Positions 1 to 64,000 of a DNA stretch of 64,000 bases are shown here, one piece after another. This stretch comes from Sphingopyxis sp. H073 (GTDB lineage: Bacteria > Pseudomonadota > Alphaproteobacteria > Sphingomonadales > Sphingomonadaceae). Location: NCBI RefSeq assembly GCF_001468395.1, contig NZ_LNSG01000007.1, positions 62,001-126,000 of the forward strand, in the 5' to 3' direction. The translations under genes and the position numbers were made by a program. How positions within the stretch are numbered: the stretch's first letter is position 1; the number at the start of each line of letters is the position of its first letter. A model generated the notes under the pieces. It saw nothing but the letters and a program-made list of their open reading frames with translations. It did not search any database and had not been told where the DNA came from.

Positions 1-162
1 CTTGCCGGACGCATCTCCTTCCCCGCGATCGTCGATACGGTGCGCCGGGTGATCGATGCAGACGCGCCCGCAGTGCCGGCGTCGCTTCAGGACATATTCA
101 GCGTCGATGCCGCATCCCGCGCGGCTGCGCAGCATTTTGTGGACCATTACGAACATGCATAA
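1..162 (+). CDS. dxr: 1-deoxy-D-xylulose 5-phosphate reductoisomerase, C-terminal end (partial)
   Basis: The first 53 codons in frame 1 form the end of a protein cut by the window edge. The residues read RISFPAIVDTV and finish with an Ala-rich helix and EHA before a TAA. This matches the C-terminal helical domain of DXP reductoisomerase, the second enzyme of the MEP isoprenoid pathway. The position directly ahead of rseP and bamA is the usual alphaproteobacterial order. The stop overlaps the chosen rseP start by 8 bases, so the two are probably translated from one message. Identification rests on a short tail plus gene order. Confidence 0.8.
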   Translation, partial: LAGRISFPAIVDTVRRVIDADAPAVPASLQDIFSVDAASRAAAQHFVDHYEHA

Positions 163-1285
163 CGTGCCGGTGTGGCTCTATTTCGTCGGTTTCCTGCTTG
201 TCCTCGGGCCGCTCGTCTTCGTCCACGAATATGGGCATTATATCGTCGGCCGCTGGTGCGGGGTGAAGGCCGATGCCTTCTCGATCGGCTTCGGACGAAA
301 GATTCTCGGCTGGACCGACAAGCGCGGGACCGAGTGGAAGATCGGCTGGCTGCCGCTCGGCGGCTACGTCCAGTTCGCGGGCGACCGCGACGCGGTGAGC
401 CAGCCCAATGCCGAATGGCAATCGCTGCCCGCCGCCGAACGGTCGCATACCTTTCCGGCGCAGCCGGTCTGGAAGCGTGCGCTGATCGTGGCAGCGGGTC
501 CGGTCACCAACTTCCTGTTCGCGATCCTGATCCTCGCAGGTTTTGCGGGTTTCGTCGGAACGCCGACCAGCCCGCCCATCGTCGGCTCGGTGCAGGCGGG
601 TTCGGCAGCCGAAGCCGCAGGCCTTCGTTCCGGCGACCGGATCGTCTCGATCGACGGCCGGCAGATCGATGTCTTCATGGATATCCCGATGACCGTCGCC
701 CATCGCCCCGGCGAGACGATGGCGGTCCGCATCGAGCGTGGCGGCGCCGAGCAGGTCTTTCGCGTCACGCCGCGCCTTGTCCGCGAGAAGGACCAGTTCG
801 GCAAGGAGTTCGAGCGCGCGCTGATCGGCGTCTCGCCCGGCAAGGTGGTGTTCGAAAAGATGCCGCTGGCCGAAGCGCCGCTGGTCGCGATGCGCCAGAC
901 CGGCCAGATCATCCGCCAGACCGGCGAAGTGCTTGGCCAGTTGCTCACCGGCAACCGTTCGGTGAAGGACTTGAGCGGCCCGCTCAAGATCGCACAGGTT
1001 TCGGGCGAGGCGGCGAGCATGGGGCCGGAGGCGCTGATCTACCTCGCCGCGCTGATTTCCATCAATCTGGGGTTCATAAATCTCTTGCCATTGCCGATGC
1101 TCGATGGCGGCCATTTGCTTTTCTATGCCTATGAGGCGATCAGACGCCGGCCCGCGCCCGCACAGGCGCAGGAATGGGCGTTTCGATTCGGCTTTGCCGC
1201 GATCGTATCGCTGATGCTGGTCGTAACTTTCAATGATTTGGGCTCATTCGGCCTTTGGGACCGGATCGCGCGCTTGATTGGATAG
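155..1285 (+). CDS. rseP: Site-2 protease RseP, M50 family inner-membrane zinc metalloprotease
   Basis: Intramembrane protease of 376 residues that, in the family, cleaves anti-sigma factors and remnant signal peptides. The first membrane helix carries the zinc motif HEYGH at residues 24-28. A PDZ domain follows in the middle (around residues 125-205, with GSVQAGSAAEAAGLRSGD). A C-terminal membrane segment has the second active-site motif LDGGH at residues 316-320, supplying the third zinc ligand. The start at 155 was chosen over an upstream in-frame ATG because it puts the HExxH helix at the usual distance from the N terminus and overlaps dxr by only 8 bases. It lies between dxr and bamA. 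Confidence 0.95.
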   Translation: MHNVPVWLYFVGFLLVLGPLVFVHEYGHYIVGRWCGVKADAFSIGFGRKILGWTDKRGTEWKIGWLPLGGYVQFAGDRDAVSQPNAEWQSLPAAERSHTFPAQPVWKRALIVAAGPVTNFLFAILILAGFAGFVGTPTSPPIVGSVQAGSAAEAAGLRSGDRIVSIDGRQIDVFMDIPMTVAHRPGETMAVRIERGGAEQVFRVTPRLVREKDQFGKEFERALIGVSPGKVVFEKMPLAEAPLVAMRQTGQIIRQTGEVLGQLLTGNRSVKDLSGPLKIAQVSGEAASMGPEALIYLAALISINLGFINLLPLPMLDGGHLLFYAYEAIRRRPAPAQAQEWAFRFGFAAIVSLMLVVTFNDLGSFGLWDRIARLIG

Positions 1286-1357
1286 CCGGACTGGGGCAGG
1301 GAGTGCGCGCCAACCTGCGGGGAAGCGGGTTGGTCGCTTTTGAGTTAGTTTTGCGGG

Positions 1358-4039
1358 ATGAACAGCGTGGCATCACAGAATTTCAAGCGCCGGGCGCAGC
1401 GGTCGGCGTTGTTTATGGCGGGAACCATGCTGGCATGGCCTGTTGCCGCCGCCGCCCAGGTCGCACCGCCCACCGTCCCCGCATCGAGCGTGCCCGCGCC
1501 GTCGGGTGAAGCCGCGCCGACCGCCGCGACGATCAAGTCGATCAATATCGTCGGCAACCAGCGCCTCGAGGCGCAGACGATCCTGTCGTACCTGCGCCTG
1601 CGCGTCGGCCAGAGCTATGACCGTTCGGTGCTCGACCAGGCGCTCAAGGATCTCGCCGCGACCGAGCTGTTCAAGGATTATCAGATCAGCGACGACAATG
1701 GCGCGCTGACGATCCAGGTCGCCGAAAACCCGGTGATCAACCGCGTCATCCTGGAAGGCAACAAGCGCCTGAAGGAAGATAAGATCCGGCCCGAGATCAA
1801 GCTTGCGCCGCGCCAGATCTTCACCCGGTCGAAGGTCCGCGCCGACGTCGCGCGCATCATCGAGCTCTACAAGCGGCAGGGCCGCTTTGCAGCGACCGTC
1901 GATCCGAAGATGGTCCAGCTCGACCAGAACCGCGTCGACGTGGTGTTCGAGATCAACGAGGGGCCGAAGTCGAAGGTTCGCCAGATCAACATCATCGGCA
2001 ACGAGAAGTTCAGCGACGGCGATCTCAAGGACGAGATGGCGACCAAGGAGTCGGGGCTGCTCACGATCCTGTCGTCGAACACCAGCTACGACCCCGATCG
2101 CCTCGCCTACGACCAGCAGAAGCTGCGTCTCTTCTACCTGCAGAACGGCTATGCCGACTTCCGCGTCATCTCGGCGGTCGCCGAGCTGACGAGCAACAAG
2201 CAGGACTTCATCATCACCTATGTGGTCGAGGAAGGCGAACGCTACAAGTTCGGCAAGGTCGACGTGAAGAGCGACCTGCGCGACTTCAAGCCGGAGATGT
2301 TGCAGAAACTGCTGCCGATGAAGACCGGCGACTGGTACAATGCGAAGCAAGTCGAGGATACGGTCGAAAGCCTCAGCGAGACGGCCGGCCTGTTCGGCTA
2401 TGCCTTCGCGGACATCAATCCCGATTTTCGCCGCGATCCCGAAGCGCGCACGATGGACATCACCTTCGATGTCGGCGAAAGCCCGCGCACCTATGTCGAA
2501 CGGATCGACGTCAACGGCAACACATTGACCCACGACAAGGTGGTGCGCCGCGAATTCCGCCTCAACGAAGGCGACGCCTTCAACAGCTTCGGCGTCAAGC
2601 GCACCGAGAACCGCATCAACAGCCTCGGCTATTTCCAGGAGAATCTGGAGATCGAGCGCAAGGAAGGGACGACCCCCGACCGCATTATCCTCGAAACCAA
2701 CGTCGAGGAAAAGCCGACCGGCGAGCTGTCGCTGTCGGCGGGCTTCTCGTCGATCGAAAGCTTCCTGCTCCAGGCCTCGATCCGCCAGCGCAACTTCCGC
2801 GGCCTCGGCCAGCAGCTGCAGGCGTCGGTCAACTATTCGAGCTATTCGAAATCGATCGAGCTCGGCTTTACCGAGCCCTATCTGTTCGACCGCAATATCT
2901 CGATCGGCGGCAGCGTCTATCGCCGCGACCTCAACTCGTTCAACTTCATCAACAACGACCGCGAAACGACGTTCGAGCAGACGACGACGGGTTTCCAGGT
3001 CAACGTCGGCGTGCCGCTGACCGAGTTCATGTCCTTCTTCGGGCGCTACAGCCTGAACTATGACGATGTGACGCTCGACAAGAATCTCTACTATTTCGGC
3101 GGTCAGTGCGATCCGCTCGTCGCGGGCCGCTATCTGTGCGACGCGATCGGCACGCGGACGACCTCGCTCGTCGGCTTCACGCTCGCCTATGACGACCGCG
3201 ACAACCGGCTGCGCCCGACGCGCGGCCAGTCGCTGTCGCTCAGCCAGGATTTTGCCGGCCTCGGCGGCAGCGTCAAATATGTCCGCACGCGCCTGTCGGG
3301 ATCGAAGCACTTCAACCTTGGCAGCCGCTTCATCCTGAACATCTCGGCCGAGGGTGGCTATATCTATCCGTTCGGCAATGCCCCGAGCCCGACGAGCGAC
3401 AAGGTCCGCCTGACCGACCGCTTCTTCCTCGGCGAACCGCAGATGCGCGGCTTCGACATCCGCGGCATCGGTCCGCGCGTGATCCGCTTCACCGACGTCG
3501 ACCTGGCCGACCCGGCCAACCCCGTGCTCAACGACGACCTCGGCAACCGCAACAACCTGATCGACGACGCCCTCGGCGGCCGCGCCTATTATCAGGGCCG
3601 GATCGAGATGGACATTCCGCTGGGCACCGGCGCCAAGGAACTCGGGCTGCGTCCGTCGGTGTTCCTCGACGTCGGGTCGGTGTGGAGCGTGAAGCGCCCG
3701 ACGCTGACGACGCTCGCCGATTTCAAGGATCCGTCGGACGGCCTGACCAAGTGGAAATGCCGTAACTCGACAACTGGCCAGACGACCTTCGCGACCCTGA
3801 CGGCCGGCAGCACGACGCCGCTCTATTCGACCTGCGACGTTGCGAACGGCTTCTCGCCGCTCCCGCCGTTCGAAGAGCGTTTCTACGGGAACACCTGGAT
3901 GCCGCGCGTGGCGATCGGCGCCGGGGTCAACTGGAACTCGCCGTTCGGGCCCTTCCGCATCGACTTCGCCTACGCCCTCCGCAAAGAAGAGGGTGACGAT
4001 ACCAAACGCTTCTCATTCAACGTAGGAACCCAATTCTGA
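1358..4039 (+). CDS. bamA: Outer membrane protein assembly factor BamA (Omp85)
   Basis: Essential outer-membrane insertase of 893 residues. A signal peptide ends near residue 35 after LAWPVAAAAQ. About five POTRA repeats follow (roughly residues 60-440, with repeated NIVGNQRL / ILEGNKRL / NIIGNEKF / DVNGNTL strands). The rest is a 16-strand Omp85 barrel ending FNVGTQF with the terminal Phe of outer-membrane barrels. The barrel contains the RGF-type motif (MRGFDIRGIGPR). It is somewhat longer than the roughly 800 residues of enteric BamA. The stop TGA overlaps the ATG of skp, so the two are translationally linked. Confidence 0.97.
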   Translation: MNSVASQNFKRRAQRSALFMAGTMLAWPVAAAAQVAPPTVPASSVPAPSGEAAPTAATIKSINIVGNQRLEAQTILSYLRLRVGQSYDRSVLDQALKDLAATELFKDYQISDDNGALTIQVAENPVINRVILEGNKRLKEDKIRPEIKLAPRQIFTRSKVRADVARIIELYKRQGRFAATVDPKMVQLDQNRVDVVFEINEGPKSKVRQINIIGNEKFSDGDLKDEMATKESGLLTILSSNTSYDPDRLAYDQQKLRLFYLQNGYADFRVISAVAELTSNKQDFIITYVVEEGERYKFGKVDVKSDLRDFKPEMLQKLLPMKTGDWYNAKQVEDTVESLSETAGLFGYAFADINPDFRRDPEARTMDITFDVGESPRTYVERIDVNGNTLTHDKVVRREFRLNEGDAFNSFGVKRTENRINSLGYFQENLEIERKEGTTPDRIILETNVEEKPTGELSLSAGFSSIESFLLQASIRQRNFRGLGQQLQASVNYSSYSKSIELGFTEPYLFDRNISIGGSVYRRDLNSFNFINNDRETTFEQTTTGFQVNVGVPLTEFMSFFGRYSLNYDDVTLDKNLYYFGGQCDPLVAGRYLCDAIGTRTTSLVGFTLAYDDRDNRLRPTRGQSLSLSQDFAGLGGSVKYVRTRLSGSKHFNLGSRFILNISAEGGYIYPFGNAPSPTSDKVRLTDRFFLGEPQMRGFDIRGIGPRVIRFTDVDLADPANPVLNDDLGNRNNLIDDALGGRAYYQGRIEMDIPLGTGAKELGLRPSVFLDVGSVWSVKRPTLTTLADFKDPSDGLTKWKCRNSTTGQTTFATLTAGSTTPLYSTCDVANGFSPLPPFEERFYGNTWMPRVAIGAGVNWNSPFGPFRIDFAYALRKEEGDDTKRFSFNVGTQF

Positions 4040-4725
4040 TGAAGAAAATTTTCACCGCCTCGGCGCTCGCCATTGCCGCGCTGTCGGTTTCGCCCATCGT
4101 CGCCGTTCCCGCCGCGGCGCAGGCGAAGGCCGTCGCCGTCGCCGACCTTCGCGCCGCCGCCGCCAGGTCGAACGCCTTCACCGTCGCCTCGCAGCAGATC
4201 CAGACGACCTACAAGGCGCAGATCGACCAGCAGGAAACCCGCGGCCAGACGCTGCAGGCCGAACTCAACGTCCTCGTCGCCAAATATAACGAAGAAGCGA
4301 AGAAGACCCCGCAGAACCAGGCCGCGCTCCAGGCCGCCGCGAAGGCCGTGCAGGACAAGCGCCAGGCCGCGACGGCCGAATTGCAGCGCATCAGTGCGCC
4401 GATCGACCTGGCCGTCGCCTATGTCGAGGACCAGATCAGCGTTCGCATGAACGAAGCGATCAAGGCCGCGATGACCGCGAAGAAGGTCGACCTGCTGGTC
4501 AACCCCGAAGCCGTCCTCGCGCGCGAAAACAACGTCGACATCACCGACGCTGTCGTCGCCGAAATCAACCGCCTGCTGCCGAACGTGTCGATCACGGTTC
4601 CCGCCGGCTACCAGCCCGGCCAGCTCGTCCAGCAGCGCAACCAGCAGCTGATGGACGCCGCGCGCAACGCGCAGCCGGGCGCAGCTCCCGCTGCGCCGAC
4701 CGGCAGCGCGCCGACGACCCGCTAA
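4039..4725 (+). CDS. skp: Periplasmic chaperone Skp/OmpH family protein
   Basis: Periplasmic holdase for outer-membrane proteins on their way to BamA. The 228-residue protein begins with a clear Sec signal peptide ([16 protein letters not shown], cleaved after VPAAAQA). A helical, Gln/Lys/Ala-rich central region is the expected coiled coil of the Skp tentacles. The C-terminal tail is Pro/Ala-rich and low in complexity. The start ATG overlaps the bamA stop. At 228 residues it is longer than E. coli Skp (about 160), mainly through the tail. The gene lies between bamA and fabZ, as in other sphingomonads. Confidence 0.88.
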
Positions 4726-4730
4726 GTCAA

Positions 4731-5210
4731 ATGGCGGACGGGGAAAACGCGGGCGAAACTCTGGGTCCGGTGGATATCCGCCGGATCCTGAGCCTGCTCC
4801 CGCATCGGTATCCGATGCTGCTCGTCGACCGGGTGGTTTCGATGGTGAAGGACACCTCGATCCACGCGGTCAAGGCGGTGACGATGAACGAGCCCTTTTT
4901 CCAGGGGCATTTCCCCGGCCGGCCGATCATGCCCGGCGTCCTCATCGTCGAGGCGCTGGCGCAGGCGGGCGGCGTGCTCGCGATCGAATCGCTCGGCCTC
5001 GCGGGATCGGGCAAGCTCGTCTATTTCATGGGCATCGACGGGGTGAAATTCCGCAAGCCCGTGGAGCCGGGGCATTTGCTCGACCTGCACGTCACCATCC
5101 TTCAGGCGAAGCGGAACATCTGCAAGTTCGAGGGCAAGGCGATGCTGGACGGCCAACTGGCGACCGAGTGCCAGTTCACCGCGATGATCGCCGATCCGCC
5201 GAGCGACTGA
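4731..5210 (+). CDS. fabZ: (3R)-hydroxyacyl-ACP dehydratase FabZ
   Basis: Hot-dog fold dehydratase of type II fatty acid synthesis, 159 residues. The catalytic His is in [11 protein letters not shown] (His60) and the partner Glu is in LIVEALAQ (Glu74). The N-terminal segment [17 protein letters not shown] is the usual FabZ signature. It starts 5 bases after skp, so it is probably the last gene of the dxr-rseP-bamA-skp-fabZ run. LpxD and LpxA, often next to FabZ in other proteobacteria, are not here. Confidence 0.96.
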
Positions 5211-5227
5211 GGGATACCTCCTTTCGC

Positions 5228-5299
5228 CACCCCGGACTTGATCCGCGGTCCACAACTTCAACGCCTGCGATGGATCCCGGATCAGGTCCGGGATGACGA
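5228..5299. repeat. Intergenic inverted repeat, family A (CCCCGGACTTGATCC type)
   Basis: The left arm carries CCCCGGACTTGATCC and the right arm GGATCCCGGATCAGGTCC followed by GGGATGACG, with about 25 bases between. Near-identical elements recur through the window (around 13132, 24001, 46796, 55526, 55592, 59323 and 62689), always between genes or at gene ends. Here it separates fabZ from the rpmE leader and could act as a transcript 3' end hairpin. Confidence 0.9.
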
Positions 5300-5352
5300 G
5301 CGTAGGTGTTGCAATTTCCAAGATTCGCCGTTAGGGGACGCCGCTTCGCGGG

Positions 5353-5400
5353 CCCCGTGACGGGGACAGCATCGACTCAGTCGCCGGTCGGTAACCGGCG
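5353..5400 (+). promoter_or_regulatory. Two hairpins in the 5' leader of rpmE
   Basis: Two perfect hairpins precede the rpmE ribosome-binding site. The first has stem CCCCG/CGGGG (5353-5357 with 5361-5365, loop TGA). The second has a 7-bp stem CGCCGGT/ACCGGCG (5382-5388 with 5394-5400, loop CGGTA). The second ends a few bases before the AGGAG Shine-Dalgarno sequence. Leaders regulating L31 synthesis have been proposed in several other bacterial groups, so an autoregulatory leader is plausible but is inferred from structure only. Confidence 0.4.
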
Positions 5401-5416
5401 GCACAGGAGCCAGGAC

Positions 5417-5644
5417 ATGAAAAAAGACATTCACCCCGACTATCACATGATCACGGTCAAGATGACCGATGGCACCGAATATCAGACGCGCTCGACCTGG
5501 GGCAAAGAGGGCGACGTGATGACGCTCGAAATCGACCCGACGGCGCACCCGGCGTGGACCGGCGGCACGGGCCGTATGCTCGACGCGGGCGGCCAGGTTG
5601 CGAAGTTCAACAAGCGCTTCGGTGGCCTCACCCTCAAGCGCTAA
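5417..5644 (+). CDS. rpmE: 50S ribosomal protein bL31
   Basis: Ribosomal protein of 75 residues. It starts [10 protein letters not shown], the standard L31 N terminus, and keeps the RSTWGKEG core and a basic tail ending FGGLTLKR. There are no cysteines, so this is the zinc-free form, as in many alphaproteobacteria. The start ATG at 5417 has AGGAG a few bases upstream. An in-frame upstream ATG at 5306 was rejected because it would encode a non-L31 extension running through the repeat-rich leader. Confidence 0.95.
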
Positions 5645-5653
5645 TTCGCTTCC

Positions 5654-7126
5654 TCAGCCGAGGACTTTTGCAAGCGCGCTTTGCCAGCCGGCAAGGCGCG
5701 TTTTGCGTTTGTCGGCCTCCAGCGCGGGCGTGAAGCGCGTCGCGGTGCCGCGCATCGCGGCGGCGGCACTGGCCAGGTCGGGATAGAGCCCCGCGCCAGT
5801 TGCTGCCAGCATCGCCGCGCCCAGCGCGGTGCTTTCGACGAAGCCGGGCCGCTCTACCGCGATGTCCAGAATGTCCGCCAGGTCCTGCGCCATCCAGTCG
5901 TTCGCCGCCATACCGCCATCGATCCGCAGCTCGGCCCAGTCGACCCCGTCGGCGGCGAAGGCCGATTTCAGGTCATAAGCCTGATACGCCTGCGCCTCGA
6001 GCGCGGCGCGAGCGACATGCGCCTTGGTGCTCGCAAAGCTCAGCCCCGACAGCGCCGCCAGCGCATCGGGTCGCCAGTGCGGCGCGCCGAGACCGGAGAG
6101 GGCGGGAACCAGATAAACTCCGCCATTGTCGAGAACCGACCGCGCGAGCCCCTCGCTCTCGCCCGCGCTCGCGAGCAGGCCGAGCCCGTCGCGCAACCAT
6201 TTGATCAGGCTCCCCGCGACGAACACCGATCCCTCGAGCGCATAGGAGCGCGCGTCGCCCTCCTGCACCAATATCGTGGCGAGCAGGCGGTTCGTCGACA
6301 CCGGCCGCTCGCGCCCGCTGGCCGACAGGATGAAGGCGCCGGTGCCGAAGGTCGCCTTGGTCTGCCCCGGCGACAGGCACGCCTGCCCGATCGTCGCCGC
6401 CTGCTGGTCGCCCGCCATGCCGCTGATTGCGATCGGGCCGCCGAACAGGTCGGGGTCGGTCGTCCCGACGGCGGTGGTGCAGCCGGCGATTTCGGGAAGC
6501 AGGCCCATTGGCACGCCGAGCAGGCCGCACAGATCGGCGTCCCAGCCGCCCGCGCCGTTGATGTCCATCAACAGCGTGCGCGAGGCGTTCGTCGCGTCGG
6601 TGACGTGGATGCCGCCGGTCAGCCGGAAGACGAGGTAGGATTCGATCGTCCCGACCGCGAGCCGGTCGCCGGCATCGCGAAGCTGCGGCCAATGCTTCAG
6701 CGCCCAGCCGATCTTGCTGCCCGAAAAATAGGGATCGAGCAGCAGGCCGCTCTTCGCCTGCACCGCCGCCTCGTGCCCCGCTTCCTTCAGCGCCGCACAG
6801 TCGGTGGCGGTGCGACGGTCCTGCCAGACGATCGCCGGGGCGAGCGGTTCGCCGGTCTTGCGGTCCCAGAACACCACGGTCTCGCGCTGGTTGGTGATAC
6901 CGATCGCGGCCACTTGATGCGCCCCGCCCGCCTGCTCGACGATGTCGCGCGTGCAGTCGAGCGTGGCAGTCCAGATTTCGGCCGCATCATGCTCGACCAG
7001 GCCGGGGCCGGGATAATGCTGGCGAAACTCGCGCTGCGCGCTGCCGAGCGGGGTGCCATCGGCATCGAACAGCATGGTGCGGGTCGAGGTCGTGCCCTCG
7101 TCGATGACGATGATCTTTTCGGCCAT
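5654..7126 (-). CDS. glpK: Glycerol kinase
   Basis: ATP-dependent glycerol kinase, FGGY family, 490 residues, making sn-glycerol 3-phosphate. The N terminus MAEKIIVIDEGTTSTRT is the phosphate-1 motif. GITNQRETVVFWDRKTGEP and WQDRRT follow, then GMAGDQQAATIGQ and the C-terminal motif ESTALGAAMLA. The start at 7126 was chosen over a 32-codon longer reading because it begins at the conserved strand and has AGGGAG upstream. No glpF or glpD is adjacent. The gene is convergent with rpmE with a 9-base gap, and its 5' end faces the helicase gene. Confidence 0.96.
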   Translation of the reverse strand: MAEKIIVIDEGTTSTRTMLFDADGTPLGSAQREFRQHYPGPGLVEHDAAEIWTATLDCTRDIVEQAGGAHQVAAIGITNQRETVVFWDRKTGEPLAPAIVWQDRRTATDCAALKEAGHEAAVQAKSGLLLDPYFSGSKIGWALKHWPQLRDAGDRLAVGTIESYLVFRLTGGIHVTDATNASRTLLMDINGAGGWDADLCGLLGVPMGLLPEIAGCTTAVGTTDPDLFGGPIAISGMAGDQQAATIGQACLSPGQTKATFGTGAFILSASGRERPVSTNRLLATILVQEGDARSYALEGSVFVAGSLIKWLRDGLGLLASAGESEGLARSVLDNGGVYLVPALSGLGAPHWRPDALAALSGLSFASTKAHVARAALEAQAYQAYDLKSAFAADGVDWAELRIDGGMAANDWMAQDLADILDIAVERPGFVESTALGAAMLAATGAGLYPDLASAAAAMRGTATRFTPALEADKRKTRLAGWQSALAKVLG

Positions 7127-7436
7127 ATCGCTCTCCCTCCATCGCGTTTGATGACGAAAGAAAAGGGCGGCGACAAGGCGTAGCGACACTAACATTCGTA
7201 ACCGGCTTGCAAAATTGCGCACGCTATGCCATATGTTGTGCAGCGCAGCATGGCGGGTTTCCCCGCCGCAACCACCGGCAGCGTGATTTCCCGTCCATTT
7301 TCAGGCGCGGGCGAGCCGGACCAGCGCTTTGTCCCCTTGAGGCACCCTTTCACGCGGGTCGTTTCGAACCCGCGGCCGTGCGCCGTCCGTTCGATGCGAA
7401 CGGATGCGCCTGCGCGTCGCCCTATGTGAGTATTTT
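7127..7436. other. Divergent promoter region between glpK and the helicase gene
   Basis: 310 bases without a supportable gene. It must hold the glpK promoter (leftward) and the helicase promoter and a long 5' leader (rightward). The one marked element is an imperfect dyad at 7234-7250. The rightward leader contains several GC-rich self-complementary stretches that could fold, but I see no recognisable riboswitch. Confidence 0.6.
7234..7250. promoter_or_regulatory. Imperfect dyad TGTTGTGCAGCGCAGCA, possible operator
   Basis: The halves TGTTGTGC and GCGCAGCA are inverted around a central A with 6 of 8 positions matching. TGC/GCA-rich dyads of this kind resemble sites bound by PhaR/PhbF-type regulators of polyhydroxyalkanoate genes. 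No pha operon is adjacent, so the link is only suggestive; a PHA-depolymerase-like gene lies 4.5 kb away. Confidence 0.25.
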
Positions 7437-8822
7437 ATGACGTCTTTCAACGACTTTGGCCTGCACGCCGACATCAATCGCGCGCTCGCCGCCAAGGATT
7501 ATACCGTCCCCACCCCGATCCAGGTGCAGGCGATCCCGCCGCTGATGAAGGGCCGCGACCTGTGCGGTATCGCGCAGACCGGCACCGGCAAGACCGCCGG
7601 CTTCTCGCTGCCGTCGATCCATCATCTGCTGACCTATCCGCACCGCGCCAATCCGCGCAGCTGCCGGATGCTCGTCCTCGCGCCGACGCGTGAACTCGCG
7701 GCGCAGATCGCGCAGAGCTGCCGCGACTATGGCCGCTTCACCAAGCTGCGCGTCTCGACCGTGTTCGGCGGCGTGCCGATCAACAAGCAGATCCGCGACC
7801 TGGCGCAGGGCGTCGACATCCTCGTCGCCACCCCGGGCCGCCTGCTCGACCTGATCGACCAGCGCGCGCTGCGCCTCGACGATGTCGAAATCTTCGTTCT
7901 CGACGAGGCCGACCAGATGATGGACATGGGTTTCATCCACTCGCTGCGCCGTATCGCCAAGCTGCTGCCGTCGCGCCGCCAGAACCTCTTCTTCTCGGCA
8001 ACGATGCCGAAGGAGATCGCGCATCTGGCCGAACAGTTCCTCGAGGATCCGGTCACCGTATCGGTGACGCCGGCCGCGACCACGGTCGAAAAGATCAGCC
8101 AATATTCGACCTTCGTCGAACAGAAGGAAAAGCAGGCGCTGCTCCATTCGGTCATTGCCCGCGAAGACATCGACCGCGCGCTCATCTTCACCCGCACCAA
8201 GCATGGCGCCGACCGCGTCGTGCGCCACCTCGCGGGTGCGGGCATCAAGGCGATGGCAATCCATGGCAACAAGAGCCAGTCGCAGCGCACCCACGCGCTG
8301 CAGGCCTTCCGCTCGGGCGACATCAAGCTGCTCGTCGCGACCGACATCGCCGCGCGCGGCATCGACGTGTCGGGGGTCAGCCATGTGATCAATTTCGAGA
8401 TCCCCAACGTGCCCGAACAATATGTCCACCGCATCGGCCGCACCGCGCGCGCCGGCGCCGAAGGCAAGGCGATCAGCTTCATTGCCCCCGACGAGCGTCC
8501 GTACATGCGCGACATCGAGCGCGTCACGCGGTCGAAGTCCGAGCCGATGCCGCTGCCCGAGAATTTCAACGAGCTGGTGCGCAACCTGCCCAAGCCGGCG
8601 CAGCCGCCGCGCGACACCGGCAGCCAGGGCCGCAACCCGCAGCGCCAGCGCGACGAAGCCTTGCGGGGTCGCGACGCGAACAAGCCCCGTGGTGATCGCG
8701 GTCCGCGCCGTGACGGTGCTGCAGGCGGCGGCGAGGGGGCGGAAGGTCAGCGCAAACGCCGCTTCCGCCCGCGCAACAAGAGTGTCGGTGCGCACAAGGG
8801 CGCGGTCAAGCGCGTCGGTTGA
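7437..8822 (+). CDS. rhlE: DEAD-box ATP-dependent RNA helicase, RhlE type
   Basis: RNA helicase of 461 residues with all canonical motifs in order: Q motif (PTPIQVQAIP), motif I (AQTGTGKTAG), PTRELAAQ, TPGRLLDL, DEAD in VLDEADQMMDMGF, SAT in FFSATMPKE, then ARGIDVSG and HRIGRTARAG. The C-terminal 80 residues are Arg/Gly/Gln-rich and basic, typical of RhlE tails that bind RNA. The ATG at 7437 was preferred because the protein then begins at the conserved SFNDFGL segment; an upstream in-frame ATG adds 11 residues that do not belong to the family. Relatives act in RNA turnover and cold adaptation. Confidence 0.92.
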   Translation: MTSFNDFGLHADINRALAAKDYTVPTPIQVQAIPPLMKGRDLCGIAQTGTGKTAGFSLPSIHHLLTYPHRANPRSCRMLVLAPTRELAAQIAQSCRDYGRFTKLRVSTVFGGVPINKQIRDLAQGVDILVATPGRLLDLIDQRALRLDDVEIFVLDEADQMMDMGFIHSLRRIAKLLPSRRQNLFFSATMPKEIAHLAEQFLEDPVTVSVTPAATTVEKISQYSTFVEQKEKQALLHSVIAREDIDRALIFTRTKHGADRVVRHLAGAGIKAMAIHGNKSQSQRTHALQAFRSGDIKLLVATDIAARGIDVSGVSHVINFEIPNVPEQYVHRIGRTARAGAEGKAISFIAPDERPYMRDIERVTRSKSEPMPLPENFNELVRNLPKPAQPPRDTGSQGRNPQRQRDEALRGRDANKPRGDRGPRRDGAAGGGEGAEGQRKRRFRPRNKSVGAHKGAVKRVG

Positions 8823-8835
8823 TACGAAAACCCTC

Positions 8836-8917
8836 GTCAATGCGAGGAGCGTAGCGACGAAGCAATCTAGGGTGGCTTAAACCGCTCTGGATTGCTTCGC
8901 TTCGCTCGCAATGACGA
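8836..8917. repeat. Intergenic inverted repeat, family C (GCGAAGCAATCC type)
   Basis: The left arm reads CGTCAATGCGAGGAGCGTAG then CGACGAAGCAATCTA. The right arm is its inverse, CTGGATTGCTTCGC then TTCGCTCGCAATGACG. Only one copy is in this window. The form is a common dispersed repeat type in proteobacterial intergenic DNA. It lies downstream of the helicase gene. Confidence 0.8.
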
Positions 8918-9002
8918 AGTTGTGGGGTTGGTGCATCTGCGCCATTGACCGAAGTCCGCGACCGGGTACCCTTCGCGCCATAATTGGGCGAGGGGGTAGC
9001 GA

Positions 9003-10670
9003 ATGACGGACGCAGGGGTAGCCTCACCCATCGATAGCGGCCAGAGCGAGCGCAAGGTCATCCTTGCCTCGTCGCTCGGCACGATCTTCGAATGGTATGA
9101 TTTCTACCTCTACGGCCTGCTCGCGACGATCATCTCGGCGAAATTTTTTTCGGGCGTCAACGAGACGACCGGCTTCATTTTCGCGCTCGCGGCGTTCGCG
9201 GCGGGTTTCGCCGTAAGACCGTTCGGCGCGCTCGTCTTCGGGCGCATCGGCGACCTCGTCGGGCGCAAGAACACCTTTCTCGTCACCATGGGCCTGATGG
9301 GCCTCTCGACATTTCTCGTCGGCTTGCTGCCAACCTATGCCTCGATCGGTACCGCGGCCCCGGCGATGCTCATCGGCCTCCGCCTGCTCCAGGGGCTCGC
9401 GCTCGGCGGCGAATATGGCGGGGCCGCCACTTACGTCGCCGAGCACGCGCCCGAGGGGAAACGCGGGCTCTTCACCAGCTTCATCCAGACGACAGCGACG
9501 CTCGGGCTGTTCGCGGCGCTGCTCGTCGTCATCGCGGCGCGCTCGGCGATGGGCGAACAGGCGTTTGCCGACTGGGGCTGGCGCATTCCCTTCCTGATCT
9601 CGATCGTGCTGCTCGGCGTCTCGCTCTGGATCCGCCTCCAACTCGAGGAAAGCCCGGTCTTCAGGCAGATGAAGGAGGAAGGGACGACCTCCAAGGCACC
9701 TCTGACAGAAGCCTTCGGCCGCTGGGCGAACCTCAAATGGGTGCTCGTTGCGCTGTTCGGCGCGGTCGCGGGGCAGGCGGTGGTCTGGTACGCGGGGCAA
9801 TTCTATGCGCTCTTCTTCCTCGAGAAGACGCTGAAGGTCGACGGTGCGACGGCGAACATCCTGATCGCCATCGCGCTGGCGCTCGGCACCCCCTTCTTCA
9901 TCCTGTTCGGCTGGCTGAGCGACCGGATCGGACGCAAGCCGATCATCCTCGCGGGCTGCGCGCTCGCCGCACTCACCTATTTTCCCACCTTCCAGCTTCT
10001 CACCACCGCCGCCAATCCGGCGATGGCAAAGGCGCAGGAGGCCGCGGCGGTAACCGTCACCGCCGATCCCGGCTCGTGCGCCTTCCAGTTCGATCCGGTC
10101 GGCAAGAACAAGTTCGAAAGCACCGGCTGCGACATCGCCAAGTCGGCGCTGGCGAGGGCGGGGGTGAGCTATACAAGCGTGACGCGCGAGCGGATCACGG
10201 GCGAGGGCGCCGACGTCTGGGTCGGCAAGAGAATCCTGATCGCGCCGGATCCCTGGCGCCTTGCCGAGGAGGATCGCGCGGGCGCGGCCGAGGCGTTCCG
10301 CAAGGAGCTCGCCGCCGCGACCGCCGCCGCGGGCTACCCCGAAAAGGCCGCTCCCGCCGCGATGAACAAGCCGCTCGTCGTCGCAATTCTCTTCTGGCTC
10401 GTGCTGTTGGTGACGATGGTCTACGGCCCGATCGCGGCGCTTCTGGTCGAGCTCTTTCCCAGCCGCATCCGCTATACCGCGATGTCGCTGCCCTATCATA
10501 TCGGCAATGGCTGGTTCGGCGGCTTTCTGCCGACGACCACCTTCGCAATGGTCGCGGCGACGGGCAATGTCTATTACGGCCTCTGGTATCCGGTCATCGT
10601 CGCGGCATCGACCGTCGTCGTCGGCCTGTTGTTCCTGCCCGAAACCTTCCGCCGCCCGATTCACCAATAG
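9003..10670 (+). CDS. MFS transporter, metabolite:H+ symporter (MHS) family, with extra-cytoplasmic insertion
   Basis: Inner-membrane symporter of 555 residues. The family signatures are GTIFEWYDFYLYG in helix 1, GRIGDLVGRKNTF in the first cytoplasmic loop, and the repeat version LSDRIGRKP after helix 8. MHS relatives carry organic acids, shikimate or compatible solutes; the substrate cannot be read from sequence. The protein is about 110 residues longer than typical members. The excess lies at about residues 337-455 between membrane helices, is soluble in character, has two Cys (GSCAF and STGCD), and is followed by the remaining C-terminal helices. The neighbours do not suggest a substrate. 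Confidence 0.85.
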   Translation: MTDAGVASPIDSGQSERKVILASSLGTIFEWYDFYLYGLLATIISAKFFSGVNETTGFIFALAAFAAGFAVRPFGALVFGRIGDLVGRKNTFLVTMGLMGLSTFLVGLLPTYASIGTAAPAMLIGLRLLQGLALGGEYGGAATYVAEHAPEGKRGLFTSFIQTTATLGLFAALLVVIAARSAMGEQAFADWGWRIPFLISIVLLGVSLWIRLQLEESPVFRQMKEEGTTSKAPLTEAFGRWANLKWVLVALFGAVAGQAVVWYAGQFYALFFLEKTLKVDGATANILIAIALALGTPFFILFGWLSDRIGRKPIILAGCALAALTYFPTFQLLTTAANPAMAKAQEAAAVTVTADPGSCAFQFDPVGKNKFESTGCDIAKSALARAGVSYTSVTRERITGEGADVWVGKRILIAPDPWRLAEEDRAGAAEAFRKELAAATAAAGYPEKAAPAAMNKPLVVAILFWLVLLVTMVYGPIAALLVELFPSRIRYTAMSLPYHIGNGWFGGFLPTTTFAMVAATGNVYYGLWYPVIVAASTVVVGLLFLPETFRRPIHQ

Positions 10671-10726
10671 GGTGGATTGACGGGACGGGCATCGGAGCTA
10701 GGGTCCGCATGCTCGGAGGGGGGCAT

Positions 10727-11767
10727 ATGCAAACGATCGACGAGGATGATTTCGAACCGTTGCCGCCGCGGCGTCCGCTGTTCCGTCGCAAGCGCGTCCT
10801 GATCCCGCTCGGCCTGCTGCTCGCGATCGTCGTCGCCTTCCTCGTTCTGCGTACCCCCGACACCGACCGCGACGCGATGATCGCCAAATATGGCGGGCCG
10901 GGCGCCGCCTTCGCTGCGGGGCCGGCGGGACAGCGCGTCCACTACCGCGATCAGGGCAAGCGCGACGGGCCGGTGCTGCTGCTGCTCCACGGCTCGAACG
11001 CCAGCCTTCAGACGTGGGAGCCGCTGGTGAAGCGGCTTGGAGGCACCTACCGCATCGTGACGCTCGACCTGCCGGGGCATGGGCTCACCGGCGCCACCCC
11101 CGACACCGATTACAGCGCCGACGGCATGATGGCGGCGGTCGATGTCGTGATGGCGAAGCTGGCGCTCGACCATTTCAGCATCGGCGGCAATTCGATGGGC
11201 GGCTGGGTCGCATGGCGCTATGCGCTGGCGCGGCCCGAGCGGATCGACGCGCTGCTGCTGATCGACGCCGCGGGAATGCCGCTGCGCAAGGGCGAAAAGG
11301 CGCCGCCGTCGAACGTCGGCTTCCGCGTCCTCCAATATCCCATCGGCCGCTGGCTCGCGACACAGATCACGCCGCGTTCGCTCGTCGAGGAATCGCTGCG
11401 CGGATCGATCGAGAAGCAGGATATCGTCGATGACGCGATGATCGATCGCTATTGGGAGTTGCTGCGCTTCCCCGGCAACCGCGAGGCGACGGTGCTGCGC
11501 GCGCGGATGGACCGCCAGCCCGCGATGGCGAGCCAGGTGAGCGCGATCACCGCGCCGACATTGATCCTGTTCGGCAAGAAGGACCGGCTGATCAACCCGA
11601 CCGCCGCACAGACCTTCCACGAACGCATCGAGGGGTCGGAGGTCGTGCTGCTGGACGGCATCGGTCATCTGCCGATGGAGGAAGCGCCCGACGAAACCGC
11701 CGCGGCGATCGACGATTTCCTCAAGCGGCAGCTTGTGCCGCGTCCGGCCGATCCAGAAACTCGCTGA
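10727..11767 (+). CDS. Membrane-anchored alpha/beta hydrolase
   Basis: 346 residues. A basic N terminus (RRPLFRRKR) precedes one membrane helix at about residues 25-42, then an alpha/beta-hydrolase domain. The domain shows the oxyanion-loop motif LLLHGSNASLQTWEPL, the nucleophile elbow GGNSMGGW (Ser), the acid region LILFGKKDRLI (Asp), and the catalytic His in DGIGHLPMEEAP. Substrate unknown; esterase or lipase activity is likely. The ATG at 10727 follows GGAGGGGGG. The 3' end overlaps that of the convergent PHA-depolymerase-like gene by 47 bases. Confidence 0.8.
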   Translation: MQTIDEDDFEPLPPRRPLFRRKRVLIPLGLLLAIVVAFLVLRTPDTDRDAMIAKYGGPGAAFAAGPAGQRVHYRDQGKRDGPVLLLLHGSNASLQTWEPLVKRLGGTYRIVTLDLPGHGLTGATPDTDYSADGMMAAVDVVMAKLALDHFSIGGNSMGGWVAWRYALARPERIDALLLIDAAGMPLRKGEKAPPSNVGFRVLQYPIGRWLATQITPRSLVEESLRGSIEKQDIVDDAMIDRYWELLRFPGNREATVLRARMDRQPAMASQVSAITAPTLILFGKKDRLINPTAAQTFHERIEGSEVVLLDGIGHLPMEEAPDETAAAIDDFLKRQLVPRPADPETR

Positions 11768-12473
11768 TCCGCGTCGCGATCTTCGCGGCGTGGGTGAAGG
11801 GGAAGAGGTGCGATCCCGGCACCACTTCCAGCACCGCACCGTCGATCAGGTCGGCGATCGCCTGCCCATGGCCCGCGGGGACGACGCCGTCGCGTTCGCC
11901 CATCAGGATGAGGACGGGCGTGTTCTTGAGGTGCGGCAGCATCGCCGCGCTCGTCCAGCCCGCCATCGCCATGGTCTGATAGGTGAGGCCCAGCGGGGTT
12001 GCGGTTGGCAGCTTGAGCCCGCTTGCGAGCATATCGTCGTCGAGCAGCGCCGCCCAGCCGATGCCGGGCGCGCCGACCGACGGCGTCGTCGCCATCAGGA
12101 CCATCCGCCGGATACGGCCCGGAAACTGCACCGCGATTTGCTGGGCCAGCGCGCCGCCCCAACTGAATCCCGCAAGGTCGATCTGTGCTTGATCGAACCG
12201 GTCGGCGATCTCCATTACGATGGCCGCCATCGTCGGCGCGTTATAGGGCAGGATCGCGTCGGGCGACCCACCGACCCCCGGCATGTCGAGCGTCCACACC
12301 TCGCGGCCGTGAATCTGCGCGAGCAGCGGTGCGGCGGCGGCGATGTCGGCGCCGATGCCGTTAAGGAACAGCAGCGGCGTTCCGGACGCACCCGCCCGCC
12401 AGCGCGCGACGCGCAGCGTAAGGCCATAGACATGCTGGGTGCTGATTTCGGGACGCCCGCCGATCCTGCTCAT
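11721..12473 (-). CDS. Alpha/beta hydrolase resembling intracellular poly(3-hydroxyalkanoate) depolymerase (PhaZ type)
   Basis: 250-residue hydrolase. Features typical of medium-chain-length PHA depolymerase are FLNGIGADI in the oxyanion loop, DMPGVGGSPD, the nucleophile elbow GFSWGGALAQQIA (Ser), the acid in LILMGERDGVVP, and the His in GSHLFPFTHA. In the family it releases hydroxyacids from PHA granules. The start at 12473 was chosen because the conserved sequence begins at MSRIGGRPEI; the upstream in-frame extension is Arg-rich and reads through the neighbouring small gene. No phaC or phasin is adjacent, so a more general esterase role is possible. Confidence 0.72.
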   Translation of the reverse strand: MSRIGGRPEISTQHVYGLTLRVARWRAGASGTPLLFLNGIGADIAAAAPLLAQIHGREVWTLDMPGVGGSPDAILPYNAPTMAAIVMEIADRFDQAQIDLAGFSWGGALAQQIAVQFPGRIRRMVLMATTPSVGAPGIGWAALLDDDMLASGLKLPTATPLGLTYQTMAMAGWTSAAMLPHLKNTPVLILMGERDGVVPAGHGQAIADLIDGAVLEVVPGSHLFPFTHAAKIATRISEFLDRPDAAQAAA

Positions 12474-12519
12474 GCGATCGGCCTTGGCACAAACTGGTGA
12501 CGGACGAAAGTCCGCCGCC

Positions 12520-12759
12520 TCAATCGGCCACCTTCGCCGCCTCGGCCGCCTTTTCGTAGCGCAGGCAGTCGAAGATCTTCCCGCCGGCAAGGAAGACCGA
12601 GCCGGTGCAGGCGAGCAGCAGCAGCTTGCCGCCGACCCCCGGATAATGGTCGATATACGCCATGCCGCGTGCCATGGCGCCGACGGCAAGGGCATAAATG
12701 ATGAGGCACGCTTCGAAGCGGGTCTTGATGACGAACAGGCGACCGATTTTTTTCAGCAT
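12520..12759 (-). CDS. Small conserved membrane protein of unknown function
   Basis: 79 residues starting MLKKIGRLF with GGGAG about 7 bases upstream of the ATG. Two hydrophobic segments (about residues 12-32 and 42-58) are separated by a short polar loop (YIDHYPGVGG). The tail is charged (CLRYEKAAEAAKVAD). No domain is recognised; such two-helix proteins are widespread in sphingomonads. It lies 46 bases upstream of the PHA-depolymerase-like gene on the same strand and may be co-transcribed. Confidence 0.65.
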   Translation of the reverse strand: MLKKIGRLFVIKTRFEACLIIYALAVGAMARGMAYIDHYPGVGGKLLLLACTGSVFLAGGKIFDCLRYEKAAEAAKVAD

Positions 12760-13131
12760 CACCATCTCCCGAAGCAAGGGATGTGCCAGTGGCGCAAATC
12801 CTTGATTCGGCGCGCCGGGCTTATGGTAAACTGTAAATTAACCCGACAGAGGAGGGAAGGGGCGGTTCGGATTGGAATGGGAAGCTGTCCTGCGTTCGTT
12901 CGTCATCGTGTCCCGAATTCCAAAGTTCAGGAAAGTTCAGTCCATTGCATCGCCGGTTTGGAAGGGGGGGCGAACGCATCTCGCATGTCTCGCCGCGGCC
13001 GCGCCTGCAAGCCGGACCGCGACCGCCTTTCTTCACCGAATGAAAGAGCCAGATGAAGGCTGGCACGGCAGGATAATGTAGGAAAGGCTTATTTGAGGGT
13101 GGTGTCTGCATTGGGGTGGATTCGAGACATT

Positions 13132-13204
13132 CGTCACCCCTGACTTGATCCGGGGTCCACGACTTCAACGCCGCGATGGATCCCGGATCAAGTCCGGGAT
13201 GACG
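13132..13204. repeat. Intergenic inverted repeat, family A
   Basis: Nearly the same element as at 5228, including the spacer resemblance (CACGACTTCAACGCCGCGAT here, CACAACTTCAACGCCTGCGA there). Arms CTTGATCCGGGG and GGATCAAGTCCGGGATGACG. The shared spacer shows that the whole 70-base unit, not just the arms, has been copied. Confidence 0.9.
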
Positions 13205-13217
13205 AAGAAAGGAATAT

Positions 13218-13350
13218 CCTCCCTGTCGCGCAGCGATGGGGAGGGGGACCGTCGCCGCAGGCGATGGTGGAGGGGCGGCAACGTCGCGCCATTTGCCCCT
13301 CCGTCAGCGCTTCGCGCTGCCACCTCCCCATGGCTTCGCCACGGGGAGGA
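13218..13350. repeat. Intergenic inverted repeat, family F (TCCCC...CGATGGGGAGG type)
   Basis: Composite of nested short hairpins: TCGCGCAGCGATGGGGAGG on the left, GCGATGGTGGAGGGG, then CCCCTCCGTCAGCGCTTCGC and CACCTCCCCATGGCTTCGCC followed by ACGGGGAGGA on the right. The outer and inner arms are mutually inverted. It ends about 30 bases after the astB stop codon and could serve as its terminator. Confidence 0.75.
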
Positions 13351-13380
13351 ACCAAACGGCAACCTCCGGTCGAAACCCGT

Positions 13381-14628
13381 CTAGATCAATTCCGCCAGCC
13401 CCAGCGCCTCCAGCAACGCCGAGCGCGCGCGCTGGACGTCACGGACCAGCGCCGTCGAGGCGAGGTCGCCGGGCGCGATCGCTTCGGGCCAATGCGCGGC
13501 AACGACGTCGGCGATCCGGTCGAGCTTCGCGGGGTCGGCGAGGAAGCGCGGGTCGACGGTCGACGGGTCGGCGACGACGCGCAGGCGCAGGCAGGCGGGG
13601 CCGCCGCCGTTCGCCATCGACTGGCGGACATCGACCGGCAGCAGGCGGCGGATCGGTCCGTTGCCCGCGACATGCGCCTCCAGCCAGGTCCAGACCGCGG
13701 GCGTCTCGCGCGCTTCGGTGGGGAGAACGAGCCCCATGCCGCCATCGGGCAGGCTGACGAGCTGGGCGTTGAACAGATAGGATTTGATCGCCTCGGGCAG
13801 GCTGACCGCGCTCGCGGGCACCTCGACGATCTCGACATCGGGGAAGGCGGCGCGGATTTGCGCGTGCGCGCCTTCGCGATCCTCGAACGCGGTTTCGTGC
13901 GTGAACAGCACATGCTCGTTCGCGACCGCGACGACGTCGTTGTGAAAGGCGCCGCCCTGGATCGCGGTGTCCGACTGGCGGATGAACAGCGTGCGCGAGG
14001 GATCGAGCTTGTGCTTGCGCGCGATCGCCTTCGATGCGTCGATATGCTGGCGCGCGGGGAAGCGGCCGCCACTCAACCCGTAAACGAAGATTTCGACGCC
14101 GGCCGATCCGTGCCCCGAACAGAGCCGCATATGGTTCGCCGCGCCCTCGTCGCCGAACGGCGCGGGAACCGGACCATGCACCGCGAACGCCGGATCGGCG
14201 AAGGCGATGCGCAGCTGCGCCAGCGTCCCCGGCCATTCATGGCTGCGGTGCGGCATGGTGACGAGGTTGGCGACGGTGAGGTGGCATTTGCCGTCGCCGC
14301 TATCGGGCGCGGGCGAGACGGTCGCGGCGTTCGCGGCCCACATCGACGAGGCTGACCACGCCTGCGCGCGCAGGTGCGGCTCGGCGGTATCGAGCGAGGT
14401 GCACAGCGTTTCGAGCCACGGCGCGTCGGGCCGGTCGAGCGGCATGAAGAAGCCTTGGCGAAGCCCGAGCGCGATATTGTGGCGCATCTTCTCGATGCCC
14501 TGCAACGCCGCCGCACGCGGCTGCGACACATCGCCCGCGTTTGACGCCGATGCGATATTGCCGCGGCTGAGCCCCGCATAATTGTGCGTCGGGCCGATGA
14601 TGCCGTCGAAATTGATTTCGGTGAGCAT
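13381..14628 (-). CDS. astB: N-succinylarginine dihydrolase
   Basis: Second enzyme of the arginine succinyltransferase (AST) pathway: N2-succinylarginine to N2-succinylornithine, CO2 and ammonia. The 415-residue length is usual for the family. It begins MLTEINFDGIIGPTHNYAGLS, the AstB signature, and keeps CSGHGSAGVEIFVYG, FHNDVVAVANEHVLFTHE and MANGGGPACLRLRV, which carry the amidinotransferase-fold catalytic Asp/Glu, His and Cys residues. It follows astA by 3 bases on the same strand. AstC, AstD and AstE are not in the window. Confidence 0.95.
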   Translation of the reverse strand: MLTEINFDGIIGPTHNYAGLSRGNIASASNAGDVSQPRAAALQGIEKMRHNIALGLRQGFFMPLDRPDAPWLETLCTSLDTAEPHLRAQAWSASSMWAANAATVSPAPDSGDGKCHLTVANLVTMPHRSHEWPGTLAQLRIAFADPAFAVHGPVPAPFGDEGAANHMRLCSGHGSAGVEIFVYGLSGGRFPARQHIDASKAIARKHKLDPSRTLFIRQSDTAIQGGAFHNDVVAVANEHVLFTHETAFEDREGAHAQIRAAFPDVEIVEVPASAVSLPEAIKSYLFNAQLVSLPDGGMGLVLPTEARETPAVWTWLEAHVAGNGPIRRLLPVDVRQSMANGGGPACLRLRVVADPSTVDPRFLADPAKLDRIADVVAAHWPEAIAPGDLASTALVRDVQRARSALLEALGLAELI

Positions 14629-14631
14629 GGC

Positions 14632-15633
14632 TTACCTCCCGATCCAGCTGATCGGATCGCCGGCCCCGACCCCCAGCACCTCTGCCGCATGGGGATCGAT
14701 CGTCCCACCCGCGCCGACCGTGCCGAAACAGCAGCGGAAATCGCGCAGCTGACCGGTCGCGATCAGCGCGTCCTCGCCGCCCTCGGCAATGCCGCTCACT
14801 TCGACATGCTTCGCATCGCGGATGCTCGCGACCTGATCGGTGCGCGCGGTCATCGTCGGGCCGCCGTCGAAAATGTCGACATAATTTTCGAAGGCGAAGC
14901 CCTCATTCTCCAGCATCCGCATCGCCGCACGTCCGGTCGGGTGCGGGACGCCGATCACCGCGCGCGCGGTTTCGGGCAGCATCGCGATATAGACGGGGTG
15001 TTTGGGCATCAGGTCGGCGATGAACTGGTTGCCATGGACCGCGTTGAACTGGTCCGCCTCCTGGAAACTCATCCCGAAGAATTTGCCGGCGACCCCGTCC
15101 CAGAAGGGCGATCCGCCCGCTTCGTCGATCACCCCGCGCAGCTCGGCGAGGATGCGGTCGCCGAAGCGCGCGCGGTGCCGTGCGATGAACAGATAGCGCG
15201 AGCGGGCGAGCAGCAGCCCGAGCCCGCCGGCGCGCGCCGCGGGGTGGAGGAACAGTCCGCCGACCTCGCTCGACCCGTTGAGGTCGTTGCTCAGCATCAG
15301 TACCTGCGCGTGGAAGGTGCGGCCGAGCTGTTCGCTATGCTTGCTGTCGGTGCCGATGCGATAGGAATAAAAGGGCCAGCGCTGGCCAACCTGCCCGAAA
15401 ATCTGGCAGGTGCCGCGCACCTCGCCGCTGTCCAGATCCTCGAGCACCATCAGGTACAGCTCGTCGGCCGGATATTCCTTTTCCGACGCGAATCCGGCCT
15501 CGGCACGCTCCAGCTTGGCGCGCAGCGCCTTCTTGTCGGGGGGGAGGTTGGTGAAGCCGCCGCCCGTCAGCTTCGCCATCTCGTAAATGCTCTGCAGGTC
15601 GCCCGGCTTGGCCGCCCGGATCACATAATTCAC
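14632..15633 (-). CDS. astA: Arginine N-succinyltransferase
   Basis: First enzyme of the AST pathway, transferring succinyl from succinyl-CoA to arginine. 333 residues, single-chain form. Family motifs: IRAAKPGDLQSIYEMA at the N terminus, GGGFTNLPPDK, SSEVGGLFLHPAAR, and FFGMSFQEADQFNAVHGNQF with LMPKHPVY. The start overlaps the stop of the upstream M20 hydrolase by 4 bases (ATGA), and astB follows 3 bases later, giving a tight three-gene unit. Confidence 0.95.
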   Translation of the reverse strand: MNYVIRAAKPGDLQSIYEMAKLTGGGFTNLPPDKKALRAKLERAEAGFASEKEYPADELYLMVLEDLDSGEVRGTCQIFGQVGQRWPFYSYRIGTDSKHSEQLGRTFHAQVLMLSNDLNGSSEVGGLFLHPAARAGGLGLLLARSRYLFIARHRARFGDRILAELRGVIDEAGGSPFWDGVAGKFFGMSFQEADQFNAVHGNQFIADLMPKHPVYIAMLPETARAVIGVPHPTGRAAMRMLENEGFAFENYVDIFDGGPTMTARTDQVASIRDAKHVEVSGIAEGGEDALIATGQLRDFRCCFGTVGAGGTIDPHAAEVLGVGAGDPISWIGR

Positions 15634-16841
15634 ACAGTCCCCCGTTCCGCTATTCTCATCATGGTCAGCGCCGACAGCTGCGCGCGTTCGGCGAGGCTGT
15701 CGACGATCAGAAATTCGTCCGAGCTATGGATCGCGCCGCCGCGCGGACCCATCGTGTCGACCACCGGCACGCCGCATGCCGCGATATTGTTGCCGTCGCA
15801 GACGCCGCCGGTTGCCTTCCAGCGGATCGGCGGCAGGCCGAGCGCGGCGCCGCAGTCGCGCACCAGTTCGAACAGCCGGGTCGCGGCCGGATCGAGCGGC
15901 TTGGGTGGCCGGTTGAAGTTGCCGTGGATATGGCAATGCACGTCGTGCTCGCGGGAAACTGCGGCGACCGCGTCGCGGAGCGCGGCTTCGGCCGCCGCCA
16001 TCGCCTCGGGAGTCGAAGGGCGCAGGTTGACGCGCAAGATCGCAGAATCGGGCACGACATTGTTCGGGCCGCCGCCGTCGATTTTCGCCGGGTTGACCTT
16101 GAGGTCGGGCGATTTCAGCGCGTTCAGCCGCAGCGCCAGATCGGCGGCGGCGATCAGCGCGTTGCGGCCGTCCTCGGGGTTGCGGCCGGCGTGCGCCGAC
16201 AGGCCGTGGACGATCACCGAGAAATTGCCGCTGCCGGGCCGCGCGCCGGCAAGGCCCCCGTCGGGCAATGCGGGCTCGTAGGTCAGCGCCGCGGTCTTGC
16301 CCTTCGCGAGTTCGGCGATCAGCGCGGCCGAGGCGTGGCTGCCCGTCTCCTCGTCGCTGTTGATCATCACGTCATAGCCGATGCGCGGCGCAAACGGCGA
16401 GGTTTCGAGCGCCTTCAGCGCCGCGAGGATCACCGAAATGCCCGCCTTCATGTCGGCGGTGCCGGGGCCGTTGAGCACGCCGGGCTCGAGCCATTGAAGC
16501 GTCTGGAACGGATGATCGGCGGGAAATACCGTGTCCATGTGGCCGGTCAGCAGCAACTGGACCGGCGCGTCGGGCCGGACGCGGAGGTGGAGGTGGTCGC
16601 CGCGCTGCGCGGTGCGGATGTTGCCGGCGGCGTCGACGCTTTCGACCGGATCGGGCGCGACGAGGCGGATGTCGCCCGGCAGCGCCGCAAAAGCATCGGC
16701 GAGATGACCGGCGACGGTCCTGAGCCCCGCAAGGTTGCCGGTGCCGCTGTTCACGGTCGCCCATTGTTCGACCTGCGCGAGCATCGGCGCATCGGCGGCG
16801 CGTTCGATCGTCGCGTTTTCGGTGGCGGTGAGGCTGGTCAT
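15630..16841 (-). CDS. M20-family metallohydrolase (glutamate carboxypeptidase-like) in the ast operon
   Basis: 403-residue co-catalytic zinc hydrolase. Metal-binding and catalytic motifs are LLTGHMDTVFP (His, Asp), NGPGTADMKAG (bridging Asp), NSDEETGS (Glu-Glu) and the distal His in GAIHSSDE. The dimerisation domain (around residues 200-310) contains GLSAHAGRNPEDGRNA. The family removes N-acyl or C-terminal groups from amino acids. Because it is translationally coupled to astA and astB, it may deacylate an AST intermediate such as succinylornithine or succinylglutamate; this is inference. Its other neighbour, the spermidine-synthase-like gene, lies 52 bases upstream on the same strand. Confidence 0.82.
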   Translation of the reverse strand: MTSLTATENATIERAADAPMLAQVEQWATVNSGTGNLAGLRTVAGHLADAFAALPGDIRLVAPDPVESVDAAGNIRTAQRGDHLHLRVRPDAPVQLLLTGHMDTVFPADHPFQTLQWLEPGVLNGPGTADMKAGISVILAALKALETSPFAPRIGYDVMINSDEETGSHASAALIAELAKGKTAALTYEPALPDGGLAGARPGSGNFSVIVHGLSAHAGRNPEDGRNALIAAADLALRLNALKSPDLKVNPAKIDGGGPNNVVPDSAILRVNLRPSTPEAMAAAEAALRDAVAAVSREHDVHCHIHGNFNRPPKPLDPAATRLFELVRDCGAALGLPPIRWKATGGVCDGNNIAACGVPVVDTMGPRGGAIHSSDEFLIVDSLAERAQLSALTMMRIAERGTV

Positions 16842-16893
16842 CGCATGGCTATAGCCAGCCGAACCGGGCTTTGCGACCCCTTGTCATTGCCGG

Positions 16894-17577
16894 TCAAAGG
16901 GCACGCGCGAACCAGATGATGTGCCGCGGCCCCTTGCCGTTGCTGCGCGCCCGCACGACGACTTCCTCGACCGCGAAGCCCGATTCTTTCAGGCGGCGTG
17001 AAAATTTGGCGTCGGGCGCGGCAGACCAGATCGCCAACAGTCCGCGGGGCCGCAGCGCGGCCTTCGCGCGCGCAAGTCCGCCCATCGAATAGATGCGGTC
17101 GTTGCTCTCGCGCGTCAGACCGTCGGGGCCGTTGTCGACGTCGAGCAATATCGCGTCGAACGATTGCGCCGCGCCGCCGATCACGCCCGACACATCGGTG
17201 ATGCGCAGCTCGACGCGCGGGTCGTCGAGCGCCCCGGCGGTCAGCTCCGCCATCGGCCCGCGCGCCCAATCGATGATCTCGGGCACCAGTTCGGCGACGG
17301 TGACGCGCGCGTCCGGGCCGAGCCGCGCCAGGGCCGCGCGCAGGGTAAAGCCCATGCCATAGCCGCCGATGAGCAGGTGCGGGGCCCCACCCTTTTCGGC
17401 GTCGCCGCGCAGCCGGTCGCAGCTCATTTCGGCAAGCGCTTCCTCGGAGCCGCTCATCCGGGTGCTCATCAGGTCATTGCCATCGAGCGCGATCGTGAAA
17501 TCCTTGCCGCGCCGATAGAGATGGAGCGCATCGCCGCCGGGGACGGGCGCTGTGCCGAGATGTTCGCGCGGTATCAT
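16894..17577 (-). CDS. Spermidine-synthase-like Rossmann-fold protein
   Basis: 227 residues related to the catalytic domain of spermidine synthase/SAM methyltransferases: GGYGMGFTLRAAL as the nucleotide loop, VTVAELVPEIIDW, and DAILLDVDNGPDGL in the active-site region. The N-terminal beta-hairpin domain typical of true spermidine synthases is short, and the polyamine-binding residues are not obvious, so the reaction is uncertain. The start at 17577 (MIPREHLGT) is the first ATG giving a compact domain; a far longer in-frame reading runs antisense to malate synthase and was rejected. It may be the first gene of the ast-containing unit. Confidence 0.72.
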   Translation of the reverse strand: MIPREHLGTAPVPGGDALHLYRRGKDFTIALDGNDLMSTRMSGSEEALAEMSCDRLRGDAEKGGAPHLLIGGYGMGFTLRAALARLGPDARVTVAELVPEIIDWARGPMAELTAGALDDPRVELRITDVSGVIGGAAQSFDAILLDVDNGPDGLTRESNDRIYSMGGLARAKAALRPRGLLAIWSAAPDAKFSRRLKESGFAVEEVVVRARSNGKGPRHIIWFARAL

Positions 17578-17706
17578 GCCGGGGCCTATAGCGGTCTGCG
17601 CGGGCATTGGCACCCCATTGCCAAGCTGCTGCATTCGCGGCATAGGGCGGCGGCCCTTTCCTCCCCGGATTCCATTGCGCGATCGCGCTGACCAAAGGGT
17701 GCTTGA

Positions 17707-19800
17707 ATGACTGATTTTCTCGACCGAAATGGCCTCTCTGTCGATTCGCGTCTGGTCGATTTCATCGAGACAAAGGCGCTGCCCGGCACCGGGCTCGATA
17801 GCGCCAAGTTCTGGCGCGATTTTGCGGATCTGCTCGGCCGGTTCGCGCCCGAAAATGCCGCGCTGCTCGCAAAGCGCGAGGATCTGCAGGCGAAGATCGA
17901 CGCCTGGCACCGCGCGCGGGAAGGGCAGGCGCACGACGCCGCCGCCTATCAGGCGTTCCTGCGCGAGATCGGTTATCTCGTCCCCGAACCCGCGCCGTTC
18001 AAGGTCGGGACCGCCGACGTCGATCCCGAGATCGCGACGATGGCGGGGCCGCAACTCGTCGTGCCCGCGCTCAACGCCCGCTTCGCCTTGAACGCCGCAA
18101 ATGCGCGCTGGGGCAGCCTGTACGATGCCTTTTATGGCACCGACGCGCTCGACGCGCCGCCGGCGAAGCCTGGCGGCTACGATCCCGAGCGCGGCGCGGC
18201 GGTGATCGCGCGCGCCAAGGCGTTCCTTGACGAAACTGTCCCCCTCGCTTCGGGAAGCTGGGCTGACTGGCAGGGCGGGCAACTCACGCTCGCCGATCCG
18301 TCGCAATGGGTGGGCAGCAAGCCCGGCGCGATATTGCTTCGCCATAACGGCCTGCACATCGAGCTGGTGATCGACCCCGACAGCGCGATCGGCAGGACCG
18401 ACCCGGCGGGCATTGCCGATGTCATCCTCGAAGCCGCACTGACGACGATCATCGACCTCGAAGACAGCGTTGCCGCGGTCGATGGTGAGGACAAGGTGCT
18501 CGGTTATACCAACTGGCTCGGCCTCATGCGCGGCGATCTTACCGAAAGCTTCGCGAAGGGTGGCCGCACCGTCACGCGCGCGATGGAGCCCGACCGCAGC
18601 TGGACCGCGCCCGATGGTACGGCGTTCAAACTGCCGGGCCGCAGCGTGATGTTCGTGCGCAACGTCGGCCATCTGATGACGACGCCGATGATCCGCCTGC
18701 CGAACGGCGCCGAAGCGCCCGAGGGGCTGTGTGACGCGGTGATCACGAGCCTCTGCGCGCTCCACGATCTGCACAACCTCGGCAGCCGCAAGAACAGCCG
18801 CGCGGGCAGCATCTATATCGTGAAGCCCAAGCAGCACGGCCCCGAGGAATGCGGCTTCACCGACCGCCTCTTCAACGCGGTCGAGGATATGCTCGGCCTC
18901 GATCGCCACACGATCAAGGTCGGCGTGATGGACGAGGAACGCCGCACGAGCGCGAATCTCGCCGCGTGCATCGAGGCGGTGCGCGACCGCATCGTCTTCA
19001 TCAACACCGGCTTTCTCGACCGCACCGGCGACGAAATCCACACCTCGATGCGTGCGGGACCGATGATCCCGAAGGGTGAGATGAAGTCGAGCGACTGGAT
19101 CGCGAGCTACGAGGACCGCAACGTCCGCATCGGCCTTGCGTGCGGGCTTTCGGGCAAGGCGCAGATCGGCAAGGGCATGTGGGCGATGCCCGACCTCATG
19201 AAAGCGATGCTCGACGCGAAGATCGGTCATCCCAAATCGGGGGCGAACACTGCGTGGGTGCCGTCGCCCACCGCCGCGACGCTGCACGCGCTCCACTATC
19301 ATATGGTCGATGTGTTCGCCCGCCAGCGCGAGATCGCGGGCGAGGCGGTGCCGTCGCTCGATCGGCTGCTGAACATTCCCGTCGCCACCGGGCGCAACTG
19401 GAGCGAGGCCGAGATCGCGCGCGAGCTCGACAATAATTGCCAGGGCATATTGGGCTATGTCGTGCGCTGGATCGATCAGGGTGTCGGCTGCTCGAAGGTG
19501 CCCGATATCGACGATATCGGCCTGATGGAGGACCGCGCAACGCTCCGTATTTCCAGCCAGGCGCTCGCCAACTGGCTGCTCCACGGTGTCTGCAGCGAAG
19601 CGCAGATCGATGCCGCGCTGGCGCGCATGGCGGCCAAGGTCGATGCACAGAATGCGGGCGATCCGCTGTACGAAAAGCTGACGCCCGACGGTATTGCGTA
19701 CCGCGCCGCGCGCGCGCTGATCTTCGAGGGCGTGGCGCAGCCGTCGGGCTATACCGAGCCGTTGCTTCACAAATATCGGCAAGAGAAGAAGGCGGCCTGA
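17707..19800 (+). CDS. glcB: Malate synthase G
   Basis: Condenses glyoxylate and acetyl-CoA to malate. 697 residues, close to the 720 usual for isoform G. Markers: [14 protein letters not shown] (magnesium ligand region), [25 protein letters not shown] with the catalytic Arg region, [18 protein letters not shown], and the C-terminal catalytic Asp region within [17 protein letters not shown]. Isocitrate lyase is not nearby. Its 5' end faces the spermidine-synthase-like gene with a 129-base gap holding both promoters. Confidence 0.96.
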
Positions 19801-19866
19801 TCGAAAGCCGGTTGCCCGCCCGATCGGCGGCATGTAGAACATAGGTGGAACAAAAGGGAGTCCGCC

Positions 19867-20361
19867 ATGTCCGCTGCCGTCGATGATGCCTATCGCCACT
19901 ATGCCAAGGTCGGCAGGTTTGCGGGTCTGCGCGAAGCCGGCGGCGCGGCTCTCAAACTCTACCATCTGACCGCACCCGATGCGCCCGTTCCCGACGGCGT
20001 CGCGCGCCTGTGCGACGACTGGTTCGGCGGTAAGGCAGATGCGGCGGTCGAACCCGGCGATTGCGGCTTCGTGCTGCTCCATCGCTGCGGCGCCGATTTC
20101 TATTTCCTGCTCGTCTCGGTCTGGCGCGGGTCGAACGAGTTGTGGGAGGCGGTGTGGTATCGCCATGGCGACATGTCCGCCTTTGCGCCGTTCGATCCTG
20201 CCTATCCCGACGCGGCGGGGACGGTGCGGCCGACCTTTTGCGTCTGGGAGTTCGGAATCGTTGCGCACGAGGCGCTGGCCTGGGGCCGCTATCTCGCGTC
20301 GCCGCGCGACGCCGCCGCGCTCGCCGCATGGCGCGCCGACATATTTTCCGGAACCGTGTAG
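19867..20361 (+). CDS. Conserved hypothetical protein
   Basis: 164 residues, no signal peptide or membrane helix. I do not recognise a domain. The sequence is rich in Trp, Phe and Tyr in its middle (ADFYFLLVSVWRGSNELWEA, then VWYRHGDMSAF), suggesting a compact beta-rich fold, and the C-terminal third is helical (HEALAWGRYLAS). The ATG has GGGAG nearby. It sits between malate synthase and the DJ-1 gene on the same strand and could belong to a short operon with the latter. Confidence 0.65.
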   Translation: MSAAVDDAYRHYAKVGRFAGLREAGGAALKLYHLTAPDAPVPDGVARLCDDWFGGKADAAVEPGDCGFVLLHRCGADFYFLLVSVWRGSNELWEAVWYRHGDMSAFAPFDPAYPDAAGTVRPTFCVWEFGIVAHEALAWGRYLASPRDAAALAAWRADIFSGTV

Positions 20362-20415
20362 CGGCTGGCGCTGGAAAAGGCCGGGTCCTCGCCTATCTTG
20401 GCGGCGGAGAATGAT

Positions 20416-21039
20416 ATGCAGATCGCGGTCCTGACCTTCGACGGCTTCAACGAACTCGACTCCTTCGTCGCGGCCGCCATCCTCAATCGCCTGCGCCCGC
20501 GCGGCTGGGCGGCGCATATCACCGCGCCGAGTGCCGAGGTGACGTCGATGAACGGCGTGACCGTGGCGCGGCAGAAGCCGATCGCGTTCGCCGCCGAGGC
20601 CGACGCGGTGATCATCGGCAGCGGAACTCGTACCCGCGACTATGCCGCCGACCCCGAATTTCTGGACGCCATCCGCCTCGACCCCGCGCGCCAGCTGGTC
20701 GGGGCGCAATGTTCGGGAACGCTGTTGCTGGCGAAGCTCGGCCTGATCGGCGATCTGCCCGCCTGCACCGACCTGACCACCAAGCCCTGGGTGATCGAGG
20801 CCGGGGTCGAGGTGATCGACGCACCGTTCGTCGCGCACGGCAATGTCGCGACCGCGGGCGGCTGCCTTGCCTCGCAATATCTCGCGGCGTGGATGATCGC
20901 GCGGCTGGCTGGCGTCGAGGCGGTCGAGGAGGCGCTTCACTATGTCGCGCCGGTCGGCCAAAAGCGTCTCTATGTCGAACAGGCGATGGCGGCGGTGCGG
21001 CCGTTCCTGTCCGAAACGGTTGCGACGGCCGCCGCCTGA
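20416..21039 (+). CDS. DJ-1/PfpI family protein
   Basis: 207-residue class I glutamine-amidotransferase-like fold. The N terminus MQIAVLTFDGFNELD is the DJ-1/PfpI start, with the conserved acidic residue after the first strand. The nucleophile elbow is LVGAQCSGTLLLAKLGL with the expected Cys. GNVATAGGCLASQYLAAW near the C terminus matches the later conserved helix. Relatives include isonitrile hydratases, chaperones and the ligand domain of GATase1-type AraC regulators; this copy has no DNA-binding domain. The start has GGAGA upstream; an in-frame ATG 18 bases earlier is possible. Confidence 0.82.
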   Translation: MQIAVLTFDGFNELDSFVAAAILNRLRPRGWAAHITAPSAEVTSMNGVTVARQKPIAFAAEADAVIIGSGTRTRDYAADPEFLDAIRLDPARQLVGAQCSGTLLLAKLGLIGDLPACTDLTTKPWVIEAGVEVIDAPFVAHGNVATAGGCLASQYLAAWMIARLAGVEAVEEALHYVAPVGQKRLYVEQAMAAVRPFLSETVATAAA

Positions 21040-21096
21040 GCGCGATATAGGCTTGCCTTTCGGGCGCGGAGCCCGGACACAGACGCCTGCTCAGCA

Positions 21097-21107
21097 GGGG
21101 GGGGGGG
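21097..21107 (+). repeat. G11 homopolymer tract upstream of the GMC oxidoreductase start
   Basis: Eleven consecutive G residues followed by AAGGG, ending 8 bases before the GTG start at 21116. The tract overlaps the probable ribosome-binding site. Such runs are prone to slippage during replication and also to sequencing error. Confidence 0.8.
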
Positions 21108-21115
21108 AAGGGCTT

Positions 21116-23116
21116 GTGGCCGCACCGTTCAATTTCGGGCAACTCAAATTCCTGAAGGCGCTGACCGAGGCGCTGTTCCATGGCGCCGAGATGAAAATCA
21201 CGCCCGATCAGGTCGTCGCCAACATCAGCAGCCTGTTCGGCAAGGTCGGCGGGACCAAGCTCGACGAGATCCGCCTCTCGCTCACCGGGACCGAGATCGT
21301 GCTGGGGCCGATGTTCGCCGAGGTCGGCGTCGCAACGCGCGTCGAGCGGATCCGGAACCGCCTGCAGAACAGCCAGATCGACCTTTTCCAGGACATGGCG
21401 CGGCTGCGCGGTATCGTTTACGCCTGCTATTATGGTCACTGGATGCCGGGCGATCAGGATGCCAACCTGAATAACCCCGTCCACAAGCAGATCGGCTTCA
21501 CCCTGCCGAAGCATCGCGTTCGCGGACCCGGCGAGCTGGAAATCAAGCGCGTCGAAGGCCGCGAGATCGACGATGCCTTTATATTGGATGCGGCGACGCT
21601 CGGCGATGAATATGACGTGATCGTCGTCGGTTCGGGCGCGGGCGGGTCGGTCGCCGCCTACAATGTCGCGGCGCGGGGCTATAAGGTGCTGATTGTCGAA
21701 GCGGGGCCCTTCTACCCCTCGCCGCGGATCGATCACCACGAACTCGACATGGTCGCGAACCTGTTCAAGCATGGCGCGCTCCAGACCTCGACCGATCGCG
21801 ATTTCGTGGTGTTTCAGGGGCGCTGCGTCGGTGGGTCGTCGACGGTCAACAACGGTATCTGCCTGCGCGTCAATGAACCCGGGCGCACGCATCCCGACGC
21901 GGTCGATGTCCTCGACAAATGGGCCAGCATCGGCGCGCCGGTCGACAAGGCGGCGTTTCATGCGAGCTACGACGCGATCAGGGGGCGCCTCGGCATCGAC
22001 ACGGCCGAGCCGCGCAGCGGACGGCACAACGGGCCGCACCTGACGAACGGCTGGCACGCCTATGCCGCGACCTCGTCGGACCCCAGGGAAAAGCGCGCGG
22101 TCGCCGACTGGTTCGCGAAGAATTTCGGGCCGCCGAATACGCCCAATGCCTGCGCCTATTGCGGTTATTGCAACGCGGGATGTCCCTATGGACGGCGGAT
22201 GGGGATGGCGCAGACCTATCTGCCCGATGCGTGCCGCGACCATGGCGCGCGCATCCTGCCGGGGACGAAGGCCGAGCGCATCGTCTGGCAGACGAGCATC
22301 GACGGACGCCGCGAGGCCGAGGCGGTGAAGCTGGTGCTGCCGGGCGGGTCCGAACGGTTCGTCCGCGCGCGCGTCGGGGTGGTCGTCGCGGCGGGGACGA
22401 TCGCGTCGTCGAAATTCCTCGATCGCAGCGACATCAGCGGCACCGGATATCAGGTGTCGCTCAACATCGCGTCGCCCGTCGTCGCGCTGATGCCGCCGGG
22501 CGTCGGCGGCAATGCGTGGGACGAGGACCAGATGACGAGCTATGTCGACTGCGGCGACTTCCTGCTCGAAAGTCATTTCCAGCCGCCGATGGCGATGGCG
22601 TCGCTGATGCCCGGCTGGTTCGGCGATCATGCGGCCCGGATGAAGAATTTCGGCCGCGTCCATTCGGCGGGCATCCTCTTCCCCGCCGACCGGCGGGGGC
22701 AGGTGACGGACGGCAAGCTCAAGTTCAAGCTCGACGTCGACGAAGACCTGCCGCTGCTGCGCCGCGCGATGGCGACGCTGACCAAGGTACATTTCGCCGC
22801 GGGGGCGCTCGAATGCTATCCGGCGCTTACCAAAGGCCAGGTGGTGACACCCGACATGGATATCGACGATTTCTTCGAAGAGGCCATAAAGGAAGCTGAC
22901 GACGCGACGCTGTCGAGCAGCCACCCGCACGGCGGCAACGCGATCAACGAAGACCCGCAATATGGCGTCGTCGACCCCGAATGCCGCGTCCACGGCACGA
23001 CCAATGTGCTGGTGACCGACGCCAGCGTCTTCCCGACCTGCATCCGCGTCAACGCGCAATGGACCACAATGGCGATGGCGCATTATGCGACCGCGCGGAG
23101 CGATCCCTTTCGGTAG
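21116..23116 (+). CDS. GMC-family FAD-dependent oxidoreductase, long-chain alcohol oxidase-like
   Basis: Flavoprotein of 666 residues. The N-terminal 155 residues form a helical domain outside the core GMC fold (FNFGQLKFLKALTEALFHG). The FAD-binding loop is VIVVGSGAGGSVAAYNVA, and GGSSTVNNGICLRVNEP is the second GMC signature. The C terminus carries the catalytic His/Asn pair (SSHPHGGNAI and CIRVNAQWTTMA). A Cys cluster CAYCGYCNAGCPYG resembles that of plant and yeast long-chain fatty-alcohol oxidases, which also share the N-terminal extension. The substrate is therefore likely a lipid alcohol or sterol, by inference. Start is GTG at 21116; no upstream ATG gives a plausible protein. Confidence 0.82.
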   Translation: MAAPFNFGQLKFLKALTEALFHGAEMKITPDQVVANISSLFGKVGGTKLDEIRLSLTGTEIVLGPMFAEVGVATRVERIRNRLQNSQIDLFQDMARLRGIVYACYYGHWMPGDQDANLNNPVHKQIGFTLPKHRVRGPGELEIKRVEGREIDDAFILDAATLGDEYDVIVVGSGAGGSVAAYNVAARGYKVLIVEAGPFYPSPRIDHHELDMVANLFKHGALQTSTDRDFVVFQGRCVGGSSTVNNGICLRVNEPGRTHPDAVDVLDKWASIGAPVDKAAFHASYDAIRGRLGIDTAEPRSGRHNGPHLTNGWHAYAATSSDPREKRAVADWFAKNFGPPNTPNACAYCGYCNAGCPYGRRMGMAQTYLPDACRDHGARILPGTKAERIVWQTSIDGRREAEAVKLVLPGGSERFVRARVGVVVAAGTIASSKFLDRSDISGTGYQVSLNIASPVVALMPPGVGGNAWDEDQMTSYVDCGDFLLESHFQPPMAMASLMPGWFGDHAARMKNFGRVHSAGILFPADRRGQVTDGKLKFKLDVDEDLPLLRRAMATLTKVHFAAGALECYPALTKGQVVTPDMDIDDFFEEAIKEADDATLSSSHPHGGNAINEDPQYGVVDPECRVHGTTNVLVTDASVFPTCIRVNAQWTTMAMAHYATARSDPFR

Positions 23117-23131
23117 GCGACCTCACGATAT

Positions 23132-23211
23132 CCGTTCGTGTCGAGCGACGTCGAGACACCGTGAGGCCATGCGCCAACGATAGGCATCTCGACTTCGCTC
23201 GATGCGAGCGG
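23132..23211. repeat. Intergenic inverted repeat, family D (GTGTCGAGCGA type)
   Basis: Left arm CCGTTCGTGTCGAGCGACGT then CGAGACACC; right arm GGCATCTCGACTTCGCTCGA then TGCGAGCGGG. The arms are inverted with a few mismatches. Single copy in this window, between the GMC oxidoreductase and trhO. A similar element with the TCGAGCGAAGTCGAGA core is widespread in alphaproteobacterial intergenic DNA. Confidence 0.75.
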
Positions 23212-23227
23212 GTAAGGGGAGCGCCCT

Positions 23228-23956
23228 ATGACCTTCACCGTTGCCGCCCTCTATCGTTTTGCGCCGTTCGACGATCCCGCCGCGCTGCGCCAGCCGCTGC
23301 TCGACCTTTGCGCCGTGCAGGGGGTAAAGGGCACGCTGCTGCTCGCGCGCGAGGGCGTCAATGGCACGATCGCGGGCAGTGAAGCCGGCATCGCGGCGGT
23401 GATCGCCCATATCCGCGCGCTGCCCGGTTGCGCCGAACTCGACGTCAAATATTCGGCCGCCGCGGCGATGCCCTTCCAGCGGCTGAAGGTGCGGCTGAAG
23501 AAGGAAATCGTGACCATGAAGGTGTCGGGGGTCGACCCGGCGCGCGACGCCGGAACCTATATCGACCCGGCTGACTGGAATGCGGTTGTCGACGATCCGG
23601 GCACGGTGGTGATCGACACGCGCAATGCGTTCGAGGTCGGCTATGGCAGCTTCGACGGCGCGATCGATCCGGGGACCAAAAGCTTCGGCGATTTCCCCGG
23701 CTGGTGGCGCGCTAACGCCGAGCGTTTCGCCGGCAAGCGCATCGCGATGTTCTGCACCGGCGGCATCCGCTGCGAGAAATCGACCGCTTTCCTGCGCAGC
23801 GAAGGCGTCGAGGACGTCGCGCATCTGAAAGGCGGCATCCTCGCCTATCTCGAGCAGGTGCCCGAAGCCGACAGCCGCTGGCACGGCAGTTGCTTCGTCT
23901 TCGACGAGCGCGTCAGCGTCGGGCACGGGCTGGTCGAGGTCGGCGAGAAGGAATAG
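23228..23956 (+). CDS. trhO: tRNA uridine(34) hydroxylase TrhO (rhodanese family)
   Basis: 242 residues. Oxygen-dependent hydroxylation of U34 in tRNA, the first step to 5-carboxymethoxy-uridine. An N-terminal domain ([16 protein letters not shown]) precedes a rhodanese domain with [18 protein letters not shown] and the active-site loop [13 protein letters not shown] (catalytic Cys). The tail [13 protein letters not shown] is the family end; the longer Cys-rich C terminus of E. coli TrhO is missing, as in many alphaproteobacterial members. Confidence 0.92.
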
Positions 23957-24000
23957 CGCGGACTCTATATTCTGGCCGCTTTGGCTGGACTCCAGACCTT

Positions 24001-24073
24001 CGTCATCCCGGACTTGATCCGGGATCCACAGCAGCGCTCAAGTCATGGACCCCGGATCAAGTCCGGGGCGACG
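24001..24073. repeat. Intergenic inverted repeat, family A
   Basis: Arms CGTCATCCCGGACTTGATCC then GGG, and CCCCGGATCAAGTCCGGGGC then GACG. It lies between the convergent ends of trhO and the caspase-like gene and probably serves as a shared transcript end. Confidence 0.9.
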
Positions 24074-24099
24074 AAATATTGAATGTCCGCAACCGGCCG

Positions 24100-25410
24100 T
24101 CACCCCACCGTCAGCGTATAGGTCACCTTATAGTCGCTGGCGTCGCCGTTCAGCGTCCGGGTGAAGGTGCCGGGCGTCGAACCCAGGTCGACGGTGCCGA
24201 TATTGTCGCTGCCGCCGATATCGTCGAATTCGCGCAGCTGAAAGCTCACCGGCTGTTCGAAGGTGAAATTCCGGTCGACGACCCAGCTCTCGCCCTTCTT
24301 GATCGAGAAAATCTCGCGCGACCCCTCGGGGAAACGCTCGCCGGTGTTGAAGCGCAGGAACAACTGGTCGGGCAGGCCGAGCCCGAGCCGCCCGGTCAGC
24401 TTCACCGCCTCGACGCGGATGTTCGAGAGCGTGTATTTCTTCGTCGCCGGAAGCGACGCCGTCACCAGGGATTTTGCGGCGACCGGCGTGGCCCTGGGAT
24501 TTTTCGCGAGGCGCGCGACGCTCTCGCCGGCCTGCGCCGCATGTTTGCCCGACGGAAATTCGGCAAGATAGGCCTTAAACGCGCTGGCGCTGTTCTCGGC
24601 GACCGCGCCCTTCCACATCAGCTCTTCGAGCGCGGCGCGATTTCCCGTGGAAGCCTGACCCGCGCGCGGGACCAGATAGAAGGGCGTGCCGGTAATGCTG
24701 GCGCTGACGAACGGCCGCTGCCGGCCGCCGGTTGCGGCCAGCACATCGTCGCGGATCGCGCCGCCAAGCAATTGCACCGGCAGGTCGGGCTGCGGGAGGC
24801 GCTTCGCGAGCGAAGTCGCGAAGGGCGAGTTGCCGGCGGTGCCGTCGGCGGCGAGTTGGCCCGGCGCGGCGGCAAAGATCACGAGCACATCGTCGGCCTC
24901 GACGCCGGCGAGCCCCGTCTGCACCGCGCGCGTCCCCGATTTCCATGTGCGCCCGAAGGGGTTGTTGCGGCACGAATCGAGGATGACGATGCGGATCCGC
25001 GCGCCCGACACCGCTTCCATCATCCGGTCGAGGTTGATCGCCTCATAGGGCAGGTCGAGGTCGGATTTGAGCTGCGCATCGGTCGGGATCAGCCAGTTCT
25101 TTCCCTGCGCCTCGATCCCGTGCCCGGCATAATAGACCATCGCGATCTCGGCCCCTTCGGCCTTGGTGCGAAAGTCGCGCATGACTTTCTGGAAATCGTT
25201 GACCGAAAGATTGGCCGCGACGGTCACATCGTCGAACCCCGCCTGCTTCGCCGACGCCGCGACCAGCTTGATGTCGTTCGGCGGGTTCGCGAGGCGGCTG
25301 GTGTTCGCATAATCGCCGTTGCCGATGACCAGCGCGACCTTGCGCGCCTCGGCGCCGGTCGGCGCGATAAGAAAGGCGGCGGAAAGAATGAAGAGCCACA
25401 AACGGATCAT
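24100..25410 (-). CDS. Secreted caspase-like protein (peptidase C14)
   Basis: 436 residues with a Sec signal peptide (MIRLWLFILSAAFLIAPTGAEA). The caspase p20 domain spans about residues 24-250: ALVIGNGDYANTSRLANPPN, the His loop MVYYAGHGIE, and the Cys loop ILDSCRNNPFGR, so the His-Cys dyad is intact. A short helical repeat segment (FKAYLAEFPSGKHAAQAGESV) and a beta-rich tail of about 110 residues follow. Predicted to act in the periplasm or outside. It is the last of three closely packed genes on this strand (15-base gap to the methyltransferase). Confidence 0.87.
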   Translation of the reverse strand: MIRLWLFILSAAFLIAPTGAEARKVALVIGNGDYANTSRLANPPNDIKLVAASAKQAGFDDVTVAANLSVNDFQKVMRDFRTKAEGAEIAMVYYAGHGIEAQGKNWLIPTDAQLKSDLDLPYEAINLDRMMEAVSGARIRIVILDSCRNNPFGRTWKSGTRAVQTGLAGVEADDVLVIFAAAPGQLAADGTAGNSPFATSLAKRLPQPDLPVQLLGGAIRDDVLAATGGRQRPFVSASITGTPFYLVPRAGQASTGNRAALEELMWKGAVAENSASAFKAYLAEFPSGKHAAQAGESVARLAKNPRATPVAAKSLVTASLPATKKYTLSNIRVEAVKLTGRLGLGLPDQLFLRFNTGERFPEGSREIFSIKKGESWVVDRNFTFEQPVSFQLREFDDIGGSDNIGTVDLGSTPGTFTRTLNGDASDYKVTYTLTVG

Positions 25411-25425
25411 CGCGCTATCCTCCCG

Positions 25426-26052
25426 TCACGATGCGACGCGCGCGGCGCCATATTCGACCCAGCCAAAGGGGCGGGGCGTCTTGGGCATATAGGCCGCGCC
25501 CTGCCGGTCCACCGAAAAACCGGCCTTTTCATACGCCTGCGATATCGGGCGGGTCAGGTGGCAATTGCCGCCGATGCGTTTCCACACCGGCTCGATCCGC
25601 CGCTGCCATTTCGCGACGCCGGCGTCGGGGGCGCCGCCATGCTCCAGAAACAGCGCTGTTCCGCCAGGCTTCAGCACGCGGCGGATTTCGCCGAGCACCG
25701 CCGCCTGATCGGCGACCGAGCAGAGGGTGAAGGTCGTCACGACGGTGTCGAAGCGCCCGCTCTCGAACGGCATCGCCTCGCCGATCCCGCCCTGGATGTC
25801 GGCGTCCATCCCGCGCGCCGACGCCGCCGCGCGGCTCATCGCGAGCAGCTCGGGCGAGGGATCGAGCCCGGTGAAGCTCGTCACGCGCGCGGGCTCGTAA
25901 AATTCCATGTTGATCCCGCCGCCGCAGCCAAGCTCGAGCACATCGCCCTGCGCGTGCGGCACGACCTTGCTCCGCGCCTTCATGATCTGCCCCTGCGAGC
26001 AGGCGCATTTGATCACCCGCGGCACCCCATGACGTTCCCACCAGCTATTCAT
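25426..26052 (-). CDS. SAM-dependent methyltransferase resembling METTL7/TMT1 thiol methyltransferases
   Basis: 208-residue class I methyltransferase. SAM loop VLELGCGGGINMEFY, FTGLDPSPELLAM, and FDTVVTTFTLCSVADQAAVL with LKPGGTALFLEHG. The order LCSV, RVLKPGG, FLEHG, then W-rich segment and NCHLTR parallels the eukaryotic METTL7 family, whose members methylate thiols; the substrate here is unknown. The start MNSWWERHG at 26052 overlaps the 3' end of the upstream SRPBCC gene by 8 bases, indicating translational coupling. Confidence 0.8.
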   Translation of the reverse strand: MNSWWERHGVPRVIKCACSQGQIMKARSKVVPHAQGDVLELGCGGGINMEFYEPARVTSFTGLDPSPELLAMSRAAASARGMDADIQGGIGEAMPFESGRFDTVVTTFTLCSVADQAAVLGEIRRVLKPGGTALFLEHGGAPDAGVAKWQRRIEPVWKRIGGNCHLTRPISQAYEKAGFSVDRQGAAYMPKTPRPFGWVEYGAARVAS

Positions 26053-27055
26053 GGTCCTTCTCCTGGGCGATCCGGCCGGCGACGATGGCGAGCACATTAT
26101 TCTGGATGTCGCCCAAAATCATCTCCCCCCACATCGCCGCATAGGCGTTGAGCGGCGTCGCGGCGCGATAGTGCGTCCACAACCGGATTTTCGTCCCGCC
26201 GTCTTGCATGGGAATCAGGTCATAACCCCCACTTTCGATCCAGAGATGGCGGCCGTGCGGGTCGATATGTTCGTCGGTGCGCAGGCGGATCGACGCGTCG
26301 GGAAATGAAAAACGCCATTGCAGCGCGCGATCGGGTTGCCAGCGCGTCACGATTTCCTGGAACCGCACCCCGCCCTCCCATTCTGCGTCGCGGACGGCAC
26401 CTTCGCCCCGGCCGGTCAGCTTGGCGCCGGTTGGGCGGGGCAGGCCAAGAAGGCTCTGACTGAACGTCCAGACACCTTCAGCCGCGCCGATGTCGGGAAT
26501 TGCAAGCAATTGCGGCCAGACCGCTTCCGGCGGCGCAGCGACGCTGATTTCACGAACGACCTGATAGCGAGCGGTCGGCGGCGCGACATGCTGATCGACG
26601 ACCAAGGAAAGCAGCGGCAACAGCAAGAGCGCATTCGCACGAAAGATGCTGGAATCCACGCCATTGCTCTGTTTGCGATACTGATAGACCGGCCAGACGC
26701 CCAGCATTCCGAATAGAAGCCAAAGCGGCAACAGCATCAGGATGCAGACGATTCCTTCGCGAAATGCAACGGCGCCGATGACGGCGACGCCCACGCTCAA
26801 CCAGACGGGCACGAGGGCGAAGGTGGAGCGCGGCCAGTTGCGTCCCATGCTGCCCACCCATGCGACGAAGGCCGACAGTGCGGCGGGCAGGATGACGAGA
26901 ACCGTGTAGCCGATGGCCCCGGCGGTGCCCGCGGCGGCGGCGGTGTAGGAGCCAACGGCGACCGCGAAGGCAATCGCCAAGGCGGTTATCAGCACCCAGC
27001 GGTCGGGCCGCCTGCCCGCTCCCTCTCGCTGCTCGGATGAAATGTCCTTTTCCAT
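26045..27055 (-). CDS. Membrane protein with C-terminal SRPBCC domain
   Basis: 336 residues. The first 150 contain four to five hydrophobic helices (e.g. VLITALAIAFAVAVGSYTAA, GAIGYTVLVILPAALSAFVA, GIVCILMLLPLWLLFGMLGV). From about residue 155 a START/SRPBCC ligand-binding fold follows: VVREISVAAPPEAVWPQLLA, GEGAVRDAEWEGG, QWRFSFPD and TKIRLWTHYRAATPLNAYA. Such domains bind hydrophobic ligands. First gene of an apparent operon with the methyltransferase and the caspase-like protein. It is divergent from trxB with a 99-base gap. Confidence 0.75.
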   Translation of the reverse strand: MEKDISSEQREGAGRRPDRWVLITALAIAFAVAVGSYTAAAAGTAGAIGYTVLVILPAALSAFVAWVGSMGRNWPRSTFALVPVWLSVGVAVIGAVAFREGIVCILMLLPLWLLFGMLGVWPVYQYRKQSNGVDSSIFRANALLLLPLLSLVVDQHVAPPTARYQVVREISVAAPPEAVWPQLLAIPDIGAAEGVWTFSQSLLGLPRPTGAKLTGRGEGAVRDAEWEGGVRFQEIVTRWQPDRALQWRFSFPDASIRLRTDEHIDPHGRHLWIESGGYDLIPMQDGGTKIRLWTHYRAATPLNAYAAMWGEMILGDIQNNVLAIVAGRIAQEKDHE

Positions 27056-27154
27056 GCTCCCCCTTGGCGCGGAAACTGACCCTTGCTAGCGCGGTTGGCA
27101 ACACCCATCTGTGCGATCCCGCACAGGATTCGCCTCCGGACCCGAAAGACGATC

Positions 27155-28120
27155 ATGCCCGCCACGCACCACACCAAAATGCTCATTCTCGGTTCCGGCC
27201 CCGCCGGCCTGTCGGCCGCCATTTACGCGGCGCGCGCGGGGATGAAGCCGATCGTCGTGCAGGGGCTGCAGCCCGGCGGCCAGCTCACCATCACCACCGA
27301 CGTCGAGAACTATCCGGGCTTTGCCGAAGTGATCCAGGGCCCATGGCTGATGGAGCAGATGACCGCGCAGGCGACGCATGTCGGGACAGCCATGATCTGG
27401 GACACGATCGTCGACGTCGACCTGTCGCAGCGTCCGTTCAGGCTGACCGGCGACGGCGGCGATATCTATCTCGCCGAAACGCTCGTGATCGCGACCGGCG
27501 CGCAGGCTAAATGGCTGGGCGTCGAGGGTGAGCAGGAACTGGGCGGCAAGGGCGTCTCGGCCTGCGCGACGTGCGACGGCTTCTTCTATCGCGGCAAGAA
27601 GGTCGTCGTCATCGGCGGCGGCAACACCGCGGTCGAGGAAGCCCTTTATCTCACCAACCACAGCAACGATGTGACCCTGATCCACCGCCGCGACCACCTT
27701 CGCGCCGAGAAGATCCTGCAGGATCGCCTGTTCGCCAACCCGAAGATCAAGGTGCTGTGGAACAAGCGCGTCGACCGCTTTGTTTCGGGCGAGGGGGTGT
27801 CGGGTCTGGTCGGCGTCGACCTGATCGACACCGTCACCGGCGCGGCGAGCCACGAGCCGACCGACGGCGGCTTCGTCGCGATCGGCCACAGCCCGTCGAC
27901 CGAGCTGTTCAAGGGCAAGCTGCCGCTCGACGACGACGGCTATCTGCAGGTGACGCCCGGCACGTCGTTGACCTCGATCCCCGGGGTCTTCGCCGCGGGC
28001 GACGTCACCGACAAGGTCTATCGTCAGGCGGTGACCGCCGCGGGCATGGGCTGCATGGCGGCGCTCGACGCCGAACGGTTTTTGGCCGAGGCCGAATATC
28101 ACGCGATGGTGGAGGCATAG
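27155..28120 (+). CDS. trxB: Thioredoxin-disulfide reductase
   Basis: 321-residue flavoprotein reducing thioredoxin with NADPH. FAD loop MLILGSGPAGLSAAIYAARA; redox-active CxxC in SACATCDGFFY; NADPH loop VVIGGGNTAVEEALYL; C-terminal FAD motif GVFAAGDVTDKVYRQAVTAA. Length and motif order are those of bacterial TrxB. The start at 27155 (MPATHHTKM) was preferred over an upstream in-frame TTG, which would add an Arg-rich leader unlike the family. Confidence 0.97.
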   Translation: MPATHHTKMLILGSGPAGLSAAIYAARAGMKPIVVQGLQPGGQLTITTDVENYPGFAEVIQGPWLMEQMTAQATHVGTAMIWDTIVDVDLSQRPFRLTGDGGDIYLAETLVIATGAQAKWLGVEGEQELGGKGVSACATCDGFFYRGKKVVVIGGGNTAVEEALYLTNHSNDVTLIHRRDHLRAEKILQDRLFANPKIKVLWNKRVDRFVSGEGVSGLVGVDLIDTVTGAASHEPTDGGFVAIGHSPSTELFKGKLPLDDDGYLQVTPGTSLTSIPGVFAAGDVTDKVYRQAVTAAGMGCMAALDAERFLAEAEYHAMVEA

Positions 28121-28166
28121 GCCGCGCGGCGGGTAACGACCGGTGGTGGACATTGACGGAATAGCG

Positions 28167-28186
28167 CTCTCCCCTGAAGGGGAGAG
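28167..28186. terminator. Hairpin between the convergent ends of trxB and XrtA hydrolase 1
   Basis: Perfect 8-bp stem CTCTCCCC/GGGGAGAG with loop TGAA. There is no U tract on either side, so intrinsic termination is uncertain; it may be a minimal member of the CCTCCCC repeat type seen at 13218. Position between converging genes favours a bidirectional 3' end role. Confidence 0.5.
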
Positions 28187-28220
28187 GGCGTTTGGTCCGC
28201 TCCCCAACCCGACGCGGCCG

Positions 28221-29036
28221 TCAGGCCAGCCCTCTCAATATCCGAGCCAACAGCCAGTCGGCATCCTTGCCGGCAAAGCTGTGTGACGGGCTGGCGAGCT
28301 TTTCGATCCCGACGGTCGAAGGGTTCGCCTCGATAGAGGCGAGTGACGGCGCCAGCGCGTCCATAAAGGCCTGCGCGGTGCGGTCGCCGGTAGCGAGCAG
28401 GATCATTGCGGGGCAGGGCAGCTCGGCGATGATCCTGTCGAGCCGGTCGGCGAGGCTGTCGGGTGCGGGCGGCTGCGGCGCCTGTTTCAGGGCGGAGAGG
28501 CCGCGAAACAATTTCCCTATGTCGATCTCGCCCTTCAGCAGGCGCAGCAGGCTTTTCGGATCTTTCAGCCGCGCCAGATAGCGCGCGCGTATCGCCGAAG
28601 CGGGCGGCAGCGCGGGTTCGTCGGCTTCCTCCACGCTGTCTTCATAGGTCCACGGATTGGCAAGGATCAGGGCGTCCAGCGCCAGCGGCTGGTGCAGCAA
28701 GAGCGCGCTCGCCGCATCGCAATTGCCGAACGCGACGATGCGCGTCACATGGGGTGCGGCCTCGCGAAACGCCGCGATCGCGGCGGCGATGTCGGGTCCG
28801 CTGCTTGCATAGCCGCCGTTGACCCCCTCGCTGTCGCCGATTCCGCGGCGGTCGAAGCGGAACACCGGTTGCCCTACCGCGGCGATCCGCTGCGCCAACA
28901 TCGCCATCCCGCGATGCGCGCCGCTCCGTACCTCATTGCCGCCCGAGACGATCAGCAGGCCCGTCGAGCCCGGCGCCTCGTCGATGGTCGAGGCGAGCGC
29001 TGCCCCTTCGCAGACGAAACTCAGCTGATGCCGCAT
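28221..29036 (-). CDS. Exosortase A system-associated alpha/beta hydrolase 1
   Basis: 271 residues. Matches the hydrolase-1 family of XrtA loci: VSGGNEVRSGAHRGMAMLAQ, VFRFDRRGIGDSEG, and the nucleophile elbow FGNCDAASALLL, where the usual Ser is Cys. The C-terminal acid and His are in LLATGDRTAQ and SPSHSFAGKD. The ATG at 29036 has GGAG 6 bases upstream and lies inside the end of hydrolase 2, so the two are coupled (16-base overlap). Probably acts on a thioester or ester made with the neighbouring acyl-CoA ligase and carrier protein; the substrate is unknown. Confidence 0.87.
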   Translation of the reverse strand: MRHQLSFVCEGAALASTIDEAPGSTGLLIVSGGNEVRSGAHRGMAMLAQRIAAVGQPVFRFDRRGIGDSEGVNGGYASSGPDIAAAIAAFREAAPHVTRIVAFGNCDAASALLLHQPLALDALILANPWTYEDSVEEADEPALPPASAIRARYLARLKDPKSLLRLLKGEIDIGKLFRGLSALKQAPQPPAPDSLADRLDRIIAELPCPAMILLATGDRTAQAFMDALAPSLASIEANPSTVGIEKLASPSHSFAGKDADWLLARILRGLA

Positions 29037-29689
29037 GTCTTGCTCCATGCGGCGATGTCGGCGGCGATCGCAGCCGCCATCGCCGCATCTTCGCCGGGCT
29101 CGGCGCGCAGCCACAATGGCGTTCCCGCGATGCCGTCGGCGCCAAGGCCGATCGCGCGCAGCGGCGCGACCGGCTGCGCTTCGGCGGCGCCGAGCTGGGA
29201 GACCATCGCGGGCGACAGCGCATTGCCCGCGAGCAGCAGCGGCGCGTCCCTTGCCGCCGCCTGCAAGCTTTCCAGCGACGATTCGATCCCCGCCTCGCGA
29301 TCCGCGGTCACGCGCGCGCGCAGCATCGTGCGCAGCAACGGCGCGCCGCCGACGGGGGCAAGCCGCCACCAGGCGGCGGCCTCCGCGCGATGATCGATCA
29401 GCGCGCCGCCACGAATCGACGCGATCACGACCGGGCCGTCGATTCCGGCCGCGACCTCTGCCAGCGCATCCCGCCAGCATTCGAGATCGACGTCTTCCAG
29501 CGCGATCAGGCTTTCATTCTGGCCGGGGAGATCGGGCAGCACCGCCGCATATCCCTCCGCTGCCAGCGCGCGCATCGCCAGGACCAGCGTCCGGCGCAGG
29601 CGGTTCGCTTCGTCGAACAGCGGCGGCACGAACAGGATGGTGGCGCGGCTCGCGCCGGACGGGGCGATGCGGAACAGATGCTCTGCCAT
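29021..29689 (-). CDS. Exosortase A system-associated hydrolase 2
   Basis: 222-residue partner of hydrolase 1 in XrtA loci. It has an alpha/beta-hydrolase-like start (ILFVPPLFDEANRLRRTLVL) and the conserved GYAAVLPDLPGQNESL. The position expected for the nucleophile reads ASIRGGAL, with no Ser or Cys in the usual GxSxG context, so it may be inactive or structural. 17 bases separate its start from the carrier-protein gene. Confidence 0.85.
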   Translation of the reverse strand: MAEHLFRIAPSGASRATILFVPPLFDEANRLRRTLVLAMRALAAEGYAAVLPDLPGQNESLIALEDVDLECWRDALAEVAAGIDGPVVIASIRGGALIDHRAEAAAWWRLAPVGGAPLLRTMLRARVTADREAGIESSLESLQAAARDAPLLLAGNALSPAMVSQLGAAEAQPVAPLRAIGLGADGIAGTPLWLRAEPGEDAAMAAAIAADIAAWSKTCGIS

Positions 29690-29706
29690 GCCGCCCCGCG
29701 CCTACC

Positions 29707-29985
29707 TCAACCGTTCACTTTGCGCAGCGAAAAGGCGAGGAGATTGCCATAGGTTTCGAAAATCTCGCCATCGATCTCGTCGTCGTCGATGATGATGCCG
29801 AGGCGGTCCTCCATCTCGGTCAGCACGGTCGCGACCGCCATCGAATCGAATTCGGGCAGCTCGCCGAACAGGCCGCTGTCGTCGGTCAGCGCCGCCGCCC
29901 GCTCTTCGCCGAGGCCGAGCACATCGGCGAGCAGCGCGCGAAGCGTGGCGTCGACGCCGGACGGTTCGAAGGTCGGTTCGGTCAC
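29707..29985 (-). CDS. Acyl carrier protein of the XrtA locus
   Basis: 92-residue carrier protein. Helical acidic sequence with the phosphopantetheine site PEFDSMAVATVL (Ser after Asp), TEMEDRLGIIIDDDEIDGE and a hydrophobic end (YGNLLAFSL). The start is GTG at 29985, overlapping the stop of the upstream acyltransferase by 4 bases. With the acyl-CoA ligase, PLP decarboxylase and acyltransferase it forms the acyl-modification arm of the locus. Confidence 0.87.
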   Translation of the reverse strand: MTEPTFEPSGVDATLRALLADVLGLGEERAAALTDDSGLFGELPEFDSMAVATVLTEMEDRLGIIIDDDEIDGEIFETYGNLLAFSLRKVNG

Positions 29986-30983
29986 GTATCTTTCCCCAGC
30001 ATGGAACGCGCAAAGGCTTTCGATGCCGGCCCCCATGCCGCGATGCGCGCCGGATTGAAAGCCTCGATCCGCCAAAGGGGCTCGTGCCGGTTCATCCAGT
30101 CGCGCTTGTAGGCGTCGTTTCCGGTGCCGAAATCGACGCGCTTCACGCCGTCGATGTCGATCACATGGCGGAAGAGCGCGGCCGAGAGCAGGGTGCCGGG
30201 CGACGCCTTCTGGCTGTCCTCGACATGCGCGAGCTTGTGGATGAAGGCGGTGCCGTCCTCGACCGTCCAGAACTGGGCGGCGACCGGCGCGCCCTCGATA
30301 CGCGCCAATCCCATCCGGAACGTGCCGCGCGCGCTTTCGGCCTCGGCAAAGGCGCGCAGCAGCGCGGGATGGCCTTCTTCCGGTTTCCAGCTCGCGGCGT
30401 AAATCTCTTCATAGGCGGCCCAGCTTTCCGGATCGAAGCAGGTCAGCAACGCGATATCGACGATGCCCTTCTTCGCCTTGCGCTGGACGGTGCTGCGCAG
30501 CGCGCCCGGGCGGCTCGCCCACCAGCCATCATGGTCCATATCGGAGAGGTCGAGCCAGTGGCGGTCACCCGCGGGGCGGGCGTCCACCCACCATCCGGCG
30601 GCGCGCAGCGCCGACTGGATGGCGGAGCGATCACCGTCGCGAACGGGGTAGAGCGAAAGGCGCGCGGCCCGGTTGCGGATATCGCGCAGAAGCGCGGTCA
30701 GGGCTACGCCCCGATCCCCGTCACCCTCGTAAAGCGGCCGGATGGCGAAGCTGTACCAGTTGGTCAGGCCCGCGAAATGACCGGATTTCTCGGCGCGCAG
30801 AGGAAGCCATGCGGTGACGTCGCCGACGGTCGCCTTTGCATCGTGCCGGCCGCCAGCGGCAAAGCCATGCGCCTCGATCAGCGCGAACCATTCGGCACGG
30901 TCGAACGGCGATGCGCCATCCGCCGCGCGCGCTGTGGCGGGCAGCGTCTTATCATTAGCGCGATCTTCACCGTTCCCTTGCAT
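29982..30983 (-). CDS. GNAT-fold acyltransferase (BioF2-like), XrtA locus
   Basis: 333 residues with two GNAT-like halves as in FemAB/BioF2 proteins: WYSFAIRPLYEG, LRSTVQRKAKKG, a central EEIYAASWKPEEGHPALLRA, then GAPVAAQFWTVEDGTAFIHK and VDFGTGNDAYKRDWM at the end. Likely transfers an acyl or aminoacyl group from the adjacent carrier protein to the exopolysaccharide precursor; this is inferred from context. The start lies only 35 bases from the divergent ligase gene. Confidence 0.8.
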   Translation of the reverse strand: MQGNGEDRANDKTLPATARAADGASPFDRAEWFALIEAHGFAAGGRHDAKATVGDVTAWLPLRAEKSGHFAGLTNWYSFAIRPLYEGDGDRGVALTALLRDIRNRAARLSLYPVRDGDRSAIQSALRAAGWWVDARPAGDRHWLDLSDMDHDGWWASRPGALRSTVQRKAKKGIVDIALLTCFDPESWAAYEEIYAASWKPEEGHPALLRAFAEAESARGTFRMGLARIEGAPVAAQFWTVEDGTAFIHKLAHVEDSQKASPGTLLSAALFRHVIDIDGVKRVDFGTGNDAYKRDWMNRHEPLWRIEAFNPARIAAWGPASKAFARSMLGKDT

Positions 30984-31018
30984 GCTGCGGCCCTCTATCA
31001 ACTCTCTCCTAACAGCCG

Positions 31019-32551
31019 ATGACCAAAGCCGAAAACCCACAGTCGTATCCGGTCGACCATCTCGCGCTTCGCGGCGCGGCGGATGCGCCTGCGCTGCTGA
31101 CCGGCGACCGCGTGCTGAGCTTCGGCGACCTCGACGCGGCGGTCGGACGGCTCGCCTCGTGGCTGCTGGCCGAGGCCGGCGGTCCGGGCGAGCGCGTCGC
31201 GAGCTGGGGCGCGAAGTCGCGCGCGACCTGCCTGTTGCCGCTGGCGGCCGCACGCGCCGAGCTGATCCATGTGCCGGTCAACCCGCTGCTCAAGGGCGCG
31301 CAGGTCGCGCATATCCTGGCTGACAGCGGCGCGAAACTGCTCGTCACCAACCGATCGCGCGCCGACATGCTCGGCGACGGACTGCCCGATGATTGCGCGG
31401 TTCAGGATCTGAAGCTTGCCGAGGACGTCATCGATTCGGGCGGGGAGGGCCTGCCGCCGTCGATCGCCGAACCCGACGATCTGGCCGCGATCCTCTACAC
31501 CAGCGGATCGACCGGACTGCCGAAGGGCGTGATGCTGAGCCATGCGAATCTGTGGCTGGGGGCCGAGAGCGTCGCGACCTATCTGAAGATCGTGCCCGGC
31601 GACCGCGTGCTGGCGGTGCTGCCGCTGAGTTTCGACTATGGTCAGAACCAGCTGTTTTCGAGCTGGTATGCGGGGGCTTCGGTGGCGCCGCTCGACTATC
31701 TGACCCCGCGCGATGTCGTGAAGGCGGTGGCGCGCCATGGCGTGACGACGCTGGCGGGGGTGCCGCCGCTCTGGGTGCAACTCGTCGAGAGCGACTGGCC
31801 TGCCGAGATCGCAGCGCTGCTCCGACGCCTGACCAACAGCGGCGGCGCGCTGACGCCCTCGCTGATCGACGCGATGCGCGCGACCTTTCCGAAGGCCGAC
31901 ATCTATCCGATGTACGGGCTGACCGAAGCCTTTCGTTCGACCTTCCTCGACCCCGCGCTCGTCGCGGCGCATCCGACCTCGATGGGCCGGGCGATTCCGC
32001 ACGCTGAAATTCTGGTCTGCCGTCCCGACGGCAGCGTCGCGGCGGATGACGAGCCGGGCGAGCTTGTCCACGCCGGACCGCTGGTGGCGAAGGGCTATTG
32101 GCAGGACGAGGCGCGGACTGCCGAACGCTTCCGGCCGGCGCCTGCCGCGTCGCGATACGGCGGAACGGCGGTATGGTCCGGCGATACGGTACGGCGCGAC
32201 AGCGATGGGTTGCTCACTTTCATCGGGCGCGACGATGCGATGATCAAGACCGCGGGCAATCGCGTCAGCCCGACCGAGGTCGAGGATGTCGCGGTGGCAT
32301 CGGGCCTGATTTTCGAAGCCGTCGCGTTCGGCGTTCCCGATCCGCGGCTCGGCGCCGCGATCGTCCTGATCGTGCGCGGCAGGGAGGGACGCGAGGACAT
32401 AGCCGCGCTCTCGGCCTATCTCCGCCAGAACCTCCCCAATTTCATGCAGCCGCAGACGATCGAGTGGCGCGATGCGTTGCCGCGGAACCCCAACGGCAAG
32501 CTCGACCGCGTCGCGATCGCCGCCGACTGGGCGAAGGCGGTGGCGGCATGA
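31019..32551 (+). CDS. Acyl-CoA ligase (AMP-forming), exosortase A system-associated
   Basis: 510-residue adenylate-forming enzyme. AMP-binding motif ILYTSGSTGLPKGVMLSH, MYGLTEAFRST, GRDDAMIKTAGNRVSPTEV and the catalytic Lys region NPNGKLDRV. It belongs to the ligase family found in XrtA loci next to a PLP decarboxylase. It probably loads an acid or amino acid onto the carrier protein. The stop overlaps the decarboxylase start (ATGA). Confidence 0.92.
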   Translation: MTKAENPQSYPVDHLALRGAADAPALLTGDRVLSFGDLDAAVGRLASWLLAEAGGPGERVASWGAKSRATCLLPLAAARAELIHVPVNPLLKGAQVAHILADSGAKLLVTNRSRADMLGDGLPDDCAVQDLKLAEDVIDSGGEGLPPSIAEPDDLAAILYTSGSTGLPKGVMLSHANLWLGAESVATYLKIVPGDRVLAVLPLSFDYGQNQLFSSWYAGASVAPLDYLTPRDVVKAVARHGVTTLAGVPPLWVQLVESDWPAEIAALLRRLTNSGGALTPSLIDAMRATFPKADIYPMYGLTEAFRSTFLDPALVAAHPTSMGRAIPHAEILVCRPDGSVAADDEPGELVHAGPLVAKGYWQDEARTAERFRPAPAASRYGGTAVWSGDTVRRDSDGLLTFIGRDDAMIKTAGNRVSPTEVEDVAVASGLIFEAVAFGVPDPRLGAAIVLIVRGREGREDIAALSAYLRQNLPNFMQPQTIEWRDALPRNPNGKLDRVAIAADWAKAVAA

Positions 32552-33777
32552 AGCCCCACGGTCCGATCCCGCCCGGTTTTGCGGCCGATGCCGACGGCAT
32601 GCTGCTGATCGGCGGCGACCGCGCCGAGGCGCTCGCCGACGTGGCGGGCGACACGCCGCTCTTCGTCTATGACAGCGCGCTGCTCGCCGCACGCGTCGCC
32701 GAATGGCGCGCCGCGATGCCGCCATCGGTCCAGCTTCACTATGCGATGAAGGCGAATCCCTATGCGCCGCTGCTCGCCTTCATGGCGCGGCTGGTCGACG
32801 GTTTCGACGTTGCGTCGGGGGGCGAACTCAAGGCCGCGCTGGCGAGCGGAATGGCGGCCGAGCACATCAGCTTCGCGGGGCCGGGAAAGCGCGACCGCGA
32901 ACTCGAAGCCGCGATCGAGGCGGGCGCGACGCTCAACCTCGAATCCGCCGGCGAAGCCGAACGGGCGCTGTCGATCGCCGCGCGGCTCGGCGTTGCGCCG
33001 CGGCTCGCGGTGCGCGTCAATCCCGACTTCGACCTCAAGGGATCGGGGATGAAGATGGGGGGCGGCGCCAAGCCCTTCGGGGTCGACGCCCACACCGTTC
33101 CCGCGCTCGTCCGCCGCCTCATCGACGCCGGAGCCGACTGGCAGGGGTTCCATATTTTCGCAGGATCGCAGGCACTTGATGCCGGTGCCATCGCCGAAAC
33201 GCAGGCGCAGACCGTGGCGCTTGCCGGACGATTGGCCGACGCGATCGGCGCGACGCCGCCGCTCGTCAATCTCGGCGGCGGGATGGGCGTTCCCTATTTC
33301 CCCGGCGACGTCGCGGTCGACGTCGCGGCGGTCGGTGCCGCGCTCGGCGACACGCTTGCGACGCGCGACGCGGCGCTCGCGAACAGCCGGTTCGCGATGG
33401 AACTCGGGCGCTGGCTGGTGGCGGAGGCGGGCGTCTATCTGACGCGCGTGATCGACCGCAAGGCCAGCCATGGCGAGACCTTTCTCGTCACCGACGGCGG
33501 CCTCCACCACCAGCTCGCCGCGAGCGGCAATTTCGGCACCGTCATCCGCCGCAACTATCCGATAGGGGTAGCGAATCGCTTCGGCGCCGATCCCGAGGAG
33601 ACCGTCTCGGTGGTCGGTTGCCTCTGCACCCCGCTCGACCGTCTGGGCGATCAGGTCGCGCTTCCGCGCGCGCAAGTCGGTGATCTGATTGTACTTTTCC
33701 TTGCCGGCGCCTATGGTGCGTCGGCAAGTCCGGCGGGCTTTCTCGGACAGGGACCGGCGCGCGAAATGCTCGTATAG
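32548..33777 (+). CDS. PLP-dependent decarboxylase, exosortase A system-associated
   Basis: 409 residues, fold type III (alanine-racemase-like), related to diaminopimelate and ornithine decarboxylases. The PLP Lys is in LHYAMKANPYAPLL (Lys68). DVASGGELKAALASGM, HIFAGSQALD, NLGGGMGVPYFPGD and the C-terminal VVGCLCTPLDRLGD with the active-site Cys follow the usual order. In XrtA loci this enzyme pairs with the ligase and carrier protein. The start overlaps the ligase stop by 4 bases. Confidence 0.92.
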   Translation: MKPHGPIPPGFAADADGMLLIGGDRAEALADVAGDTPLFVYDSALLAARVAEWRAAMPPSVQLHYAMKANPYAPLLAFMARLVDGFDVASGGELKAALASGMAAEHISFAGPGKRDRELEAAIEAGATLNLESAGEAERALSIAARLGVAPRLAVRVNPDFDLKGSGMKMGGGAKPFGVDAHTVPALVRRLIDAGADWQGFHIFAGSQALDAGAIAETQAQTVALAGRLADAIGATPPLVNLGGGMGVPYFPGDVAVDVAAVGAALGDTLATRDAALANSRFAMELGRWLVAEAGVYLTRVIDRKASHGETFLVTDGGLHHQLAASGNFGTVIRRNYPIGVANRFGADPEETVSVVGCLCTPLDRLGDQVALPRAQVGDLIVLFLAGAYGASASPAGFLGQGPAREMLV

Positions 33778-33949
33778 AGCCGTTTCTGTGCCGATACGGC
33801 ACAAACTGAGGCAAACGCGGCTCGAACTTAGCGCAAGACTAACGGTATATTCACCCTTTCGAGCAATAGCGGAAGCTGACGCAATGGGTTTCTTTGCAGC
33901 CGTTTAGGGGCGGCAGAGGGCACTCGGCCGCTCGAAAGGTGATTTGAAT

Positions 33950-34606
33950 ATGACGTCCTTCCCCTCGCTTCATGTCGCACGCCTTGCGCTGGTCTCGGGT
34001 ATCGCCGCGACCGCCCTCGCGGGATGCATGGGCAGCACGGGGTCGGCGCCGCAGCTTCCCAGCGCCAATTTCGTTGCGAACCAGGAAGGGCCGGGCGAGG
34101 AATATATCATCGGGCCGCTCGACGAGCTGCAGATCTTCGTGTGGCGCAATCCCGAACTCGGCGGCAAGGTGCAGGTCCGCCCCGACGGCCGCATCACCAC
34201 CCCGCTGATCACCGACATGCCCGCGGTCGGCAAGACGCCGACGATGCTGCAGCAGGACATCAAGCTGCAGCTCAGCCAATATATCACCGATCCGATCGTC
34301 AGCGTGATCGTCACCAGTTTCAACAGCACCTTCTCGCAGCAGGTGCGCGTCGTTGGCGCCACAGAGAAGCCGGCTTCGATCCCGTTCCGCGCCAACATGA
34401 CCGTGCTCGACGCGATGATCGCGGTCGGCGGCCTTGGCGAATATGCGGCGGGCAACAAGGCGCGCCTCGTCCGCTATGACAAGGGCACCGGCAAGCAGGA
34501 GGAATTCGGGCTCCGCCTCAACGACCTCATCAAGCGCGGCGACATCAAGGCGAACGTCCGCTTGCAACCGGGCGATGTGATCATCATCCCCGAAAGCATG
34601 TTCTGA
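33950..34606 (+). CDS. XrtA-associated polysaccharide export lipoprotein (Wza-like)
   Basis: 218 residues. A lipoprotein signal (VSGIAATALAGCMGS, lipobox LAGC) precedes a polysaccharide export domain (YIIGPLDELQIFVWRNPELG, VRPDGRITTPLI) and a SLBB repeat (RVVGATEKPASIPFRANM, LDAMIAVGGL). It ends VRLQPGDVIIIPESMF. It is the outer-membrane channel component and first gene of the export/polymer arm. ATG at 33950 has AAAGGTG upstream. The 172-base gap before it probably holds the main promoter of this arm. Confidence 0.92.
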   Translation: MTSFPSLHVARLALVSGIAATALAGCMGSTGSAPQLPSANFVANQEGPGEEYIIGPLDELQIFVWRNPELGGKVQVRPDGRITTPLITDMPAVGKTPTMLQQDIKLQLSQYITDPIVSVIVTSFNSTFSQQVRVVGATEKPASIPFRANMTVLDAMIAVGGLGEYAAGNKARLVRYDKGTGKQEEFGLRLNDLIKRGDIKANVRLQPGDVIIIPESMF

Positions 34607-34650
34607 TCTTTGCCCCCACCGACATGATTGCCAAGGACTGACAGCGAGCA

Positions 34651-36192
34651 ATGAACGGCCTTTACGACGAAATCCGGGTGGCGGTGCACAGCGTCTGGAC
34701 GCGCCGCTGGCTCGTGCTCGCGGTCGCCTGGGGCATCTGCATCCTCGGCTGGCTTGCGGTCGCGTCGATCCCCAACCGCTATGACAGCCGCGCGCGGTTG
34801 CTCGTCGACGTCAACCAGATCCTGCCCGACGATGGCACCGGCGGCTCGTTCGGGGCCGGGCAGCAGATCGACCAGATCCGCGAGACGCTGACCAGCGCGC
34901 GCAACCTCGAAAAGGTTGCGGCGACGACCGGGCTGATCGGCGCCGATGCCGGCGAGCGCGACAAGGCGGGCGCGGTCGCGATGTTGCAGCAGAATATCAA
35001 GGTCGTGCCGCAGCAGCAGAATATCTTCGAGCTGACCTCTTCGGTCGGGATCGGCAGCCTGTCCGACGCCGACAATGCGAAGCTCGCGAGCGGAATACTC
35101 GACAGCCTGATCACCGTATTCCGCGACGATCAGTTGCGCGGTGGCCGCGTCAACACGCGCGAGGGCCTGAAATTCCTCGATTCGCAGATCGCCGACCGCG
35201 AAAAGGGCCTGCGCGAGATCGAGGCGCGCCGCGCCGCGTTCGAGGCGCAGAATATCGGCCTGATCCCGGGCGGCACGGGCTCGCCCGCGCAGCGCGTCGA
35301 GGCGGCGCGCGCCGAACTCGGCCAGATCGACAGTCAGCTTGTATCGGCGCAGGCGCAGCTTGCAGCCGCGAACGGCCAGCTTGCCTCGACCCCGCAGTCG
35401 GTCCCCGGCGTCGGCGGCGGCGTGGGCGGCAGCGTCGCGCGCCAGCAGCTTGCCGGGGCGCAGAACGAACTTTCCTCGATGCGCGCGCGCGGGCTCACCG
35501 ACGCGCATCCCGACGTCATCGCGCTGAAGAGCCAGATCGCGTCGCTGAAGGCCATCGCCGACCGCGAAGGCAGCGGCGGTGGCGGCGGCGGGATGCAGAA
35601 TCCCGCCTATGCCTCGCTCGCCGCGATGCGCGCCGAGCGCCAGGCGACGGTCAGCGCGCTGACCGCGCGCAAGTCGCAGCTGACGGGCGACATCGCGCGC
35701 ATCACCTCGCAGCAGATCCAGAACCCCGGTGTCGCCGCCGAATATGACCGGATCAACGGCGAATATACCGCGACCAAGGCGCAATATGACAAGCTGCTCG
35801 CCCAGCGCGAGCAGGTGCGGCTGCGCGGCGATGCGCAGACCGAAACCGACGCGATCAAGATCGAACTGCTCGATCCCCCGTCGAAGCCGACCAGCCCCGC
35901 GGCGCCGAACCGGCCGCTGTTCCTGACGCTGGTACTGCTGGCGGGGATCGGCGGCGGCATCGGCGCGGCCTTCGGCCTCGCGCAGGTCCGCCCGAGCTAT
36001 GCCACCGCCGCGAAGCTCGAGCGTGCGAGCGGGCTGCCGGTGATCGGGTCGATTACCGAGGTGGTGACGCCCGACCGCCATGTCGAGCGCCGGAAGAGGC
36101 TGGTGTGGCTCGCCAGCGGAGCGGGGGCGCTCGTCGGCCTCTATGCGCTGCTGCTGATCGCCGAATTCGTCCAGCGCGGCATGGTCGCGTGA
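34651..36192 (+). CDS. XrtA-system chain-length determinant (Wzz/PCP family)
   Basis: 513-residue inner-membrane co-polymerase. Helix near residues 18-38 (WLVLAVAWGICILGWLAVAS), a long periplasmic coiled coil with Gln/Ala-rich repeats (around residues 170-400, including a Gly-rich GSGGGGGGMQNP linker), and a terminal pair of helices (PLFLTLVLLAGIGGGIGAAF and LVWLASGAGALVGLYALLLI). It controls polymer length with the tyrosine kinase encoded next. Confidence 0.92.
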   Translation: MNGLYDEIRVAVHSVWTRRWLVLAVAWGICILGWLAVASIPNRYDSRARLLVDVNQILPDDGTGGSFGAGQQIDQIRETLTSARNLEKVAATTGLIGADAGERDKAGAVAMLQQNIKVVPQQQNIFELTSSVGIGSLSDADNAKLASGILDSLITVFRDDQLRGGRVNTREGLKFLDSQIADREKGLREIEARRAAFEAQNIGLIPGGTGSPAQRVEAARAELGQIDSQLVSAQAQLAAANGQLASTPQSVPGVGGGVGGSVARQQLAGAQNELSSMRARGLTDAHPDVIALKSQIASLKAIADREGSGGGGGGMQNPAYASLAAMRAERQATVSALTARKSQLTGDIARITSQQIQNPGVAAEYDRINGEYTATKAQYDKLLAQREQVRLRGDAQTETDAIKIELLDPPSKPTSPAAPNRPLFLTLVLLAGIGGGIGAAFGLAQVRPSYATAAKLERASGLPVIGSITEVVTPDRHVERRKRLVWLASGAGALVGLYALLLIAEFVQRGMVA

Positions 36193-36206
36193 GCGGGGAA
36201 GAGGAC

Positions 36207-37232
36207 ATGAACGACCAACGCCCCGTCAAGCGCCAGCCCTCGCTGCTCGAACGCGCCGCCGACATGTTCGGCCTCGATCCCGCGAAGAATGCGTCGACGA
36301 TCGACGTGTCGAAGCTGCCGCCCGAGCCCGAGAAGAAGGTGCGGAAGACCAAGACTGCACCGGTCGCGGACGTACTGCCGCCCGAGGCCGCTTCCGAAGC
36401 CGTGATCGAGGTGGCGCCCGTCGTGGAACCGGCGCCCGTGAAGGCCTCGCCGCGCAAGGATGTCGCGAAGGCGGCGCCCGCGATCGAGCCCGCGCGCCAC
36501 GGCCGCATCGACCGCGACCGGCTTGCGTCCCGCGGCATGGTCGTGCCCGGCGCCCCGGTGACCGGCATTGCCGAAGAATATCGCATCGTGAAGCGCGAGA
36601 TCATCCGCAATTTCGCGGGGACCGCGAACCGTCCGGTCGTGCCGCGCGGCCACCGTGTGCTGATTGCTTCGGCGAACCCCGGCGAGGGCAAGACCTTCAC
36701 CGCGGTCAACCTCGCGCTCAGCCTCGCGGTCGAGGCCGACCACGACGTGCTGCTGATCGACGCCGATATCGCGAAGCCGAGTGTGCTCGAAGCGCTTGGC
36801 CTTGAAAATAGTCCGGGGCTGATGGATGCGCTCGCCGATCCGCATCTGCCGCTCGCCGATTGCCTGATCCAGACCGACATTCCCGGGCTGAAGGTCATGC
36901 CCGCCGGTACGCAGCATATGCACGATACCGAACTGCTCGCCTCGGCGCGGACCGAAGCACTGCTCGCGCAGCTTGAACAGGGCGCGCCGGGCCGGATCGT
37001 CATCCTCGATTCGCCGCCCGTTCTTGCAGCGTCGCCCGCGGCGGTGCTCGCCGGGCATGTCGGCCAACTCATCATGGTCGTGCGCGCCGATCTGACGATG
37101 GAAAGTGCGCTGCGCGACGCGATCGGCCTGATGGGGGCGTGCCCGCACATCCAGCTCCTGCTCAACGGCGTGAAATTCTCGCCGGGCGGCCGCCGTTTCG
37201 GCACCTATTACGGCCAGGGAGGCGGCGCGTGA
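36207..37232 (+). CDS. XrtA-associated tyrosine autokinase (BY-kinase)
   Basis: 341 residues. An N-terminal Pro/Ala/Lys-rich linker leads to a P-loop kinase domain: Walker A SANPGEGKTFTAVNLA, Walker A' VLLIDADIAKPSVLEALG, Walker B IVILDSPPVLAA. Phosphorylation cycles with the chain-length protein regulate export. Start ATG 36207 has AGAGG upstream; a GTG at 36189 overlapping the previous stop is an alternative. The tail lacks the multi-Tyr cluster of enteric Wzc and has a single Tyr pair (GTYYGQGG). Confidence 0.9.
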   Translation: MNDQRPVKRQPSLLERAADMFGLDPAKNASTIDVSKLPPEPEKKVRKTKTAPVADVLPPEAASEAVIEVAPVVEPAPVKASPRKDVAKAAPAIEPARHGRIDRDRLASRGMVVPGAPVTGIAEEYRIVKREIIRNFAGTANRPVVPRGHRVLIASANPGEGKTFTAVNLALSLAVEADHDVLLIDADIAKPSVLEALGLENSPGLMDALADPHLPLADCLIQTDIPGLKVMPAGTQHMHDTELLASARTEALLAQLEQGAPGRIVILDSPPVLAASPAAVLAGHVGQLIMVVRADLTMESALRDAIGLMGACPHIQLLLNGVKFSPGGRRFGTYYGQGGGA

Positions 37233-38953
37233 TGTCTCCCCGTATCACCTTGCGCACGGCGGCGGCGCTTGCCGCGCTGCTGCTCGCGGGAACCGCGACG
37301 AGCGCCGAGGCGCAATTCTCCGGCGATCCCGGCGCCGCGTCCAGCGATCCGGGCGCAAGCAGCGCGCCTTCGGCATCCGAAACCGGCCGCAAGGCGAAGC
37401 GCGGCGAACGCAAGAAGCGCCAGCGGCAGGTCGACGTCAGCCCCTATCTCGAGGTCGATCAGGTGCTGACCGCCGACCTGAAAGGCGGCGACGGCGATGT
37501 CCTGACCTACACGACCGTCGCGGTCGGTGTCGACGCGGCGATCGTGACGCGCCGCGCCGAGCTTGCGGGGACGATCCGCTACGAACATCGCTTCGGCGAA
37601 AGCGGCGGGCTCAGCGACGCCGATATTTTGAGCGGCCTCGTGCGCGGCCGCCTCGAAGCCGCGCAGGGGCTGAACCTTGAGGCCGGGGCGCTCGCGACGC
37701 GTGCGCGCGCCGACGGGCAGGGTGCCGACAGCGGCTTCTTCATCGGGGGCGGGACCAATGTCGCCGACCTCTATTCCATCTACGCCGGGCCGACCTTCGC
37801 GCGGCGTATCGGCAATCTCGACGTCGGCGCCGGCTATCGCTTCGGCTACACCAAGGTCGAGGTCGACAATCCCGCGGTGCTCGCGCCCGGCGTCCAGCCC
37901 CGCGATGTCTTCGACCATTCGACCAACCATGTCGCGTGGGGCAGCATCGGCCAGCGGCCGGGCGACCTGCCGTTCGGCTGGCAGGTATCGGGCGGCTGGG
38001 AACGCGAGGATGCGAGCCAGCTCGACCAGCGTTTCGACGGCAAATACGCCCGCGCCGACATCACCGTCCCGATCTCGCCGACCGTCGCGCTGCTCGGCGG
38101 CGTCGGTTACGAGGATGTCGAGATCGGCCAGCGCGACCCGGTGGTCGATGCCAACGGCGTGCCGGTGCTCGACGCGAACGGCCGCTATGTCACCGACACA
38201 TCGAGCCCGCGCCAGCTGTCGTTCGACGTCGACGGGCTGATCTGGGACGCGGGCGTGATGTGGCAGCCGAGCCGCCGCACCTCGCTGACCGCGCGCGTCG
38301 GCCGCCGCTATGGCGACACCGTCTATACCGGCAGCTTCGCCTATCGCCCCGACCATGCGACCCTGGTCCAGGTCGGCGTCTATGACGGGCTGTCGAGCTT
38401 CGGTCGCGGTCTGTCGACCGGCCTCGCAGCGCTGCCGACCCAGTTCGACCCGACGCGCAATCCGGTGAGCGGCGAGGTCAACACCTGCGTCTTCGGCGAA
38501 CAGACCGGCGGCTGCCTCAACAACCAGCTCGGCAATGCGGGGACGTTCCAGTATCGCAACCGCGGCGTGCAGGCGATCCTGAGCTCGAGCTACGGCCGCT
38601 GGAGCTATGGCGTCGGGGTCGGTTACGACCGCCGCCGCCTGCTCGTTCCGGCGGCGTCACCGCTCGCCTATCTCGATGGGACGAAGGACGAGAGCTATTA
38701 TCTCTTCCTGACCGCGGGGCGCCAGCTCGATGTCGATTCGGATCTCAGCATTGCGGGCTATCTGAACTATTATGACAATGGCGCGCCGGGTGCGGGCGAT
38801 GTCCAGTCGGCGGGGATTTCGGCAGCCTATTCGCGGCGCATCTGGCGTTCGCTGACGGGCAGCGCGGCGGCGGCGCTGAGCGCGTTCGACCAGGATGGCT
38901 TCAACAGCCGCCTGATCGGTTCGGCTTTGGTGGGCCTGCGGTACAATTTCTGA
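37232..38953 (+). CDS. XrtA/PEP-CTERM system-associated outer-membrane beta-barrel protein
   Basis: 573 residues. Signal peptide (LAALLLAGTATSAEAQ), then a low-complexity Ser/Ala/Lys segment, then beta-barrel strands throughout with alternating aromatic residues (FAYRPDHATLVQVGVYDGL, WSYGVGVGYDRRRLL) and a terminal Phe (VGLRYNF). This is the outer-membrane protein regularly found between kinase and ATPase in XrtA loci; it may form a secretin-like or BcsC-like exit. The start overlaps the kinase stop. Confidence 0.88.
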   Translation: MSPRITLRTAAALAALLLAGTATSAEAQFSGDPGAASSDPGASSAPSASETGRKAKRGERKKRQRQVDVSPYLEVDQVLTADLKGGDGDVLTYTTVAVGVDAAIVTRRAELAGTIRYEHRFGESGGLSDADILSGLVRGRLEAAQGLNLEAGALATRARADGQGADSGFFIGGGTNVADLYSIYAGPTFARRIGNLDVGAGYRFGYTKVEVDNPAVLAPGVQPRDVFDHSTNHVAWGSIGQRPGDLPFGWQVSGGWEREDASQLDQRFDGKYARADITVPISPTVALLGGVGYEDVEIGQRDPVVDANGVPVLDANGRYVTDTSSPRQLSFDVDGLIWDAGVMWQPSRRTSLTARVGRRYGDTVYTGSFAYRPDHATLVQVGVYDGLSSFGRGLSTGLAALPTQFDPTRNPVSGEVNTCVFGEQTGGCLNNQLGNAGTFQYRNRGVQAILSSSYGRWSYGVGVGYDRRRLLVPAASPLAYLDGTKDESYYLFLTAGRQLDVDSDLSIAGYLNYYDNGAPGAGDVQSAGISAAYSRRIWRSLTGSAAAALSAFDQDGFNSRLIGSALVGLRYNF

Positions 38954-38966
38954 TCGGGGAATTTCG

Positions 38967-40187
38967 ATGTACGATCAATATTATGGTTTCACCGGTCGGC
39001 CCTTCCAGCTGACGCCCGATCCGGCTTTCTATTTCGAGAGCGGCACGCACCGCAAGGCGATGTCCTATCTCGGCTACGGCCTCGCGCAGGGCGAGGGGTT
39101 CATCGTCATCACCGGCGACGTCGGCGCCGGCAAGACGACGCTCGTCGGCCATTTGATGAACACGATCGATCCCAACCGCCTGACCGCGGTCAAGCTGGTG
39201 TCGACGCAGGTCGAGGGCGACGATTTGCTCCGCCTCGTCGCCGAACAGTTCGGCATCGAGTGGGAAGAGCAGAGCAAGGCGGAGCTTCTCCGCTCGATCG
39301 AGCAATATCTGCGCGAACAGGCGCGCGCCGGCCGCCGCACCTTGCTGATCGTCGACGAGGGGCAGAATCTTGCGATCTCGGCGCTCGAAGAGCTGCGCAT
39401 GCTCTCGAACTTCCAGCTCGGCGACCATTCGCTGCTGCAGATCTTCCTGCTCGGCCAGCCCGAGTTCCGCCAGACATTGTTCCATACGCCCGCGCTCGAG
39501 CAGCTTCGTCAACGGGTGATCGCGACGCACCACCTCGACCCGATGGAGCCCGAGGAGGTCGAACCCTATATCCTCCACCGCCTCAAGAAGGTCGGCTGGA
39601 CGGGCAATCCGAGCTTCGCGCCCGAGGCGTTCGAGCTGATCTACGACTATAGCGACGGCGTGCCGCGCAAATTGAACGTGCTGGTCAGCCGCCTGCTGCT
39701 GTTCGGCGCGGTCGAGGAACTGCACCGCATTTCGGCGCAGCATGTCCGCAACGTGATCGGCGAGATCGAGGCCGACCGCGGGATCGACGAAGCAAGCCTG
39801 GCCCCGCTACCGGTCGAGGAGGTTGTCGCGCACGCGGCCGCCGCCGCCGAGCCGCCGCAGGCGTGGTCCGACGCGGCGAACGATGGACGGCCGCCCTTTG
39901 CCGCGCCTACCGATTTCGCCGCCGCGCGGACGCTCGTCGCCGATCAGGCCGGGACGCCCGCCGCGGCCGACGACGTGATCGAGCTTGTTTCCGAACCCGT
40001 CGCTCAGGCCCCGGCCGCGCATGATGCGCAGATCGCGGCGCTGCAAAGCCAGATCGCCAGCCTCGAGGCGCGGCTCGTCGAACAGGATGCGGCGCTGCGC
40101 CGCGTGCTCGACCTGCTCATCGAATGGGTCGAACGCGATCCCGAAAATTCGCCCAACCCCACGAAGTCCGAAGTCTGGGCGGCGTGA
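38967..40187 (+). CDS. XrtA-associated ExeA-like AAA ATPase
   Basis: 406 residues. Start MYDQYYGFTGRPFQLTPDP is the family signature. Walker A TGDVGAGKTTLVGHL, Walker B RRTLLIVDEGQNLAISALEE, sensor region LLGQPEFRQTL, and arginine finger region PALEQLRQRVIATHHL. The last 130 residues are Ala/Pro-rich and end in a short coiled coil (AAHDAQIAALQSQIASLEAR). The family is conserved in XrtA exopolysaccharide loci and probably drives assembly or export. Confidence 0.92.
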   Translation: MYDQYYGFTGRPFQLTPDPAFYFESGTHRKAMSYLGYGLAQGEGFIVITGDVGAGKTTLVGHLMNTIDPNRLTAVKLVSTQVEGDDLLRLVAEQFGIEWEEQSKAELLRSIEQYLREQARAGRRTLLIVDEGQNLAISALEELRMLSNFQLGDHSLLQIFLLGQPEFRQTLFHTPALEQLRQRVIATHHLDPMEPEEVEPYILHRLKKVGWTGNPSFAPEAFELIYDYSDGVPRKLNVLVSRLLLFGAVEELHRISAQHVRNVIGEIEADRGIDEASLAPLPVEEVVAHAAAAAEPPQAWSDAANDGRPPFAAPTDFAAARTLVADQAGTPAAADDVIELVSEPVAQAPAAHDAQIAALQSQIASLEARLVEQDAALRRVLDLLIEWVERDPENSPNPTKSEVWAA

Positions 40188-40232
40188 CGTTCTGAACATC
40201 GACTGCTAAGATGTTGATGAAGGTGAGGGACG

Positions 40233-41093
40233 ATGCAGAACGGCCTGTCGGTCGATGTCGAGGACTGGTTCCAGGTCGGCGCCTTTGAGCGCACGATCGA
40301 CCGTGCCGACTGGCCGACGCTCGAATGCCGGGTAGAGGCGAATTGCGACGCGGTGCTGCAGATTTTCGCCGAGGCGGGCGCCAAGGGCACCTTCTTCACG
40401 CTCGGCTGGGTCGCCGAACGCTATCCGGCGCTGATCCGGCGCATCGTCGCGGCGGGGCATGAACTCGCCAGCCACGGCTATGATCACAAGCGCGTCTTCT
40501 CGATGACGGCCGGCGATTTCGCCGCCGACCTCACAAAGACGCGGGCGATCCTCGAAGATCTCGGCGGGGTCGCGATCCGCGGCTATCGCGCGCCGAGCTT
40601 CTCGGTCGATACGCGCACGCCGTGGGCGCATGCCGTGCTCGCCGAACAGGGCTATGCCTATTCGTCGAGTGTCGCACCCGTCGTCCACGACCATTATGGC
40701 TGGCCGCAGAGCCCGCGCCACGCCTGGCGCCCGCTGCCCGACAGCGAGCTTGTCGAATGGCCGGTGACGACCGCGCGCTTTGCCGGGCGCACGCTGGCGG
40801 CGGGTGGCGGCGGCTTCATGCGCCTGCTCCCCTATGGCTTCACGCGCTGGGCGATCGAGCGGATGAATGGCGAGGGGCATCCCGCGATCCTCTATTTCCA
40901 TCCGTGGGAAATCGATCCCGGCCAGCCGCGCGTCGCCGATGCGCCGGTGAGGTCGAGAATCCGCCACTACACCGGCCTTTCCGCAATGGCGGGCAAGCTG
41001 AAGAAACTGCTCGCCGATTTCGAATGGACCCGCGCCGACGCGCTGCTCCCCGCGCAGCAGGAGCGCGCGCAGTCGTGGCGCGCCGCCGCGTGA
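40233..41093 (+). CDS. XrtA-system polysaccharide deacetylase
   Basis: 286-residue NodB-type de-N-acetylase. Catalytic and metal motifs: LSVDVEDWFQ (Asp8, Asp11), HELASHGYDHKRVF (His81, His85), and RGYRAPSFSVD. The C-terminal FHPWEIDPGQPR is typical of the XrtA-associated subfamily. It likely removes acetyl groups from N-acetylated sugars of the exopolysaccharide. No signal peptide is visible, so it may act in the cytoplasm on lipid-linked precursors or be exported otherwise. Coupled to the FemAB-like gene (GTGA overlap). Confidence 0.92.
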   Translation: MQNGLSVDVEDWFQVGAFERTIDRADWPTLECRVEANCDAVLQIFAEAGAKGTFFTLGWVAERYPALIRRIVAAGHELASHGYDHKRVFSMTAGDFAADLTKTRAILEDLGGVAIRGYRAPSFSVDTRTPWAHAVLAEQGYAYSSSVAPVVHDHYGWPQSPRHAWRPLPDSELVEWPVTTARFAGRTLAAGGGGFMRLLPYGFTRWAIERMNGEGHPAILYFHPWEIDPGQPRVADAPVRSRIRHYTGLSAMAGKLKKLLADFEWTRADALLPAQQERAQSWRAAA

Positions 41094-42139
41094 ACGCGCC
41101 GATTCAGCCACCGGTGCCGCTGACCGATGTCGACGCATGGGACGCCTATGTCGCCGCGCATCCAGAGGCGACGCCCTTCCACAGCCGCGCGTGGTGCGAG
41201 GCGATCACGCGCGCGACCGGACACGTCTGCCACCTTCTGACCGCGCGCGGCGCGGGCGGCGCGCTCACCGGGCTGCTGCCGCTTCATCATGTCCGCTCGC
41301 CGCTCTTCGGGCAGGCGCTCGTCGGCAGCGGCTTTGCAGTCGACGGCGGTATATTGGCGGACAATGACGCGGTCGCCGCAACGCTCGCGCAGGGCGCGGC
41401 CGACATGGCGAAATCGCTCGGCGTTCCCTCGGTGGAACTGCGCGGCGGGGCGCTTCCCGACGCTGACGGGTGGCTCCGCGAGGAGGGTGTCTATGCCGGC
41501 TTCGTCCGCAACCTCGCCGCCGATGACGACGCCGAACTGCTCGCCGTTCCGCGCAAGCAGCGCGCCGAGGTGCGCAAGGCGCTCGAAAGCGAGCTGACGG
41601 TCACGACCGGCACCGATGCAGCCGAACGGCGCGACCATTATCGCATCTATGCGACCAGCGTCCGCAACCTTGGCACGCCGGTGTTCCCGAAGGCGCTGTT
41701 CGACGCGGTGCTCGACGCATTCGGTGGCGACGCCGACATCCTGACGGTGCGTGCCAATGGCGCGCCGGTCGCGAGCGTGCTCAGCCTCTATTGGCGCGGT
41801 ACGGTGATGCCCTATTGGGGCGGCGGCACCGCCGACGCGCGCAGGCTGCGCGCCAACGAGCTCATGTATTTCGCGCTGTTGCGCCATGCGCGGGCGAAGG
41901 GTTGCACGCGCTTCGATTTCGGCCGCTCGAAACTCGGCACCGGGCCCTTCGCGTACAAGAAGAATTGGGGCTTCGAGCCCGAGCCGCTCGTCTATGCGCG
42001 CTGGCTCGCGCCCGGTGAACGCGCGCGCGACACCAACCCGACCAGCGCCAAATATAGGCTGCAGGTCGACCTCTGGAAGAAACTGCCGCTATGGGCGGCG
42101 AACCGCATCGGCCCGCTGATTGCGCGCGGGCTCGGGTAA
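41090..42139 (+). CDS. FemAB-like XrtA/PEP-CTERM system-associated protein
   Basis: 349 residues, GTG start overlapping the deacetylase stop. GNAT-type double domain: FHSRAWCEAITRATGHVCHL near the N terminus, KQRAEVRKALESEL, FPKALFDAVLDAFGGDADIL, YWGGGTADARRLRANELMYF and the end FGRSKLGTGPFAYKKNWGFEP. FemAB relatives transfer aminoacyl groups; here the target is probably the exopolysaccharide repeat unit. Stop overlaps the next ATG (TAATG). Confidence 0.9.
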   Translation: MNAPIQPPVPLTDVDAWDAYVAAHPEATPFHSRAWCEAITRATGHVCHLLTARGAGGALTGLLPLHHVRSPLFGQALVGSGFAVDGGILADNDAVAATLAQGAADMAKSLGVPSVELRGGALPDADGWLREEGVYAGFVRNLAADDDAELLAVPRKQRAEVRKALESELTVTTGTDAAERRDHYRIYATSVRNLGTPVFPKALFDAVLDAFGGDADILTVRANGAPVASVLSLYWRGTVMPYWGGGTADARRLRANELMYFALLRHARAKGCTRFDFGRSKLGTGPFAYKKNWGFEPEPLVYARWLAPGERARDTNPTSAKYRLQVDLWKKLPLWAANRIGPLIARGLG

Positions 42140-43344
42140 TGGCCGAGATCCTGTTTCTGGTCCACCGCGCGCCCTGGCCCCCCGACCGCGGCGACCGTAT
42201 CCGCAGCTGGCACATGTTCGAGGCGCTGGCAAAGCTCGCGCCCGTCCATGTCGCTGCGCTCGCCGATACGGCCGAGGATGCCGCCGTCGCCGAAGCGAAA
42301 CTCGCGCCGCTTTGCAGGAGCCTGTGCATCGAGGTGCGCGGCGTATCGCGCCCCGTGGCCCTGGCGTCGGCAGTCCTGCGCGGCGAACCGGTGTCGAACC
42401 GCCTGTTCCGCAGCGCCGCGCTTGCCGAACATGTCGGCGCGCTGCTCGCGATCGGCAAGGTGAGCCATATCGTCGCCTTCTCGGGGCAGATGGCGCAATA
42501 TCTGCCGGCCGGGTTCGCGGGGCCGGTCGTCATGGATTTCGTCGACGTCGATTCGGCGAAGTTCGCCACTTATGCCGAGCAGGACAAACGCCAGCCGCTC
42601 CACTGGGTTCATGCGCGCGAGGCGCGGAGGCTCGGCGCGTTCGAGGCCAAGGTCGCGCGCGCGGTCGATGCGAGCCTGTTCGTCAGCGAAGCCGAGGCGG
42701 CGCTGTTCCGCGCGCGCAGCGGGCTCGGCGCCGACACGGTGCATGCCGTCGGGAACGGCATCGACACCGGCCATTTCGATCCCGCGCTGTCGTTTGACCG
42801 CGTGGGCGAGGGCGACGGCCCGCTCGCGGTCTTCACCGGCCAGATGGACTATCGGCCGAACATCGACGCGGTGCGCTGGTTCGCGTCGGATATCCTGCCG
42901 CACATCCGCCAGCATCACGCGCAAGCGCGCTTCGCGATCGTCGGCCGCGCGCCGGCCGAAGAGGTGCGCGCGCTCGAAACGCTGCCCGGCGTGATCGTCA
43001 CCGGCGAGGTGCCCGACGTCCGGCCGTGGCTCGCCGCCGCCGATGCGGTGGTCGCGCCGCTCCTCCTCGCGCGCGGGGTGCAGAACAAGCTGCTCGAGGC
43101 GATGGCGATGGCGCGGCCCGTGGTCGCGAGCGCCGCCGCCGCGACCGGGATCGACGCTGCGCCGGGCGAGCATCTGCTCGTCGCCGACGGTGCCGGTGCG
43201 ATGGCCGACGCCGTCGTTCGCCTGTTCGACGACCCCGCCGCCGCCGCCGCGATGGGAAGGGCGGCGCGGGCGCAGATGATCGCGCGCTATGGCTGGGATG
43301 CGCAGCTCGCGCCGCTCGCGCGCCTGCTCGGGCTCGCGGCATGA
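42139..43344 (+). CDS. XrtA/PEP-CTERM system-associated glycosyltransferase
   Basis: 401-residue GT-B glycosyltransferase. The N terminus ILFLVHRAPWPPDRGDRIRS is a strong marker of the family found before exosortase A. Donor-site motifs GNGIDTGHFDP, FTGQMDYRPNIDAV, and VAPLLLARGVQNKLLEAMAM (EX7E-like) follow. Adds a sugar to the lipid-linked exopolysaccharide precursor; donor unknown. Overlaps both neighbours by a few bases. Confidence 0.92.
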   Translation: MAEILFLVHRAPWPPDRGDRIRSWHMFEALAKLAPVHVAALADTAEDAAVAEAKLAPLCRSLCIEVRGVSRPVALASAVLRGEPVSNRLFRSAALAEHVGALLAIGKVSHIVAFSGQMAQYLPAGFAGPVVMDFVDVDSAKFATYAEQDKRQPLHWVHAREARRLGAFEAKVARAVDASLFVSEAEAALFRARSGLGADTVHAVGNGIDTGHFDPALSFDRVGEGDGPLAVFTGQMDYRPNIDAVRWFASDILPHIRQHHAQARFAIVGRAPAEEVRALETLPGVIVTGEVPDVRPWLAAADAVVAPLLLARGVQNKLLEAMAMARPVVASAAAATGIDAAPGEHLLVADGAGAMADAVVRLFDDPAAAAAMGRAARAQMIARYGWDAQLAPLARLLGLAA

Positions 43345-44852
43345 CGGCGCACACCATCGCCCGCCCGCGGGACTGGACGCGCTGGCAGCGGCACCTTGCC
43401 GCACTCGCGGGCGTGGCGGCGGCGATGCTCGCGGTCTTCCACCGCGACGCCGCCGATATGGCCGGCATCTGGTGGCACAGTTCGACCTTCACCCACTGCC
43501 TGCTGATGGTGCCGATGATCGGCTGGCTGGTGTCGCAGCGTACCGCGCTGCTGCGCCCGCTGACGCCCGCTTTCTGGTGGCCCGCGCTGGTCTGGATCGC
43601 GGGCGCGGGGCTGGTGTGGCTCGTCGGCGAGGCGGCGGGGGTCGGGCTGTTCCGGCAACTCGGCCTCGTGCTGATGCTGCAGGGCGCCGTGGCCGCGACA
43701 TTGGGTGAGAAGCTGGTGCGCGGGCTGCTGTTTCCGCTCGCTTACGCACTGCTCCTCGTGCCGTTCGGCGAGGAGCTGGTGCCGCTGCTCCAGACGCTCA
43801 CCGCGAAAATCTCGCTTGCGCTGCTGCATCTGTCGGGCCTGTCGGCCGAGATCGAGGGCGTGTTCATCACCACCCGCGCAGGCTTTTTCGAGGTGGCCGA
43901 GGCCTGTTCGGGGGTCAATTTCCTGATCGCGATGCTCGCCTATTCGGTGTTCGCCGCGCACCTCTGTTTCAAAAGCTGGACGCGGCGTATCATCTTCGTC
44001 GGCCTCGCGCTGGCCACGACGATCCTAGCCAACGCGCTGCGCGCTTATGGCACGATGGTCGCGGCCGAAATCTGGGGGATCGAGGCGGCGGGCGGGATCG
44101 ATCATGTCTTTTATGGCTGGATCTTCTTCGGCCTGGTCATTTTGGTCGTGATGCTTGTTGCCCGCCGCTGGTTCGACCGGCCCGCGAACGATGTCGCGGT
44201 CGATGTGAGCGGGCTCGAAGGCGTGCTTCGCCGCGCCGGCCATGCGGCGGCTGTGCTGTGCGGGGCGATTGCCATTCCGTTGCTCTTCGTCGGCTGGGCG
44301 ACGCTCGTCGGCGGGCGCACGGCAGAGTTGCCCGAAACGATTGCGGTCGCGACCCCGGCCGGATGGACCGCCGCCGCGCCCGAGCCTGTCGTCTGGGAGC
44401 CCCGCTTCGACGGCGCCGACCGGCGGGTCGTCGGCCATTTCACCGATCGACAAGGGAACCGCGTCACGGTCGCGATCGGCGGCTATGAACGGCAGGGCGA
44501 AGGGCGCGAAGTCGTCGCCTTCGGGCAGGGCGCGATCGATCCCGACGGTAAATGGGCATGGAGCGCCGCGCTCCCCGCGGTCGACGGCGGCAAGGCCGAA
44601 CGCCTGCTCCACCCCGGCCCGCTGCTGCGCGATGCCGCGAGCTGGTATGTTGTGGGCGGCACTGCGACGGGCAGCGCGCGGACCGCGAAACTGGCCGGAC
44701 TGAGGGCGCGCCTGTTCGGCGGCGACCCCCGGGCGCTGTCGCTGATCGTCTCGGCCGAAGAGGCGCACGGCGGCCGCGATGCGATCGCCGCTTTCGTTTC
44801 CGCGTCGGGTGGAGCGCAGGCAATGGCTGACCGCGCGCTCGAAACGCGTTAA
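43341..44852 (+). CDS. xrtA: Exosortase A fused to EpsI domain
   Basis: 503 residues. Residues 1-300 form a multi-helix exosortase with the catalytic Cys in EACSGVNFL (Cys189), Arg in LANALRAYG (Arg234) and His in GGIDHVFYGW (His255). Exosortases cleave the PEP-CTERM sorting tail and pass proteins on to the surface. From about residue 305 an EpsI-type soluble domain follows, after a further membrane helix (AAAVLCGAIAIPLLFVGWAT). The fusion is the usual XrtA form. No PEP-CTERM substrate is encoded in this window. Confidence 0.95.
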   Translation: MTAHTIARPRDWTRWQRHLAALAGVAAAMLAVFHRDAADMAGIWWHSSTFTHCLLMVPMIGWLVSQRTALLRPLTPAFWWPALVWIAGAGLVWLVGEAAGVGLFRQLGLVLMLQGAVAATLGEKLVRGLLFPLAYALLLVPFGEELVPLLQTLTAKISLALLHLSGLSAEIEGVFITTRAGFFEVAEACSGVNFLIAMLAYSVFAAHLCFKSWTRRIIFVGLALATTILANALRAYGTMVAAEIWGIEAAGGIDHVFYGWIFFGLVILVVMLVARRWFDRPANDVAVDVSGLEGVLRRAGHAAAVLCGAIAIPLLFVGWATLVGGRTAELPETIAVATPAGWTAAAPEPVVWEPRFDGADRRVVGHFTDRQGNRVTVAIGGYERQGEGREVVAFGQGAIDPDGKWAWSAALPAVDGGKAERLLHPGPLLRDAASWYVVGGTATGSARTAKLAGLRARLFGGDPRALSLIVSAEEAHGGRDAIAAFVSASGGAQAMADRALETR

Positions 44853-44865
44853 GACCGCTTTCTAT

Positions 44866-46761
44866 ATGTGCGGGATCGCAGGCATTTATCATATCGAGAC
44901 GGCGAAGCCGGTCGATCCCTCGCGCCTGCGCGCGATGCTCCACCCGATGGCGCATCGCGGCCCCGACGGCAGCGGCACCTGGACCGCGCCCGGCGTCGGT
45001 TTCGGCCATCTGCGCCTGTCGATCATCGATATCGCGGGCAGCCCGCAGCCGATGGCGAGCGACGACGAGATCGTCACCATCACCTACAACGGCGAAATCT
45101 ATAATTTCCGCGAGCTGCGCGCCGAGCTGGAAGATCGCGGCCACCGCTTCCGCACCAGCGGCGATACCGAGGTGATCCTCGCGGCCTGGCGGCAGTGGGG
45201 CGTCGAATGCCTGGCGCGCCTGAACGGCATGTTCGCCTTCGCGATCCACGACCATGCGCGCGGCTGCCTGTTCCTCGCGCGCGACCGGCTGGGGGTGAAG
45301 CCGCTCCATCATGTCCGGCTGTCCGACGGTTCGCTTGCCTTTGCGTCGGAACTGAAGGGGTTGCTGCGCCATCCGTTGCTGCGGCAAGAGCCCAATCTTG
45401 CGGCGGTCGAGGACTTCCTCGCGCTGGGCTATGTCCCCGATGACAATTGCATCGTCGCGGGGGTCGAGAAATTGCCCGCGGGGCATTTTCTCCTCCTCGA
45501 ACGCAGCAAGCCCTTTCCCGCGCCGCAGCGCTGGTGGGCGCCCGATTTTTCGAAGCGCGTCCGCGTCGGCGAGGCCGAGGCGGCCGAGCATCTCGTCCAC
45601 CTGATGCGCGCCGCGGTCACCGACCGCATGGTGTCCGACGTGCCATTGGGCGCCTTCCTGTCGGGCGGCGTCGACAGCAGCGCGGTCGTCGCGCTGATGG
45701 CGGAGGCGAGCGCAAAGGCGGTCAAGACCTGCACGATCGGCTTCGACCAGGCGGCGCTCGACGAGACCGCTTATGCGCAAGCGATCGCCGAACGCTTCGC
45801 GACCGACCATCGGACGCGCACCGTCGCCGCCGCCGATTTCGCGCTCGTCGACAGGATCGCCGACATGTTCGACGAACCCTTCGCCGACGCCAGCGCGCTG
45901 CCGACCTACCGCGTCTGCGAACTCGCACGCGAGCAGGTCACGGTCGCGCTCTCGGGCGACGGCGCCGACGAGGCGTTCGCGGGATACCGCCGCCTCGTCT
46001 TCCAGCATCAGGAGGAGCGGCTGCGCGGCCTGATCCCTGGCGTGCTGCGGCGCGGCCTGCTCGGCCCGCTGTCGCGCGTCTGGCCGCAGATGGACTGGGC
46101 GCCGCGCCCGCTGCGCGCGCGCGCGACGCTCGCCGGTCTGTCGAAGGGCGGGATCGAGGCTTATGCCGAGGCGGTCGGCGTGACCGGTCCCGCGCAGCGC
46201 GCGCGGCTCTACAACGACGCCGCGATCCATGCGCTCGGCGACCATATCGCCGAAGCGCGCTACTGGAAGGCGATGAGCGAGGCGCCGGCGCGCGAGGCGC
46301 TCGACCGGGCGCAATATGCCGACCTGATGATCTGGCTGCCCGGCGACATCCTCACCAAGACCGACCGGATGAGCATGGCGGTCAGCCTCGAGGCGCGCGA
46401 GCCGTTGCTCGACTATCGCCTGATCGAATTCGCCGCAAGCCTGCCGGCGTCGATGCGCGTCAAGGGCGGGACGGGCAAGGCGATCCTGAAGCAGGCGATG
46501 GAACGCTATCTGCCGCACGACATCCTCTACCGGCCGAAGATGGGCTTCGTCACGCCAGTCACGCAATGGTTCCGCGGACCGCTCGCACCGCAGGCAAAGG
46601 CGCTCGCGACCTCGGCGACGCTCGCGCGGTCGGGCTGGTTCGACATGGCCGAGATCGAACGTGTCGTCGCCGCGCACCAGTCGGGCCGCCGCGATCATGG
46701 CCGGCTGATCTGGCAATTCTTCATGCTCGAAAAGTCGCTGGCGAAGCTGTTCGGTATCTGA
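44866..46761 (+). CDS. XrtA/PEP-CTERM system amidotransferase (asparagine synthetase-like)
   Basis: 631 residues. Class II glutamine amidotransferase with N-terminal nucleophile Cys2 (MCGIAGIYHI), HRGPDGSGTW and ITYNGEIYNF, then a synthetase domain with PP-loop LSGGVDSSAVVALM and LSGDGADEAFAGYRR. It probably amidates a sugar acid or amino-acid substituent of the exopolysaccharide. Start at 44866 is fixed by the need for Cys at position 2. It ends the tightly packed run that begins at 33950. Confidence 0.94.
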   Translation: MCGIAGIYHIETAKPVDPSRLRAMLHPMAHRGPDGSGTWTAPGVGFGHLRLSIIDIAGSPQPMASDDEIVTITYNGEIYNFRELRAELEDRGHRFRTSGDTEVILAAWRQWGVECLARLNGMFAFAIHDHARGCLFLARDRLGVKPLHHVRLSDGSLAFASELKGLLRHPLLRQEPNLAAVEDFLALGYVPDDNCIVAGVEKLPAGHFLLLERSKPFPAPQRWWAPDFSKRVRVGEAEAAEHLVHLMRAAVTDRMVSDVPLGAFLSGGVDSSAVVALMAEASAKAVKTCTIGFDQAALDETAYAQAIAERFATDHRTRTVAAADFALVDRIADMFDEPFADASALPTYRVCELAREQVTVALSGDGADEAFAGYRRLVFQHQEERLRGLIPGVLRRGLLGPLSRVWPQMDWAPRPLRARATLAGLSKGGIEAYAEAVGVTGPAQRARLYNDAAIHALGDHIAEARYWKAMSEAPAREALDRAQYADLMIWLPGDILTKTDRMSMAVSLEAREPLLDYRLIEFAASLPASMRVKGGTGKAILKQAMERYLPHDILYRPKMGFVTPVTQWFRGPLAPQAKALATSATLARSGWFDMAEIERVVAAHQSGRRDHGRLIWQFFMLEKSLAKLFGI

Positions 46762-46795
46762 ACGCGCTGGCGTCTCGGTTGGGCGTTCCTCCCAT

Positions 46796-46896
46796 CGTCA
46801 CCCCGGACTCGATCCGGGGTCCATTCGAGCTCGCGCCTCAAACATGGATCCCGGATCGAGCCTGTCCTGAGCTTGTCGAAGGGTCCGGGATGACGA
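46796..46896. repeat. Family A inverted repeat interrupted by a second short repeat
   Basis: Left arm CGTCACCCCGGACTCGATCC then GGGG; right arm begins GGATCCCGGATCGAG and, where TCCGGGATGACG should follow, has about 23 extra bases including CCTGAGCTTGTCGAAGGG before it resumes. The insert is itself a common dispersed repeat core. Lies between the amidotransferase and acyltransferase genes. Confidence 0.85.
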
Positions 46897-46964
46897 AGTT
46901 ACAGACTTCGCGCTTAGACGAATTGCCACCTCCTCTTAACGCTTCGATGCTAGGATAACCGGCG

Positions 46965-48149
46965 ATGACGGTCCATCCAGCCTTTCCGGTCACTGCCACC
47001 GCAGCCGGGGATTCGGCGGCGCTCGCGGTGCGCATCGTCGACCCGCTGGCGCTGTCCGACGACCTCGCTGCAGCGTGGGACGGGTTGGCGGACGAGGCGA
47101 GCGAGCCCAATCCCTTCGTCGAACGCTGGTGCCTGCAACCGGCGCTGCACCTGCTCGACCCCGCGCGCGAAGCGCGGCTGGTGATGGTGATGGGCGAGCG
47201 CGACGGTCCCCTGATCGGCGTGATGCCGCTTGCGTCGGCGGTCAAATATGGCCCCCTGCCGCTGCGCCACGTCACCGGCTGGGCGCATCCCAACCATTTC
47301 CACGGGGCGCCGCTGGTGCGCGCGGGGATGGAGCATCTTTTCTGGTCGATCCTGCTCGGCTGGTGCGATGCGGCGGGCTGGGCGCACACGCTGATCCATG
47401 TGCCGCGTCTGACCGAGGACGGGCCGCTGCACCGCGCGCTCGCCGACGTGTCGCGCGATCGCGGCGCGGCGGCGGAGATCGTCCACCGCGAGGAGCGCGC
47501 GCTGCTCGAAAGCGACCTTTCGCCCGAAGCCTATTGGGACTCGGCGGTGCGCGCGAAAAAGCGCAAGGAACTGCGCCGGCAGGCCAACCGTCTCGGCGAG
47601 GAAGGGCGCGTCTCCTTTCGCCGCTGGACGGGCGACGAGCCGGTCGAGCAATGGATTGGCGCGTTCCTCGACCTCGAGGCGCGCGGATGGAAGGGCCGGG
47701 CGGGCTCGGCGCTCGCCAGCCACGGCGATACCGAGGCGTGGTTCCGCGCGATCCTCACCGCGGCCGCGGCGGCGGGCAAGCTCGATATGCGCGCGCTGGT
47801 GCTGAACGACCGGCCGCTCGCGATGCTCGTCAACTTCCTCAGCGTCCCCGGCGCCTTCTCCTTCAAGACCGCGTTCGACGAGGATTATGCCCGCTTCTCG
47901 CCGGGCGTCCTGCTCCAGCAGGCGAACCTCGACCTGCTGGGCGATCCGCGCATCGCGTGGGTGGACAGCTGTGCGGCGCCCGATCACCCGATGATCGACA
48001 GCGTCTGGCGCGAACGGCGGCATCTCGTCTGGGTCAACGCGCCACTCGGTGGTAGCGGCGACCGGTTGCGCTTTCGCGCGCTCGCGCAGGCGGAAAGGAT
48101 CTGGCGCCGTTGGAAGCGCCCCGCATCGAAGGTAGAAGACCAGGCATGA
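46965..48149 (+). CDS. BioF2/CelD-like GNAT acetyltransferase
   Basis: 394 residues. GNAT-type double domain: AWDGLADEASEPNPFVERW, MGERDGPLIGVMPLAS, GWAHPNHFHGAPLV, RAKKRKELRRQANRLGEEGR, and FDEDYARFSPGVLLQQANLD, typical of acyltransferases found with exopolysaccharide genes. It follows the XrtA amidotransferase after a repeat-bearing 200-base gap, so it probably has its own promoter, and is coupled (ATGA) to the cupin gene downstream. The acceptor is unknown. Confidence 0.8.
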   Translation: MTVHPAFPVTATAAGDSAALAVRIVDPLALSDDLAAAWDGLADEASEPNPFVERWCLQPALHLLDPAREARLVMVMGERDGPLIGVMPLASAVKYGPLPLRHVTGWAHPNHFHGAPLVRAGMEHLFWSILLGWCDAAGWAHTLIHVPRLTEDGPLHRALADVSRDRGAAAEIVHREERALLESDLSPEAYWDSAVRAKKRKELRRQANRLGEEGRVSFRRWTGDEPVEQWIGAFLDLEARGWKGRAGSALASHGDTEAWFRAILTAAAAAGKLDMRALVLNDRPLAMLVNFLSVPGAFSFKTAFDEDYARFSPGVLLQQANLDLLGDPRIAWVDSCAAPDHPMIDSVWRERRHLVWVNAPLGGSGDRLRFRALAQAERIWRRWKRPASKVEDQA

Positions 48150-49027
48150 CCGGCCAGACCATCATCGACCAGCCCACCAGCGACCAGCCCGTTTTCGCGG
48201 CGGAAACGCTTGCGCGGATGGAGGCGCTGTACCCGTCGCAAGCGGGGCTGCTGCACCACCGTCTGCCCGATCACCGGCTGCTGTCGCTCGACGCGCTTGC
48301 GGCGCTCGGCGAGAATCTGCCCGCGGGCCAGGTCGAATATAATCCGGGCGATGTGCCGATCGGGATCGCGCCCGAGGATGTGCCGTCGAACGGCCTGTCG
48401 ATCGGTGAGACAATCCGTACCATCGACACCAACCGAAGCTGGGCGGTACTCAAGAATATCGAGACGGTGCCCGACTATCGTGCGCTGCTGATGGACCTGC
48501 TCGGCGAACTGGCGCCGGTGGTCGAGCCGCGCACCGGCGCGATGCTGACGCCGCAGGGCTTCGTCTTCATCTCGTCGCCGGGATCGATCACGCCGTTCCA
48601 CTTCGACCCCGAGCATAATATCCTGCTCCAGCTGCGCGGGGCCAAGGTGATGCACGTCTGGCCCTCGGGCGACGAACGCTTCGCGCATCGCACCCAGCAT
48701 GAGCGCTATCACACCGGCGGGCATCGCAACCTGCCGTGGCAGGATGAGTATCTCGGCGCCGCGCAGCAGGTGCCGCTCGGCCCCGGCGACGCGGTGCTGA
48801 TGCCGGTGATGGCGCCGCATTTCGTCGCCAATGGCGACGCGCCCTCGATCTCGCTGTCGATCACCTGGCGCAGCGAATGGAGCTACCGCGAGTCCGAGGC
48901 GCACGCCGCCAACGCCGCGCTCCGCCGCATCGGCCTCGACCCGAAGATGCCGCCGCGCTGGCCGAGTTATGCGTGGGCCAAGACCGTCGGCTGGCGCGTC
49001 GCGCGAAAGCTGCGCATTGTGAACTAA
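48146..49027 (+). CDS. Cupin-like (JmjC/cupin 8 type) dioxygenase-fold protein
   Basis: 293 residues. The metal site shows HxD in ITPFHFDPEHNILLQLRG and the distal His in VMAPHFVANG, with KVMHVWPSGDE between; this is the iron/2-oxoglutarate oxygenase arrangement of cupin-8 proteins. ISLSITWRSEWSYRESEAH follows. Probably an asparaginyl/lysyl-type hydroxylase or a transcription-linked oxygenase; the substrate is unknown. Translationally coupled to the BioF2-like gene, so the pair may modify the same product. Confidence 0.78.
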   Translation: MTGQTIIDQPTSDQPVFAAETLARMEALYPSQAGLLHHRLPDHRLLSLDALAALGENLPAGQVEYNPGDVPIGIAPEDVPSNGLSIGETIRTIDTNRSWAVLKNIETVPDYRALLMDLLGELAPVVEPRTGAMLTPQGFVFISSPGSITPFHFDPEHNILLQLRGAKVMHVWPSGDERFAHRTQHERYHTGGHRNLPWQDEYLGAAQQVPLGPGDAVLMPVMAPHFVANGDAPSISLSITWRSEWSYRESEAHAANAALRRIGLDPKMPPRWPSYAWAKTVGWRVARKLRIVN

Positions 49028-49083
49028 TTCCCGATTGCCTCGAAATTCCGGGGGCTTATTGTTCGGCCGCAGGGAATGGGGGA

Positions 49084-51021
49084 ATGATGAGGGCATTGGA
49101 GTGCATGCTGCTTGCGCTTGCGGCAGCGATCATCCGTCCGGCGACGGCCGCCGCGCAGACGACGGCGGCCATACCTCCGGCACGGATCTCTACCGAGGAA
49201 CTGGCGCGGCTTCCGGAAATATCGAACGCGGCCTTGTCACCCGATGGCAAGTCGATCGCCTTTCTCGGCCGGATCAAGGGTCGGCAGGCAATCCTGTATC
49301 GGGCCGTCGACCAGGAGGCGATGTCGCGCGTCGACCTGCCCGAAAAGGTCGATTTTCGCTGGCTGCGGTGGGCGGGCAACGACAAGCTTCTGATCAGTAT
49401 CGAACGCAGCTCGCGCTTCATGAATGTCGATGTGCGCCAGACGGTGTTGTTGCTCCACGACTTCGCCACGAAGACCAACAAGGCGCTCGGACGGGTCGGG
49501 CGTTCGCTGGAGGGTGACGACGTGCTCTTCATCGATCCCGACGGCCATTATCTGCTTCTGTCCATGCAGTCGGACATGTTCGATTATCCGTCGGTCTTTC
49601 GCGTGTCCCTTCCCGACGGGGCGATGACCGAACTCATCCGGCGGCGTGCGCCGATCTGGGAATGGTATGCCGACGATACCGGTATCGTCCGCGCCGGCGT
49701 CGGTTTCGAGGCCGGCAAGCTCAAATTCTACTACCGGCGCTCGGACGGCGAGAAATTCGATCTGATCGCGGCGGTGAAGCCGAGCGACGAGAACGCCTAT
49801 TTCCAGATCGCAAAGATCGTCACGGGATCGGACGAAGGCTATGCGCTCAGCGACAAAAATGGCCGGCAGGCATTGTATCGCTTCAACTATCGCACACGCG
49901 AACTCGGCGAGCTGGTCTATGGCAACGACCGTTACGACATCGACGATTATTGGCTGAACCTTGGTGGAACCGCGCTCGAGGGCGTGTCCTATACCGACGA
50001 TCGCGATCGGGTCGAATGGTTCGATCCAGTGAACAAGAAGCTGCAGGGGCAGCTCGATCGGGCCATTCCCGGCCGCGAGGCGTGGGTTGCGTCGCGGAGT
50101 CGCGACGGCAAGCAGATGCTGGTCCTCGCGACAGCCCCCGACGAACCGGGCCTATATTATTTCCTCGACCGCACCGCCGGTCAGATGTCTCCGATCGCCG
50201 CGATGCAGCGGGCGCTCGACCCGGAACGGCTCGCGGTGACCAGGGCGGTGCATTACGCTGCGCGCGACGGAACCGACATCCCCGCCTATCTGACGCTGCC
50301 GAAGGGGCGCGCGGCGAAGGGTCTTCCTCTGATCGTCTATCCGCACGGCGGCCCCTATGGGGTGCGCGACAAGCTCGAATATGATCCGCAGGTCCAGTTT
50401 TTCGCGAACCGCGGCTATGCGGTGCTCCAGCCCAATTTCCGCGGATCGGGCGGTTATGGCACTGCGTTCGGCGATGCCGGCATCGGCCAGATCGGGCGCA
50501 AGATGCAGGACGATCTCGACGACGGGATGGACTGGCTGGTCAAGGAGGGCATCGTCGACAAGGGTCGGGTGTGCATCGTCGGGGCCTCCTATGGCGGCTA
50601 TGCCGCGATGTGGGGCGCGATCCGCAATCCCGAACGCTATCGCTGCGCGGCGAGCCTGGCGGGGGTTGCCGATTTGAAGGCCATGCTCAAATATAACCGG
50701 CGCTATCTCGACAAGGAGGCGGGCAAGCGCTGGCGCGCCCGCGTCACCGGCGAACCCGAATTCGATCTCGCTTCGGTTTCGCCGACGCAGCAGGCCGCGC
50801 GCCTGCAGCGGCCGTTGCTGATCGCGCATGGCGAGGATGATGGCACGGTCCCGATCGGCCAGTCGCAGAATCTGATCGCGGCGCTGAAGGCCGCAGGGAA
50901 CAGCAATTTCGAATATGTCGCCTATAAGGAAGAGGGCCACGGATTCTCGAATCCGGTGAACCTGAAAGACTGGTTCGACCGCCTCGATGCCTTCCTCGCG
51001 AAGCACAATCCGGCCGGATGA
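49084..51021 (+). CDS. Prolyl oligopeptidase family serine peptidase (S9)
   Basis: 645 residues with a signal peptide (LLALAAAIIRPATAAAQ). A seven-bladed beta-propeller (about residues 50-370, e.g. SPDGKSIAFLGRIKGRQAIL) precedes the catalytic alpha/beta-hydrolase domain: PHGGPYGVRD, the nucleophile elbow VGASYGGYAAMWG, Asp in HGEDDGTVPIGQS and His in KEEGHGFSN. Probably a periplasmic dipeptidyl- or acylaminoacyl-peptidase. ATG 49084 has AGGGA 8 bases upstream. Confidence 0.92.
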   Translation: MMRALECMLLALAAAIIRPATAAAQTTAAIPPARISTEELARLPEISNAALSPDGKSIAFLGRIKGRQAILYRAVDQEAMSRVDLPEKVDFRWLRWAGNDKLLISIERSSRFMNVDVRQTVLLLHDFATKTNKALGRVGRSLEGDDVLFIDPDGHYLLLSMQSDMFDYPSVFRVSLPDGAMTELIRRRAPIWEWYADDTGIVRAGVGFEAGKLKFYYRRSDGEKFDLIAAVKPSDENAYFQIAKIVTGSDEGYALSDKNGRQALYRFNYRTRELGELVYGNDRYDIDDYWLNLGGTALEGVSYTDDRDRVEWFDPVNKKLQGQLDRAIPGREAWVASRSRDGKQMLVLATAPDEPGLYYFLDRTAGQMSPIAAMQRALDPERLAVTRAVHYAARDGTDIPAYLTLPKGRAAKGLPLIVYPHGGPYGVRDKLEYDPQVQFFANRGYAVLQPNFRGSGGYGTAFGDAGIGQIGRKMQDDLDDGMDWLVKEGIVDKGRVCIVGASYGGYAAMWGAIRNPERYRCAASLAGVADLKAMLKYNRRYLDKEAGKRWRARVTGEPEFDLASVSPTQQAARLQRPLLIAHGEDDGTVPIGQSQNLIAALKAAGNSNFEYVAYKEEGHGFSNPVNLKDWFDRLDAFLAKHNPAG

Positions 51022-51052
51022 CAGATTGCTTTCAATTGCCGTCATTTGGCGT

Positions 51053-51085
51053 TATGGGCCCGCATCCTGATATTTCGAGCCCATA
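51053..51085 (+). promoter_or_regulatory. Inverted repeat in the infA leader
   Basis: Perfect 7-bp inverted repeat TATGGGC (51053-51059) and GCCCATA (51079-51085) separated by 19 bases. The right arm abuts the Shine-Dalgarno sequence GAGGA of infA. It could be a leader hairpin affecting IF-1 translation or an operator; there is no U tract after it, so a terminator for the S9 gene is less likely. Confidence 0.4.
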
Positions 51086-51093
51086 GAGGATAG

Positions 51094-51312
51094 ATGGCGA
51101 AAGAAGAACTTCTGGAAATGCGCGGCCAGGTGGTCGAACTGCTGCCCAACGCGATGTTTCGCGTCAAACTCGAAAATGACCACGAGATTCTCGGCCACAC
51201 GGCCGGCAAGATGCGCAAGAATCGCATCCGCGTTCTGGTGGGCGACGAAGTGCTCGTCGAACTCACCCCCTATGACCTGACCAAGGGTCGGATCACCTAT
51301 CGCTTCAAGTGA
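51094..51312 (+). CDS. infA: Translation initiation factor IF-1
   Basis: 72-residue OB-fold protein, full length. [39 protein letters not shown] and the end GRITYRFK are the IF-1 signature. It blocks the ribosomal A site during initiation. The maf GTG start overlaps its stop, and rng-like and yacG follow; this infA-maf-rng-yacG order is common in alphaproteobacteria. Confidence 0.97.
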
Positions 51313-51899
51313 GCGGCGCGGCGACCTCTCCCGCGCTGGTACTGGCATCGACCTCACCGCGCCGGCGCGAACTGCTGGCGCGGATCGGCCTGACGCCGGC
51401 GCGCATCGCGGCCCCTGAAATCGACGAGACCCCGCTGAAGGGCGAGCTCCCGCGCGCCTATGTCGCGCGGCTCGCCGAAGCGAAGGCGCTCGCGGTCGAA
51501 CGCGCGGCGGGCGAGGTGGTGCTCGCGGGCGACACGACCGTCGCGGTCGGCCGCCGCATCCTCGAAAAGCCCGCCGACGAAGCCGATCTGCGCCGGATGC
51601 TGGCGCTGTTGTCGGGCCGCCGGCACCATGTCTGGTCGGGCGTGTGCGTCGTCGGCGCCGACGGCAAGCCGCGCGTCCGGGTTGCCGACACGATCGTCGC
51701 CTTCAAGGCGCTGAGCGCGGCCGAGATCGACTGGTATGTCGACAGCGGCGAGGGGATGGGCAAGGCGGGCGGCTATGCCATCCAGGGCAAGGCCGAGGTC
51801 TTCGTGCGTTTCCTGTCGGGCAGCCATTCGAACGTCGTCGGCCTGCCGCTGTTCGAGACGCGGTCGCTGTTGGCCGCCGCCGGGGTGCCGCTTGGCTGA
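51309..51899 (+). CDS. maf: Maf family nucleoside triphosphate pyrophosphatase
   Basis: 196 residues, GTG start overlapping inf[19 protein letters not shown] is the N-terminal Maf motif; [31 protein letters not shown] (catalytic Asp) and [20 protein letters not shown] follow. Maf proteins hydrolyse dTTP/UTP or modified nucleotides. The next gene starts inside its 3' end. Confidence 0.94.
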
Positions 51900-52869
51900 G
51901 TGGCTGTACGAGGACGGCATCGGCGAGCGCCGCGCCGCGCTCGTCGAGGACGGAGAGATCTTCGAAGCGCGGATCGAGCGCGACGGCGAAGGGCCGCGCG
52001 TCGGCGCGGTCGTTCAGGCGCGGCTGGTCGAGGCGGGGAGGGGCGCGCGCGTCACGCTCGACCTGCCGGGCGAACCGCAGGCGACGCTGGCGTCGGTCCC
52101 GCCCGGAACCTCGATCGGCGCGCGCCTCAACGTCGAGATCGTTCGGATGGCGCTCAGCGAACGCGGGCGCGACAAGCCGGCGCGGGCGCGTATCACCGAT
52201 GCGGCGCCGACCGATGGGCCCGACCTGCGCGCCCGGATCGCGGCGAGCGGATGGCCCGTTGCCGAAGTGTCGCAAACCGGTCCCGACCGGCTGGAGGAGG
52301 CGGGCTGGTCCGAACTGATCGACCGGGTCCGCACCGGCCACGTCCCCTTTCCGGGCGGCGCGCTGTGGGTCGATGCGACGCCTGCGATGCTGTTGATCGA
52401 CATCGACGGCGAGGGCGATGCATTTGTGCTGGCGAAGGCGGGGGGCGCCGCGGCGCTGCGCCTCGTCCGCTGCTGCGATGTCGGCGGATCGATCGGCATC
52501 GATTTCCCGTCGCTCGCCGGCCGCGCCGAGCGGCAGGCGATTGACGCGCTGGTCGACGAACTATTGCCGCAGCCTTTCGAGCGTACCGCGATCAACGGCT
52601 TCGGCTTTCTGCAGATCATCCGCCGCCGCGAACGGCCGTCGCTGATCGAGCAGGTGCGATTCGATCCCGTCGCGACCGACGCCGCGCTGCTGCTGCGCCA
52701 GGCCGAACGCGCGCGGGGCGTCGGCGCGCTGCAACTCGCCGCGCGCCCCGCCGTGGCCGACCATATCGCCGCGCACCCGCAATGGATCGCCGAGCTGCAA
52801 CGCCGCACCGGTCGCCCGGTCGAGCTGGCGCGCGACGTTCAGGTGAAAGGAGTCGGCCATGCCCAGTGA
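51892..52869 (+). CDS. Short ribonuclease E/G-like protein
   Basis: 325 residues, TTG start overlapping the end of maf by 8 bases. The RNase E/G start appears as LYEDGIGERRAALVEDGEIF with an S1-like strand pattern (VGAVVQARLV). The catalytic acidic region is AMLLIDIDGEGD, and a second acidic motif is GSIGIDFPSLAGRAE. It is far shorter than RNase G (about 490), and the Zn-link Cys pair and the C-terminal small domain are absent. It may be a truncated but maintained family branch; activity is uncertain. Confidence 0.82.
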   Translation: MAEWLYEDGIGERRAALVEDGEIFEARIERDGEGPRVGAVVQARLVEAGRGARVTLDLPGEPQATLASVPPGTSIGARLNVEIVRMALSERGRDKPARARITDAAPTDGPDLRARIAASGWPVAEVSQTGPDRLEEAGWSELIDRVRTGHVPFPGGALWVDATPAMLLIDIDGEGDAFVLAKAGGAAALRLVRCCDVGGSIGIDFPSLAGRAERQAIDALVDELLPQPFERTAINGFGFLQIIRRRERPSLIEQVRFDPVATDAALLLRQAERARGVGALQLAARPAVADHIAAHPQWIAELQRRTGRPVELARDVQVKGVGHAQ

Positions 52870-53053
52870 AACCCCCGCAAAATCCGGCAAATGCCCGCTC
52901 TGCGGCAAGCCGCGCGTCCAGCAATATCGCCCCTTCTGCAGCCGCGGCTGCCGCGACCGCGATCTCAACCAATGGTTCGACGAGGGCTATCGCGTTCCCG
53001 CGCACGAGGGGCCCGACGGCAATACCGACGACGGGAAATTCGGCGGCGACTGA
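52859..53053 (+). CDS. yacG: DNA gyrase inhibitor YacG
   Basis: 64 residues with a four-Cys zinc site: KCPLCGK (Cys12, Cys15) and FCSRGCRD (Cys27, Cys31), then LNQWFDEGYRVP. In E. coli it binds GyrB and inhibits gyrase. Starts 11 bases inside the rng-like gene. Confidence 0.94.
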   Translation: MPSETPAKSGKCPLCGKPRVQQYRPFCSRGCRDRDLNQWFDEGYRVPAHEGPDGNTDDGKFGGD

Positions 53054-53147
53054 GGCGCGATTTTAGCCAAGAAAGTCACTGGACAGGACGAAACACCCTG
53101 CCTATAGCCGCCGCTCGCCTGCACGGCCGACCGGCCGAAGCGGTGCT

Positions 53148-53223
53148 GCCCGGGTAGCTCAGTTGGTAGAGCATGCGACTGAAAATCGCAGTGTCGGCGG
53201 TTCGACCCCGTCCCCGGGCACCA
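53148..53223 (+). tRNA. tRNA-Phe (GAA)
   Basis: 76-base cloverleaf. Acceptor stem GCCCGGG/CCCGGGC, D arm with AGTTGGTAGAGC, anticodon stem TGCGA/TCGCA with loop CTGAAAA giving anticodon GAA, T arm GGCGG-TTCGACC-CCGTC. Discriminator A is followed by an encoded CCA. It follows yacG after 94 bases. Confidence 0.98.
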
Positions 53224-53264
53224 TATCTCCCAGACCGATTTCAGGCCACCGGCGCGGTGGCGAT

Positions 53265-54365
53265 TCAGACGATCGACAGCGCGAACAGCAGCGATGCGGC
53301 AAAGCTCGTCAGCGACGCCAGCAGTACCGGCACCGCCGCGCGCCAGCCCATCTCGAGCAGCAGCTCCAGCCGCGTCCGCATCGCGGTCGCCGTCACCGCG
53401 AGCAGCAGCAGCGCCTTCGACCCGGTGAGCGCGGCGGCGCGCATCGCTTCGGGGATCGGCGCCACGCTGTTCAGCGTCACCATCGCAAAGAAGGCCGTGA
53501 TGAACCAGGGCAGGGCAAGGCGCCGCCAGATGCGCGTGTCGCCACCGCCCTCGGGCTTCAGCAGCAGCCCGACGAGCGCGACGACCGGCGCGAGCAGCGC
53601 CACGCGCGCGAGCTTGACGATCGTGGCGCTCGCTCCCGCCGCGTCGGAAAAGGCATAGCCGCCGCCGATCGCCTGCGCGACGTCGTGGATCGACGCGCCG
53701 ATCAGGAAGCCCGCCTGCTTGTCGGTGAGGCCGAGTTCGCCCGCGAGCAACGGATAGATCGTCATCGCAAGCGCGCTCGCCAGCGAAACGCCGACCAGGG
53801 TCAGCGCGAACTGCGCCTGCGACAGCCGGTTCTTCCCGATCACGCCATAGAGCGCGAGCGCCGCGCTCGCGCCGCAGATCGCGGTCGCGCCGCCCGCCAG
53901 CAATCCGGCGTAGGGCGTCTGCCCCGACAGCCGCGCGCCCAGGAACCCGGCGCCCATCGTCAGCGTCATGATCACGATCAGCGCCGCGAACGGCACCGGC
54001 CCCAGCACCGCGATCTGGCCGAAGGTGACCTGCAGCCCCAGCACGACGATGCCGATGCGCAGGAAGGTACGCGACGCGAAATCGAGCCCGCGGTGCGTCA
54101 CCGCGTTCGCCGAGACGAAGTTGAGCGACAGCCCGACAAGCAGCCCGAGCAGGATGATCGGAAAACCATAATGGTCGGACAGCCACGCCGCCGCCGCCGA
54201 TCCCGCCGCGCAGGCGGCGAGACCCGGAAACAGGCTGCCTTTCGGCGCGGTTCCCGCCTTGACCTGCGCCAGGTGCAACTCGCCGAACAGGTCGCCGCCG
54301 CTCGGCAGGTCGTTCCAGTGCGCGTGCCGCATCGAGGTGCCGACGTTTCTGTCTAACGTTGTCAT
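53265..54365 (-). CDS. YeiH-family putative sulfate exporter
   Basis: 366-residue integral membrane protein with about ten helices. Family motifs: FPIILLGLLVGLSLNF, RIGIVVLGLQVTFGQIA, GGATAICGASAALAL, and GFLIGASIHDVAQAIGGGYA. The family is named for putative sulfate export, and some members accompany organosulfonate degradation. Next to the SmoC-like monooxygenase it would remove the released sulfite or sulfate; this is inference. The ATG at 54365 lies in a dyad shared with other genes here; a second in-frame ATG at 54332 is an alternative. Divergent from the LacI gene. Confidence 0.85.
   Translation of the reverse strand: MTTLDRNVGTSMRHAHWNDLPSGGDLFGELHLAQVKAGTAPKGSLFPGLAACAAGSAAAAWLSDHYGFPIILLGLLVGLSLNFVSANAVTHRGLDFASRTFLRIGIVVLGLQVTFGQIAVLGPVPFAALIVIMTLTMGAGFLGARLSGQTPYAGLLAGGATAICGASAALALYGVIGKNRLSQAQFALTLVGVSLASALAMTIYPLLAGELGLTDKQAGFLIGASIHDVAQAIGGGYAFSDAAGASATIVKLARVALLAPVVALVGLLLKPEGGGDTRIWRRLALPWFITAFFAMVTLNSVAPIPEAMRAAALTGSKALLLLAVTATAMRTRLELLLEMGWRAAVPVLLASLTSFAASLLFALSIV
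54350..54365 (-). promoter_or_regulatory. Predicted LacI-type operator, site 1 (exporter gene)
   Basis: On the minus strand the site reads ATGACAACGTTAGACA. It shares CTATGACAACGTTA exactly with site 2 at 55747. One half (ATGACAAC) is complete and the other matches only near the centre. The site coincides with the first codons of the exporter if the ATG at 54365 is used. Confidence 0.5.
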
Positions 54366-54523
54366 AGGATCGCGCCATATCGCGAGGCGAGGGAAGGGCG
54401 CAAGGCTTCTCTTGCGGTGCGCGGCGCGACGCGCCAAAGCAGACAGCGATGGTCAATCGGCGGGACGGGGAGATGCGCGGCCGTGACAGGGACTTGCCAG
54501 CCGGGGACGGAGCGTTTGCGCGG

Positions 54524-55552
54524 ATGACCCGGGCGACGATCAAGGATGTCTCGCGCGTCGCGGGGGTGTCGATCAAGACGGTGTCGCGCGTCCTCAACAA
54601 GGAACGCTATGTCAGCGACGACATGCGGCAAAAGGTCGAGGAGGCGGTCGCACGGCTCAACTACCATCCCAGCCTCGCCGCGCGCACGCTCGCGGGGCGG
54701 CGTTCGTTCCAGATCGGGCTGATCCACGACAACCCCAGCCCCTATTATATCTTCAACATGCAGGCCGGGGTCGGGCAACGGTGCCGCGAGGCCGATTTTC
54801 GCATGATCGTCCAGCCGTGCGACATCAACTCGCCCGGCCTCGTCGACGATATCGGCGCGCTGATCGATCAGGCGCAGCTCGACGGTATCATCATGACCCC
54901 GCCGGTCACCGACGTCGGCACCGCGCTCGCCGAGCTATTCCGGCGCAAGATCCCCGTCGTCCGCGTCCAGCCGGGCACCGACCTCACTGCGACCTCGGCG
55001 GTTTACATCGACAATGTGCAGGCGGCCGACGACATGACCGCCTATCTCATCTCGCTCGGCCATCGGCGCATCGGGCTCGTCACCGGGCACGCCAATTATT
55101 TCGCCAGCGGCCAGCGGCTGACCGGCTACCGGCAGGCGCTGCAACGCGCGGGCATCGGCTTCGACGCGTCGCTCGTCTTTCCCGGCCAGTTCGATTTCCA
55201 GTCGGGCGCCGCGGCGGCGGAGGCGCTGCTCGCGCTCGACGAGCCGCCGACCGCGATCTTTGCGAGCAGCGACGACATGGCGGCGGGCGTCCTCGCGGCG
55301 GCGCACCGCATCGGCATATCGGTGCCCGACCAGCTTTCGGTCGCGGGCTTCGACGACACCGACCTCGCGCAGGTCGTCTGGCCCGCGCTGACGACGATCC
55401 GCCAGCCGATCCGCGACTTGGGCTACGCCGCCGCCGACCTGCTGCTCGAATTCGGCGAGACGATCGAGCGCCGGCAATTGCCGCACGAACTGATCGTCCG
55501 CGGATCGACCGCGCCGCCGCGGCCAATGGATCCCGGATCAAGTCGGGGATGA
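54524..55552 (+). CDS. LacI-family transcriptional regulator
   Basis: 342 residues. Helix-turn-helix and hinge at the N terminus (TIKDVSRVAGVSIKTVSRVL, then LAARTLAGRRS) and a periplasmic-binding-protein-like effector domain (IGLIHDNPSPYYIF, GHRRIGLVTGHANYFASGQR, DEPPTAIFASSDDMAAGV, VAGFDDTDLAQVVWP). Probably represses the surrounding genes through the ATGACARCGWTRTC dyads. The start at 54524 begins at the HTH; an in-frame ATG at 54449 would add 25 residues. The last eight residues MDPGSSRG and the stop are encoded by a family A repeat. Confidence 0.92.
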   Translation: MTRATIKDVSRVAGVSIKTVSRVLNKERYVSDDMRQKVEEAVARLNYHPSLAARTLAGRRSFQIGLIHDNPSPYYIFNMQAGVGQRCREADFRMIVQPCDINSPGLVDDIGALIDQAQLDGIIMTPPVTDVGTALAELFRRKIPVVRVQPGTDLTATSAVYIDNVQAADDMTAYLISLGHRRIGLVTGHANYFASGQRLTGYRQALQRAGIGFDASLVFPGQFDFQSGAAAAEALLALDEPPTAIFASSDDMAAGVLAAAHRIGISVPDQLSVAGFDDTDLAQVVWPALTTIRQPIRDLGYAAADLLLEFGETIERRQLPHELIVRGSTAPPRPMDPGSSRG

Positions 55553-55554
55553 CG
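55526..55554. repeat. Half element of family A overlapping the lacI 3' end
   Basis: Right arm only: ATGGATCCCGGATCAAGTCG then GGGATGACG. It supplies the final codons and TGA of the LacI-family gene. A complete element follows 40 bases later (55592-55684). Confidence 0.85.
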
Positions 55555-55591
55555 AAGGCCTGAAAACGACCGGAAGCTGACCTATCTTTCA

Positions 55592-55684
55592 TCGTCACCC
55601 CGGACTTGATCCGGGGCCTGCCTTGTCTTTTCATCCGAGGCCCGAAGAGGAAAGGCGGATCCCGGGTCAAGCCCGGGATGACGA
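55592..55684. repeat. Intergenic inverted repeat, family A
   Basis: Arms CGTCACCCCGGACTTGATCC then GGGG, and GGATCCCGGGTCAAGCCCGG then GATGACG, with a 40-base spacer unlike the one at 5228. It lies between the regulator and the operator of the ExuT-like transporter. Confidence 0.9.
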
Positions 55685-55748
55685 CTGACGTGGCGACGGC
55701 TCCCCCCCCTTCCCGCCACCATCGAAAAAACCGGCTATCAATCCGGCT

Positions 55749-55764
55749 ATGACAACGTTATCTC
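55749..55764 (+). promoter_or_regulatory. Predicted LacI-type operator, site 2 (transporter gene)
   Basis: ATGACAACGTTATCTC, with inverted halves GACAAC/GTTATC differing at one position around a central CG. Located 32 bases upstream of the transporter start. Central-CG palindromes are the usual LacI-family operator form. Confidence 0.6.
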
Positions 55765-55795
55765 ATCAGCCAAACAGATTCGGGGAGAGACGATC

Positions 55796-57046
55796 TTGGC
55801 GCAAATCGCCGACAAACGCCGCTGGCTCGTGGTGGGGCTCGTCTTCGTCGCGATCGTCCTCAACTATGTCGACCGCCAAATCCTCGCGCTGCTCAAGCCG
55901 ACCTTGCAGGCCGAATTCGACTGGACCGACCGCGATTACAGCCACATGGCCTCGGCGTTCCAGTTCGCCGCAGCGCTCGCTTTCCTTGGTACCGGCTGGT
56001 TCATCGACAAGGTCGGCTTGCGCCGCGGCTTCGCGATCGGGGTCGGCGTGTGGAGCCTCGCGGGCATGGCGCACGCCTTCGCGTCGACCGTCGCGGGCTT
56101 CGTCACCTCGCGCGCCGTGCTCGGCGCCGCCGAATCGATCGGCACCCCGGCCGCGGTGAAGACCGCCGCCACCTATTTCAACGCGAAGGAGCGCAGCTTC
56201 GTCCTCGGGCTCGGCGGCATCGCCCCCAATGTCGGTGCGATCCTCACGCCTTTGCTCATCCCCCTGATGGCGATGATGTGGGGCTGGCAGGCGACCTTCC
56301 TGATCGCGGGCGGGCTCGGGCTCGTCTGGGTCGTCGTCTGGCTGATGGTGCGCATCCCCGAACAGCCGAACGCCGCGCGCGACGCCGCCGCGCCGAAGAT
56401 CGCGTGGGCCAGCCTGCTCCGCGACCGCCGCCAATGGGCGGTGATCCTGGGGAAGGCGCTCACCGACCAAGTCTGGTGGTTCCTGCTCTTCTTCATGCCC
56501 GACCTGTTCCACCGCGTCTTCGGCCTGACGCAGGGCACGCTCGGTCTTCCCGTCGCCTTCGTCTATTTCATGGCGGCATTGGGCGGCATCACCGGCGGCT
56601 ATCTGCCGTCGTACCTGATGGGCCGCCGCGGCTGGAGCGTGAACGCCGCGCGCAAGACGACGATGCTCATCTACGCGTTGCTCATCCTGCCGGTGCCCTT
56701 GCTCGTCGGCGTCGACAGCGCGTGGGTCGCGGCGATGATCCTCGGCCTCGCGCTCTTCGCGCATCAGGGCTTCTCGACCAATCTCTTCGGGCTCACCACC
56801 GACGTCTTCCCCGCGCGGATCGTCGGCTCGGCGATCGGCATCGGCGCTTTTGCGGGCAATCTCTCGGGCATGGCGATGATCGAGTTCGCGGGCTGGTCGC
56901 TCGACACGGGCAGGGGGTATCTGCCGATGATGCTCGTCTGCGCCGTCACCTACCTTGTCGCGCTCGCGGCGATCCATCTGATCCTGCCGCGCATCGTCGC
57001 GGTCGATGAAGAGGAGGATGGCGAGGTGCAGGTGCTGGCGCATTGA
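55796..57046 (+). CDS. MFS transporter, ACS family (hexuronate transporter ExuT-like)
   Basis: 416 residues, twelve helices. N terminus VLNYVDRQILALLKPTLQAE, SHMASAFQFAAALAFLGTGW and DKVGLRRGFAIGVGVWSLAG are typical of hexuronate/galactonate carriers. GTPAAVKTAATYFNAKERS follows. ExuT relatives import anionic sugars; a sulfosugar such as sulfoquinovose is also an anionic hexose, so this is a fitting importer for the locus (inference). The start is TTG at 55796, chosen for the GGGGAGAG 7 bases upstream; an out-of-frame ATG at 55749 belongs to the operator. Confidence 0.85.
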   Translation: MAQIADKRRWLVVGLVFVAIVLNYVDRQILALLKPTLQAEFDWTDRDYSHMASAFQFAAALAFLGTGWFIDKVGLRRGFAIGVGVWSLAGMAHAFASTVAGFVTSRAVLGAAESIGTPAAVKTAATYFNAKERSFVLGLGGIAPNVGAILTPLLIPLMAMMWGWQATFLIAGGLGLVWVVVWLMVRIPEQPNAARDAAAPKIAWASLLRDRRQWAVILGKALTDQVWWFLLFFMPDLFHRVFGLTQGTLGLPVAFVYFMAALGGITGGYLPSYLMGRRGWSVNAARKTTMLIYALLILPVPLLVGVDSAWVAAMILGLALFAHQGFSTNLFGLTTDVFPARIVGSAIGIGAFAGNLSGMAMIEFAGWSLDTGRGYLPMMLVCAVTYLVALAAIHLILPRIVAVDEEEDGEVQVLAH

Positions 57047-57070
57047 TCGGAATGCTGGCGCGTATTTTAT

Positions 57071-57137
57071 GTTCCCCGGCGAAAGCCGGGGCCCATCTCC
57101 TGCCGCTGAATGGACCCCGGCTTTCGTCAGGGAACAC
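57071..57137. repeat. Intergenic inverted repeat, family B (GCGAAAGCCGGGGCCC type)
   Basis: Left arm TTCCCCGGCGAAAGCCGGGG then CCCATCTCC; right arm GGACCCCGGCTTTCGTCAGG then GAA. Related copies at 59207 and 63677 use CCGCGAAGGCGGGGGCCCAT and CCTGCGAAGGCAGGGGCCCA. All three lie in the last 7 kb. Confidence 0.88.
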
Positions 57138-57208
57138 GAAGGGCGAAATTTAACGAACCGCAAAACCGCATACGAAACCCGCTTCCCTCGACCTGACTTA
57201 TGGAGTAT

Positions 57209-57224
57209 ATGACAGCGATGTCAG
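57209..57224 (+). promoter_or_regulatory. Predicted LacI-type operator, site 3 (reductase gene)
   Basis: ATGACAGCGATGTCAG, containing perfect 5-base arms TGACA/TGTCA around GCGA. It overlaps the candidate start codons (57209 and 57218) of the aldo/keto reductase gene, so binding would block the very start of the message. Confidence 0.6.
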
Positions 57225-58120
57225 ACCATCTTCCCGCTCCCGCCAACGTGACCCTCGCCGGTCATGAAGTCTCCCCCATCGCCTGGGGCATGTGGCGCTT
57301 CGCCGGCGTCAATATTTCGACTGCCCGCGCGCGCATCGACGCCGCGTTCGAGGCGGGCGTCACTTTGTTCGACACCGCCGACATCTACGGCTGCGACACC
57401 CCCGGCGGTTTCGGTTCGGCCGAGGCGCTGCTCGGCGAAGTCTTCGCCGAAGCCCCCGACTTGCGTGAAAAAATGGTGCTCGCGACCAAGGGCGGGATCA
57501 TCCTCGGCGTCCCCTACGACAGCAGCGCAACTTATCTGACCTCCGCCATCGACATCTCGCTGAAACGCCTGCGCACCGACCATGTCGAGCTGTGGCAGAT
57601 CCACCGCCCGGACCTGCTCAGCCACCCGCAGGAAATCGCGCGGACCCTCGAGGAAGCGCATCGCGCGGGCAAGATCGGCGCGATCGGCGTGTCGAACTTC
57701 ACGCCGTCGCAAACCGAGGCGCTCGCCAAATTCTTGCCCGTTCCGGTGGTCAGCCATCAGAGCGAATTTTCGCCGCTTCACCTGAACCCGCTCTTCGACG
57801 GCATCTTCGATCAGTCGATGGCCGAGGGCATGAGCTTCCTCGCCTGGTCGCCGCTCGGCGGCGGCCGGCTCGGCGATCCGGAGGGCGAGCGCACGCGCGC
57901 AGTCGCCGGACTGCTCGACGCGAAGGCCGCGGAGTATGGCGTCTCGCGCGCCGCCGCGACCTACAGCTGGGTGATGGCGCATCCCGCGCGCCCGATCCCG
58001 ATCGTCGGCACGCAGAATGTCGAGCGAATCAAGGAAATTCCGCAGGCCTTCGCCCCGCGCTGGACGCGCGCCGAGTGGTACGCGGTGCTGCAAACATCGA
58101 TGGGGGAGAATCTGCCATGA
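57218..58120 (+). CDS. smoB: Aldo/keto reductase, SmoB-like (6-oxo-glucose reductase)
   Basis: 300 residues. The AKR catalytic tetrad is complete: Asp52 and Tyr57 in FDTADIYG, Lys91 in LATKGG, His129 in LWQIHRPD. VGVSNF, FLAWSPLGGG and PIPIVGTQNVERIKEI match the subfamily to which SmoB belongs, as does the end W..VLQTSMGENLP. SmoB reduces 6-oxo-glucose, the desulfonation product of sulfoquinovose, to glucose with NADPH. Its stop overlaps the start of the SmoC-like monooxygenase (ATGA), the arrangement expected for consecutive steps. ATGs at 57200 and 57209 are alternative starts; 57218 has GGAG 12 bases upstream. Confidence 0.75.
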   Translation: MSDHLPAPANVTLAGHEVSPIAWGMWRFAGVNISTARARIDAAFEAGVTLFDTADIYGCDTPGGFGSAEALLGEVFAEAPDLREKMVLATKGGIILGVPYDSSATYLTSAIDISLKRLRTDHVELWQIHRPDLLSHPQEIARTLEEAHRAGKIGAIGVSNFTPSQTEALAKFLPVPVVSHQSEFSPLHLNPLFDGIFDQSMAEGMSFLAWSPLGGGRLGDPEGERTRAVAGLLDAKAAEYGVSRAAATYSWVMAHPARPIPIVGTQNVERIKEIPQAFAPRWTRAEWYAVLQTSMGENLP

Positions 58121-59184
58121 CCGACCGCAGTTGCGAAGTCAGCTGGTTTTCGGCGCTCTGCGACGACGACTATGAATTCCTCGGCGTTCCCGACCCGATG
58201 CTCAAATCGAGCTGGGAGCATTGCCGTGATATCGTGATGCAGGCCGATGCCCAGGGCTTCGACAATATCCTGCTGCCGTCGGGTTATGCGCTCGGCATCG
58301 ACACCACCGCTTTCGCCGCGGCGATCGCGACGATGGTGAAGCGCATCCGCCTCTTGATGGCGGTTCGCATCGGCGAAAGCTGGCCGCCGCAGCTCGCGCG
58401 CCAGATCGCAACGATCGACCAGATCCTCGGCGGCCGGCTGACCGTCAACATCATCTCGTCGGACATGCCGGGCGAGACGATGGACTCCGAACCGCGCTAC
58501 CGCCGCACGGTCGAGGCGATGCACATATTGAAGACGCTGCTCAATGGCGAAGCGCTCGACCATGACGGCGAGTTCTGGAAGCTGCAACTCGAACCGCCAC
58601 GCGTCGGCACCGTGTCGGGCAAGGCGCCGCCGCTCTACTTCGGTGGCCTGTCTCCGGCCGCGCGCGACGCCGCCGCGAAGGGCTGCGACGTCTTCCTGAT
58701 GTGGCCCGATCGCGAGGAGGTGGTGAAGGCGATCATCGCCGACATGACCCAGCGCGCCGCCGCGTACGGCCGCACCCTCAAATTCGGCTACCGCGCGCAC
58801 ATGATCGTGCGCGACACCGAAAGCGAAGCGCGCGCCGCCGCCGACCGGCTGCTCTCGAAACTCGACGCCGCGAAGGGCGCCGAGATCAAGGCGAAGTCGC
58901 TCGATTCGCAGTCGTTCGGCGTCAACGCGCAGGTCGCCTTGCGCGAAGCGGCGTCCGACGACGGCTATGTCGAGGATAATCTATGGACCGGCGTCGGCCG
59001 CGCCCGCTCGGGCTGCGGCGCCGCGATCGTCGGCGACCCCGACCAGGTGCTCGCGAAGCTGAACCGCTATCAGGACATGGGCATCGAGGCGTTTATCCTC
59101 TCGGGCTACCCGCACGCCGCCGAAGCCGACCTCTTCGCGCGCCATGTGCTGCCGAAGATGAACCACGGTCCGCTGGTGCTCTGA
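58117..59184 (+). CDS. smoC: LLM-class flavin-dependent monooxygenase, SmoC-like (sulfoquinovose monooxygenase)
   Basis: 355-residue TIM-barrel monooxygenase of the alkanesulfonate monooxygenase (SsuD) group. Group features: FDNILLPSGYALGIDTTAFA, PPQLARQIATIDQILGGRLT, NIISSDMPGE, LYFGGLSPAARDAAAKGCDV. The start EVSWFSALCDDDYEFLGVP and the C-terminal VEDNLWTGVGRARSGCGAAI are, from memory, hallmarks of SmoC, which uses FMNH2 and O2 to turn sulfoquinovose into 6-oxo-glucose and sulfite. A separate flavin reductase is needed but is not in the window. GGGGGAG precedes the ATG. Alternative: an alkanesulfonate monooxygenase for another sulfonate. Confidence 0.75.
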   Translation: MTDRSCEVSWFSALCDDDYEFLGVPDPMLKSSWEHCRDIVMQADAQGFDNILLPSGYALGIDTTAFAAAIATMVKRIRLLMAVRIGESWPPQLARQIATIDQILGGRLTVNIISSDMPGETMDSEPRYRRTVEAMHILKTLLNGEALDHDGEFWKLQLEPPRVGTVSGKAPPLYFGGLSPAARDAAAKGCDVFLMWPDREEVVKAIIADMTQRAAAYGRTLKFGYRAHMIVRDTESEARAAADRLLSKLDAAKGAEIKAKSLDSQSFGVNAQVALREAASDDGYVEDNLWTGVGRARSGCGAAIVGDPDQVLAKLNRYQDMGIEAFILSGYPHAAEADLFARHVLPKMNHGPLVL

Positions 59185-59206
59185 CCCGTCCGAATTGAAA
59201 GCTGCG

Positions 59207-59288
59207 TGCCCCCGCGAAGGCGGGGGCCCATCTCCGGTCCGCGCGAAATGGAACCGGCGGAAGATGGATCCCCGCCTTCGCGGGGACG
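59207..59288. repeat. Intergenic inverted repeat, family B
   Basis: Left arm TGCCCCCGCGAAGGCGGGGG then CCCATCTCC; right arm GGATCCCCGCCTTCGCGGGG. Immediately downstream of the SmoC-like gene. Confidence 0.88.
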
Positions 59289-59322
59289 CGGATAAGTGGT
59301 GATGCGCGGCAACCAAACCCCG

Positions 59323-59404
59323 CCACCCCGGACTTGATCCGGGGTCCACGAGAGCTAGCACCGCGATCGAAGTCATGGATCCCGGATCAAGTCCGGGATG
59401 ACGA
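59323..59404. repeat. Intergenic inverted repeat, family A
   Basis: Arms CACCCCGGACTTGATCCGGG then GTCCACGA, and GGATCCCGGATCAAGTCCGG then GATGACG. With the family B element just before it, it fills most of the gap of 395 bases between the SmoC-like gene and the Tdi1-like gene; the rest (59405-59579) shows no gene. Confidence 0.9.
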
Positions 59405-59579
59405 TGGCGGGAGGAGGATGCCCCGCCCCCACGTTTGAGACGTAGGAGAGAAGGGGACGGGGCGAGCGCGCTTAAGCAGGAAACGGATTGCGGGCGGGTG
59501 AACGGAGCGGCTTGCCCCTTCTCCCGGCGATTGCGAAGCTCGACTTTGGAAACTACGCCCTCCTCTTGGGGAGAATGAA

Positions 59580-60155
59580 ATGTTCAAACGACTCTTTGGG
59601 AAACGGCCTGCTGAACAGGCGCCACCAACTGCCGATGCGGAGCCAGAAATTAAGGTCTCTCTGATCAGCATTGGCGGTGCTCCAGAACTTGATTTTCTTT
59701 TTATCAGGCCGAAGCCGATAGATGTGGTTCGCGCGCTGGAAGGCTGGACGTGGATTGGCCTTGAGGGTCTGACTGTGGTTGCTGTCTCGGCGTTTGGCGA
59801 GACTTTCTTTCAGACCGACAGCCAAGAGATTCTCTATCTGGACACAATTGAGGGTCGAATTGTCGCCATCGCGCCCAGCCTGTCCGCCTTCACTGCTGAC
59901 CTTCAGGAGGTGGAGAAGCGCGATCAGCTGTTGTTCGGTGGAATGGTATTAGCTGCACGAAGTCGCGGATTGGTCCTCTCGCCGGAAGAGTGCTATGACT
60001 ACAGGATAGCTCCGATCCTTGGCGGCCAAATGGACGTTGAAAATATTGAAAAAATGTCCTTTGTCGTGAAACTGCACATAGCCGGGCAGATACATGAGCA
60101 GGTAAAGGATTTGCCGCCAGGAACCCGGATCAACAGCTTCAAAATTTCCGACTAA
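59580..60155 (+). CDS. Tdi1/DUF1851-like protein, possible immunity protein
   Basis: 191 residues. The C-terminal half (LLFGGMVLAARSRGLVLSPE, then the GG...N segment ILGGQMDVENIEKMSF and a hydrophobic helix VVKLHIAGQIHEQV) resembles the DUF1851 domain of Tdi1, the immunity partner of the T6SS effector Tde1. The N terminus is an unrecognised beta-rich domain. No toxin gene is adjacent. The codons are visibly AT-richer than those of every neighbour, which suggests recent acquisition. GGGGAGA lies just upstream of the ATG. Confidence 0.6.
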   Translation: MFKRLFGKRPAEQAPPTADAEPEIKVSLISIGGAPELDFLFIRPKPIDVVRALEGWTWIGLEGLTVVAVSAFGETFFQTDSQEILYLDTIEGRIVAIAPSLSAFTADLQEVEKRDQLLFGGMVLAARSRGLVLSPEECYDYRIAPILGGQMDVENIEKMSFVVKLHIAGQIHEQVKDLPPGTRINSFKISD

Positions 60156-60162
60156 GCGGCCA

Positions 60163-61329
60163 CTAACCCGCCCAAACCTGCGCATAGAGCATCGCCATTT
60201 CCTCGCTATCCGGCACGCGCGGATTGTTCGCAGGCGATCCCGACGCCGCCGCCTGGGCGCACATCGTCGGGACCAGTGCGTCCCAGCGCGCCGCGTCGAT
60301 GCCCCACGCCGCCGGCCCCGGGACCTCGAGCTCGCGGTTGAGCGCCGCCAGTTCATCCAGCAATCGCGCCACCGCTGCCTGATCGCCCTCGGCTTCGTCC
60401 GCCACCCCCATCGCCCTTGCGCAATCGGCGTAGCGATGCAGCGCCGCGGGCGCCGACCATGCGGTTACCGCAGGCAGCAGCATCGCGTTCGACAGCCCGT
60501 GCGGGACATGGAAATGCGCGCCGATCGGCCGGCTCATCCCGTGGACCAGCGCGACCGAGCTGTTCGAAAAGGCGATCCCCGCCTGCGTCGCGCCCAGCAT
60601 CATCGCCTCGCGCGCCGCCGCGTCCGTCGGGTCGCTGCACACGCGCCGCAAATTCGGCGCAATCGCGCGCATTGCGAGCAGCGCCATGCCGTCGCTGAAC
60701 GGATTGGCGCGCTTCGACACATAGGCCTCGATCGCGTGTGTCAGCGAATCGATGCCGGTGTCGGCGGTCAGCCTTTTGGGCTTCGTAAACGTCAGCTCAT
60801 AATCGACGAGCGCCGCGAGGGGCAGATAGGCGAGCCCCGGGCACAGCATCTTTTCGTCGGTCGCCTCGTCGGTGATGATCGTGAAGCGCGTCGCCTCCGA
60901 CCCCGTGCCCGCCGTCGTCGGGATCGCGATCACCGGCAGCCCCGGCGCGTCCTGAACATGCGGCGCCTTGTAATCCGCCATCGCCCCGCCGAACCGGCCA
61001 AGCAGCGCGATCGCCTTCGCACTGTCGAGCGGACTGCCGCCGCCGAAACCGACGACGCAATCATGATCGCCGTCCCGCAGATAGGCGACCCCCGCATCGA
61101 CCGACGCCACTGTCGGGTCGGGCACCGTATCGGCAAACACCCGCGCCGCGATTCCTGCTGCCGCCAGCCCGTCGGTCAGCTCGGCGACACGCCCGCTGCT
61201 CACCAGATATCGGTCCGTCACGATCAGCGGCCGCGACAGCCCCAGCGCCGCCAGCACCTCGGGCAATTGCTTCGACGCCCCACCGCCGATGCGCAGGATG
61301 CGGGGCAGGGCGATGCTTGCGATACTCAA
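60163..61329 (-). CDS. Iron-containing alcohol dehydrogenase (group III)
   Basis: 388 residues. NAD-binding GFGGGSPLDSAKAIALL, substrate/metal signature IPTTAGTGSEATRFTIITDE, metal ligands in TGIDSLTHAIEAYVS (Asp, His) and ALVHGMSRPIGAHFHVPHG (His, His). It resembles lactaldehyde/1,2-propanediol oxidoreductase and related Fe-ADHs. The start is TTG at 61329, overlapping the stop of the upstream transporter gene (TTGA) with a GGAG upstream. Substrate unknown; it might act on a sugar-derived or sulfonated C3 aldehyde, but nothing in the sequence decides this. Confidence 0.85.
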   Translation of the reverse strand: MSIASIALPRILRIGGGASKQLPEVLAALGLSRPLIVTDRYLVSSGRVAELTDGLAAAGIAARVFADTVPDPTVASVDAGVAYLRDGDHDCVVGFGGGSPLDSAKAIALLGRFGGAMADYKAPHVQDAPGLPVIAIPTTAGTGSEATRFTIITDEATDEKMLCPGLAYLPLAALVDYELTFTKPKRLTADTGIDSLTHAIEAYVSKRANPFSDGMALLAMRAIAPNLRRVCSDPTDAAAREAMMLGATQAGIAFSNSSVALVHGMSRPIGAHFHVPHGLSNAMLLPAVTAWSAPAALHRYADCARAMGVADEAEGDQAAVARLLDELAALNRELEVPGPAAWGIDAARWDALVPTMCAQAAASGSPANNPRVPDSEEMAMLYAQVWAG

Positions 61330-62660
61330 CTCACCATCTCCTCGCGGATCGACCTCCGCGCCAGCCAGAACAGTCCCGACGCCACCGCGCCGAACAGGAT
61401 GAAGATCATCAACGACCAGCGTACGCCTTCGGCCGACCCTAGCCCCATCGGGCCGCTGATGAAATCGCTGACCGCACCGACGCCCAGCGGTCCCAAACCC
61501 AGCCCGATCAGATTGATGATGAACAGCAGCACCGCCGACGCCGTCGCGCGGGTCTGCGGCTGCACCAGCCCCTGCACCGCGGCATAGCCCGGCCCGTACC
61601 ACATCGTGTTCAGCACCGGCGGAAAGGCAAACATGATCAGCGCGAAAACCGCGGAGTCCGAGAGCAGGCCGGCGATGTAGAAAGGAATACCAATCAAGGT
61701 CGAAACCGCGGGGATCGCGACATAGAAGCGCAAGTCGCGCGCGCCATATTTGTCGGCGAGATAGCCGCCCATCCACGTCCCGACCGCCCCGGTCAGCCCC
61801 AGCACGATCCCCAGCGCAACGCCGAGAAAGCCCGTCAGCCCGAGCCCGAAATCGTCGGCGATCACGGTTAGCTCGGCCGCATGGTTGCGGAAAAAGAAGG
61901 GTGCCAGAAACGCCGCGGCGCCATAGCCGATGAACGCCTTGATCGCGGCAGCAAAGGCGATCAGCCAGAAGGTGCGTTTGCCGCGAATTTCGGCCATCGC
62001 GGTCTTGAAGTCGGGCCGCGCGGCCTTCAGCGCAGCCAGGTCGACATTCATCTGCCGCCGCGGCTCGCGCAAGGTCGTCCACGCAACAAGCGCCATTAAC
62101 AGCCCCGGCAGTCCCGCAAACAGAAACGCCGTTCGCCAGCCATAGGCATCGGCGATCAGTCCGCCGAGCGCGAGCCCCAGCAACCCGCCGAGCGGCGTCC
62201 CGAGTGCGTAGAAGGCGAGCGCCGACGCGCGCTTCTCGCGCGGTGTGTAATCCGTGATCAGTGAATGCGCGGGCGGCGTGCACCCCGCTTCGCCGATCCC
62301 CACCCCGACGCGGCACGCGACGAGTTGCACGAAATTCTGCGCATAGCCGCACGCCAGCGTGAACAGGCTCCACAGCCCCGCCGCCACCGCGATGATCCGC
62401 GGCCTGTGCCCCGTCTCGGCATAGCGCGCGATCGGGATGCCGAGCACGGTATAGAACAGCGCGAAGGCGAGGCCGGTCATCACCCCCAGCTGCCAGTCGG
62501 CGAGGCCGAGGTCGTGCTTGATCGGTTCGGCGAGGATCGCGACGATCTGCCGGTCGAGGAAATTGAGGATATAGATGACGAGCAGCACGCTCAGCGCGTA
62601 GCGGCGATATGCTTTCGACACCGGCGCGATGGCGGGCGGGGCGGGGGCTTCGGCGGTCAT
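61326..62660 (-). CDS. MFS transporter, spinster-like family
   Basis: 444 residues, twelve helices. LLVIYILNFLDRQIVAILAE, GVMTGLAFALFYTVLGIPIA, GVGIGEAGCTPPAHSLITDY and EKRASALAFYALGTPLGGLL are typical of the spinster-like carriers abundant in sphingomonads. The substrate is not predictable. Coupled to the Fe-ADH gene by overlap; it may import that enzyme's substrate. Its start region is separated from the TIM-barrel gene by a family A repeat and operator site 4. Confidence 0.87.
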   Translation of the reverse strand: MTAEAPAPPAIAPVSKAYRRYALSVLLVIYILNFLDRQIVAILAEPIKHDLGLADWQLGVMTGLAFALFYTVLGIPIARYAETGHRPRIIAVAAGLWSLFTLACGYAQNFVQLVACRVGVGIGEAGCTPPAHSLITDYTPREKRASALAFYALGTPLGGLLGLALGGLIADAYGWRTAFLFAGLPGLLMALVAWTTLREPRRQMNVDLAALKAARPDFKTAMAEIRGKRTFWLIAFAAAIKAFIGYGAAAFLAPFFFRNHAAELTVIADDFGLGLTGFLGVALGIVLGLTGAVGTWMGGYLADKYGARDLRFYVAIPAVSTLIGIPFYIAGLLSDSAVFALIMFAFPPVLNTMWYGPGYAAVQGLVQPQTRATASAVLLFIINLIGLGLGPLGVGAVSDFISGPMGLGSAEGVRWSLMIFILFGAVASGLFWLARRSIREEMVS

Positions 62661-62688
62661 CTCATCCTCTCACTCTTCTTCTTTTCTT

Positions 62689-62766
62689 CGTCACCCCGGA
62701 CTTGATCCGGGGTCGATCTGCCCTCGTCACGTCCCAATGGATGCCGGATCAAGTCCGGCATGACGA
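62689..62766. repeat. Intergenic inverted repeat, family A
   Basis: Arms CGTCACCCCGGACTTGATCC then GGGGTC, and GGATGCCGGATCAAGTCCGG then CATGACG. It lies in the divergent region between the spinster-like transporter and the TIM-barrel gene, just before operator site 4. Confidence 0.9.
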
Positions 62767-62806
62767 GGTTAGGCAACACGCAATTGACTCCCACCCCCGG
62801 CACGAT

Positions 62807-62822
62807 ATGACAGCGTTGTCTG
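62807..62822 (+). promoter_or_regulatory. Predicted LacI-type operator, site 4 (TIM-barrel gene)
   Basis: ATGACAGCGTTGTCTG, with GACA/TGTC arms around GCGT. It ends 12 bases before the start of the TIM-barrel gene. Together with sites 1-3 it gives the consensus ATGACARCGWTRTCWK (site 1 weakest). Confidence 0.6.
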
Positions 62823-62834
62823 AAAAGGAAGTCC

Positions 62835-63671
62835 ATGCCCGAATTGCTCGTCCTCCAGTCGGTCTGGGGCCTCGACAAATGCCCCGGTTTTGACATCGAC
62901 AACCGCCTCGACGACGCGCTCGAGCAAGTCGTCGCCGCGGGCTTCGACGGTGTCGGCGTCAACCTCGCCCGCACCGCGCGTACCGACGGCGTCGCGCGCG
63001 CGATGAACCCGCTCGGCCTCGCATGGGAAGGGCAGGTGCTCGTCGACGACGCTGCCCAGCTCACCCACTGGATCGGCGAGGCGCAGCGCCTCGGCGCGCA
63101 CCATCTCAACGTCCAGATCGCCGGCCCGACCGCCGACTTCCGCGCCGCGCTGCACCTGATCGACAGCCTCGTAGCCGCGGCGAAGGATGCGCCGCTCCCC
63201 GTCTGGTTCGAAACCCACCGCGGCCGCCTCACCAACGATCTGCTCTTCACGTTGCGCCTGCTCGAGGAACGCCCCGGCCTGCCGCTCACCGCCGACCTTT
63301 CGCACTATCCCGTCGCGGGCGAGATGGAGCTGCCGCTTCGCCCCGACCAGCTCGCCGCGATCGAAACGATCCTGCAGGGCAGTCATAATTTTCACGGCCG
63401 CGTTTCGACGACGCATCAGGTGCAGGTCGCGATCGATGCGCCGCAGCACCAAGGCTGGCTCGACCAGCATATCGCCTGGTGGCGCCGCGGCTTCGAGCTG
63501 TGGCTCGAACAGGCGCGCGCGGGCGACGCGCTGACCTTCATGTGCGAGCTCGGCCCGCCGCCCTATGCGATCACCGCGCCCGACGGCAGCGAACTCACGA
63601 ACCGCTGGGACGAAGCGCAGCGCATGCGCGACATCGTGCGCGGTCTGTGGCGCGAGGTGACGGGTAACTAA
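62835..63671 (+). CDS. Sugar phosphate isomerase/epimerase family protein (TIM barrel)
   Basis: 278-residue AP-endonuclease-2-type barrel. Metal-ligand positions appear as Glu in WFETHRGRLT, Asp/His in LTADLSHYPVAG, His in HGRVSTTHQVQ and Glu in FMCELGPPPYAI. The family isomerises or epimerises sugars or polyols. AAGGA lies 5 bases before the ATG. Operator site 4 puts it in the predicted LacI regulon with the SmoB/SmoC pair; its substrate is unknown. Confidence 0.82.
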   Translation: MPELLVLQSVWGLDKCPGFDIDNRLDDALEQVVAAGFDGVGVNLARTARTDGVARAMNPLGLAWEGQVLVDDAAQLTHWIGEAQRLGAHHLNVQIAGPTADFRAALHLIDSLVAAAKDAPLPVWFETHRGRLTNDLLFTLRLLEERPGLPLTADLSHYPVAGEMELPLRPDQLAAIETILQGSHNFHGRVSTTHQVQVAIDAPQHQGWLDQHIAWWRRGFELWLEQARAGDALTFMCELGPPPYAITAPDGSELTNRWDEAQRMRDIVRGLWREVTGN

Positions 63672-63676
63672 CGCCG

Positions 63677-63781
63677 CGCCCCTGCGAAGGCAGGGGCCCA
63701 TCACCGGCCCTTTCGTTGCCAAGCAGCCGGCGGCAGATAGCAGATGGGTTCGATGATGGGCCCCTGCCTTCGCAGGGGCAC
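63677..63781. repeat. Intergenic inverted repeat, family B
   Basis: Left arm GCCCCTGCGAAGGCAGGGGC then CCATCA; right arm ATGGGCCCCTGCCTTCGCAG then GGGCA. It lies between the converging ends of the TIM-barrel gene and the FGGY kinase gene. Confidence 0.88.
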
Positions 63782-63796
63782 AGGGAAGGGCGTTTC

Positions 63797-64000
63797 TCAC
63801 ACCGCCACCGCCTCCCGCCAGCGCGCAAACGCCGCGTCAGCCTCATCGCGCGACACCCTCGGCAGAAACTCGGCATCATATCGCGCCAACCGCTTCAGAT
63901 CGCTTTCCCCGAACAATCCGGCGCCCATCCCCGCCGCCAGCGCCGCGCCATAGGCGCTCGCCTCGCGCACCGCGTGTCGCCGCACCGGCCGCTGCAAGGC
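63797..64000 (-). CDS. FGGY-family carbohydrate kinase, C-terminal end (partial)
   Basis: The last 67 residues of a protein that continues beyond the window. LQRPVRRHAVREASAYGAAL then AAGMGAGLFG matches the C-terminal adenine-binding motif of FGGY kinases such as glycerol kinase, xylulokinase and fuculokinase. It is distinct from the complete glpK at 5654. Being next to the TIM-barrel and Fe-ADH genes, it may phosphorylate a sugar or polyol handled by this locus. Confidence 0.8.
   Translation of the reverse strand, partial: ALQRPVRRHAVREASAYGAALAAGMGAGLFGESDLKRLARYDAEFLPRVSRDEADAAFARWREAVAV

Follow-up and report, generated by a model that had tools for sequence, protein, structure and literature searches.

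Organization of the locus

We analysed a window of 64,000 nucleotides from Sphingopyxis sp. H073, the right end of which carries a gene cluster of about 20 kb whose 3' limit, at about 72,900 in window numbering, lies past the window's end. Five genes had been noted between 53265 and 59184 from the sequence alone. Open reading frames and Pfam matches, all over cut-off, confirmed each of them: YeiH-type (Cons_hypoth698), LacI-type (LacI/Peripla_BP_3), MFS (MFS_1), aldo/keto reductase (Aldo_ket_red) and LLM monooxygenase (Bac_luciferase); the end at 59184, however, truncates the locus. The features assigned within the window are listed below (position, strand, assignment).

53265..54437, minus strand: YeiH-type exporter (Cons_hypoth698; PF03601, E 8e-50), probable sulfite exporter, likely start 54365
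54449..55552, plus strand: LacI-family regulator (Pfam LacI, Peripla_BP_3), proposed for the locus, likely start 54524
55750..55763, no strand: operator-like palindrome TGACAACGTTATCT upstream of MFS1, two mismatches to TGACAACGTTGTCA
55796..57046, plus strand: MFS carrier (MFS1) of the galactonate-transporter type (TIGR00893), proposed inner-membrane importer of sulfoquinovose (SQ) or its glyceroside
57200..58120, plus strand: aldo/keto reductase (SquF-like, in the SmoB role), predicted to convert 6-dehydroglucose to glucose (PF00248, E 3e-52; tetrad; adjoins the monooxygenase)
57210..57223, no strand: operator-like palindrome TGACAGCGATGTCA at the reductase start, overlapping candidate start codons (ATG) at 57209 and 57218, two mismatches
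58117..59184, plus strand: predicted FMNH2-dependent sulfoquinovose monooxygenase of the SmoC/SquD type (scores, tree, kept residues)
60163..61320, minus strand: iron-containing alcohol dehydrogenase (Fe-ADH) of the lactaldehyde-reductase type (PF00465/PF25137)
61326..62660, minus strand: second MFS carrier (MFS2; PF07690), divergent from the TIM-barrel gene across an operator-like site
62808..62821, no strand: operator-like palindrome TGACAGCGTTGTCT in the gap between MFS2 and the TIM-barrel gene, two mismatches
62835..63671, plus strand: xylose-isomerase-like TIM barrel, probable sugar isomerase/epimerase (predicted model, Foldseek)
63797..64000, minus strand: 3' part of the gene for a GlpK-like FGGY kinase (NCBIfam GlpK), which extends beyond the window to 65224

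The open reading frame between the monooxygenase and Fe-ADH genes had been considered spurious; this was dropped, as it encodes a Tdi1-type immunity domain. Neither an ABC importer nor a flavin reductase was found among the cluster's assigned genes, and an FMN-reductase query gave no match in the locus's own 34 kb; 18 of the 80 named loci of our survey contain an FMN-reductase homolog. A flavin reductase within the cluster is not obligatory for the pathway, since Novosphingobium aromaticivorans is likewise described without SsuE (PMC9594981).

The MFS carrier, YeiH exporter and LacI regulator proved to be recurrent in sphingomonads. Among the 80 named loci, a YeiH homolog with at least 40% identity occurs in 39, a LacI homolog with at least 45% in 48 and an MFS1 homolog with at least 50% in 38. 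Scores against the family models are below cut-off for both the YeiH-type protein (TIGR00698, 106 bits, cut-off 232.6) and MFS1 (TIGR00893, 171 bits, cut-off 395). YeiH is not peculiar to sphingomonads, because a Roseicitreum cluster also has such a gene. That YeiH and SorA are mutual alternatives was ruled out by the 51 named loci of at least 20 kb, where YeiH occurs alone in 23, both occur in 10, neither in 18 and SorA alone in none.

Identity of the monooxygenase and the reductase

The monooxygenase scored 385 bits against 7olf and 378 bits against 7oh2, two solved proteins that we take to be SQ monooxygenases, versus 228 bits against 7jv3 and 199 bits against SsuD. In a tree with SsuD, MsuD and SfnG rows as outsiders, it fell within a 35-row clade that includes 7olf and 7oh2 (support 100/99) and did not cluster with the outsiders, so that the SmoC-type call made from the sequence alone stands; the placement of the sfnG row itself is unsure because of its very long branch. 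Nitrilotriacetate monooxygenases, left out of the tree, reached only 28 to 42 bits against the window protein. In the alignment, W196, R226, H228, R297 and Y331 (SsuD numbering) are kept in all 35 SMO rows. None of the 35 has the C54 of SsuD, and 32 columns that are conserved in 34 or 35 of the SMO rows are absent from the 12 other rows. A survey of the class revealed an identity gap from 39% to 49% with no full-length row inside it. A full monooxygenase gene is present in 13 of 35 same-genus relatives.

The protein could instead be an alkanesulfonate or methanesulfonate desulfonase serving sulfur scavenging, like SsuD or MsuD, with which it shares the LLM family; its best NCBIfam model is alk_sulf_monoox, at 257 bits versus a cut-off of 518. 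Against this reading stand the separate SMO clade, the missing C54 together with the SMO-specific columns, the lack of an ABC importer among the assigned genes, and the presence of a sulfoquinovosidase and a TonB receptor in the cluster, and we consider it extremely improbable. An SsuD/MsuD identity was ruled out by tree and scores, and the phylogeny argues strongly for a predicted C-S cleaving SQ monooxygenase.

The reductase and monooxygenase genes, both on the plus strand, overlap by four bases (ATGA), in agreement with the coupling noted earlier. In 77 of the 80 named loci, the monooxygenase is immediately preceded on its 5' side by a reductase match in the same orientation, the exceptions (L042, L085 and L097) having no reductase match. 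In 76 of the 80, an in-frame NTGA, a loose sign of overlap, occurs at the monooxygenase match or up to 60 bases 5' of it. The pairing is no chance neighbourhood. The tetrad of the reductase was confirmed as D58, Y63, K97 and H135 by reading the alignment by eye. The sequence-only reading had likened the two proteins to SmoB and SmoC; this held for the monooxygenase, but the reductase occupies SmoB's place without being its ortholog. SmoB groups with YdhF (100/98) and the window reductase lies outside that clade, in a tree built on 33 loci, where L163 and L174 had no reductase match and L165 and L181, with fewer than 200 residues, were left out of the 31 matches. A single clade of SMO reductases was rejected (p-AU 0.0098) in a test for which the group was named after the first tree had been seen and PDB_4r9o was left out. 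Since it lies outside the SmoB and YdhF clade, the substrate predicted for the reductase is deduced from its gene context and from the N. aromaticivorans enzyme SquF. A locus can belong to the pathway without a SmoB ortholog, because SquF is described as performing this step in that organism (PMC9594981). A published tally counts genomes in which SmoB and SmoC lie at most 10 ORFs apart (PMC13372026); here a PF00248 reductase is co-localised with the SmoC-type gene, one of the features by which membership of the pathway was judged. The locus suggests that the reductase step is filled from different aldo/keto reductase branches.

Sulfoquinovosidase and TonB receptor beyond the window

The same cluster encodes a GH31 sulfoquinovosidase (SQase), 9 kb on, and a TonB receptor, both of which were missing from the earlier description because they lie outside the window. 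The SQase scored 928.7 bits against 5ohy, which we take to be the Agrobacterium sulfoquinovosidase, and 673-727 bits against 8r56, 6pnr and YihQ, after which scores dropped to 148 bits (YicI-type GH31). In the alignment it keeps K245, E270, R283, W286, Y491, the Asp of MADFGE (388) and D455 of 5ohy, presumably the sulfonate-binding K/E/R/W/Y set and the two catalytic Asp residues. Of the 51 named loci of at least 20 kb, 45 contain a GH31 SQase or a candidate GH188 enzyme, and among the 35 same-genus relatives the SQase occurs in the 13 monooxygenase-bearing genomes and in one more (G018). As the SQase and the TonB receptor are found past the window in the same genome, we regard the whole as an SQ-glycoside locus of about 20 kb.

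The pair might act not on SQ itself but on a different 6-sulfo sugar or a derivative of SQ, such as sulfofucose or a sulfo-sugar acid. Such a substrate would fit an MFS carrier of the anionic-sugar (galactonate) type, and Paracoccus is described as degrading sulfofucose by a sulfofucolytic route (PMC12421959). The SQase, however, keeps the SQ-binding residues checked, and N. aromaticivorans, a sphingomonad, is described as degrading SQ via SquD/SquF (PMC9594981), which makes a substrate other than SQ very unlikely.

An operator-like palindrome

A 14-bp operator-like palindrome, TGACAnCGnTGTCA, chosen by visual inspection of the sites in the window itself, is found before the MFS1 gene, where the reductase gene starts, and in the gap between the TIM-barrel and MFS2 genes. 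Sites with at most two mismatches were found in 22 of 35 MFS1 zones, 33 of 72 reductase zones and 6 of 7 TIM zones of the named loci, versus 0/700, 0/1440 and 0/140 shuffled zones, respectively; the shuffles preserved base content only, the loci are akin and divergent genes have zones in common. Of the 39 reductase zones and 13 MFS1 zones without such a site, 27 and 3, respectively, have one at three mismatches. With at most three mismatches allowed, the window contains 3 matches; dinucleotide shuffles gave a mean of 0.9, and 5 of 100 reached 3. Across the genome, 6 places match with at most two mismatches and the backwards control has 5, which means that numbers by themselves are no evidence for the motif. 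Three of the 6 places, however, fall inside 7.1 kb at this locus, and we infer the case for the palindrome from this clustering and from its recurrence before different genes in relatives.

Sites with at most two mismatches were found neither in the SMO stretches of G002, G011, G208, G056 and G770 nor in the right part of the H073 locus past the window, and the 5' zones of the kinase and GlpD-like genes have no site (0/7 each, named loci). The best site has 4 mismatches in the yeiH/lacI gap and 5 upstream of Fe-ADH. The putative operator is a new observation that recurs in many, not all, relatives, and it offers a testable regulator site for sphingomonad SQ users.

The kinase trio and its accompanying genes

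The right part of the locus encodes a trio of a GlpK-like kinase, a GlpD-like dehydrogenase and an AGPS-like flavoprotein. The kinase scored 331 bits against NCBIfam GlpK, below the cut-off of 590. Of the glycerol-contact residues of GlpK, which we take to be R83, E84, W103, Y135, D245, Q246 and F270, three are changed (E84A, Y135Q, F270V) in all four orthologs examined; the corresponding residues are T, Q and T in G770, a genome of another family. The canonical comparison row was L126 alone; L125 and L130, translated in a wrong frame and thus only 14% and 13% identical to GlpK of E. coli, were set aside. A plain glycerol kinase was ruled out by the pocket residues and the sub-cut-off score. 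The nearest solved proteins to Fe-ADH are alcohol dehydrogenase 2 and lactaldehyde reductase. For the TIM-barrel protein, the search of PDB sequences gave no match worth naming and an ortholog has a weak PF01261 match, below cut-off; its placement came from the fold search, where the predicted model (pLDDT 81) matched D-allulose 3-epimerase 7ern best (E 2e-6, TM 0.63, 12% identity).

Among the genomes sampled, a close kinase ortholog occurs only where SQ genes are also present, namely in H073, 10 of the 35 same-genus relatives and G208. The trio, with the probable sugar isomerase, Fe-ADH and the second MFS carrier, is new here and, in the genomes sampled, was seen alongside SQ genes only. There is nevertheless a serious possibility, somewhat short of even, that Fe-ADH, MFS2, the TIM barrel and the trio form an unrelated polyol-catabolic island that merely adjoins the SQ genes. 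In G208 the kinase set lies about 260 kb from SmoBC, with orthologs of LacI and MFS1 (78% and 80%) beside it, so that the LacI effector and MFS1 cargo may belong to the kinase set; the altered glycerol pocket and the empty 5' zones of the kinase and GlpD-like genes would also fit such an island, and a trio with these three types of protein is described in Pseudomonas aeruginosa (PMC8151288). Evidence for a connection with SQ comes from the palindrome in the MFS2/TIM gap and in most TIM zones, from the four-base overlap, on one strand, of the SQase and GlpD-like genes, from the SQ genes in every genome found with a close kinase ortholog, and from a more distant trio about 30 kb from the SMO genes in G770. 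In G002, a GlpD homolog lies next to the SMO genes, although it resembles E. coli GlpD (47%) more than the GlpD-like protein of H073 (35%).

We tentatively suggest, as a rather unlikely reading, that a single regulon joins the sulfolysis of SQ with a pathway devoted to the aglycone part of the sulfolipid head group, in which the trio, the TIM-barrel isomerase, Fe-ADH and the second MFS carrier would act on a glycerol derivative or a tetritol, not plain glycerol. The trio's substrate may be the other half of the head group; if so, the whole head group would be used by one locus, and the GliR operon of P. aeruginosa would represent a relative of this pathway.

Comparison with known systems

A sulfo-SMO cluster with an ABC importer (SmoA-I) was reportedly described in Agrobacterium tumefaciens by Sharma et al. 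in 2022. The H073 locus resembles it in a SmoC-type monooxygenase coupled to an aldo/keto reductase and in an Agrobacterium-type GH31 SQase, but has an MFS carrier and a TonB receptor in place of the ABC importer, a regulator of the LacI type and a reductase that is not SmoB's ortholog, and none of the genes assigned in the cluster encodes a flavin reductase. The earlier proposal of a sphingomonad variant does not stand as a first, for two sphingomonads are already in print (PMC9594981, PMC10755693), and with LacI, MFS and YeiH recurring in sphingomonads the locus is not new in kind. N. aromaticivorans DSM 12444 is described as using sulfo-ASMO with SquD/SquF (Liu et al. 2021 via PMC9594981); compared by that description, it shares this chemistry and a cluster without an SsuE-type reductase, whereas the account mentions no kinase trio. 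Sphingomonas sp. Leaf17 (PMC10755693; locus L103) shares LacI, YeiH, MFS, TonB receptor, reductase and monooxygenase, and has the palindrome both upstream of MFS and where the reductase begins; it differs in a Gfo/Idh/MocA GH188 candidate instead of the GH31 SQase, an in-cluster FMN reductase and no kinase set. The GliR-activated PA3026-PA3024 operon of P. aeruginosa, thought to serve glycerolipid metabolism, is alike by description in its FAD-binding oxidoreductase, GlpD homolog and FGGY kinase, but has an AraC-type regulator, and the account mentions no SQ genes (PMC8151288). In the open-licence literature we found no paper on Sphingopyxis and sulfoquinovose and, judging by titles and the starts of abstracts, no sphingomonad paper on LacI and sulfoquinovose.

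Proposed pathway and its meaning

The best explanation of the locus as a whole, with a probability of roughly 0.88, is SQ-glycoside breakdown via the oxidative sulfo-SMO (sulfo-ASMO) route. SQ or SQ-glycerol would be taken up through the TonB receptor and the MFS carrier, and the GH31 enzyme, a strong match in sequence, would free SQ. The LLM monooxygenase, as its phylogeny strongly suggests, would cut the C-S bond to yield sulfite and 6-dehydroglucose, with reduced FMN presumably supplied by a reductase encoded elsewhere, and the aldo/keto reductase, judging by context, would produce glucose. Sulfite may be exported by YeiH, by analogy with Salmonella YeiH, which is described as conferring sulfite resistance (PMC12880088). 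The recurring sites suggest that the LacI protein controls the MFS gene, the SmoBC pair and the MFS2/TIM genes via the 14-bp palindrome. In the Sphingopyxis-type version, Fe-ADH, MFS2, the TIM barrel and the kinase, GlpD-like and AGPS-like set might handle the aglycone of the lipid head group.

SQ output is put at about 10 billion tons a year (PMC10755693), and Novosphingobium, a sphingomonad, is described as one of the predominant SQ users that incubations of mangrove and fresh water revealed (PMC13372026). With this cluster, a soil or water bacterium most likely desulfurises a very common plant sulfo-sugar to glucose, and the extra genes may process the rest of the plant lipid.

Extent of the locus

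The sequence-only reading had described a sulfoquinovose (SQ) locus of five genes, and gene calling with Pfam searches found all five, a YeiH-type exporter, a LacI regulator, a first MFS carrier (MFS1), an aldo/keto reductase (AKR) and an LLM-family monooxygenase, in the order proposed and with the four-base overlap between reductase and monooxygenase. The locus extends past the window end in the same genome (4.31 Mb, 27 contigs; the window is C7:62001-126000) and is thus larger than first described.

Genes at and beyond the window end (window numbering)
63797-65224, minus strand, FGGY kinase
65330-66733, minus strand, FAD-linked oxidase
66825-68387, minus strand, GlpD-like dehydrogenase
68384-70444, minus strand, GH31 protein (four-base overlap with the GlpD-like gene)
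70572-72896, minus strand, TonB receptor

A tRNA-Phe gene (53148-53223) sits at the left edge of the locus. Since only some members of the genus have the locus (full monooxygenase in 13 of 35 same-genus relatives, a fragment in one), it may be an island at this tRNA. Between the monooxygenase and an iron-type alcohol dehydrogenase (Fe-ADH) gene, a 191-residue ORF (59580-60155) encodes the C-terminal domain of Tdi1, a T6SS immunity protein (PF08906, E 2e-12). It had no match in the relatives' loci compared, except that of its own genome, and has probably entered the locus by insertion as an orphan immunity gene.

Assignment of the monooxygenase and a probable sulfoquinovosidase

The best solved relatives of the monooxygenase are, in descending order, 7olf (385 bits), 7oh2 (378), 7jv3 (228) and E. 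coli SsuD (199). 7olf was deposited as a methanesulfonate sulfonatase, 7oh2 as an alkanesulfonate monooxygenase; we take them to be the Rhizobium and Agrobacterium SQ monooxygenases (SMOs). As a check on this identity, their neighbour in the tree is an LLM protein on a Roseicitreum plasmid, whose gene shares its stretch with genes for a Gfo/Idh/MocA protein, a GntR regulator, an AKR, a flavin reductase, a TRAP importer and a YeiH-type exporter. In a 47-row tree, one 35-row clade (100/99) takes in the window protein, 7olf and 7oh2 and leaves the SsuD, MsuD (7jv3) and SfnG rows outside, which bears out the SmoC-like call made earlier. Residues W196, R226, H228, R297 and Y331 are kept in 35/35 SMO rows and C54 in 0/35 (SsuD numbering), and 32 columns, absent from the 12 other rows, are shared by at least 34 of the 35. 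In the class sample, 45 of 385 genomes, including its own, matched the monooxygenase at E 1e-30 or better, with no full-length row between 39% and 49% identity; its own genome contains one match at E 0.001. On these sequence grounds, we assign the window monooxygenase to the sulfoquinovose type. The Roseicitreum stretch fits a Roseobacter-type sulfo-SMO cluster, a kind of cluster with near-universal GH188 (PMC10755693). A homologous protein of 573 residues, P0084, has Bac_luciferase and Aldo_ket_red domains and is a fusion of monooxygenase and reductase, either natural or assembly-made.

The GH31 protein scored 928.7 bits against 5ohy, 673-727 against 8r56, 6pnr and E. coli YihQ, and 148 against the next kind, YicI. 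It keeps all the 5ohy residues checked (K245, E270, R283, W286, Y491, the Asp of MADFGE (388) and D455); 5ohy is presumably the Agrobacterium sulfoquinovosidase (SQase). Among the 35 same-genus relatives, all 13 with a full monooxygenase also carry this predicted SQase; the one further carrier, G018, has no monooxygenase match in an assembly of 480 contigs and 85% completeness.

Reductase lineages

The window reductase carries the AKR tetrad, and in 77 of the 80 named loci examined (the best of at least 585) a reductase adjoins the monooxygenase. It is predicted to fill SmoB's place but is not its ortholog: the protein scored 150 bits against 7bbz, which we take to be SmoB, and 156 against YdhF-like 4r9o, so that SmoB is no closer. 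SmoB, the Roseicitreum reductase and other reductases of Roseobacter- and Rhizobium-type clusters group with YdhF (100/98), whereas the window reductase and other sphingomonad-type rows fall outside; one member of the YdhF/SmoB group, from genome G056, comes from the window's own order. A tree uniting the 27 SMO-linked reductases was rejected (p-AU 0.0098, for a group defined once a first tree had been inspected, with long outgroup branches). Different AKR branches thus probably carry out the step. SquF of N. aromaticivorans was shown to catalyse it, according to a review (PMC9594981).

Gene set across sphingomonads

The closest named loci in the locus scan (best 80 of at least 585) come from Sphingopyxis, which makes Sphingopyxis the most likely genus of the window's genome. 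In the 51 of these 80 that are at least 20 kb long, set identity limits gave AKR in 49, LacI and TonB receptor in 38 each, YeiH in 33, MFS1 in 32, a GH188 candidate in 28, GH31 in 17, FMN reductase in 12 and SorA in 10. LacI, MFS1 and YeiH occur together in 22 of the 51 and are all missing in 6; GH31 and the GH188 candidate never occur together (28 GH188 only, 17 GH31 only, 6 neither). The transport genes that had been called non-standard are therefore present but not peculiar, since these counts make them a common sphingomonad set, and a YeiH-type gene also lies in the Roseicitreum cluster. The predicted importers differ between groups, being ABC in Agrobacterium, TRAP in Roseicitreum and MFS plus TonB in sphingomonads, and look like swaps around one chemistry. 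The Leaf17 locus (L103), one of those with the GH188 candidate in place of GH31, is among the representative clusters of PMC10755693.

SorA homologs occur in 17 of the best 80 loci, and in those of at least 20 kb are always accompanied by YeiH (10/10); one, at L060:2645-3880, is a SorA-type sulfite dehydrogenase with 502 bits against a cut-off of 600. Locus L150 (G023:C1:398000-412000), with partial monooxygenase, MFS1, MFS2 (second MFS carrier) and YeiH matches and reductase, LacI and Fe-ADH full-length or nearly so, is a decayed copy of the SQ locus. L191, an SMO locus on Sphingobium yanoikuyae plasmid pKN1, neighbours genes for a second LLM oxidoreductase, a ferredoxin, a FAD-binding protein, a sulfatase and a sulfate-exporter-family protein.

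A linked gene set

MFS2, a TIM barrel, the FGGY kinase, an AGPS-like flavoprotein (the FAD-linked oxidase) and the GlpD-like dehydrogenase were found in 7 and Fe-ADH in 8 of the 80 named loci (best 80 of at least 585), including those of Sphingobium boeckii and Sphingomonas colocasiae. Among 35 same-genus relatives, 10 carry a close kinase ortholog (at least 87%), nine of them with the full monooxygenase and G018 with the SQase. In the order sample, the kinase matched at E 1e-110 or better in 4 of 396 genomes, including its own; of these, only G208 lies outside the genus, and its SmoBC genes (the reductase and monooxygenase pair) are elsewhere on the same contig. In the phylum sample, 10 of 398 genomes, including its own, had the flavoprotein at E 1e-50; in short stretches around the gene in the nine others, 5 have an adjoining GlpD-like match and 1 has the kinase. 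The latter, G770 of another family, carries more distant GlpD-like, flavoprotein and FGGY genes, with its SMO genes about 30 kb away. Beside its SMO genes, G002 has a GlpD homolog that is nearer to E. coli GlpD than to the GlpD-like protein of this locus.

Of the E. coli GlpK residues, R83, W103, D245 and Q246 are conserved in the kinase, and A, Q and V replace E84, Y135 and F270, which makes plain glycerol unlikely as its best substrate. The GlpD-like protein (283 bits, below the GlpD cut-off of 360) keeps nine of the ten residues compared; L89 is I. The best solved match of the flavoprotein is alkyldihydroxyacetonephosphate synthase (193 bits). In P. aeruginosa, one operon, PA3026-PA3024, encodes the same three protein kinds, and the authors who described it linked it to glycerolipid metabolism with no fixed role (PMC8151288); this would suit a putative glycolipid head group locus.

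An operator-like palindrome

The pattern TGACAACGTTGTCA equals its own reverse complement. With up to 3 mismatches allowed, it had three matches in the window, all within the SQ locus.

Palindrome sites in the window
55750, before MFS1, 2 mismatches
57210, reductase start, 2 mismatches
62808, gap between MFS2 and TIM barrel, 2 mismatches

At up to 2 mismatches, the whole genome has 6 such places, 3 of them in the SQ locus, against 5 for the backwards control. Zones from -150 to +25 were scored at the same limit across the 80 named loci, which are the best of at least 585. The palindrome was found in zones of AKR (33/72), MFS1 (22/35), the GH188 candidate (16/43), YeiH (10/37), TIM (6/7), TonB (3/48) and MFS2 (1/7), and not in those of LLM (0/80), LacI (0/48), GH31 (0/15), FGGY (0/7), GlpD-like (0/7), Fe-ADH (0/8), SorA (0/16) or FMN reductase (0/18), nor at this limit in shuffled zones. 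In G208, sites are kept at the MFS1 gene and in the TIM/MFS2 gap; its SmoBC genes, about 260 kb away, have no site. We read the palindrome as a candidate operator of the LacI protein. What the sequence shows is the genes themselves, the SMO clade, the conserved SQase residues, and a gene order and palindrome that recur; all substrates, transport directions, the palindrome's binding protein and the part played by the linked genes are inferred. The pathway itself is known; the locus adds to it a putative regulon as well as the linked set of genes, both of which are testable.
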